From Deltaproteobacteria bacterium (lineage in GTDB: Bacteria > Desulfobacterota > Dissulfuribacteria > Dissulfuribacterales > UBA3076): a stretch of DNA of 34,164 nucleotides. Each line of letters begins with the position of its first letter. The first letter of the stretch is position 1. The notes beneath the pieces were generated by a model. The model was given only the letters and a program-made list of their open reading frames with translations. It did not search any database and was not told where the DNA came from. A program made the translations under genes and the position numbers. This document shows, in pieces, positions 1 to 34,164 of this stretch. The DNA lies in assembly GCA_027004715.1 (NCBI GenBank), contig JALTHG010000029.1, positions 1 to 34,164 of the forward strand. The letters are read 5' to 3'.

Positions 1-126
1 GGTGACAATGCCTCTTTAGAGGTCTCAATGATTCAGCCCATAGCCATGGAGGAAGGGGTACGTTTTGCGATCCGTGAGGGTGGCAAGACAGTGGGAGCCG
101 GTGTGGTAAGCCAGATCCTGGGCTAG
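1..126 (+). CDS. tuf: Elongation factor Tu, C-terminal 41 residues (5' end outside window)
   Basis: The window opens in frame with the last 41 codons of EF-Tu, the GTPase that delivers aminoacyl-tRNA to the ribosome. The translation carries the typical EF-Tu end: [19 protein letters not shown] followed by [13 protein letters not shown] and a TAG stop. This stretch is the end of the third beta-barrel domain. Only nine bases separate the stop from rpmG, and the order tuf-rpmG-tRNA-secE-nusG is the common bacterial arrangement, so co-transcription is likely. Start, GTPase domain and promoter lie outside the window. Confidence 0.96.
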
Positions 127-135
127 GAGAAGGTT

Positions 136-285
136 ATGAGAGAGATAATTACCCTTGCATGTAAGGTCTGTAAGCGACGCAATTATACCACCACTAAAAA
201 TAAACGGACTACTCCAGATAAACTTGAACTCAAGAAATATTGTCCCTTTGATAGGCGGCATACCTTGCATAAAGAAGTGAAGTAG
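136..285 (+). CDS. rpmG: 50S ribosomal protein L33
   Basis: A 49-residue basic protein of the usual L33 length, a component of the large ribosomal subunit near the E site. The start ATG follows a Shine-Dalgarno-like GGAGAAGG (127-134). The N-terminal CKVC pair (C9, C12) of the zinc-binding form is present. The second pair is reduced to C36-P-F-D39, so three cysteines and an aspartate remain where the zinc-binding form has CxxC twice. The C-terminal [16 protein letters not shown] is otherwise typical. It lies between tuf and tRNA-Trp in the expected order. Identification is secure from length, motif and context; whether it still binds zinc is open. Confidence 0.95.
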
Positions 286-307
286 CTTTTCTCAGTGAGA
301 TTTCAGT

Positions 308-383
308 AGGCCAGTAGCTCTAATGGTAGAGCACCGGACTCCAAATCCGGGAGTTGGGGGTTCGACTCCCTCCTGGCCTGCCA
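308..383 (+). tRNA. trnW: tRNA-Trp (anticodon CCA)
   Basis: A complete cloverleaf can be drawn. Acceptor stem 308-314 (AGGCCAG) pairs with 373-379 (CTGGCCT). The anticodon stem 334-338 (CCGGA) pairs with 346-350 (TCCGG), and its loop CTCCAAA carries anticodon CCA at 341-343. The T stem 356-360 (GGGGG) pairs with 368-372 (CCCTC) with one G-U, around the loop TTCGACT. The 3' CCA (381-383) is encoded. A tRNA-Trp between rpmG and secE is a widely conserved arrangement. Confidence 0.98.
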
Positions 384-416
384 TATCTATCATTGGTTTA
401 AATCAGGTGAAATTGG

Positions 417-755
417 GTGTCGAGAAAGAGGAAAAAAAGGGCCCAGAAGAGGAATAAGACCCCATCTGTGGCAAGAGATAGGGTCGAGCCTGCCAAAGAT
501 CAGGTGTCTTCCAGACAGGTCAGTGAAAAGATAGAGACCAGTATGGCCCTATCTAATAAGGTTAAAGGCTATGTAGAGAGGGTCAGGTCTTTCCTCAGAG
601 AGGTCAGGGTCGAGTTTTATAAGGTGACCTGGCCTTCTAAGAAGGAGATAATAGCTATGACTAGTGCTGTCCTGGCAATTACCTTTTTCTTTGTTGCCTA
701 CTTAGGCATAGTAGATATCTCTCTGACAAAGCTTGTCAGTCTCTTTATTTATTGA
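417..755 (+). CDS. secE: Preprotein translocase subunit SecE
   Basis: SecE clamps SecY in the SecYEG protein-conducting channel of the inner membrane. The 112-residue product has a core from about residue 43 with the amphipathic helix motif FLREVRVEFYKVTWPSKKE and then a single transmembrane helix (about residues 80-105), the architecture of minimal bacterial SecE. The start is GTG, six bases after AGGTGA (405-410). The first ~40 residues are an unusually basic Lys/Arg-rich leader (MSRKRKKRAQKRNK). An internal ATG at codon 43 would give a protein of the short SecE type, but it lacks a comparable ribosome-binding site. nusG follows 36 bases later. Confidence 0.93.
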   Translation: MSRKRKKRAQKRNKTPSVARDRVEPAKDQVSSRQVSEKIETSMALSNKVKGYVERVRSFLREVRVEFYKVTWPSKKEIIAMTSAVLAITFFFVAYLGIVDISLTKLVSLFIY

Positions 756-791
756 TAGTCTCACTGGAGATGTCTTTAATAAAATTTTCTT

Positions 792-1325
792 ATGAAACAT
801 AAATGGTATATTGTACATACCTATTCTGGATTTGAGAATAAGGTCAAGCTATCGCTGGAAGAGAGGATCAGACAGCATGGTATGGAGAAATATTTCTCTG
901 AAGTGGTGGTCCCTACAGAGAAGGTGGTAGAGGTCTTCAAGGGAGAGAAGCGTACCTCATCCAGGAAGGTCTTCCCAGGCTATATACTGGTCCATATGGA
1001 ACTCAATGACTATACATGGCACTTGGTCCAGGATACCCCTAAGGTAACTGGTTTTATCAGTAGTCTACAGAATCCGGTTCCTCTTCCAGACAAAGATGCT
1101 GAGAAGATAATCCATCAGATGGAAGAGCGGAGGCTTACTCCTATACCTAAGCATAGCTATGAAAAGGGCGATCATGTGACAGTTACAGATGGACCCTTTG
1201 CCAACTTTACCGGGGTGGTAGATGAAGTCAGACCAGAAAAGGGCAAGATTCGGGTACTTGTCTCTATTTTTGGGAGGTCGACATCTGTTGAGCTAGAGTT
1301 TCAACACGTGCAAAAGACTGGCTAA
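792..1325 (+). CDS. nusG: Transcription termination/antitermination protein NusG
   Basis: NusG binds the clamp helices of RNA polymerase and links transcription to Rho or to the ribosome. The 177-residue protein has the standard two-domain layout. The NGN domain (about 1-115) starts with KWYIVHTYSGFENKVK and contains the KVFPGYILVHMELND segment. The C-terminal KOW domain (about 125-177) contains GDHVTVTDGPFANFTGVVDE. The length matches E. coli NusG. The start ATG has no convincing Shine-Dalgarno within 15 bases (GGAGATG lies about 20 bases upstream). secE precedes and rplK follows, as in most bacteria. Confidence 0.98.
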   Translation: MKHKWYIVHTYSGFENKVKLSLEERIRQHGMEKYFSEVVVPTEKVVEVFKGEKRTSSRKVFPGYILVHMELNDYTWHLVQDTPKVTGFISSLQNPVPLPDKDAEKIIHQMEERRLTPIPKHSYEKGDHVTVTDGPFANFTGVVDEVRPEKGKIRVLVSIFGRSTSVELEFQHVQKTG

Positions 1326-1343
1326 ATACCAAAAGGAGAAACT

Positions 1344-1769
1344 ATGGCCAAAAAGATTTTATCGTATATTAAACTCCAGATCCCAGCAGGACAGGCAAAT
1401 CCATCTCCTCCTGTAGGGCCTGCCTTGGGTCAGCATGGGGTCAATATCATGGAATTTGTAAAGGCCTTTAATGCCAAGACCCAAGATCAGATGGGAATGA
1501 TCATTCCAGTGGTCATAACCGTCTATGTAGACAGGTCCTTTAGTTTTGTCCTGAAGACACCGCCAGCAGCCGTCTTACTCAAAAAGGCGGCCGGTGTTGA
1601 GAAGGGCTCTGGAATTCCTAATCGGGATAGAGTTGGTAAGGTCACAAGAGAACAGGTAGAAGAGATCGCAAAGATGAAGATGCCAGATCTGACTGCCAGG
1701 GATTTAGGCGCAGCTATACGTTCTATTGCTGGCACTGCCCGCAGCATGGGCATAGAGATCTCTGGTTAG
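1344..1769 (+). CDS. rplK: 50S ribosomal protein L11
   Basis: L11 forms the base of the ribosomal stalk and binds the GTPase-associated region of 23S rRNA. The 141-residue length is exactly typical. The N-terminal domain shows [20 protein letters not shown], including the Pro-rich segment targeted by thiostrepton-class antibiotics. The C-terminal domain carries the rRNA-binding region with [14 protein letters not shown] near the end. An AAGGAG Shine-Dalgarno lies a few bases before the ATG. The stop is 10 bases ahead of rplA, and L11-L1 form the usual gene pair. Confidence 0.98.
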
Positions 1770-1779
1770 GGGACATATT

Positions 1780-2484
1780 ATGGCGAGTCACGGCAAAAAA
1801 TATCGTGAAGTAAAGACAAAGATTGATACTGGCAAGAAGTATAGCCTGGATGAGGCAATAACGACTGTAATTGCTACTCACTATGCCAAGTTTGATGAGA
1901 GCGTGGATGTAGCCATGGTTATGGGGCTTGATCCCAGAAAGGCAGACCAAAATGTGAGAGGATCAGTAGTCCTTCCACATGGGACCGGACGTACTCAAAG
2001 GGTCCTGGTTATTGCCAAGGGAGAAAAGGCCAGGGAGGCTGAAGAGGCCGGAGCTGACTATATTGGGGCAGAAGATGCAATAGAAAGGATACAGTCTGGT
2101 TGGCTCGAGTTTGATAAAGTGGTCTCTACCCCTGATATGATGTCAATGGTAGGTAGGATAGGAAAGATCCTTGGTCCAAGGGGCATGATGCCAAATGCCA
2201 AGACAGGCACTATCACCTTTGAAGTGGCAAGGGCAGTCAGAGATATAAAGGCAGGGAAAGTGGACTTCCGTGTAGACAGGGGAGGAGTTATCCATGCCCC
2301 TCTGGGTAGAGTCTCCTTTGGCCAGGACAAGATCAGAGAGAATTTTATGGCCTTTGCCGATGCAGTATTGCGCTTAAAGCCTGCCACAAGTAAGGGGGCC
2401 TATGTCCGGGGTGTTGCCCTATCAACTACTATGGGGCCTGGAGTGAAGGTAGATCCTGCTGAGGTTAGAGGAAGTGCTGCCTGA
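1780..2484 (+). CDS. rplA: 50S ribosomal protein L1
   Basis: L1 forms the mobile L1 stalk at the E site and in many bacteria represses its own L11-L1 mRNA. The 234-residue length is typical. The family signature [18 protein letters not shown] lies near residues 127-144, and the C-terminus [19 protein letters not shown] is also standard. The start follows TAGGGGACATATT, with GGGGAC as the probable ribosome-binding site overlapping the rplK stop region, which suggests translational coupling. A structured 246-base gap separates it from rplJ. Confidence 0.98.
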
Positions 2485-2532
2485 ACACAAGGTCTGTAAG
2501 ATATTTCCATAACTGATTACCCTATAGAAAAA

Positions 2533-2586
2533 TTTCGCTATTGAAAGTCCTTCCAGGGAATGACAGATGGGGCATTTTCAGCGAAA
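2533..2586 (+). other. Possible long-range stem in the rplA-rplJ intergenic region
   Basis: TTTCGC at 2533-2538 is complementary to GCGAAA at 2581-2586, and just inside these arms TGAAA and TTTCA also pair. The two arms enclose about 40 bases. No T-run follows, so it is not an intrinsic terminator. It may be a processing or structural element upstream of the L10 leader, or chance pairing. Confidence 0.35.
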
Positions 2587-2600
2587 CTATAACTCATTAG

Positions 2601-2715
2601 TCAAAGACAGTAGGTACACCTTCAGTGTTTAATAGAGCTGGTTTGGCGCTCAGCTCTACCTACCGAGATAGGTGAGGCCTCTGCCTTTGGTAGTAAAAAT
2701 AGCTGCCTTTGGTAG
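2601..2715 (+). promoter_or_regulatory. Ribosomal protein L10 leader (autoregulatory mRNA structure)
   Basis: The untranslated region before rplJ shows the hallmarks of the L10 leader, to which L10(L12)4 binds to repress rplJ-rplL. It begins AAAGACAGTAGG (2603-2614). It contains a perfect 7-bp hairpin, AGAGCTG (2634-2640) with CAGCTCT (2651-2657). It continues with CTACCGAGATAGGTGAGG, which resembles the 23S rRNA-mimicking closing part of the Rfam L10 leader family (CCUxCCGAGGU pattern). Its 3' part holds a 13-base direct repeat next to the rplJ Shine-Dalgarno. Position and motif agree; the exact boundaries are an estimate. Confidence 0.78.
2681..2715 (+). repeat. 13-base direct repeat just before rplJ
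   Basis: CTGCCTTTGGTAG occurs at 2681-2693 and again, identically, at 2703-2715, giving a 22-base period. The second copy ends right beside the GGGGGG-type ribosome-binding site of rplJ. Each copy could compete for the same upstream partner in the leader RNA (for example the TACCTACC segment at about 2656-2664). A recent local duplication is the other explanation. Confidence 0.85.
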
Positions 2716-2730
2716 AAAGGGGGGATAAAT

Positions 2731-3252
2731 TTGGCTTTAAAGTTTAAAGAAAAGGAGGCCCTGGTAAGGGGACTCCACGAGAAATTTTCCAGGTCTATGG
2801 CCGTGATTATGGCTCGGTTCTCTGGTCTTGACGTTGCAGATGCCAATGAGCTTAGAAAGAGGCTCAGAGAATGTGGTGCCGAGTTAAAGGTGTCAAAGAA
2901 CACCTTTTTCAGGAGGGCCATACAGGGCACCCCGGCCGAGGTGCTTTCAGACTATTTTTTGGGTCCTAATGCCATAGTATTTGCCTTTGAAGACCCGGTA
3001 GCTGCAGCCAAGGTCCTGGTAAAGTTTGCAAGGGAGAATGAGTCTATTGAGCTACGCAGAGGCGTCTTGAATGGGCAGCCAATAGACCTTGCCCAGATTG
3101 AGACCTTGTCTGAATTGCCGAGCCGTGAGGTCCTTATCGCCCAGATGCTTTTGGTCCTTGTTGCAGTTCCTACAGGTCTTGTTCGGGTCTTGTCCGCTGT
3201 ACCCAGAAAGTTTCTCTATGCATTGAGGGCCATTGAAGAGCAAAAGGGATAA
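2731..3252 (+). CDS. rplJ: 50S ribosomal protein L10
   Basis: L10 anchors the L7/L12 dimers to the ribosomal stalk. The 173-residue product has the family pattern: N-terminal rRNA-binding globular domain with VRGLHEKFSRSMAVIMARF and LRKRLRECGAELKVSKNT, and the C-terminal helix that binds L12 (VLSAVPRKFLYALRAIEEQK). The start is TTG at 2731, preceded by AAAGGGGGGAT at suitable distance; no ATG fits this ribosome-binding site. Expression is probably set by L10 binding to the leader RNA upstream. rplL follows after 84 bases. Confidence 0.97.
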   Translation: MALKFKEKEALVRGLHEKFSRSMAVIMARFSGLDVADANELRKRLRECGAELKVSKNTFFRRAIQGTPAEVLSDYFLGPNAIVFAFEDPVAAAKVLVKFARENESIELRRGVLNGQPIDLAQIETLSELPSREVLIAQMLLVLVAVPTGLVRVLSAVPRKFLYALRAIEEQKG

Positions 3253-3336
3253 AGAATAGACATAGGCGATTTTAATTTCTTCACTGTAATTCACCTGACC
3301 CCTATGGGTCTGTAGATATTTAATAAGGAGATCGAT

Positions 3337-3723
3337 ATGGCTGTTACCAAGGAGGAAGTAATTGAATTTATATCTAATATGACAGTACTTGAGCTATCTG
3401 AGTTCATCAAGGAGCTGGAGGAGAAATTTGGTGTAAGCGCTGCAGCGCCAGTTGCAGTGGCTGCTCCTGGTGCTGCTCCTGGTGCCGAAGGTGGCGCTCC
3501 TGAAGAGGAGAAGACAGAATTTGATGTCGTCTTAGTGGAATTTGGTGCCCAGAAGATCAAGGTGATTAAAGAGGTAAGGGCAATAACAGGTCTGGGGCTA
3601 AAAGAGGCAAAAGACCTGGTCGAGAGCGCTCCCAAGCCCATTAAGGAAGGTATTTCCAAGGAGGAGGCCGAAAAGATCAAGGATCAGATCGAAAAGGTCG
3701 GTGCAAAAGTAGAAATAAAGTAA
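3337..3723 (+). CDS. rplL: 50S ribosomal protein L7/L12
   Basis: L7/L12 is the multicopy stalk protein that recruits translational GTPases. The 128 residues comprise the N-terminal dimerisation domain (about 1-35), an Ala/Pro/Gly-rich hinge (about 36-60, repeats of AAPGAAPGA) and the C-terminal factor-binding domain (about 61-128). The last contains [20 protein letters not shown] and [18 protein letters not shown], both diagnostic. AAGGAG precedes the ATG. The stop is TAATAA. A strong hairpin separates it from rpoB. Confidence 0.98.
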
Positions 3724-3740
3724 TAAAATAATTCCCTTGA

Positions 3741-3770
3741 GCCGCCTGTAGGCCAGATCCTGCAGGCGGC
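3741..3770 (+). terminator. Hairpin between rplL and rpoB, likely transcription attenuator
   Basis: GCCGCCTG (3741-3748) pairs perfectly with CAGGCGGC (3763-3770). After one mismatch AGG pairs with CCT, leaving a six-base loop. The stem is GC-rich and very stable, but it is followed by CTTACC rather than a T-run, so full intrinsic termination is unlikely. In E. coli a partial terminator at the same place lowers rpoBC relative to rplJL; the same role is inferred here. Confidence 0.6.
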
Positions 3771-3822
3771 CTTACCTATCCTATAAGGTCAACCTGCCAA
3801 AAATTACTCGAGGCATTACTCT

Positions 3823-6800
3823 ATGACAAAGATTCAGGCATTTCAATTGAGGAAAAACTTTGGTACTGCAAAGAAGGTTGTCGATATCCCATACCTGATT
3901 GAGATGCAGCGGTCTTCTTATGACAAGTTTATGCAGAAGGATATAGCTCCAGAGGCCAGAGAGGATGTAGGGCTTCAGGCAGCATTTCAAAGTGTCTTTC
4001 CGATAACGGATTTCACTGGTGCATCTTCTCTTGAATTTGTCCAATATAGCATTGGTGAGCCCAAGTACTCTGAAGAGGAATGCATTTCCCGTGGGATAAC
4101 CTATGAGGCCTCAGTAAAGATAGTGGCGCGGCTTCTCTCTTACGATGTAGATAGAGATAGCGGGGCCCAGAGTATACGTGATATCAAGGAACAGCAGATC
4201 TATTTTGGCACAATTCCTCTCATGACCGAGACAGGTACCTTTATCATTAACGGTACAGAGAGAGTGGTGGTCAGCCAGCTCCAGAGGTCACCCGGGGTCT
4301 TTTTTGACCATGACCAGGGAAAGACACATGCCAGTGGAAAATTACTTTATTCTGCCCGGGTTATCCCTGTACGGGGTTCCTGGATTGATCTGGAATTTGA
4401 TCCCAAAGACATCTTATACATACGTATAGATCGCAGACGGAAATTTCCTGTAACAGTATTACTGAAGGCCCTGGGTTACAGCACTGAAGACCTTCTGGGT
4501 ATTTTCTACGACCAGGATACCTATATAATCGATGGCAACCTCCTCTATCGGAAGGTGAATCCAGAGACTATGGTAGGTCAGAAGGCCACACTGGATGTAG
4601 TGGATCCCAATACAGGTGATGTCCTTCTCCGTAAGAACCGCAAGTTTTCTCGAACCATGATGAAGAAATTTGAGGAACTGGGTATATCCAGGGTACCTGT
4701 TGAAGAAGAGGATATCATTGGGCAGGTTATAGCCCATGATATAGTAGATCCTGATACAGGGGAGGTATTAATCCCAGGGAACTCTTCTATCACTAAAGAG
4801 GACCTGGGGCTCTTGAGGGAAAAGGCTATCCCAGAGATACAGACCCTGTTTATTGATGGCGTTAAGGTCAGTTCTTCTATAAGAGATACATTGCTCCTGG
4901 ACAAGACGCAGACCCAGGAAGAGGCCGTTATAGATATATATCGCAGGCTTCGTCCCAGCAGTCCCCTGATACTCGAGGTGGCCGAAAAGTTCTTTGATTC
5001 CCTGTTTTTTAATCCCAGTACCTATGACCTTTCAGAGGTAGGCCGCTATAAGATCAATCAGAGACTGGGTCTGGATACGCCTCTTTCCACAAGGGTCCTT
5101 ACCCCTGAAGATATCTTGGAGACTGTAAGGGAATTGGTCCGCCTGAAGGATAGGCAGGGGCAGATAGATGATATAGATCATCTGGGCAACCGTCGAGTCA
5201 GGTCAGTCGGGGAACTCATAGAGAATCAGTACAGGATAGGCCTGGTACGGATGGAGAGGTCTATCAAGGAGAGGATGACCCTCCAGGAAATCGAGACACT
5301 CATGCCTAATGACCTGATTAATCCAAAGCCTGTCACTTCTGTCTTAAAGGAATTCTTTGGCTCCAGTCAGCTCTCACAGTTTATGGATCAGACCAATCCC
5401 CTGTCTGAGATTACGCATAAGCGCAGGTTATCTGCCCTTGGACCAGGTGGTCTGTCCAGGGAGAGGGCCGGTTTTGAGGTGCGGGATGTGCATCCTACAC
5501 ATTATGGCAGGATATGCCCTATTGAGACGCCTGAAGGTCCAAATATCGGGCTGATAGTCTCTCTGAGTACCTTTGCTACTGTAAACAGGTATGGTTTTAT
5601 CGAGACCCCTTACCGTATAGTCAGGGATCGGAAGGTCACAGGGGAAGTAAGGTATATGACTGCTATCGAAGAGGAAAAGGAGACTATTGCCCAGGCAAAG
5701 ATAGATTTAGATGAAGATGGCTATATAATTAATGATACCATTGGGGCCAGGAGGGCAGGTGAATTTGTCATCGTCCCGGCAGAAGAGATTACTGCCATAG
5801 ATGTGGCACCTAATCAACTGGTCAGTGTCTCCGCAAGTCTTATACCATTTTTGGAGAATGATGATGCAAATAGGGCCTTGATGGGGTCTAACATGCAGCG
5901 TCAGGCAGTCCCCCTACTGGTTTCAGAGGCACCGCTTGTAGGCACTGGAATGGAGAGGACTGTGGCCATAGACTCAGGAGTGACTGTAGTGGCAGAGAGA
6001 GATGGTTGGGTAGAAGACGTAGATGCAACGCGCCTGGTAGTGGGCTACGATGAGGATGAGGCCCAGAATCTGCCTGTAGAGGTCAAGATCTATAAATTCA
6101 CCAAATATCAGAAGTCCAATCAGACTACTACACTCAACCAAAGGCCCCTGGTGTTACCTGGACAGAGGATCAGAAAGGGGGAGGTCCTGGCAGATGGCGC
6201 CTCTACCAGCCAGGGAGAACTGGCCCTGGGCAAGAATGTTGTGGTGGCCTTTATGCCCTGGAGGGGCTACAACTTTGAAGACGCGGTAATCGTGAGTGAA
6301 CGCCTGGTCAAAGAGGACATCTTTACCTCAGTACATGTAGAGGAATTTGAGGTAGAGGCCAGGGACACAAAACTGGGCAGAGAGGAGATAACCCGGGATA
6401 TACCCAATATGGGAGAAGATGCCCTCAAGGACCTGGACGATAGTGGCATTATACGTATAGGGGCCGAGGTCAAGGCAGGAGATATACTGGTAGGTAAGGT
6501 CACACCCAAAGGAGAGACCCAGCTTACCCCTGAAGAAAAGCTCCTTCGGGCCATCTTTGGGGAGAAGGCAGGAGACGTAAAGGATACATCTCTCAGGGTT
6601 CCCCCAGGATGTCAGGGTGTGGTGGTAGACGTCAGGGTATTTTGTCGCAAGGGTGTGGAAAAAGACAAGCGGACCCAGGCCATCGAGGACCTTGAGGTGG
6701 CACGTATACTCAAGGACCAGGGAGATGAGATCAGTGTAATCCGTCGGAGTGTACTCAAAAAGTTGGGGAATTACCTGAATGGGCAGAAGGCCGCAGTCTC

Positions 6801-7914
6801 CATAAAAGATACCAGGGGCAATGTCCTGTTGGCGGCCGGTCAGGTCATCACCGACGAGGTACTTCAAAAGATACCTGTCCATCGTCTGAAAGACCTCATG
6901 TTAGAGGGACACAGGCAGTTAGTCCCTGCAGTGACCGACCTGTTGTCCTGGTATGAAACAGAGGTAGAACGTATAACCAAGTACTTTGAGGACAGGATTG
7001 AACGTCTCAAGAAGGGAGATGAGCTTGCGCCTGGGGTGATCAAGATGGTCAGGGTCTGTGTGGCAATGAAGAGAAAGCTCTCTGTAGGCGATAAGATGTC
7101 CGGTCGCCACGGGAATAAAGGGGTGGTTTCTACAATTGTGCCTGTAGAAGATATGCCATATTTTGAAGATGGGACCCCGGTTGACGTGATCCTGAATCCC
7201 TTGGGGGTGCCTTCACGGATGAATGTAGGCCAGCTCTTGGAGACACATTTGGGTTGGGCCGCAAAGAATTTTGGAAAGCAACTTGCGAGGCTGGCAAGGG
7301 ACTATCAGATTGACATGCTCAGAAAGAAGTTGTCCAGCATCTATTCGAAAGAGGAATTAGATGTCCTGATAGGCGATATGGATGATGCACAGATAAGGGA
7401 TCTTGCCATCAGTCTTGAGAAGGGCATACCAGTCGCCACCCCTGTATTTGATGGGGTAAAAGAGGAGAAGATCCGCAAGCTCCTGGTGGATTCAGGGCAA
7501 TCAGAACTTGGTGAGGCGATCCTCTACGATGGCTATACAGGAGAGCCCTTTTCTCAGCCGGTCACAGTCGGAGTCATGTATGTACTCAAACTCCACCACC
7601 TGGTAGACGACAAGATACATGCCAGGTCTACTGGCCCGTATTCCCTGGTTACTCAGCAGCCCCTTGGAGGAAAGGCCCAATTTGGGGGGCAGCGTCTGGG
7701 CGAGATGGAGGTCTGGGCCATGGAGGCATATGGTGCTGCCTATTCACTACAGGAGTTTTTGACAGTCAAGTCCGACGATGTGGCAGGGAGGTCCAGGATG
7801 TATGAAAAGATCGTAAAGGGCAACAATTTCCTGGAGGCAGGCCTTCCCGAGTCCTTTAATGTCCTGGTGAAAGAGCTTCAGGGCCTGTGTATGGATATAG
7901 AGCTATTAGAATAG
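3823..7914 (+). CDS. rpoB: DNA-directed RNA polymerase subunit beta
   Basis: The beta subunit forms one pincer of RNA polymerase and part of the active site. The 1363-residue length is close to E. coli (1342). Visible landmarks are the N-terminal lobe, [21 protein letters not shown] near residue 140, and the rifampicin pocket [12 protein letters not shown] near 512-523. The residues equivalent to E. coli D516, H526 and S531 are unchanged (D522, H532, S537), so no classical rifampicin-resistance substitution is present. A Thr (T524) replaces the Asn at E. coli 518. Further landmarks are the [15 protein letters not shown] segment and the C-terminal clamp motif [20 protein letters not shown]. 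No strong Shine-Dalgarno is seen before the ATG. rpoC starts 20 bases after the stop. Confidence 0.99.
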
Positions 7915-7934
7915 GTATTACTGGAGGTTATTGC

Positions 7935-10900
7935 ATGAATGATCTTCTTTCTCTCTTTACATCGCCTAAAGACCCTTTAAGCTTCAAGGCGGTCAGGATC
8001 TCTCTGGCCTCTCCAGAAAAGATCCTTGAGAGGTCTCATGGAGAGGTAAAGCAGCCAGAGACCATTAACTACAGGACCTTTAAGCCAGAACGGGATGGCC
8101 TCTTTTGTGCCAGAATTTTTGGTCCGGTAAAGGACTATGAGTGCCTGTGTGGGAAGTATAAACGCATGAAGCACCGGGGTATCGTGTGTGAAAAGTGCGG
8201 AGTTGAGGTCATCCAGTCAAAGGTCAGGCGTGAACGGATGGCACATATAGCCCTGGCAGCCCCAGTAGCCCATATATGGTTTTTAAAGAGCCTGCCCAGT
8301 AAGATTGGTGCACTCTTGGATCTGACTCTGAAGGAACTTGAGAGGGTCCTGTACTTTGAGTCACACATAGTGATCAGGTCAGAGATGCCTGAGATCCCAG
8401 TAGGTACCCTCATGTCTGAGGAGGCCTATAATAAAAACCTGGAGCAGTTTGGTGACAGGTTTGAGGCAGGCATAGGGGCAGAGGCAATCCACTATCTCTT
8501 AAAGAACATCGATCTGGATCTCCTGTCCAGAGAACTGCGTGAAGATATGCTGAAGACCCGTTCAGAGGCCAAAAGAAAAAAGCTTGGGAAACGCCTCAGG
8601 GTAGTAGAGGCATTTCGTGGTTCAGGCAACAGACCTGAATGGATGATCCTGACCGTCATTCCAGTCCTCCCGCCAGATCTGCGTCCTCTAGTCCCATTAG
8701 ATGGGGGACGATTTGCCACATCAGACCTCAATGACCTCTATCGCAGGGTCATCAATCGAAATAATCGGCTCAAGAAGCTCCAGGACCTGGATGCCCCTGA
8801 GATCATCATTCGCAATGAGAAGAGGATGCTCCAGGAGGCAGTAGATGTCCTCTTTGACAATGGTCGTAGGGGTAGGGTGGTTACAAGGCCAAACAAGCGT
8901 CCCCTGAAGTCTCTGTCAGATATGCTGAAGGGCAAGCAGGGTAGATTCCGTCAGAATCTACTTGGGAAGAGGGTAGATTACTCAGGCCGTTCGGTCATTG
9001 TGGTGGGCCCAAAACTCAGACTTCACCAGTGTGGTCTGCCAAAGCGGATGGCCATTGAGCTCTTTAAGCCCTTTATCTATAACAAACTTGAAGACAAGGG
9101 ATTTGTCACCACAATAAAGAGCGCAAAAAAGATGGTAGAGAAGGAACTGCCAGAGGTGTGGGATGCCCTTGATGAGGTGGTAAAGGAACATCCTGTCCTC
9201 TTGAACCGTGCTCCTACCCTGCACCGTCTGGGGATCCAGGCCTTTGAACCCATACTTATTGAGGGTAAGGCCATACAGCTCCATCCCTTGGTATGCGTTG
9301 CCTACAATGCCGACTTCGATGGCGACCAGATCGCAGTCCATGTCCCTCTGTCAGTAGAGGCACAGGCAGAGGCCAGGATACTGATGATGTCCACTAACAA
9401 TATGCGTTCTCCTGCCCATGGAGAGCCCATAATTATAGCCACTCAGGATATAGTCCTTGGTATATATTGCATGACCAGAGAGAGGCCCTTTGCCAGGGGT
9501 GAAGGTAAGGTATTTGCATCTAAAGAAGAGGTATTGCATGCCTGGGAGGCAGGTGTAGTCCATCTACAGGCCAAGATAAAAGTAAGGCTGGGAGGTGAAC
9601 GGGTTGAGACCACTGTAGGCCGGGTGATACTCTCAGAGATCCTGCCTGATGAGGTCCCCTTTTCTACTGTCAATAAGGTCATGCGCAAGAAGGACATAGC
9701 CATGCTCATTGATAAGAGTTACCGCCTGGCCGGGGCAAAGAAGACAGTGATCCTGGTAGACCGTCTCAAGGATATGGGATATCGCTTTGCCACGCTCTCT
9801 GGGATCTCTATTGGCATAAATCACATGCTGGTGCCTACAAATAAGGAGGATATCCTCAGCAAGGCCCAGGATGAGGTATCAGAGGTCAAACGTCAGTACT
9901 CTGAGGGCCTGATAACTGGTGGGGAAGAATATAACAAGGTAGTAGATATCTGGACCAGGGCCACTGAGGAGGTGGCAGAGCAGATGATGGAGGGCATTTC
10001 AGTAGAGTACATCCGTACACCTGATGGAGAGGTAATATCTACTCCCAGTTTCAACCCCATCTTTGTCATGGCTGACTCTGGTGCCAGGGGCAGTAAAGAC
10101 CAGATCAGGCAACTGGCAGGTATGCGCGGTCTCATGGCCAAGCCATCAGGTGAGATCATTGAGACACCTATCCAGGCAAATTTCCGTGAGGGCCTGAGTG
10201 TATTGGAGTATTTTATATCTACCCATGGGGCCAGGAAGGGTCTGGCTGATACAGCCCTTAAGACCGCCAATGCGGGTTATCTCACACGTCGTCTTGTTGA
10301 TGTGGCCCAGGATGAGACTATTACTGAAGAGGACTGTGGGACTATCGACGGCATAGAGATGGGCCACCTTATGGAAGGTGGTGAGATAGTCCAGCGTCTT
10401 GGGGAGCGCATCCTTGGACGAGTGGCCCTATCGGATATAACAGATCCAGTAACAGGAGAGGTCCTTGTCAAGGGAGGGGAAGAGATCGATGAAGAAGGGG
10501 TCGCCAAGATTGAGAAGGCAGGTATCTCCAAGGTAGAGATCCGGTCAGTGCTGACATGCAGGTCTTCTCATGGTGTCTGTGCCAAGTGCTATGGAAGAGA
10601 CCTTGCCCGTGGAGGTATAGTATCTAAGGGAGAGACTATTGGCATAATAGCGGCGGAGTCTATTGGTGAGCCAGGCACACAGCTTACCATGCGGACCTTT
10701 CATATCGGTGGCACTGCAAGTGGTAAGGTGGAACAGGCAGAGATCCGATGCAGGGGAAATGGCAGGATAAAGTTTGAGAGGCTGAATGCCGTGCGTAACC
10801 CTGCTGGTCGACTGGTAGTGTTAAACCGGAATGGCGAGATAGTGATTGTAGGTCGAGATGGACGTGATATGGAACGTTTTCCAGTGATATATGGGGCCGA

Positions 10901-12011
10901 ACTGATGGTAGAGGAGGGTCAGGAGGTAGAGGCCGGCCAGAAGCTGGCCCAATGGGATCCATTTACCATCCCGATCCTTACAGAGGTCTCAGGAATAGTC
11001 AAATTCGGAGACCTCATAGAGAATGTTACTGTACAAGAGAAGGTGGATCCTGTCACTGGAAAATCGAGTAGGGTGGTGATACAGCACCAGGCAGCAGACT
11101 ACCGGCCCAGGATCTCCATAAAGGATGCAAGGGGACGTACATTAAAGCTCGAGGAAGGCAGGGGTGAGGCCCGCTATCTGCTCCCAGTCTGGGCCATCAT
11201 TACTGTCAATGAGGGAGATAGGGTAGAGGCAGGAGAACCTCTGGCCAAGATCCCCAGAGAGACTACCAAGACCAAGGACATCACAGGGGGTCTCCCAAGG
11301 GTCGCTGAACTCTTTGAGGTGAGAAAGCCCAAGGAATACGCCATCATCACAGAGATTGACGGAGAGGTCTCCTTTGGCAAGGATGTCAAGAACAAGAGGC
11401 GGATCATAATCACCCCAGAGTATGGTGAACCAAAGGAGTACTTAGTCCCCAGGGACAAGCACATAAATGTCCATGAAGGGGATTATGTCCGGGCCGGTGA
11501 GCCTCTGATGGATGGGGTCATTGATCCCCATGATTACTTGAGGGTGAAGGGCATAAAGGACCTTGCCCGATATATGGTAGATGAGATCCAGGAGGTATAC
11601 AGGCTTCAGGGAGTCAAGATCAATGACAAACACATCGAGGCAATAGTGCGGCAGATGCTGCGCAAGGTAAAGATCACTGCGGTTGGAGACAGTACCTTTA
11701 TGCTGGGAGAGCAGGTAGAGCGTCGCCAGTTTGAGAAGGAAAATGAAAAGATACTGGCAGAGGGAGGCGAGCCTGCTACGGCTGAACCCATGCTCCTTGG
11801 CATTACCAGGGCATCTCTGTCTACAGACAGCTTTATATCAGCGGCATCCTTCCAGGAGACCACCAAGGTCTTGACAGAGGCCTCTATAGCAGGCAGAGTG
11901 GATTACCTGAGGGGTCTAAAAGAAAATGTGATTATGGGAAGGATTATACCAGCTGGTACTGGCAGGATATTCTATGAACAGAAGAGACGTAGGCAGACTG
12001 CAGTATTTTGA
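7935..12011 (+). CDS. rpoC: DNA-directed RNA polymerase subunit beta'
   Basis: The beta' subunit carries the catalytic Mg-binding loop of RNA polymerase. The ATG at 7935 is chosen because GGAGG (7923-7927) precedes it and MNDLLSLF is the normal N-terminus; the frame is open further upstream but that part overlaps the end of rpoB. The product is 1358 residues. The first zinc site is C70, C72, C85, C88, and the catalytic NADFDGD has D460, D462 and D464, the same numbering as in E. coli. The second zinc cluster includes [11 protein letters not shown] in the C-terminal half. Bridge-helix and trigger-loop segments are intact ([36 protein letters not shown]). It ends seven bases from the convergent FmdB-type gene; rpsL and rpsG do not follow. 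Confidence 0.99.
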
Positions 12012-12018
12012 TGTCTCT

Positions 12019-12267
12019 CTATCTTTCGTATCCTGGTAAGGTGACTGTGGCACAGGTCCCACACTTACATTTGTGGTGTTCTACACCACTGTGAGATTGG
12101 GATACTCTCTTTGCCCCCTTACTTATAATGTTGCCTGCGCTCATGAGCCTGGCGACATCTGGACTCTGGCACTTAGGGCAGCGGACCGATTCCATCTCAT
12201 CCTTGCTCATAATGAGGAGTTCAAAGGTATAGTCACAGTTTAGGCACTTGAATTCATGAATAGGCAT
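12019..12267 (-). CDS. FmdB-family zinc-ribbon protein
   Basis: A small protein of about 82 residues beginning MPIHEFKCLNCDYTFELL, the hallmark of the FmdB/putative regulatory zinc-ribbon family. One ribbon is formed by CLNC with CPKC (VRCPKCQSPDV), and the tail has a further CKCGTC. Two in-frame ATGs are possible. GGAGG (12274-12278 on the complement) abuts the first, at 12273, with no spacing, but stands six bases from the second, at 12267, so the second is preferred. The family name comes from an amide-porin/formamidase regulator, and the biochemical role of most members is unknown. It converges on rpoC and has its own upstream promoter-like sequence. Confidence 0.88.
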   Translation of the reverse strand: MPIHEFKCLNCDYTFELLIMSKDEMESVRCPKCQSPDVARLMSAGNIISKGAKRVSQSHSGVEHHKCKCGTCATVTLPGYER

Positions 12268-12331
12268 TGTCATCCTCCATCTGGATACAATTTGGGTTCT
12301 AATCTTTTAATTTAAGATCAGGATAGACAGA

Positions 12332-12359
12332 ACTATACAAGATTTGGAGCAAGTTTCAA
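12332..12359 (-). promoter_or_regulatory. Sigma70-type promoter for the FmdB-family gene
   Basis: On the minus strand TTGAAA (12354-12359) and TATAGT (12332-12337) are separated by 16 bases. Each hexamer matches the -35/-10 consensus at five of six positions. Transcription would start near 12325 and run into the FmdB-type gene, leaving a leader of roughly 55-60 bases. Confidence 0.55.
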
Positions 12360-12401
12360 TAAGATGAGTTATTTTTAATGTCCCCGCAAAAGTCTTTTTT
12401 T

Positions 12402-12471
12402 ACGCAAAGGCGCAAAGCTCGCAGAGCAATCTATTGTTATTAAAAAACTTTGCGCCTTGGCGACTTTGCGT
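12402..12471. repeat. Inverted repeat made of NCGCAAAG octamers
   Basis: The left part reads ACGCAAAG-GCGCAAAG-CTCGCAGAG (12402-12426). The complement of the right part reads ACGCAAAG-TCGCCAAG-GCGCAAAG (12471-12448). Both arms are thus tandem copies of an 8-base unit NCGC(A/C)AAG, arranged head to head around an AT-rich centre, and could fold into a hairpin or cruciform. Repeats with this GCAAAG/CTTTGC pattern are known as dispersed elements in many bacterial genomes. It lies between the divergent FmdB-type and MoaE-like genes. Confidence 0.8.
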
Positions 12472-12509
12472 GATATAAATTTTAATTTTGTATTGAAAGA
12501 GATAAATCA

Positions 12510-12863
12510 GTGGATCTATCTGCATTTGTGACTAAAATAAAAGAGGGCCTGCATGGTGAGGCAGGCATGATCCTGGTACACGATGGTGTTGTGCGGGGTT
12601 CCAGCAGGAGTGGGGGACCAGTAACATCTATAGAGGTCAGAGTGGATCGGGAGAGGTTGTCTCAGATACTGGCCGATGCACGTAGACTCGTGGGGATCAA
12701 GGCAGTAGAGGCCGAAATTCGTGAGGGAAGGCTCTATGTGGGAGAGGATATCATGTTTCTTGGGATTGCTGGGGATACCAGAGAGGACGTGATTCAGGCC
12801 ATGGCATCTATCCTGGACAGGATCAAGAAAGAGGTCACCAGGACCAGGGAGTTCAGCGATTGA
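12510..12863 (+). CDS. MoaE-like protein (divergent molybdopterin synthase large subunit fold)
   Basis: A 117-residue protein with the MoaE layout: an N-terminal AGMILVHDGVVRGSSR (compare the GAVVTFVGTVR strand of MoaE), the middle IKAVEAEIREGRLYVGED (compare the HRVGRLxVGE segment), then a final helix DRIKKEV. MoaE inserts sulfur into precursor Z with MoaD. Key residues are only partly kept. R29 of the G-x-V-R motif and K106 (E. coli K119) are present. The His-Arg pair is T90-R91, and the second catalytic lysine (E. coli K126, in the FWK motif) is replaced in VTRTRE. It may therefore be a non-canonical paralogue. The start is GTG with only a weak purine-rich region upstream. Its stop overlaps the next gene's start. 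Confidence 0.68.
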   Translation: MDLSAFVTKIKEGLHGEAGMILVHDGVVRGSSRSGGPVTSIEVRVDRERLSQILADARRLVGIKAVEAEIREGRLYVGEDIMFLGIAGDTREDVIQAMASILDRIKKEVTRTREFSD

Positions 12864-13465
12864 ATACCTTGGGCAAAGACAGACTTCGGTCCCAGATGAT
12901 AGAGGTATGTAGGCGACTCTATGACAGGGGCCTGATTGCCGCTACAGATGGAAATGTGAGTGCCCGTCTATCTGATGGGAATATCCTTGTAACTCCTAGC
13001 GGGATGCACAAGGGTCTTTTGGACAGGACAGACCTGATCATAATAGATCCAGAAGGGCATGTCCTAGAGGGATATGGCAGGCCCTCTTCAGAGCTGGCCA
13101 TGCATATGGCAATCTATCAAGGGGATCCAAAGGCCATGGCAGTAGTGCATACCCATCCGCCATGGACCCTGGCCCTCAGCCTGTCAGGCCATTGGCCATC
13201 GTCCCATTTTCTGATAGAATCCAGACTTCTCTTGGGAAAGGTGAGTATTGTCCCCTTTGAAGGGCCAGGTACAGAGGCACTGGCACAGGCAGTAGCAAAG
13301 GCCTTACACCAGGGGCCAGTCCAGATCCTTGCCCACCATGGTGCTGTCACCAGGGGGGCGAGTCTCTGGGAGGCCTTTAATCTTATGGAGTGCCTGGAAC
13401 ATACCTCCCGCATAGTAGGTCTTGCCAGGATGCTGGGTGAACCTGAGCCCTTGCCAGGAGACTGA
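12860..13465 (+). CDS. Class II aldolase/adducin-family protein (FucA-like)
   Basis: A 201-residue member of the class II aldolase fold, which uses a divalent metal to cleave or dehydrate sugar phosphates. The start TTG overlaps the preceding TGA stop, and GGGAG stands about eight bases upstream, indicating translational coupling. Metal ligands and catalytic acid can be placed: E78 in RPSSELAMH, H97 and H99 in VVHTHPP, and H160 in LAHHGAV, matching E73, H92, H94 and H155 of fuculose-phosphate aldolase. The N-terminal DGNVSAR and TPSG phosphate-binding motifs are present. The true substrate cannot be told from sequence (fuculose-1-P, ribulose-P, methylthioribulose-P and others share the fold). 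Confidence 0.87.
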   Translation: MNTLGKDRLRSQMIEVCRRLYDRGLIAATDGNVSARLSDGNILVTPSGMHKGLLDRTDLIIIDPEGHVLEGYGRPSSELAMHMAIYQGDPKAMAVVHTHPPWTLALSLSGHWPSSHFLIESRLLLGKVSIVPFEGPGTEALAQAVAKALHQGPVQILAHHGAVTRGASLWEAFNLMECLEHTSRIVGLARMLGEPEPLPGD

Positions 13466-13495
13466 TTATCTTGCCAGAGTGCTTTTGGGGGTCTC

Positions 13496-14419
13496 ATGAT
13501 AGACATTCGTCAGCTCCAGGTCTTTATGGCTGTATGGGAAAATCGCAGTTTCAGTCGTGCAGCCCAGAAGATATATCTCACACAACCGACAGTCAGTGGT
13601 CATATCCGGGAACTGGAAGAGGCCCTGGGTGTCCAGTTATTTGATCGAGGTGGGAGGAAGGTCATTCCTACCAGGGCAGGTGAATTTTTCTATCCATTTG
13701 TACGTCAGATACTGAAGCTTAGTTCACAGGCTGAGCGAGAGATGGCCCTGTTTTTAGGAGAGAAAAAGGGCAGCCTGAACCTTGGGGGGAGCAATATCCC
13801 TGGACAGTATATCCTCCCGGCCCTGATCAGCCAGTTCAAGGCCAGTCGTCCCGATGTCCAGGTGATATTACGTATAGCAGATACGGCCGCAATCACTATG
13901 GCTGTTGCCGATAGTGATCTGGAACTTGGGATGGTAGGGGCAGTAATTCCAAAGACAGGACTCAGATTTGAGCCCTGCTTCCACGAGGAGATGGTCCTGA
14001 TTGTGCCTCCAGGCCACCCATTTGCAGGTCGTGAGCAGATAGGCCTGGACGATCTTGTATCAGAGCCTCTCATCGTGAGAGAGAAGGGCTCAGGTACGCG
14101 TCTTGCTGCAGAAAATGCCCTGAAGGCAGCAGGCAACATACAGATCAAAGACCTCCATATCGTGGCCGAGATAGGGAGTACAGAGGCAGTCCGCCAGGCA
14201 GTCAAGGCTGGGCTTGGGTGTTCTATTATCTCACGACGGGCCGTAGAAGATGACCTGAAATATGGCCTCCTCTACGCCTCTGGCCTGGAGGGAATAGAAC
14301 TCCACAGGCAGTTCTATCTCGTCTGGCATAGTCACAGGACCCCCTCACCTCTTGCCAGTGCCTTTCGGGATTTCATATTGCAGAAGTGTAGGGCATTGGG
14401 GTCAGGGTTAGACTCTTGA
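13496..14419 (+). CDS. LysR-family transcriptional regulator (selenium-metabolism-associated type)
   Basis: A 307-residue LysR-type regulator. The N-terminal winged helix-turn-helix (about 1-62) reads SRAAQKIYLTQPTVSGHI followed by LFDRGGRKVIPT. The effector-binding domain runs from about 88 to 295, with GGSNIPGQYILPAL and the LIVREKGSGTR motif near residue 200. The SGHIRELEEALG and GGSxIPGxYxLP patterns resemble the subfamily named for association with selenium metabolism genes and, more widely, CysL/CysB-like regulators. No selenium gene is visible next to it, so the target is unknown. It follows the aldolase gene by 30 bases and converges on the radical SAM gene, whose stop is nine bases away. 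Confidence 0.9.
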   Translation: MIDIRQLQVFMAVWENRSFSRAAQKIYLTQPTVSGHIRELEEALGVQLFDRGGRKVIPTRAGEFFYPFVRQILKLSSQAEREMALFLGEKKGSLNLGGSNIPGQYILPALISQFKASRPDVQVILRIADTAAITMAVADSDLELGMVGAVIPKTGLRFEPCFHEEMVLIVPPGHPFAGREQIGLDDLVSEPLIVREKGSGTRLAAENALKAAGNIQIKDLHIVAEIGSTEAVRQAVKAGLGCSIISRRAVEDDLKYGLLYASGLEGIELHRQFYLVWHSHRTPSPLASAFRDFILQKCRALGSGLDS

Positions 14420-14428
14420 CGTAACCAT

Positions 14429-16003
14429 TCATACCCTGTCTGCAGCAATTGCCCTCTTCCATTCTGCCTCCAGGTATCTCCTTTGTACCCTGTGTCTTAA
14501 GACCTCCCAGGGAAGAGGTGCATCCAGGTCCCGTGTCCTGCAAAACATATCCTCTGAGAGTCTGGCCTCTCTTATGGCCTGTCTCCAGTTAATTCCTCTA
14601 AGCGCTATTGCCTCTAGGACAGGTGCCAGTCTCCTGTCTCCCCTGCTCACTATGGCCTGGAATCTGGCCTCACGTACTGAGTCCAGCCTCAGCCTCACGT
14701 TTGGTATATGGTGCAGGGCCCTCTGTAATATCTGTCTCCTGTGTCGCAACACAGATTCCTCTGCGGCCGATGCCCACTGCATAGGCGTCCATGCCTTTGG
14801 CACAAAGCTGGTTACAGATACTGTTATAATACCCAGGTGTCTCCTTGAACGACCGATTGGCCTGATGGTATGCTGGATTTTATCGACCAGTCCTGTGATA
14901 TCCTCGACATCTTCATCGGTCTCTGTAGGCAGCCCGAGCATAAAGTAGAGCTTCAGATTTGGTATGCCACCTGACACGAGCATCTCTGCTGCACCCAGGA
15001 TTGCGTCCTCATCTAAGTTCTTGTTGATGATGTCTCTCATACGCTGAGATCCTGCCTCTGGAGCAATAGTTGCTACCTTGGTATCTGATGCCCTCAGGAG
15101 ACGGACAAAGTCTTGGGTAATATCATCGGCCCTGAGGGATGAGAAGGCAAGCCTCAGACCCCTATCCAGGAGCCTTACACATAGCCTCTCCAGGTCCTTC
15201 CTCCTGAGAAACTCAAGACCGACTAGACCTATCCTGTCTGTGCCTTTGAGCTCTTCCAGTGCCGCATTGATGCATTCAAGTGGCCACCTCCTGGGTGGAC
15301 GGTATACAAATCCTGCAGCACAGAATCTACAGCCCTTTCCACAACCCCTGACGAGTTCCATCAAGAACATGTTAGAAAAGGTAGAATCTGGGCTGAGGAT
15401 CCGGGTATGTGGGACAGGAGGGAGCAGAGACCCAGGTCTTGGTATAAAGATGGCAGGTAGGACCGGAAGGGTAAGGTCTCCCTCTTGGTCCCAGCCGATC
15501 AGGTCCCCTGAAGTGTCATAGAGAGGTCTATATTCACTCGGGATATAGACGCCTGGGACAGTATCTGCGAGACGTCTCAGCCTTTCAGGCCTTGAGAGGC
15601 CCTGATCTGTGAGCTCATGCAGACAGGATATAAGAGGTCCTTCAATGGCCTCAAGGTCGCCGAGCAGAAAGGCATCTACAAACGGGGCAATTGGTTCAGG
15701 ATTAATCTGAGTGGCAATGCCACCGGCCAGGACAATTGGTTCCTGGTCCCTACGGCCCTTTGCTCTGAGAGAAAGTCCTGCTGCATCCAGGGCCTTTATT
15801 ACATTTTGATAGTCAGACTCAAAGCTTATTGAAAAGACTATGAGGTCAAAGTCCCTCAATGGCCTCCTGGACTCTTCAGAGAGCCAGGGAAGATGGTTGT
15901 TTGACTCTCTGTATCTCTCCCCTGGCACAAAGAACCTCTCGGCCACTACGCGGTCACAGGCATTGAGGCCTGCATAGACCGACTGAAGACCAAGATTAGA
16001 CAT
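14429..16003 (-). CDS. B12-binding-type radical SAM protein (TIGR03960-like)
   Basis: From the ATG at 16003 the frame gives 524 residues: a Rossmann/B12-binding-like N-terminal part (FDLIVFSISFESDYQNV, VLAGGIATQINPEP), then a radical SAM core with the [4Fe-4S] motif CGKGCRFC (C221, C225, C228). Further core segments are PEAGSQRMRDIIN and NLKLYFMLGLPTETDED. This matches the uncharacterised 'radical SAM fused' family, which includes proteins with and without an extra C-terminal DUF2344 domain; I see none here. The ATG is probably not the true start, because MSNLGLQ is normally preceded by a conserved strand that is encoded just upstream. The gene is last in the minus-strand run after ino1. Substrate unknown. 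Confidence 0.85.
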   Translation of the reverse strand: MSNLGLQSVYAGLNACDRVVAERFFVPGERYRESNNHLPWLSEESRRPLRDFDLIVFSISFESDYQNVIKALDAAGLSLRAKGRRDQEPIVLAGGIATQINPEPIAPFVDAFLLGDLEAIEGPLISCLHELTDQGLSRPERLRRLADTVPGVYIPSEYRPLYDTSGDLIGWDQEGDLTLPVLPAIFIPRPGSLLPPVPHTRILSPDSTFSNMFLMELVRGCGKGCRFCAAGFVYRPPRRWPLECINAALEELKGTDRIGLVGLEFLRRKDLERLCVRLLDRGLRLAFSSLRADDITQDFVRLLRASDTKVATIAPEAGSQRMRDIINKNLDEDAILGAAEMLVSGGIPNLKLYFMLGLPTETDEDVEDITGLVDKIQHTIRPIGRSRRHLGIITVSVTSFVPKAWTPMQWASAAEESVLRHRRQILQRALHHIPNVRLRLDSVREARFQAIVSRGDRRLAPVLEAIALRGINWRQAIREARLSEDMFCRTRDLDAPLPWEVLRHRVQRRYLEAEWKRAIAADRV

Positions 16004-16141
16004 CCCTACAGGATATGGACCTGGAAAGATCAGGGCAATAGATATACGGTGTGTCCACCTCTTTCGGATAGAGCCCCTCTCAGTCCTTGAGGACCTGGTC
16101 CATTTAGGCGAGGTCTTCAGGTTAAATGGCCTCCCTCCCCT
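16004..16141 (-). other. In-frame upstream extension and ribosome-binding site of the radical SAM gene
   Basis: Reading on from 16003 in the same frame, the codons encode RISIALIFPGPYPVG directly before MSNLGLQ. That is the first strand of the N-terminal domain as seen in this family. The frame stays open to a stop at 16193-16195, but holds no ATG, GTG or TTG. A strong Shine-Dalgarno (AGGGGAGGGAGG, complement of 16130-16141) lies nine bases before an in-frame CTG (16118-16120). The site is after the ino1 stop (16153), so a CTG start giving about 563 residues is plausible. A sequencing or natural frameshift near the start is the alternative. Confidence 0.6.
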
Positions 16142-16152
16142 GCAGCCTGACT

Positions 16153-17259
16153 TCAGGCATCTCTGATCCCTGCGATGAACTCTTCGGTCATCTTATAGGC
16201 CTCTGCATCTGTAAACTGTCTGGGAGGATGCTTCATAAAGTAGGCCGATGGAGAGTACAGGATACCTCCCTTGCCACGGTCAAGGGCCAGTTTGCAACAC
16301 CTGATGGCATCAATGACAACACCACCAGAATTGGGAGAGTCTTCTACAGACAGACGCAGCTCTAGATTCATAGGGATATCGCCAAAGAGCTTGCCCTCCA
16401 TACGGATAAAGCATATCTTGTTGTCTTTTTGCCATGCCACCCAGTCACTGGGCCCAATGTGTATATCTTCATCGTCCAGCCGTTCCTCACCCAGTTGGGA
16501 CTGTACAGATTCTGTCTTGGATTCCTTTTTGGAGACCAGACGCTTCCTGTCGAGCATGTTCAGGAAGTCTGTGTTGCCGCCTGTATTCAATTGATAGGTC
16601 CTTTCCAATTTTACTCCCCTGCTCTTGAACAGATTGGTGAGTACCCTGTGTACAATAGTGGCACCGAGCTGTGACTTCACATCGTCGCCAATGATGGGTA
16701 TGTTCTTTTCTTCAAAACGCCTTCCCCACTCCGGATCACTGGCAATAAAGACCGGCATATTGTTTAGAAACCCCACCCCTGCCTCCAGGGCACATTCTGC
16801 ATAAAATTTGACGGCCTTTTCAGAGCCTACGGGCAGGTAGTTCAAGAGCATATCAGCACCAGATTCCCTTAAGGTCTTTACTATCTCTTCCTTGCTTGCC
16901 TCCTTCTCTTCAGATAGGAGAAAGGTATATTTCTCGTCGTAATTCTTCATGTGGTCTGCAAAGCCATCCAGGACCTGGCCCATCCTAACGACCACTCCCT
17001 TTTGGGGTACATCTCTATATATTGTCTTGGTACAGTTAGGGAGTTGAAAGATGGCCTCTGATATGTCTTTACCTACCTTTCTCTTGTCAATATCAAAGGC
17101 CGCCACTACCTCGATATCTCCAGGTCTATAGCCACCAATATCCCAGTGCAGGGAACCTATAGCCTCCTTCTTATCACCGTGCCTGTAATATTCGATCCCC
17201 TGTATTAGTGAACTTGCACAGTTACCGATACCTGCAATGGCGATTCTTACCTTATCCAT
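16153..17259 (-). CDS. ino1: Inositol-3-phosphate synthase (prokaryotic type)
   Basis: The enzyme converts glucose-6-phosphate to L-myo-inositol-1-phosphate (1D-myo-inositol 3-phosphate) with catalytic NAD+. The 368-residue length matches the short archaeal/actinobacterial/thermophile type rather than the ~530-residue eukaryotic one. The NAD-binding motif [12 protein letters not shown] lies at residues 10-21. [14 protein letters not shown] is the second Rossmann strand. [17 protein letters not shown] holds the conserved catalytic lysine region, and [12 protein letters not shown] is also diagnostic. It lies 100 bases after the Re-citrate synthase-like gene on the same strand. The product could feed inositol lipids or, in a thermophile, di-myo-inositol phosphate; no downstream gene in view decides this. 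Confidence 0.93.
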
Positions 17260-17358
17260 CTAAACTCTGTCCCTCTCTCTTTCTATGGTTCAACCAGCAC
17301 TACTATCACACGATATATCCTGTGGTCTGCTGGCTGGACTGAGTTCTTATTAATGGAG

Positions 17359-19188
17359 TCAATTTTCGACCTCTTCTTCTATCTTGGCGAGCTCCTCAAA
17401 CCGAAGATCTATTCCCAGGATACCTACAATTTCATCTTCATCGTTACGGATTGGACCTGAGACAGTAATACACAGGGCACCTGTGATCCTGGACGTATAG
17501 AAGTCTGATACATGGATCTTGCCGTCTCTTAAGGGCTCGATAAACCAGGAACGCCCTGAGAAGTCACTATTTAGGTGGTAATTGGCATATTTTGCTCTAT
17601 CTTCAATATGCGTGAAGTTTTGGGTAATCTTGTGTCCATCTGCATCGACTACATAAAGGAACTGTATAAAGGGATTGTCTTCAAGGACCTGCTCAAACAC
17701 AGGCCTTGCAGCCACAGGATCCATAGACTTTATCTCTCTACGGTCTATCAGATCTTCTACCAGGTGGAATGCCAGCTCGTGTGCCTTGAGCTTTAGCTCT
17801 TCAAACTCAGAGGTAAAGAGCTCTGGTAGATACTTCCTGGCAAGGATCCCCATCTCTTCATTGGACATAGAGGTAACCCTGCCTTGCTCATACTGTCTCA
17901 TTATCTCTTTGTGTATGTGTATTATTCCTGGATGGCGTTTATCTACCATCTTTTCTTTAGGTAGATCTAGATGTACATTTATCCAGTATGCAATGCCTGC
18001 AGAGCCTGACTTGTCAGAGATAATGACCGACACTGGCCTTCCAAGGATCTTTTTGGTGTTAAATATGTTATAAATCTCTTCATTTTTGAGGATACCATCT
18101 GCGTGTATACCAGCGCTGGTTGCATTGAAGTTCTCACCGACCAGGGGATAATTTTTGGGGATATGTGCTCCGAGCTCTCTTTCAAAATATCTGGCCATCT
18201 CTGTAATGGCCTTTGTATCTATCCCATCATCTGTCCCTCTCAATGCTATACGCTCGATCAAGACTGCCTCTATAGGGGTATTGCCAGTACGTTCACCAAA
18301 GCCAAGCAAGGTACCATTTATGGCCTCACACCCATATAGCCACGCAGTAGTGGCATTGATCACTGCCTTGTGAAAGTCATTGTGGCCGTGCCACTCAAGG
18401 AGTTCCCCTGGCACACCTGCATCGTCTATCATGGCCCTTACCAGTTTTGGGACACTCCTTGGAAGGCATGCACCTGGATAGGTAACACCATAACCAAGTG
18501 TATCACACAGCCTGATCTTTATATCTATACCACTTTCTTCTCTCAACTTCATGAGTTCAATGGCAAACGGCACGCAGAATCCATATATGTCTGCCCGTGT
18601 GATGTCCTCAAAGTGACAACGAGGACGTATTCCCATGTCCAGGGCATCCTTAACAATACTGAGGTATTCATCCATGACCTGGCCCCTGGACTTTTTGAAC
18701 TTTAAGAATATATGATAGTCAGAGGCAGACGTGAGGATCCCAGTCTCTTTTAATCCCATCTCCTTGACGAGTCTGAGGTCTTCGGGCCTTGCCCTTATCC
18801 AGCCCGTGATCTCTGGATATTCATATCCCTTTTCTCTGCACCTGTCCACGGCCTCCTTATCCCTGGAGGTATACAGAAAGAACTCACACTGACGTATTAT
18901 CCCCTTTGGACCACCCATACGGTGCAGAAAGTCAAAGATAGTGTCTATCTGTTCTACTGTATAGGGAGGTCGGGCCTGCTGACCATCCCTAAAGGTGGTA
19001 TCTGTTATAAGCATATTGGCACATGGTGAGGGCATTACATACTTGTGATCAAAGTCAATTTTACAGACCTCATCATAGGGACAGGTCTTCCTCATGAGAT
19101 TTGGCTGGGCGACGTCTCTCAGCCTGTATTTCCAGTGGTCACTGTGTTCATGATCCAATAACCTGCGTTCGGGATTCCACTTTGCCAT
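17359..19188 (-). CDS. Re-citrate synthase-like enzyme with C-terminal Cache/PDC-like domain
   Basis: A 609-residue fusion. Residues ~30-465 form an HMGL/isopropylmalate-synthase TIM barrel with TTFRDGQQ (64-71; catalytic R67, metal ligand D68), metal histidines H267 and H269 in EWHGHND, GERTGNTP (298-305) and SAGIHADGILKNEEIYNIF (358-376). The sequence pattern, including PYDEVCKI, PYTVEQI and GGPKGIIRQCEFFLY, closely resembles the Re-citrate synthase described in Clostridium kluyveri and sulfate reducers, which condenses oxaloacetate with acetyl-CoA. Homocitrate or isopropylmalate synthase is less likely. Residues ~495-600 look like a Cache/PDC sensor half: FIQFLYVVDADG, GRSWFIEPLRDGKI, SDFYTSRITGALCITVSGPI, VGILGIDLRFEEL. 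No membrane segment is present, so the domain would be cytoplasmic, perhaps allosteric. AGGAG precedes the ATG by five bases. Confidence 0.82.
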   Translation of the reverse strand: MAKWNPERRLLDHEHSDHWKYRLRDVAQPNLMRKTCPYDEVCKIDFDHKYVMPSPCANMLITDTTFRDGQQARPPYTVEQIDTIFDFLHRMGGPKGIIRQCEFFLYTSRDKEAVDRCREKGYEYPEITGWIRARPEDLRLVKEMGLKETGILTSASDYHIFLKFKKSRGQVMDEYLSIVKDALDMGIRPRCHFEDITRADIYGFCVPFAIELMKLREESGIDIKIRLCDTLGYGVTYPGACLPRSVPKLVRAMIDDAGVPGELLEWHGHNDFHKAVINATTAWLYGCEAINGTLLGFGERTGNTPIEAVLIERIALRGTDDGIDTKAITEMARYFERELGAHIPKNYPLVGENFNATSAGIHADGILKNEEIYNIFNTKKILGRPVSVIISDKSGSAGIAYWINVHLDLPKEKMVDKRHPGIIHIHKEIMRQYEQGRVTSMSNEEMGILARKYLPELFTSEFEELKLKAHELAFHLVEDLIDRREIKSMDPVAARPVFEQVLEDNPFIQFLYVVDADGHKITQNFTHIEDRAKYANYHLNSDFSGRSWFIEPLRDGKIHVSDFYTSRITGALCITVSGPIRNDEDEIVGILGIDLRFEELAKIEEEVEN

Positions 19189-19273
19189 AATTACTCCTTT
19201 TTGATTATAGATTATAAATTATAACTACTGATTTTCTTTTTGATTAACATTTCTCTATACGATTATAGCGTCT
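19189..19273 (-). promoter_or_regulatory. AT-rich gap with three tandem TATAAT boxes upstream of the Re-citrate synthase-like gene
   Basis: On the minus strand TATAAT occurs at 19218-19223, 19211-19216 and 19204-19209, an exact 7-base period, with a fourth at 19262-19267. The tract sits just before the Shine-Dalgarno of the Re-citrate synthase-like gene. Any could act as a -10 element, giving the gene its own promoter within the aspS run. No good -35 is found at 16-18 bases (best is TTAATC), so this is tentative. Confidence 0.35.
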
Positions 19274-21058
19274 CTAGGTCTTCCATCCTGGCCTTAGATA
19301 GAGCTCGGCCAGTTGGGCCATATTTACCTTTGCCGGGGCATGGGTCATGAGACACTGGGCCTTTTGCGTCTTTGGAAAGGCTATGACATCTCTTATTGTG
19401 TCTCTTCCTGCCATAATCATCACCAGGCGATCCAGTCCAAATGCAATGCCCCCATGTGGTGGGGCTCCATGCGCCAGGGCCTCAAGGAGGAAGCCGAATT
19501 TGTCCTGGGCCTCCTCTCTGGAAAAGGAGAGTGTATTGAATACAGCCTCCTGTATAGAGGACTGGTGGATACGGATACTTCCTCCCCCTACCTCATTTCC
19601 ATTGAGGACCAGGTCGTAGGCCCTGGACCTCACGGATGCAGGGTCAGTTGAGAGCAGGCCCAGGTCTTCTTCCTTTGGAGATGTAAATGGGTGGTGCAGG
19701 GCAACAAATCTGCCCTCATCTCTGTCATATTCTACCAGGGGGAAATCAGTGACCCATATAAAGCTAAAGCCCTCTGTAGGTATGAGCCCGGCACGCCTGG
19801 CAAGCTCCAGCCTGAGTTCTCCCAGGACCTTACATACCGTGGTCCTCTGATCTGCCCCAAAGAAGAGGATGTCTCCAGGGGTTGCATCTACCTGCTGGGC
19901 TATTGCTGATCTCTCTGCATCAGAGAAGAACTTTGCTATGGGTGACTGCCATGAGCCGTCTCTCTTTATCTTTACCCATGCAAGCCCCTTGGCCCCAAGG
20001 TCCATAGCAAACCTGGTAAGGTCATCCAGGTCCTTTCTGGAGAGTTCTCCCATACCCTTTGCATTTATGGATTTTACTACTCCACTGGCAGAGACTACCC
20101 TATTAAAGAGCTTCAGCCTGCATCCCCTTACAATATCTGATATATCTCGGAGTTCCAGGCCAAAACGGACATCTGGACGATCGGTCCCAAAGCGGTCTAT
20201 TGCCTCTTGATAGGTCAGGACTCGAAATGGGGTCTCGACTTTATAGCCCAGTACTTCTTTAAAGATAAAGCTCATCAGGCCTTCTACCAGTCCCATGACG
20301 TCGTCTTCTTCCACAAAGGACATCTCTATGTCGAGCTGTGTGAACTCTGGCTGACGGTCGGCCCTCAGGTCCTCGTCTCTGAAGCATCTCACTATCTGGT
20401 AATAGCGATCGAGGCCAGAGACCATCAGGATCTGTTTATACAGCTGAGGAGATTGTGGCAGGGCATAAAAACAGCCTGGGTTTACCCTGCTGGGGACAAG
20501 ATAGTCCCTGGCACCCTCTGGGGTACTCCTTGTCAGCATAGGGGTCTCGATCTCGAGGAAGTCATGGTCATTTAGATAGGACCTCATGGCCTGGCAGACC
20601 CTATGGCGGAGCACGATATTTCTGACCATATGAGGTCTCCTGAGGTCCAGATAGCGATATCTGAGCCTCAGCCCCTCAGAGACCTCTCTCTCTTCGTCGA
20701 GAGAGAATTCAGGGGTCACAGAGGTATTCAGTATGCGGAGCTCTTGACATGCAAGTTCTATCATACCAGTCTTTATCTTTGGGTTTTCCATGCCTTTGGG
20801 CCTTCTTCGGATCTTGCCCTTTACTGCAATTACATATTCGCTCCTGAGACTGTGGGCCTTTTGGTGGGACTTGCGATCTAGCTCAGGGGCAAACACTACC
20901 TGGGTGATCCCCTTACGGTCACGGAGGTCTATAAAGATGAGTCCTCCGTGGTCTCGGCGTCTGAGCACCCATCCCATAAGTACTACTTCCTGACCCAGGG
21001 CTGTCTCTGTAAGACTATAGCAGTCGTGGGTACGTTTCAGGCCTTTCATTGAATCCAT
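19274..21058 (-). CDS. aspS: Aspartate--tRNA ligase (probably non-discriminating type)
   Basis: A class II aminoacyl-tRNA synthetase of 594 residues, the normal bacterial length. It has an N-terminal OB anticodon-binding domain (about 1-115). The catalytic core carries motif 2 CFRDEDLRADRQPEFTQLD, a bacterial GAD-type insertion (about 290-420) and motif 3 GGIAFGLDRLVMIM near the end. In the OB domain the sequence is RRRDHGGLIFIDLRD. The His (H37 here) stands where discriminating enzymes such as E. coli AspRS have Leu, which is typical of enzymes that also charge tRNA-Asn. GAGG lies eight bases before the ATG. hisS precedes it with a 41-base gap, the common hisS-aspS pair. Confidence 0.97.
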   Translation of the reverse strand: MDSMKGLKRTHDCYSLTETALGQEVVLMGWVLRRRDHGGLIFIDLRDRKGITQVVFAPELDRKSHQKAHSLRSEYVIAVKGKIRRRPKGMENPKIKTGMIELACQELRILNTSVTPEFSLDEEREVSEGLRLRYRYLDLRRPHMVRNIVLRHRVCQAMRSYLNDHDFLEIETPMLTRSTPEGARDYLVPSRVNPGCFYALPQSPQLYKQILMVSGLDRYYQIVRCFRDEDLRADRQPEFTQLDIEMSFVEEDDVMGLVEGLMSFIFKEVLGYKVETPFRVLTYQEAIDRFGTDRPDVRFGLELRDISDIVRGCRLKLFNRVVSASGVVKSINAKGMGELSRKDLDDLTRFAMDLGAKGLAWVKIKRDGSWQSPIAKFFSDAERSAIAQQVDATPGDILFFGADQRTTVCKVLGELRLELARRAGLIPTEGFSFIWVTDFPLVEYDRDEGRFVALHHPFTSPKEEDLGLLSTDPASVRSRAYDLVLNGNEVGGGSIRIHQSSIQEAVFNTLSFSREEAQDKFGFLLEALAHGAPPHGGIAFGLDRLVMIMAGRDTIRDVIAFPKTQKAQCLMTHAPAKVNMAQLAELYLRPGWKT

Positions 21059-21099
21059 TCAAGATGCCTCATATCTGTGTTGACTATTTTTGTAACTCT

Positions 21100-22356
21100 T
21101 CACATATCAATCAGGTTCTCCAGACCTGATATTAGATTATTATCAATGGGAATTTTTTGCTGGTCATGTGTCTTCATGTCTCTGACTATCAGTCTCTCTT
21201 CTTTGATCTCATCCTCTCCTAAGATAAGCACATAGTGGGCACCCAGTCTGTTGGCCTGTCTCAACTGGGACTTAAGGCCCCTGTCTTCATAAGACATCTG
21301 GACCCTCAGTCCATGACGGCGCCAGGTCCCTATCCAGGGTATGACCTTCTTCCTGGCAGTTAGACCCAGGGCCACTACAAAGAGATCAATAGGCAGTGTC
21401 TCTTCATCAGCTTCAAGCAGGAGTAGGAGCCGATCTACCCCTATAGCCATCCCTACTCCAGGGAGGTCTGGCCCCCCCAGGTCCCTTAATAGACCGTCAT
21501 ACCTGCCACCGGCCGCCACTGTGCTCTGTGCCCCCAGATCTGGAGATACTATCTCAAAGGTGGTCATGACATAGTAATCAAGGCCCCTGACCAGATAGGG
21601 GTTTATGACAAATGGGATATCCAGGACCTCCAGGGATTCCAGGACCTTATTTATATGCTCTGTACATTCAGGGCAGAGATACTGCCTCATCAGAGGAGCG
21701 TTCTTCATGATCTCTCTACAGCTCTTTTCCTTACAGTCAAAGACCCGCAGAGGATTGGTCTTGCTTCTCCTCTGACAGTTTGGACATAGGTCCTGAAATA
21801 CGCTCTCAAGATAGCTCTTGAGTGCATCTCTGTATCCAGGTCTACACCTTGGGCATCCCAGGGAGTTGATCTCTAGCCGGACGTTTTTGACCCCGAGCCG
21901 TACTATGATATCCCAGGCCATCCAGATGACCTCCAGGTCTGAGAGCGGGGCCTTTGTGCCCAAGAGCTCTGCATCTATCTGATAGAATTGACGAAGCCTG
22001 CCTTTTTGGGGCCTTTCATGTCTAAACATAGGACCCATGGTAAAGAGCTTCAAGATCGGTGACTGGGCATAGAGTCTGTGTTCATTCACTGCCCTCAGGA
22101 GCCCGGCCGTTGCCTCTGGCCTTAGGCTCAGAGATAGGCCCTTTCTGTCAGGAAAGGTATACATCTCCTTTTCTACAATATCGGTATACTCTCCGATTCC
22201 TCTGGAAAATACCTCTGTCTTCTCTACCAGGGGGATCCGTATCTCTTTAAACCCAAAGGTATTGAAGACGCCGTATGCAAGGTCTTCAATACGGTGCCAG
22301 GACCTGATCTCTTGAGGTAATATGTCCTTAAATCCACGAACGGCCCTTATAGCCAT
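21100..22356 (-). CDS. hisS: Histidine--tRNA ligase
   Basis: A class II synthetase of 418 residues, standard for bacterial HisRS. It begins AIRAVRGFKDILPQE. Motif 2 is FRHERPQKGRLRQFYQ (111-126), the histidine-specific motif is RGLDYY (257-262), and GGRYDGLL (283-290) and GVGMAIGVDRLL follow. The C-terminal anticodon-binding domain starts at about 325. The insertion domain has eight cysteines in four pairs (C168/C171, C191/C194, C208/C213, C228/C231), as in a subset of bacterial HisRS, suggesting metal-binding ribbons. GGAG precedes the ATG. It is the first gene of the minus-strand run hisS-aspS-Re-CS-ino1-radical SAM. Confidence 0.97.
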   Translation of the reverse strand: MAIRAVRGFKDILPQEIRSWHRIEDLAYGVFNTFGFKEIRIPLVEKTEVFSRGIGEYTDIVEKEMYTFPDRKGLSLSLRPEATAGLLRAVNEHRLYAQSPILKLFTMGPMFRHERPQKGRLRQFYQIDAELLGTKAPLSDLEVIWMAWDIIVRLGVKNVRLEINSLGCPRCRPGYRDALKSYLESVFQDLCPNCQRRSKTNPLRVFDCKEKSCREIMKNAPLMRQYLCPECTEHINKVLESLEVLDIPFVINPYLVRGLDYYVMTTFEIVSPDLGAQSTVAAGGRYDGLLRDLGGPDLPGVGMAIGVDRLLLLLEADEETLPIDLFVVALGLTARKKVIPWIGTWRRHGLRVQMSYEDRGLKSQLRQANRLGAHYVLILGEDEIKEERLIVRDMKTHDQQKIPIDNNLISGLENLIDM

Positions 22357-22529
22357 CTCTGTCTCCGTTATCTACGGCAATAATGCATGAAAAAACCACG
22401 GCCTCTGGAATAGACAGAAGACGTGGGCACATAACTAGTAATTTTAATCGACTATGTCTAGTAATTCAAGCTATCTGGCCAGGAAATTTTGGCCTGGCTC
22501 TGTCTAAAGACTCAAGAAAGACAGGATGA
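22357..22529. other. Divergent intergenic region between hisS and the Smr gene
   Basis: No gene is seen here. The region holds a 9-base direct repeat CTAGTAATT (22435-22443 and 22458-22466, a 23-base period) and a hairpin GCCAGG (22478-22483) with CCTGGC (22493-22498) around a nine-base loop. Either could be an operator for hisS or the Smr gene. No hisS promoter could be assigned with confidence. Confidence 0.4.
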
Positions 22530-22558
22530 TTGCAGTGCAGAGAGTTCTGAGATATAAT
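22530..22558 (+). promoter_or_regulatory. Sigma70-type promoter for the Smr gene
   Basis: TTGCAG (22530-22535) and a perfect TATAAT (22553-22558) are spaced by exactly 17 bases. Transcription would begin near 22565, some 20 bases before the ATG at 22588. It is the best-formed sigma70 promoter noticed in the window. Confidence 0.72.
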
Positions 22559-22587
22559 ATTGGATAGATTTCTTGTAGTCGTAACAG

Positions 22588-22902
22588 ATGAATAGTTATA
22601 GTGACAATAAGGTCCCTGTCAGACTCGAAATCGATGGTATCCTGGACCTGCATACATTCAATCCCCGTGATGTAAAGGACCTGATCCCTGAATATCTTGC
22701 TGAGTGTAGGAATAGAGGTATTACTCAGGTACGCATAATCCACGGCAAGGGAACAGGCACTCTCAGGCGTCTTGTCCATGCCATCTTGGGGCGCTTGCCA
22801 GAGGTACGCTCTTTTTATCTGGCAGGATGGGATGGTGGTGGTTGGGGTGCAACAGAAGTAGAGTTGTGGCATAACTGTCCACATCCTCCCGGCCAGCAGT
22901 AG
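22588..22902 (+). CDS. Small Smr-domain protein
   Basis: A 104-residue protein made almost wholly of an Smr domain, the nuclease/nucleic-acid-binding module of MutS2 and stand-alone proteins. The N-terminal DLHTFNPRDV matches the D-L-H motif, and VRIIHGKGTGTLRRLVHAIL contains the HGKGTGxL signature. The glycine-rich end GWDGGGWGATEVEL is the usual final strand. Stand-alone Smr proteins act as DNA/RNA nicking or ribosome-rescue-type endonucleases in some bacteria; the role here is unknown. No clear Shine-Dalgarno precedes the ATG. The last ten codons (NCPHPPGQQ and TAG) are read from a dispersed repeat, so the tail is probably not original. Confidence 0.88.
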   Translation: MNSYSDNKVPVRLEIDGILDLHTFNPRDVKDLIPEYLAECRNRGITQVRIIHGKGTGTLRRLVHAILGRLPEVRSFYLAGWDGGGWGATEVELWHNCPHPPGQQ

Positions 22903-22935
22903 GCTTTTTTCAGGGGCAGCTTGATGCAAAGATCA
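22872..22935 (+). repeat. Dispersed 3'-end repeat, copy 1
   Basis: This copy shares TAACTGTCCACATCC, then CCCGGCCAG, GTAG(G/C)CTT and finally the 18-base AGCTTGATGCAAAGATCA with copy 2 at 23871-23940. It overlaps the last ~30 bases of the Smr gene, whose stop TAG lies inside the repeat. A GCC/GGC mini-stem followed by TTTTTT (22905-22910) in this copy might also terminate transcription weakly. Confidence 0.85.
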
Positions 22936-23083
22936 TGGCACTCTGCCTGTTAATCCGCATGAAACCCTCCAAGGTGCTGTTGCTGGCCGGCGACTAAACG
23001 GTTCAACAGGAGAGAGTGTGAACACTTACCAGGGGCCATGGCGACTTGAATAGAATTTTATTCAGGAGATAGGTGATATTGAG

Positions 23084-23869
23084 ATGATTAGACAGATAGG
23101 GATAAGAAGATTTTTATGGACCCTCTTGATCTCTTTGTTTGTAGTTGGCTTGGTTGCCTGCCAGAGCAAGAATAATTCCCACAAGGGGGCCTCTATGCAG
23201 GCCCCTGCTGTAGGCAGCAGTGTTTCTGTCCTCTCTGGTCGGGTTGCAGAGACTATGAACAGCGGGGGATATACCTATATATTGCTGGATAGGGGAGGGA
23301 AGAAGACATGGGTAGCTCTCCCTGAGATGCAGGTCTCCAAGGGAGAAGAGGTCAGCCTTAATCCGGGTACAGAGATGGTCAATTTTCACAGCAATACCCT
23401 AAACCGTACATTTAATAAGATCATTTTTTCTCCTGGTCCAGTCTCTAATGGGAATTTGGGCGGGGTCTGTAGGGGTCTCTCAGTAGATATGGGAGGTTGC
23501 CCGGCAAATCTTGGCATGGGTATGGTTACACCCATGCAGAGAGTAAAGGTCAAAAAGGCTACTGGTCCTAATGCCTACACTATTGCCGAACTCTACAAAA
23601 AGAGGAAGGAACTCAACCACAAGGAGGTGGTAGTGCGAGGTAAGGTGATAAAGGCCCTTCCAAAGATCATGAACAGGAACTGGATCCACCTGCAGGATGG
23701 ATCAGGGAGTCCAGAAAAGAGGAATTATGACCTTGTGGTGACATCTAGTGCTCTGCCTTCGGTCGGAGATGTAGTTACTTTTAGTGGTACCCTTTATGCT
23801 GACAAGGACTTTGGGATAGGATATAGATATAAGGTGATTGTCGAGAAGGGGACCATCCTTACTCGATAG
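23084..23869 (+). CDS. Predicted lipoprotein with OB-fold (tRNA_anti-like) domain
   Basis: A 261-residue exported lipoprotein. An N-terminal Arg-rich start and hydrophobic stretch (10-23) are followed by the lipobox LVAC with C26 as lipidated cysteine. The middle part (about 48-115) has GRVAETMNSGGYTYILLD and a GKKTWVALP strand, as in NrfJ-like/OB-type small periplasmic domains. The C-terminal half (about 165-258) reads as a second OB-fold: KEVVVRGKVIKALPKIMN, NWIHLQDGSG, VGDVVTFSGTLYADKDFG. Such proteins occur near c-type cytochrome genes in Desulfobacterota, but none is seen here, and no function can be given. AGGTGA lies about seven bases before the ATG. A repeat copy follows its stop by one base. 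Confidence 0.8.
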   Translation: MIRQIGIRRFLWTLLISLFVVGLVACQSKNNSHKGASMQAPAVGSSVSVLSGRVAETMNSGGYTYILLDRGGKKTWVALPEMQVSKGEEVSLNPGTEMVNFHSNTLNRTFNKIIFSPGPVSNGNLGGVCRGLSVDMGGCPANLGMGMVTPMQRVKVKKATGPNAYTIAELYKKRKELNHKEVVVRGKVIKALPKIMNRNWIHLQDGSGSPEKRNYDLVVTSSALPSVGDVVTFSGTLYADKDFGIGYRYKVIVEKGTILTR

Positions 23870-23870
23870 G

Positions 23871-23940
23871 TAACTGTCCACATCCCCCGGCCAGGGTAGC
23901 CTTCCTCAGGGTTTCAGGACATAGCTTGATGCAAAGATCA
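23871..23940 (+). repeat. Dispersed 3'-end repeat, copy 2
   Basis: Starts one base after the lipoprotein stop codon and matches copy 1 (22872-22935) with 15 identical bases at the start and 18 at the end, joined by a more variable middle that keeps CCCGGCCAG and GTAGCCTT. The remainder of the gap to flgF (23941-24172) holds no gene that I can support. Confidence 0.85.
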
Positions 23941-24172
23941 GATGTCCCCGCGAAACAGAACAGGAAATAGCATCCACGGCATCGTAAATAGCAGTCGCTC
24001 CACCTGAGAAAGGCACTGTGGCCAGGACGTGTACAATTAGTCAGTCTTGATAGGCCTCATCTGGGAAAAGATTGCCTATACGAACGAAATTGCCTGTCTG
24101 GTAAACTCTTCAATTTTCCCTGGAGACATGTACGCCTTAACAGTGATTTAGGTGACCTTTGTCTCCTATGCC

Positions 24173-24189
24173 TTGGCATATAAATTGCT
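24173..24189 (+). promoter_or_regulatory. Sigma54 (RpoN) promoter for the flgF operon
   Basis: TTGGCAT-ATAAA-TTGCT places GG (24175-24176) and GC (24187-24188) exactly ten bases apart, as required for the -24/-12 elements (consensus TGGCAC-N5-TTGC). The predicted start near 24200 is just before AAGGAG (24207-24212) and the flgF ATG at 24221. Sigma54 control of rod/hook genes is established in several polarly flagellated bacteria. An activator (FlrC/FleR-type) would be needed; its binding site was not identified. Confidence 0.75.
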
Positions 24190-24220
24190 TCATAGAAAGT
24201 TCAATGAAGGAGTAAGATCT

Positions 24221-24928
24221 ATGACCAATATTGCTATGATAGCACATGCCTGTACCAGACAGGTCCATAGACTTGATATAGTTGCAAACAATATTGCCAA
24301 TGTTGATACCCCTGGCTTCAAGGCGGAAAGACTGTATTTTTCAAGGATACGTCCCAGAGGCACAGGGGCTAGATCTGTACTTAAAGAGATAGCAGTAACC
24401 GATTATTCTCCTGGAGTTATACGGAAGACTGATAATAGCTTGGATTTGGCAATACTGGGTAAGGGTTTTTTTGTCATTCAGACAAAGAGTGGCCTGGCCT
24501 ATACTAGAGATGGACGATTTACTCTTAATAGAGATAGAGAGTTAGTTACGCAAAAGGGTGATTATGTTCTTGGTAAATCAGGCAAGGTTGTCATTACAGG
24601 GAATAATATCAAGATTGCTGGAAACGGCGTAATAACTGTAGACGGTAACGAGATTGATAGATTGAGGGTTGTAGATTTTCGTAAGCCATCGGCTCTCCTT
24701 AGGCTTGGAAACAATCTTTATCAGGATCCCAATGGGTCAGCAGGTCCAAAACCAGAAAGAAATCCTGAGATTCAATCAGGTTATATAGAGTCTTCCAACG
24801 TCCAGGCCATAAAAGAGATGGTAAAATTGATAGATATACAACGTTCCTTTGAATTCTACCAAAAACTTATACAGACTGTCCAAGACCAAAATAGACTGTC
24901 GACTAATAGTATTGGGCAACTAAAATAA
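24221..24928 (+). CDS. flgF: Flagellar basal-body rod protein FlgF
   Basis: FlgF is a proximal rod subunit of the flagellar basal body, exported by the flagellar type III system. The 235-residue protein has the N-terminal rod motif VANNIANVDTPGFKAER, the central FlgE/F/G-like domain (LGKGFFVIQTKSGLAYTRDG) and the C-terminal helix SSNVQAIKEMVKLIDIQRSFE. The ATG at 24221 is chosen because AAGGAG stands eight bases upstream. A longer frame from a GTG at 24152 would run through the sigma54 promoter and adds a sequence unlike FlgF. flgG follows 17 bases later; the similarity between the two reflects their common origin. Confidence 0.93.
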   Translation: MTNIAMIAHACTRQVHRLDIVANNIANVDTPGFKAERLYFSRIRPRGTGARSVLKEIAVTDYSPGVIRKTDNSLDLAILGKGFFVIQTKSGLAYTRDGRFTLNRDRELVTQKGDYVLGKSGKVVITGNNIKIAGNGVITVDGNEIDRLRVVDFRKPSALLRLGNNLYQDPNGSAGPKPERNPEIQSGYIESSNVQAIKEMVKLIDIQRSFEFYQKLIQTVQDQNRLSTNSIGQLK

Positions 24929-24945
24929 GAGAAAGGAGAATTGAT

Positions 24946-25728
24946 ATGATAAGGGCCTTATGGACGGCTGCTACTGGTATGCAGGCACAGCAGATAAACC
25001 AGGATGTAATAGCCAATAATCTGGCCAACATTAACACTGTAGGGTTTAAAAAATCTAGGGCAGAATTTGAGGACCTCATGTATCAGGTCCTGTTAAAATC
25101 GGGCGCAGAGACATCTTTAAACAGCCAACTGCCTGTAGGCATAGAAGTTGGTATGGGTGTAAAGCCTGTCTCTGTCCAGAAGATGTTCTCTCAAGGAAAT
25201 TATCAGCACTCTGATAGTGACTTTGATTGGGCAATCGAAGGAGATGGTTTTTTTCAATTAGATGACAATGGTCGTACTGTGTATACAAGAGCAGGAAATT
25301 TTAAGATCGATAAAGATGGCTCCATCTGTAACCCTGATGGACTTAAGTTAATACCTGAGATAACTGTACCTCCAGAGACAGTCCATTTCAGCATAGATAG
25401 TGGTGGAACATGGACAGCAACAGATAATCTAGGTTCTCCTATAGCGACTGGCAGGCTTGAATTGGCTAAATTTTTAAATCCAGCAGGATTAACCAGCTTG
25501 GGAAGAAATCTCTATGCTGCTACAGACAGCTCAGGTGAGGCAATAACCGGGAATCCTGGAGAGGATGGAATGGGTACTATATCGCAACATTTTCTTGAGA
25601 TGTCAAACGTAAATGCTGTTGATGAAATGGTCAAAATGATTGTAGGGCAAAGGGCCTATGAGATAAACTCGAAGGCTATACAGACAGCAGATTCTATGTT
25701 GCGGATGACTGATAATCTTAAGAGATAG
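24946..25728 (+). CDS. flgG: Flagellar basal-body rod protein FlgG
   Basis: FlgG forms the distal rod that passes through the periplasm. The 260-residue length is typical. The N-terminus MIRALWTAATGMQAQQ with VIANNLANINTVGFKKSRA and the following FEDLMYQ are diagnostic of FlgG. The C-terminus MSNVNAVDEMVKMIVGQRAY and the final SMLRMTDNLKR are also standard. AAAGGAG precedes the ATG. It is the second gene of the flgFGAHIJ set; flgA follows closely. Confidence 0.97.
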   Translation: MIRALWTAATGMQAQQINQDVIANNLANINTVGFKKSRAEFEDLMYQVLLKSGAETSLNSQLPVGIEVGMGVKPVSVQKMFSQGNYQHSDSDFDWAIEGDGFFQLDDNGRTVYTRAGNFKIDKDGSICNPDGLKLIPEITVPPETVHFSIDSGGTWTATDNLGSPIATGRLELAKFLNPAGLTSLGRNLYAATDSSGEAITGNPGEDGMGTISQHFLEMSNVNAVDEMVKMIVGQRAYEINSKAIQTADSMLRMTDNLKR

Positions 25729-25756
25729 TGTTAAGTGATTGTACAAGAGTAAACAG

Positions 25757-26503
25757 ATGAGGAGATCAAGAGTAAAAGATAGCTTTCAAGTTTTGCTGAA
25801 GGTTGTATTTTTGCTTCTATTGATGTTACTTATGGCCAATGTTTTATGTGCATTGCCAGTAACAAATGTGAGTAAAAATGCAATAAAGACTATTATCGTT
25901 GATTATATTAATAATAATATGCCCTGGCCTAAAGGTAGTGTCCGTATCAATTTCTTTCCTCAGATATCTGGTATTACTCTCCCTGCAAAGGACATTATAT
26001 ATCGCGTTATAAGCATGAGGGATGAAGACTTTATCGGTTATTCCAATTTCACTATTAGATTTTATAGTGAAAATGTGTTTCTAGGAGAGAAGACCGTTAG
26101 GGTAAAGATAGAAGTCCTCAGGAACATGGTAGTCAGCACCAGATATCTGGCTAGAGGTACTAATATCAGTAAAGATGATGTAAAGGTAGTTAAGAGATGG
26201 TTCGATCGCGTATCTCCAGAAGTTATTACAGATATAAATGATGTATTGGGTAAAAGACTCTGCACTACTATAAGACAACCAAATGCAGTAATAACCAGGA
26301 ATATGTTGAGAAAGCCAGTGATGATAAAAAGGGGGAAATTAGTCAGGATTGTACTTGAAAAAGGTCCACTCACGATAACAACAATAGGATTATCAGAGCA
26401 GGATGGATCACAGGGTGACATTATAAGGGTCAAAAACATAGCATCAAAAAATATCATATATGCCAGAGTAAAGGCCCCTTCTCTAGTTCAGGTAGATTTC
26501 TAA
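25757..26503 (+). CDS. flgA: Flagellar basal body P-ring formation protein FlgA
   Basis: FlgA is the periplasmic chaperone for assembly of the FlgI P-ring. From ATG 25757 the product has 248 residues: a signal peptide (Arg-rich start, then LLKVVFLLLLMLLMANVL), then a variable region, then the SAF-type domain (about 120-180, STRYLARGTNISKDDV) and the C-terminal FlgA domain (VITRNMLRKPVMIKRGKLVR, VRIVLEKGPLTITTIG, DIIRVKNIASKNIIYARV). A TTG at 25739 in the same frame is the other candidate start; neither has a strong Shine-Dalgarno. It lies between flgG and flgH as in many Desulfobacterota. Confidence 0.92.
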   Translation: MRRSRVKDSFQVLLKVVFLLLLMLLMANVLCALPVTNVSKNAIKTIIVDYINNNMPWPKGSVRINFFPQISGITLPAKDIIYRVISMRDEDFIGYSNFTIRFYSENVFLGEKTVRVKIEVLRNMVVSTRYLARGTNISKDDVKVVKRWFDRVSPEVITDINDVLGKRLCTTIRQPNAVITRNMLRKPVMIKRGKLVRIVLEKGPLTITTIGLSEQDGSQGDIIRVKNIASKNIIYARVKAPSLVQVDF

Positions 26504-26521
26504 GCAGGGTATTAAGGGATT

Positions 26522-27277
26522 ATGACATATAGGATTCAGACTCAAAGAAGAGTAAAATTTTGTCTTGTCTCTATCTTTATATATCTCTTGGTGGGCTGTG
26601 CATCAAATCCTAAAGTAATAAAGGTAAATCAGCCAGTCCCACTTGTTAAGGCGACTGAGGAGATAGAGAGAAGACCTCCCTGTCCTGCTCCTGGGAGCAT
26701 TTGGCCAGGCGAGAGGGCAGCCAGTCTTTTTGCAGATAAAAAGGCCAGACATGTAAATGATATTGTTACTATAGTTATAGATGAGAATTCAAAAGGTGGA
26801 AATAGTGCAGATACAAAGACCAGCAAGGATACCAAGACCTATGCAGGTGTATCATCATTCTTGGGCTTAGCTAAGTCTCTTGCTGGAGGTAATAGATACC
26901 TCACAAACGGAGATCTAGTCTCCAGGGGATCTAGGCCTGATATTGAAATCGCTGGTAGCACTAAAGACAGCCTGGCAGGCAAAGGGGCAACGACTCGTGA
27001 TGGTACATTGAGAGCGAGGATAACTGCAAGGGTTATTAAGGTCCTTGACAACAAAGACTTGGTGATAGAGGGAAGACGGCAGCTGACTATAAATGCAGAG
27101 GATCAGTATATTGTTATTACAGGTATAATTAGACCTGAGGACATAACATCTGATAATATGATATCTTCCCAATACATTGCAGATGCAAAGATCATCTATA
27201 CAGGTAAGGGAGTAATAAATGACAAGATGAGGCCTGGTTGGCTTACTCGGGTCATCGATTGGGTCTGGCCCTTTTGA
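26522..27277 (+). CDS. flgH: Flagellar basal body L-ring protein FlgH
   Basis: FlgH is the outer-membrane lipoprotein that forms the L-ring bushing around the rod. The 251-residue protein has a lipobox LVGC with C26 as the lipidated residue. The core contains GSIWPGERAASLFADKKARH, VNDIVTIVIDENSKGGNSAD, and the C-terminal VKVLDNKDLVIEGRRQ-like strand (read as VIKVLDNKDLVIEGRRQ), then ITGIIRPEDI. AAGGGA lies very close to the ATG. flgI follows after a 58-base gap with a strong hairpin. Presence of L- and P-ring genes shows a Gram-negative envelope. Confidence 0.96.
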   Translation: MTYRIQTQRRVKFCLVSIFIYLLVGCASNPKVIKVNQPVPLVKATEEIERRPPCPAPGSIWPGERAASLFADKKARHVNDIVTIVIDENSKGGNSADTKTSKDTKTYAGVSSFLGLAKSLAGGNRYLTNGDLVSRGSRPDIEIAGSTKDSLAGKGATTRDGTLRARITARVIKVLDNKDLVIEGRRQLTINAEDQYIVITGIIRPEDITSDNMISSQYIADAKIIYTGKGVINDKMRPGWLTRVIDWVWPF

Positions 27278-27287
27278 CCATAACCGA

Positions 27288-27313
27288 TCTCCTGGCCAGC
27301 GCCGGCCGGGAGG
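27288..27313 (+). promoter_or_regulatory. Strong hairpin between flgH and flgI
   Basis: TCTCCTGGCC (27288-27297) pairs with GGCCGGGAGG (27304-27313), ten base pairs with two G-U, around a six-base loop AGCGCC. No T-run follows, so it is not a standard terminator. Its 3' arm supplies a GGGAGG followed within three bases by an ATG-TCT-AAA-TAG mini reading frame (27317-27328). The CTGGCCAG core resembles the dispersed repeat found at other gene ends in this window. Confidence 0.55.
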
Positions 27314-27335
27314 TGTATGTCTAAATAGTGCAACC

Positions 27336-28511
27336 ATGGAGACAAAGAATACTCTCAATTATATAATCATCTCTTTAATACTTGATCTTGTTATCATATC
27401 TTACGGATATGGTGCCAGGATAAAGGATATTGCAGGTATTAGAGGCGTCAGGGACAACCAACTCTATGGCTATGGCCTGGTTGTGGGTCTGGACGGAACT
27501 GGTGATAGCGTAAAGAATGGCTTTACAGATCAGACCCTTGCAAATATGTTGACCAGGCAGGGCCTGACGATGAAGAATAAGACCTTTTCCATTAAAGCCA
27601 AAAATGTGGCAGCAGTTATGGTTATTGCCGACCTACCTCCTTTTGCCAAGATAGGGACAAAGCTAGACGTCACAGTCTCTTCCATTGGAGATGCAACCAG
27701 CCTCCTTGGAGGGACTCTTCCCATGACTCCACTTATAGGAGCCGATGGCAGGGTCTATGCTCTGGCACAGGGGCCTTTGATTATAGGGGGATTTTCTGTC
27801 AGTGGAAGCAGTGCAAAAATCAGCAAAAATCATGCCACAGTCGGACGCATCTCGAATGGTGCCACTGTAGAGAGAGAATTAAGCTATGATTTTGACAAAA
27901 AGAGAGGTTTTACTATTGACCTCTATCAACCTGATTTTACAACTTGCGATAGGATGGCAAGGATTATAAGGTCTCAGATACCTGATATTAGTGTAAAAAT
28001 TATCGATTCAGACTCTATAGCTATACACATGAAAGACTCTTTTAAGAGAAACATTGTGGATCTCATCTCAAGCATTGAAGAGCTGGATGTCCCTGTCGAT
28101 TCACCTGCCGTTGTCGTTATGGATGAAAAGACAGGGACTATTGTGATGGGAGAAAATGTCAGGATATCTACAGTGGCCGTGGCCCATGGGAACTTGAGTA
28201 TTCAGGTAAGAGAGGACAGAAAGGTATCTCAGCCACTTCCATTTTCGCCTGCTCCACCTATTGTTAGTAGCCCAGCTAAAGCTGGAAAGGGCGTCACAGT
28301 GGCTCCAGGAGGACAGACAGCTATTACAAGTCAGACATCTATAGGTGTTTCAGAAGAGAAGAGGAGATTGATGGTGGTGCCTAAAGGTGTAACGATCCAG
28401 GAGGTTGTAAGGGGTCTGAATGCGATTGGTGTCTCATCAAGAGACCTGATCGATATATTGCAGAGCATTAAGGCGGCTGGAGCCCTTCAGGCAGATCTAA
28501 AGATAATCTAA
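27336..28511 (+). CDS. flgI: Flagellar P-ring protein FlgI
   Basis: FlgI polymerises in the periplasm around the rod to form the P-ring in the peptidoglycan layer. The 391-residue product has a signal peptide (hydrophobic 9-23) followed by the mature start ARIKDIAGIRGVRDNQL. Family motifs are GYGLVVGLDGTGDS, LANMLTRQG, VSSIGDATSLLGGTL, and near the C-terminus VVRGLNAIGVSSRDLIDI. The ATG has no Shine-Dalgarno of its own; the nearest GGGAGG is more than 20 bases upstream and belongs to a hairpin and a three-codon frame. flgJ follows after 35 bases. Confidence 0.97.
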   Translation: METKNTLNYIIISLILDLVIISYGYGARIKDIAGIRGVRDNQLYGYGLVVGLDGTGDSVKNGFTDQTLANMLTRQGLTMKNKTFSIKAKNVAAVMVIADLPPFAKIGTKLDVTVSSIGDATSLLGGTLPMTPLIGADGRVYALAQGPLIIGGFSVSGSSAKISKNHATVGRISNGATVERELSYDFDKKRGFTIDLYQPDFTTCDRMARIIRSQIPDISVKIIDSDSIAIHMKDSFKRNIVDLISSIEELDVPVDSPAVVVMDEKTGTIVMGENVRISTVAVAHGNLSIQVREDRKVSQPLPFSPAPPIVSSPAKAGKGVTVAPGGQTAITSQTSIGVSEEKRRLMVVPKGVTIQEVVRGLNAIGVSSRDLIDILQSIKAAGALQADLKII

Positions 28512-28546
28512 TAGATCTGCTTGAGGGCCTTTGAGGGGGAAATTTA

Positions 28547-28864
28547 ATGGATTCTTTGACTGGCAGATACCTGAATGTAGAAGGGAACACTATTAATAAT
28601 CTGAGACAAGATGCCGCTAAAAGGGAGAGGGATCTTAAGAATGCCGTTGCTGATTTTGAGTCTATTTTTATCTACTATATGCTCAAGACTCTTAGGAGTA
28701 CAGTCCCCAAAGATGCCCTCTTTCCTCAAAGGGATTCCTGTAGAGATACCTATAATATGATATTAGATCAGAGTCTGGCAGAAAATCTTGCAAGAAAAGG
28801 GGGAGGCATAGGTCTCCAAAAAATACTTTTGCATCAGCTTGATCCCAAAATATATACCTCATAG
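28547..28864 (+). CDS. flgJ: Rod-binding protein FlgJ, N-terminal domain only
   Basis: A 105-residue protein matching the rod-binding/rod-cap domain of FlgJ: KNAVADFESIFIYYMLKTLR at about 32-51, then YNMILDQSLAENLARKGG and IGLQKIL at the C-terminus. The muramidase domain of E. coli-type two-domain FlgJ is absent, as in many non-enteric bacteria where the hydrolase is a separate gene. GAGGGGGAAA lies before the ATG. It is the last gene of the sigma54-controlled set; a repeat copy begins right after its stop and the sigma28 promoter follows. Confidence 0.93.
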   Translation: MDSLTGRYLNVEGNTINNLRQDAAKRERDLKNAVADFESIFIYYMLKTLRSTVPKDALFPQRDSCRDTYNMILDQSLAENLARKGGGIGLQKILLHQLDPKIYTS

Positions 28865-28934
28865 GTGACTGTTTACACCCTTCCTGTTGCAGCTTCCATA
28901 TCTCCAGCCATCAGTAGCATTTTGAGTCAGGGGA
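28865..28934 (+). repeat. Dispersed 3'-end repeat, copy 3 (divergent)
   Basis: Begins directly after the flgJ stop with GTGACTGTTTACACCC, matching the start of copies 1 and 2 with a few changes. About 25 bases on it resumes with GCCATCAGTAGCATTTTG then AGTCAGGGG, which follows the GCCAGCAGTAGGCTTTTTT and CAGGGG pattern of copy 1. The AGCTTGATG tail is missing. Confidence 0.6.
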
Positions 28935-28978
28935 ATCTGGAGGGTTACTGTCATAGAGTGTGAATTCTTGAAAAATTT

Positions 28979-29006
28979 TAAAGTTTTTTAGTAAAATTAC
29001 CGATAA
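28979..29006 (+). promoter_or_regulatory. Sigma28 (FliA) promoter for the flgM operon
   Basis: TAAAGTTT (28979-28986), a 12-base spacer, and ACCGATAA (28999-29006) match the FliA consensus TAAAGTTT-N11-GCCGATAA at all but one base, with one extra spacer base. Transcription would start about 7-10 bases later, near 29015, leaving the GGGGAGGT Shine-Dalgarno of flgM in the leader. This marks flgM-flgN-flgK-flgL-csrA-fliW as late flagellar genes. Confidence 0.85.
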
Positions 29007-29041
29007 TATTATGAGATATAATAAAGGGGAGGTAATCTCAC

Positions 29042-29359
29042 ATGAAAATTTCTGACATCAATAGTAATGCCCTACTCCACCAATATAAGATAAATGATAA
29101 GGCGGCTTATAGATCTAAAGACGAAATAAAATCTGACAATTATAAGGAAAAAGTTAGTTTATCCTCTACATCAAGAGACACAGAATTAGCAAAAAAGATT
29201 ATTGAAAACTACCAAGATGTTCGACTGGAAAAGATTCAAAGATTGAAAGATGAAATTAAACATGGAAGTTATCACATAAATGAAGACAAAATTGCTGAAA
29301 AAATGATAAATGAATTTCTCTTAGATATACATTCTCTCTCTATCGATATCCATAAATAG
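29042..29359 (+). CDS. flgM: Anti-sigma28 factor FlgM
   Basis: FlgM holds FliA inactive until the hook is finished, when it is exported through the flagellum. The 105-residue protein begins MKISDINSNA. It carries KVSLSSTSRDTELAKKII in the middle and the FliA-binding helices VRLEKIQRLKDEIKHGSYHI and DKIAEKMINEF at the end, the known FlgM pattern. GGGGAGGT stands nine bases before the ATG. It lies directly behind a FliA promoter, so it would be under feedback control of its own target. It is notably AT-rich compared with the genes around it. Confidence 0.92.
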   Translation: MKISDINSNALLHQYKINDKAAYRSKDEIKSDNYKEKVSLSSTSRDTELAKKIIENYQDVRLEKIQRLKDEIKHGSYHINEDKIAEKMINEFLLDIHSLSIDIHK

Positions 29360-29407
29360 TTAAACTATCTGTTTATAGATTATTAATTTTAGTTAAAGGA
29401 TGTTGAG

Positions 29408-29920
29408 ATGGATGATCGACTAAAATCTCTATATAGCTCTCTATTACATGTATTAAAAAATGAGATTAAAGTTTATAGTGAACTCCACAGACTTTTTTTA
29501 AATGAAAAAGAGTTCATTATAAATTCTTCTGCTGATAAACTATATGAGAATACATCTAAAAAAGAGACCTGTATTTTAAAAGCCAAAATCTTAGAAGAGG
29601 TAAGGAGTAATTTAGTTAAGAAAATAGTCAAGTTTTTGGGTATTGATGGAGATAATATAAATCTCTCAGTATTATTATCTTATAGCGATGATGTACACAG
29701 AGAAGAACTAAGAGACTGCCAATCAACTTTATATTTTCTTTTAACAGAAATTAGTCAACTAAATGAAACTAATAAATTACTACTGGACTCATCACTAATT
29801 TATATACAAAAATCTATTGATTTCATCAACCAATTTATATTTCCAGGTTCTAGCTATCTAAATACAGGAAAATTAAAGATGGACAGTATGAATGGAAAAA
29901 TTCTATCTTGGGAAGGTTAG
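29408..29920 (+). CDS. flgN: Flagellar export chaperone FlgN
   Basis: FlgN is the cytoplasmic chaperone for the hook-filament junction proteins FlgK and FlgL, which are encoded just downstream. The 170-residue product is almost wholly helical, with the FlgN pattern of an N-terminal helix (LYSSLLHVLKNEIKVYSELH), a long charged middle and a C-terminal helical part with ISQLNETNKLLLDSSL followed by IQKSIDFINQF. Sequence similarity in this family is low, so position between flgM and flgK carries much of the assignment. Like flgM it is very AT-rich. A CCTCCTGGCCAGG motif resembling the dispersed repeat follows its stop (29926-29938). Confidence 0.86.
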   Translation: MDDRLKSLYSSLLHVLKNEIKVYSELHRLFLNEKEFIINSSADKLYENTSKKETCILKAKILEEVRSNLVKKIVKFLGIDGDNINLSVLLSYSDDVHREELRDCQSTLYFLLTEISQLNETNKLLLDSSLIYIQKSIDFINQFIFPGSSYLNTGKLKMDSMNGKILSWEG

Positions 29921-29985
29921 TGGTTCCTCCTGGCCAGGGATGTAAAGAATTAGGGTTAGTAAAACTTTATTCTACAGGATAAATA

Positions 29986-31386
29986 ATGTCAGATATTACT
30001 CTCTTGAATATTGCCAAAGATAGCTTATTAGCCCACCAGATCGCTATAGATTTAACTGGAGATAATATCACAAATGTTAATACACCTGGATATACAAGGC
30101 AGCGGCCTGTATTTAATTCACGAAGTTACATTGGTCTAGGAGCAGGTCAGGCCCAACTCAGTGTTGAAATAGAGAAGGCAGAGAGGGTTTATAGCAGGTT
30201 TCTAGGGGTCCAAATTAATGATAAGATGCATGATCTGGGATACAGTGAGGCAAAAAAAGGCCTGCTTGAAAGGGCTGAGATGGTCTTCAATGAAAGCAAT
30301 GGTGGCGGTATCAATGAACTATTGAATAAGTTTTGGAATGCATGGGGGAATCTGTCGGCGAATCCTACTGGGCAGGCCGAACGAGAGGCCCTGGTCTCTG
30401 CCTCTCAGGCCCTGGCCTCTGCGCTCCGTTCAAGGAGTGATGAACTTGCCTCTGTGCAGGATGATGCAAACACAGAGATAGCGGCTCTAGTACACAAAGC
30501 CAATGGTTATATATCGGATATAGCTGATTTGAACAGGGAAATAGAGGCTATTAAGACAGGTAAGGGTGATGCAAATGACCTCAGAGATAAGAGGGCAGAG
30601 GCCCTAAAGGGCCTGGCCAAGATCCTTGATTTCCAGCAACTAAATGGCCAAAATAACTCAGTAAATGTCTTCCTTTCTAATGGTATGCCACTGGTAGAGG
30701 ACAATCGGGCCTGGAAACTGGATGTGGTAACAGATCCTGATAGGCATCCCGATAATCCTGATTTTTATGATATAATATTTCAAGATGATCCTGATAAAAA
30801 GGCACTTAATGATAATGTAAAGAAGGGCGAGTTGGCCGGCTCTTTAGAGGTCCGCGATGTCACAGTCTCAGATTATATAGATAAGCTCAATGGTCTGGCC
30901 AGGGCCATCATTGATAGTATTAATGCCCAACATCAATTGGGTTATGATATGAATCACGATCCCGGTGAGGACTTTTTTGAGCCAGCGACAATGGCCAGGG
31001 ACATGCGAGTCAATCCTGATATCGTAGCGGATGTAAATAAAATAGCAGCTTCAATGGGAATAGATACTGTTGATGGTGGCAATGCTGAGGCCATAGAAAA
31101 GCTCAAAGACAGTCTCATTATGAATGGAAATAGCTCCACCTTTAATAGTTATTATGCCACTCTTGTAGGAAGAGTTGGCCAGGACCTTGCAGATGATACA
31201 AGGGAATTTAATCATCATACAGATATCATGACCCAGTTGACAAATAAGAGGGAGGAGATTTCTGGAGTATCAATTGATGAGGAGATGATTAATCTCACCA
31301 GATACCAACTTGGATACAATTCAGCAGCTAAACTGTGCACTATTGCAAGTAAATTGATAGATACTTTATTGAATATGGTGCAGTAA
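29986..31386 (+). CDS. flgK: Flagellar hook-associated protein 1 (FlgK)
   Basis: FlgK forms the first hook-filament junction zone. The 466-residue length is within the family range, on the short side. The N-terminus has LLNIAKDSLLAHQIAIDLTG and NITNVNTPGYTRQRPVF, the rod/hook family motif. The next part GGGINELLNKFWNAWGNLSA and the coiled region around 150-190 are typical. The C-terminal helix ends with GVSIDEEMINLTRYQLGYN and SKLIDTLLNMV, the D0 domain. AGGA lies seven bases before the ATG. It follows its chaperone gene flgN and precedes flgL. Confidence 0.96.
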   Translation: MSDITLLNIAKDSLLAHQIAIDLTGDNITNVNTPGYTRQRPVFNSRSYIGLGAGQAQLSVEIEKAERVYSRFLGVQINDKMHDLGYSEAKKGLLERAEMVFNESNGGGINELLNKFWNAWGNLSANPTGQAEREALVSASQALASALRSRSDELASVQDDANTEIAALVHKANGYISDIADLNREIEAIKTGKGDANDLRDKRAEALKGLAKILDFQQLNGQNNSVNVFLSNGMPLVEDNRAWKLDVVTDPDRHPDNPDFYDIIFQDDPDKKALNDNVKKGELAGSLEVRDVTVSDYIDKLNGLARAIIDSINAQHQLGYDMNHDPGEDFFEPATMARDMRVNPDIVADVNKIAASMGIDTVDGGNAEAIEKLKDSLIMNGNSSTFNSYYATLVGRVGQDLADDTREFNHHTDIMTQLTNKREEISGVSIDEEMINLTRYQLGYNSAAKLCTIASKLIDTLLNMVQ

Positions 31387-31426
31387 CAGGGAAAATCTGA
31401 CATGGCTTTAAGAAAGAGGTTATTTT

Positions 31427-32347
31427 ATGGTGATGCGTGTATCAGAAAATATGAAATTTAATATGATGCTCAATAACCTGTTTCGGCTTCAAAACAGCTA
31501 TAATAAAGTCATGGAGGAGATGGCTTCCCAAAAAAAGATCAATAGACCATCAGATGATCCAATTGGGATGAGCAGACTTTTGAATCTCCGGACATCCAAG
31601 GCATCTGTTGCCCAGTACCGTCGAAATATTGACAACTGTAGGCCATGGATTGAAATTACAGAATCAAAGCTATCTAGCATTAACGATCTGTTAGTAAAGG
31701 CTCGGGAGATAGCTATTGCCCAATCAACTGCAACGGCTTCGGCCGATACCCGAAGTACATCAGCGCAATCTGTACAACAGATCATAGATGGAATGCTTTC
31801 TCTTGCCAATTCGAGATATGGAGATAGATATCTCTTTTCAGGCACCAAGATAGATAAGGAGCCGTTTTCATTGGATAAGTCCTCGAATAAATATATATAT
31901 AATGGCAACGATAAAGAATTTTCCATTGAAATAGGGAAAGATCTGTCTTTTAATTATTCTATTCCAGGAGAACTGATTTTTACAGATATGGACAAGGCCA
32001 GAGGGGGAGGGACTGTAGATATATTCAATGTCCTCAAAGACCTGAGAGATTCTCTGGAGAATAATGACCAGGATGGAATTGCAGCTCAATTGGACAGTCT
32101 TAAAGATGCATCTGAGCAAGTAAATAGATACATTGCCAAGTGTGGCGCAAAGATGAATAGACTGGAGATGGCAGAAAGCAATATGTCTGATATAGACTTT
32201 AATCTGACCAAGATGATCTCTAATACAGAAGATGCGGATTTTACAAAAATTGCCAGTAAACTTGCCATGAAAGAGGTCGTATTGAAGGCCTCCTATGAAA
32301 CGGCGTCAAAGATAGACAGTCTTACAATACTCGATTTTCTTAAGTGA
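31427..32347 (+). CDS. flgL: Flagellar hook-associated protein 3 (FlgL)
   Basis: FlgL forms the second junction zone, next to flagellin. The 306-residue product begins [20 protein letters not shown] (after a two-residue MV). It has the flagellin-like N-terminal coiled motif [20 protein letters not shown], and the D1 region [20 protein letters not shown] that is highly typical of FlgL. The C-terminal helix ends with [23 protein letters not shown] precedes the ATG by about seven bases. csrA starts only seven bases after the stop. Confidence 0.96.
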
Positions 32348-32354
32348 GAGGAAA

Positions 32355-32597
32355 ATGCTGATCCTGACAAGGAAGTTGGGGGAATCAATCAGAATAAGCG
32401 ATGACATTAAAGTCACTTTTTTAGAGATAAAGGGAAGGCAGATAAGACTGGGAATAGATGCCCCCAAAGATACCTCTGTCTACCGTGAGGAAGTCTACCA
32501 GATGATTCAAAGACAAAATATCCTGGCGGCAAAGTGTGATGAGCTTGTTGATAAAAGGCTGTCTCATATATGGGATAGGTTAAAAAAAGAAGAGTAA
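32355..32597 (+). CDS. csrA: Carbon storage regulator CsrA
   Basis: CsrA is a small dimeric RNA-binding protein that blocks translation at GGA-containing sites; in many flagellated bacteria its main target is flagellin mRNA. The 80 residues begin [20 protein letters not shown] and include [16 protein letters not shown], where the Arg-Glu pair is the conserved RNA-binding end of the core. GAGAGGAAA precedes the ATG. The C-terminal ~20 residues extend past the core as a charged tail. It sits between flgL and fliW, the conserved arrangement for FliW-antagonised CsrA. Confidence 0.97.
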
Positions 32598-32634
32598 CCT
32601 GTAATCTATGGGAGTCACAAAAGGGAGAAATTTA

Positions 32635-33060
32635 GTGAGGCTTTCTACCACCCGTTTTGGTGACATCGATATTGATGAATCCAGGGCTATTGTGATGAGA
32701 GGAGGTATATTGGGCTTTGAACATCTAAAGAGATATGTATTTCTTGTACAGGATGAGGAAAATCTATTTTGTTGGCTTCAGTGTGTTGATAACGGCTCTC
32801 TGGCCTTTGTGCTGATAGATCCCTTTGTTATCAAGCCTGACTATAGACCAGTTATTCAGGATAGTGATATAGAGTTACTTGAAATAAAGTCCCCTGAAGA
32901 TGTAATTTTGATGTCAATTGTAACGATTTATCCAGATCCATTCAAAGTAACGGCAAATCTAAAGGCCCCCATTGTGATCAATGTAAGAGAGAGGCTGGGC
33001 AAACAGATTGTTCTTGATAGAGAGGACTATCCTGTCCAGTATCCTATAGTCCCAATGTGA
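32635..33060 (+). CDS. fliW: Flagellar assembly factor FliW
   Basis: FliW binds free flagellin or CsrA and so couples flagellin synthesis to secretion. The start is placed at GTG 32635 because AGGGAG (32622-32627) stands seven bases upstream and the product then begins VRLSTTRFGDIDIDE, as is usual for FliW; an in-frame ATG at 32608 would add nine residues but lacks a good ribosome-binding site. The 141-residue product contains MRGGILGFEHLKRYVFL, FCWLQCVDNGSLAFVLIDPF, and the final LKAPIVINVRERLGKQIVLD, all typical. It is the last gene of the flgM-fliW run. A repeat copy begins inside its stop codon. Confidence 0.95.
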   Translation: MRLSTTRFGDIDIDESRAIVMRGGILGFEHLKRYVFLVQDEENLFCWLQCVDNGSLAFVLIDPFVIKPDYRPVIQDSDIELLEIKSPEDVILMSIVTIYPDPFKVTANLKAPIVINVRERLGKQIVLDREDYPVQYPIVPM

Positions 33061-33099
33061 CTGTTCCCATCCTTCGGCCACTGGTAGCCCTTCTCTGTG
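33057..33099 (+). repeat. Dispersed 3'-end repeat, copy 4
   Basis: GTGACTGTTCCCATCC (33057-33072) then TTCGGCCACTGGTAGCCC and TTCTCTG follow copy 2 almost base for base over about 40 positions. The repeat overlaps the fliW TGA stop (33058-33060). The AGCTTGATG tail is not present. Confidence 0.65.
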
Positions 33100-33148
33100 T
33101 CCTCTGCATCTCGAATGAGTGAAGCGAATGGGCAGTGAGATAGATGGT

Positions 33149-33973
33149 ATGATAGAAAATAGCCTTTTTAGTAAGACATACTTCCTGGCCGTAGATATTG
33201 GAAACACCCACACCGTAACCGGTCTCTTTCAGGGAGACTGCCTCCTCAAAGACTGGCGGCTTCATACAGATAGGGAGATCACGCCTGACGAGCTGGCAGT
33301 GACACTGGATCAGTTATGCCGATTTGCAGGGATAAGGCTGGGAGATATTAATGACATAATAATATCCTGCGTCGTGCCGCCCCTGATCCACACCTGGAAG
33401 AATCTGGCCATCAAGTATATATCAAAAGAGGCCCTGTTTATTCAGGATGATATACCTGTAGAGATGCCTATCTGTTATAGACGTCCTTATGAATTGGGAG
33501 CAGACCGTCTGGCAAATGCAGTAGCTGCATACTCCAGGTATAGGGATGCCATAATTGTAGTCGATTATGGGACTGCAACCACCTTTGATTGCGTATCCCC
33601 GCGAGGCGAATACCTGGGGGGTTCTATTGCCCCTGGCCTTGTCCTTGCGGCAGAGGCCCTCTTTAAAGGCACCTCCAGGCTCCCCAGGGTAGAGCTCTTT
33701 GCCAGACCAAAGACTGCCCTTGGGCAGGATACTGCCTCGGCAATCCAGGCAGGTATCATATATGGCTTTGCCGGTCTGACAGAGGGGATCATAGCTCAAC
33801 TCTTGAGAGAATTTGCACAGAGGCCAAAGATAATTGCTACTGGTGGGCTGGCGCCGGTAATGGCCCCATACTGCCCCTCTATAGAGGAGGTATTACCAGA
33901 CCTCGTCTTAGAGGGCCTGGAGATAATATATAGAAGGATATACATCCATGGAGGCTTATGTAAGGGCAGTTGA
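33149..33973 (+). CDS. coaX: Type III pantothenate kinase
   Basis: CoaX phosphorylates pantothenate, the first step of coenzyme A synthesis; the type III enzyme needs a monovalent cation and is not inhibited by CoA. The product shows the ASKHA-fold motifs: FLAVDIGNTHTVTGLF (phosphate 1), PYELGADRLANAVAAY, IVVDYGTATTFDCVS, and GGSIAPGL. The last part includes IIATGGLAPVMAPYC. The start is uncertain. In-frame candidates are GTG 33119, ATG 33128 and ATG 33149, none with a strong Shine-Dalgarno. The last gives 274 residues, closest to the usual ~255-265. Its end overlaps the next gene by 26 bases. Confidence 0.93.
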   Translation: MIENSLFSKTYFLAVDIGNTHTVTGLFQGDCLLKDWRLHTDREITPDELAVTLDQLCRFAGIRLGDINDIIISCVVPPLIHTWKNLAIKYISKEALFIQDDIPVEMPICYRRPYELGADRLANAVAAYSRYRDAIIVVDYGTATTFDCVSPRGEYLGGSIAPGLVLAAEALFKGTSRLPRVELFARPKTALGQDTASAIQAGIIYGFAGLTEGIIAQLLREFAQRPKIIATGGLAPVMAPYCPSIEEVLPDLVLEGLEIIYRRIYIHGGLCKGS

Positions 33974-34164
33974 AGAGACAACGGGATTTTTTTCCAGAGA
34001 TCTGCCCTGGGCTCCGGATATATGCCTGGTCTTGGGCACTGGTCTGGGGGGTCTGGCTGAGGCCATGGATATAGCCTGGTCGGCCCCTTATGTAGATATC
34101 CCAAATTTCCCAAGGTCCACTGCACCTGAGCATGCAGGGAGACTCCTTGTGGGAGAGATCGGAG
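33948..34164 (+). CDS. Purine nucleoside phosphorylase, N-terminal part (3' end outside window)
   Basis: The reading frame from ATG 33948 (AAGGA about nine bases upstream) is open to the end of the window, 72 codons. It reads ETTGFFSRDLPWAPDICLVL then GTGLGGLAEAM, the phosphate-binding GSGLG-type loop of the trimeric purine nucleoside phosphorylase/MTAP family. FPRSTAPEHAGRL matches the FPxxTVxGHxG segment. It phosphorolyses purine nucleosides to base and ribose-1-phosphate. Within the TVxGHxG motif the usual Gly before His is Glu here (APEHAG), a difference worth noting. The frame overlaps coaX by 26 bases, suggesting translational coupling. Confidence 0.85.
   Translation, partial: MEAYVRAVEETTGFFSRDLPWAPDICLVLGTGLGGLAEAMDIAWSAPYVDIPNFPRSTAPEHAGRLLVGEIG

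Follow-up and report, generated by a model that had tools for sequence, protein, structure and literature searches.

The window, the whole 34,164-nucleotide stretch of DNA that was analysed, carries on its minus strand an open reading frame for a Re-citrate-synthase-like protein with a predicted C-terminal Cache domain (Table 1). The frame reported in the initial annotation is real and its coordinates are exact; the strand, left unstated there, is minus. The ATG start codon lies at 19188, is preceded by AAAAGGAG, and has a good ribosome-binding site (AGGAG at 19194-19198). The same annotation held that the protein has no membrane helix, and the hydropathy of the 609-residue chain agrees, its highest mean over 19 residues being 0.85.

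Directly upstream are aspS and hisS, and aspS lies beside the Re-type gene at 68 of 150 loci. The order hisS-aspS-Re-citrate synthase is conserved in Desulfobacterota; none of the other phyla sampled showed it. Within the organism's own order, a radical-SAM gene follows the Re-citrate synthase gene. An inositol-phosphate-synthase-like gene (window positions 16153-17259) stands between the two here, a position that it occupies only in the organism's own genus (L001, L084).

Table 1. Features of the locus, with positions in the window and the basis of each assignment.
Feature	Position	Strand	Basis or remark
hisS, upstream of aspS (41 bp gap)	21100..22356	-	named from sequence
aspS, aspartyl-tRNA synthetase, directly upstream of the fused synthase (85 bp gap)	19274..21058	-	named from sequence
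Re-citrate-synthase-like gene with predicted C-terminal Cache domain	17359..19188	-	open frame, 609 codons/residues
HMGL-type TIM barrel, residues 60-333	18190..19011	-	Pfam PF00682, 112 bits, 3.2e-32; model pLDDT mostly >90
FRDGQQ, residues 66-71, catalytic Arg/metal Asp motif	18976..18993	-	invariant in 63 homologues
HGHND, residues 267-271, metal-binding His-x-His	18376..18390	-	histidines invariant in all groups compared
Post-barrel subdomain, residues 334-458, HCS_D2-like	17815..18189	-	weak PF22617 match
Connector helix and loop, residues 461-488	17725..17808	-	helix 461-481 in model
Predicted Cache/PDC sensor domain, residues 489-601	17386..17724	-	PF22673; AlphaFold2 and Foldseek; hmmsearch of PDB
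Predicted ligand pocket, R546, W548, F549, Y564, S566, T575, D594	17407..17553	-	alignment to PctA; conservation

Identity of the enzyme and its relation to Si-citrate synthase

The catalytic arginine, the metal aspartate and the His-x-His pair of an HMGL-type barrel are all present. Within the FRDGQQ motif, F66 and Q70 are specific to the family, with L and E/T at these positions in NifV, isopropylmalate synthase (IPMS) and citramalate synthase (CMS). Five further residues, E102, R190, H192, R244 and T357, are invariant in the family and absent from the NifV, IPMS and CMS groups; as a conjecture, the basic residues among them could bind oxaloacetate through its second carboxylate. The barrel is 48-61% identical to its Bacillota orthologues.

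A weak likeness to homocitrate, isopropylmalate and citramalate synthases (25-30% identity) would allow the barrel to be one of these enzymes instead of a citrate synthase, but we consider this very improbable and rejected it on the tree, the curated cut-offs and the paralogues. The barrel did not group with homocitrate or isopropylmalate synthases: its clade (63 rows) is split from NifV, IPMS and citramalate synthase by a branch with an SH-aLRT support of 100, in a tree from a quick search without bootstrap in which the program flagged long branches. The five family-invariant residues are missing in those groups. All NCBIfam homocitrate synthase and IPMS models score the fused synthase far under their cut-offs, several of which are exceeded by the genome's own true IPMS. 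This separate LeuA lies beside LeuC- and LeuB-type genes, and a second paralogue in the genome is citramalate-synthase-like. The complementarity with Si-citrate synthase described below also argues against these alternatives.

A third HMGL paralogue of ∼380 residues occurs in some genomes of the order (L155-L157); it is nearest to NifV and carries C at column 357, where H is otherwise conserved. A second, remote clade of Re-citrate synthases is recognised in the literature (Heliomicrobium, C. difficile and Dehalococcoides).

A search of this genome for Si-citrate synthase found none. The genome does encode an aconitase-size protein (open frame of 647 residues) and a protein of the isocitrate dehydrogenase family, both distinct from the products of the LeuC- and LeuB-type genes next to LeuA. 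Orthologues of the Re-type gene are found in 40 of the 46 genomes of the order, none of which has an intact Si-citrate synthase, while three of the six genomes without the orthologue do (G034, G007, G028). In the phylum sample of 297 genomes, 27 have both enzymes, 118 only the Re type, 122 only the Si type and 30 neither (Fisher p=9e-28, a value that overstates independence because the genomes are related). For most of the sampled genomes of the phylum that carry it, the Re-type enzyme is the sole apparent citrate synthase. Exclusivity is not absolute, since both synthases are present in 11 of the 38 genomes outside the phylum-wide sample that were reached through their loci, several of these from other phyla. 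Use of Re-citrate synthase has been reported for Desulfovibrio vulgaris (PMC12016533); the Desulfovibrio genomes checked (G083, G086, G093) have the fused gene and no Si enzyme.

One carrier of the fused gene, G030, retains a Si-citrate synthase fragment with five stop codons (G030:C256:19754-20065), an apparent relic of replacement. It is the only one of the 40 carriers in the order with any match to Si-citrate synthase.

Because the Si enzyme is absent here, aconitase and isocitrate dehydrogenase are present and the two synthases are complementary across the phylum, Re-citrate synthase is the best reading of the enzyme, with the Re stereochemistry as its putative mode. This agrees with the initial annotation, which had assigned the barrel to this type: it falls in its own clade and is the genome's sole candidate citrate synthase.

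Distribution and history of the fused form

The gene is present in 145 of the 297 genomes of the phylum. The reading frame extends into the Cache domain in 140, is naturally Cache-less in four (L146-L149, in G099, G116, G288 and G366) and is cut in one. An initial scan retained 80 loci, almost all of them full length, from Desulfobacterota, Nitrospirota, Omnitrophota, Spirochaetota, Lentisphaerota, Elusimicrobiota, Fibrobacterota and other phyla. An artefact of assembly or a frameshift can be dismissed as the origin of the fusion, since no point in its favour was found and the identical continuous frame recurs across many other phyla as well as in about 140 genomes of this one. In Bacillota, where 27 of 250 genomes have the gene, the Cache domain is reached in none of the 27. 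The fused form is thus the common architecture of many diderm anaerobe phyla and the standard form in carrier Desulfobacterota, and the Bacillota members are those without Cache. The initial annotation supposed that this enzyme had gained a sensor domain; so wide a spread of the fused form contradicts a recent local gain.

Cache-less homologues end near the end of the post-barrel subdomain (L083, L146 and the Bacillota loci). Pfam searches of L083 and L146 found no Cache domain, and no Cache remnant was found in the available DNA around and downstream of the L146-L149 genes. G099, a carrier of the Cache-less form, is without Si-citrate synthase. Most Bacillota forms sit among the fused ones in the tree, on which the fused label needs four changes, so at least some losses of Cache or transfers of the barrel occurred. 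Among the four Cache-less genes of Desulfobacterota, L147 and L148 nest inside the Bacillota group, which suggests that they were acquired by transfer.

Multiple copies of the Cache-less gene, two or three in each genome, occur in the Bacillota genomes G548, G573 and G521. An Omnitrophota copy (Cal1bin1, L040:3965-5722) has one stop codon near the end of the matched stretch.

The predicted Cache domain and its pocket

Residues 497-601 match the MCP-like_PDC_1 profile (PF22673) with 53.4 bits against a Pfam cut-off of 27 (E=4e-14), and a weaker match to dCache_1 falls under that model's own Pfam cut-off. The former profile is found in 62 and the latter in 60 of the 63 aligned homologues. AlphaFold2 modelled residues 460-609 alone with a pLDDT of 90.2 and a pTM of 0.85, and the full chain, from 63 homologues, with values of 89.0 and 0.73; given this full-length pTM, the orientation of barrel and Cache is uncertain. 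Cache/PAS-type sensor domains are among the best 50 Foldseek matches of the C-terminal model, the nearest of these 50 being the KinD sensor, followed by Tlp3 with leucine or isoleucine; the soluble EAL protein YkuI, DctB, CitA and PctA are further neighbours. A search of PDB sequences with the domain profile (hmmsearch) gave Tlp3 (5e-11), KinD (4e-10), PctA (4e-7) and YkuI (6e-4). The full chain is closest in structure to homocitrate synthase 6ktq, and full-length LeuA was also matched. With PF22673 above its curated cut-off and a Cache fold in the model of the C-terminal region (460-609), the C-terminal domain is predicted to be a Cache fold, as the initial annotation had proposed from motifs that we locate at residues 545-549, 561-566, 577-580 and 589-600. 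Its placement of the domain, at the position equivalent to the leucine regulatory domain of isopropylmalate synthase, was also right.

Cache domains normally lie on the outside of cell-surface receptors. The typical, though neither universal nor defining, setting, extracytoplasmic with flanking membrane helices, is not found here, as the protein has no hydrophobic segment suited to a membrane helix.

In PctA, the dCache_1 amino-acid motif consists of Y121, R126, W128, Y129, Y144 and D173, of which Y121, R126 and W128 contact the carboxylate of the ligand and Y144 and D173 its amino group (PMC9796306). PctA residues R126, W128, Y129, Y144, D146, T155 and D173 align to R546, W548, F549, Y564, S566, T575 and D594, so that five of the six motif positions are kept, with F for Y129; Y121 is lost, its equivalent position 541 being variable among homologues. 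Conservation across the 63 homologues is high for R546 (58), W548 (63), F549 (62), T575 (62) and D594 (63); S566, at the position of PctA D146, is invariant, and the column of Y564 has 52 Tyr and 10 Phe. Of the 63 homologues, 58 retain the relaxed amino-acid motif in full, and R546, W548, Y564 and D594 are conserved above random Cache columns (p=0.00015). Taken as a whole, the Cache is evolving more rapidly than the barrel (mean entropy 1.86 vs 1.04 bits), which indicates that the pocket, rather than the surface, is being kept. The connector (461-488) is conserved less than either (2.3 bits).

The sensors of the dCache_1AA type (PctA and, as a further amino-acid receptor, Tlp3) share the R-x-W-(Y/F)...Y...D pocket residues, but they are double-Cache, extracytoplasmic membrane receptors, and their Y121 and D146 are not kept here. 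Pfam and the model both indicate a single Cache half in the fused synthase. We liken its domain to dCache_1AA on these alignments but do not file it as a member, because one defining feature is lacking and another is only partly present. KinD (pyruvate complex 4jgp) has R131, Tyr, Ser and Thr in common with the domain, but is the extracellular sensor of a kinase and is without the W and D. YkuI (2bas) has a related C-terminal PAS/Cache-like domain on a soluble EAL-domain protein, but is c-di-GMP-related and not part of central metabolism.

Proposed role of the Cache domain

We consider it fairly likely that the protein is a cytoplasmic Re-type citrate synthase in which a single C-terminal Cache domain serves as an allosteric metabolite sensor. 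From the conservation of the pocket we infer ligand binding; the ligand, the allostery and its direction are likewise putative. The enzyme would convert acetyl-CoA and oxaloacetate into citrate in the cytoplasm. A ligand would be seated in the Cache pocket with its carboxylate held by R546 and W548 and its amino group by Y564 and D594, as in amino-acid chemoreceptors. Once bound, it would move the connector helix (461-481), which links the post-barrel subdomain and the Cache, and would thereby alter enzyme activity. Such control would be comparable to that of leucine, which acts through an unrelated C-terminal domain of isopropylmalate synthase. LeuA has the same barrel and an end-product-sensing domain at the same C-terminal place, but its leucine-binding domain is of another fold. 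The Sulfolobus homocitrate synthase (6ktq, RAM-deleted) offers the closest barrel structure, but makes homocitrate and has a RAM domain where the fused synthase has Cache.

The ligand would be a small carboxylate, most likely an α-amino acid, either glutamate, in which the pathway supplied by the enzyme ends, or aspartate. Glutamate is a candidate because it is the obvious end product of the branch from oxaloacetate to 2-oxoglutarate, and aspartate because it reports oxaloacetate supply and because the gene is found directly behind aspS at the 68 loci noted above; the aspS neighbourhood alone does not identify the ligand. As a tentative extension, a receptor-type Cache may have been recruited to the cytoplasm for amino-acid-sensing feedback (glutamate or aspartate) on entry to the TCA cycle in a large part of anaerobic bacteria.

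It is also conceivable, though rather doubtful, that the ligand of the Cache is a keto or organic acid such as pyruvate, 2-oxoglutarate or citrate, all else being as proposed above. The best of the 50 structural matches is KinD, whose structure contains pyruvate and which shares R131, Tyr, Ser (at S566) and Thr with the domain; DctB with succinate and CitA with citrate are also among these 50; and the loss of Y121 and the invariant serine in place of PctA D146 depart from the amino-acid motif, the serine as in KinD. However, W548 and D594 of that motif are invariant here and replaced in KinD. Structural demands may partly explain the invariance of this W and D. A small amino acid appears the probable effector and a keto acid less likely.

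Somewhat less probable still, the Cache could now be structural, serving oligomer assembly or stabilisation, with sensing lost. Cache and PAS domains frequently have a dimerisation role (PMC8694187), Cache-less orthologues exist, and the domain evolves faster than the barrel; yet its most conserved columns (W548, S566, D594, T575 and R546) coincide with the ligand-contact positions of PctA, which is unexpected in a scaffold. Since Bacillota and four Desulfobacterota genomes have Cache-less homologues, the domain is probably dispensable for catalysis.

If allosteric sensing is correct, Cache domains would act not only in surface receptors but also as direct allosteric regulators of a metabolic enzyme, and Cache would join the LeuA and RAM domains of related enzymes as a regulatory add-on. 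In many anaerobic bacteria, a metabolite, probably an amino acid, may then be a direct switch on entry to the TCA cycle. The conserved predicted pocket makes sensing directly and cheaply testable, with natural Cache-less orthologues as ready controls.

In literature searches of partial coverage, with key papers outside it, nothing relevant was found linking citrate or isopropylmalate synthase with a Cache domain; searches for SYN_02536 and for a lead on histone-methyltransferase misannotation found nothing. The enzyme is known and its regulatory domain apparently undescribed.

Re-citrate synthases of the Clostridium kluyveri and Syntrophus aciditrophicus type (Li 2007; Kim 2013; both cited in PMC12016533) likewise have an HMGL-type barrel related to homocitrate synthase and come from anaerobes without Si-citrate synthase, but the sampled Bacillota forms end before the Cache. 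Computed masses are 48-57 kDa for the Bacillota proteins and 71.2-71.4 kDa, without a tag, for the fused Syntrophaceae relatives (71.2 kDa for L033). The S. aciditrophicus enzyme was reportedly purified as a tetramer with tagged subunits of 72.9 kDa. As this mass fits those of the fused Syntrophaceae proteins, the characterised S. aciditrophicus enzyme is probably fused too.
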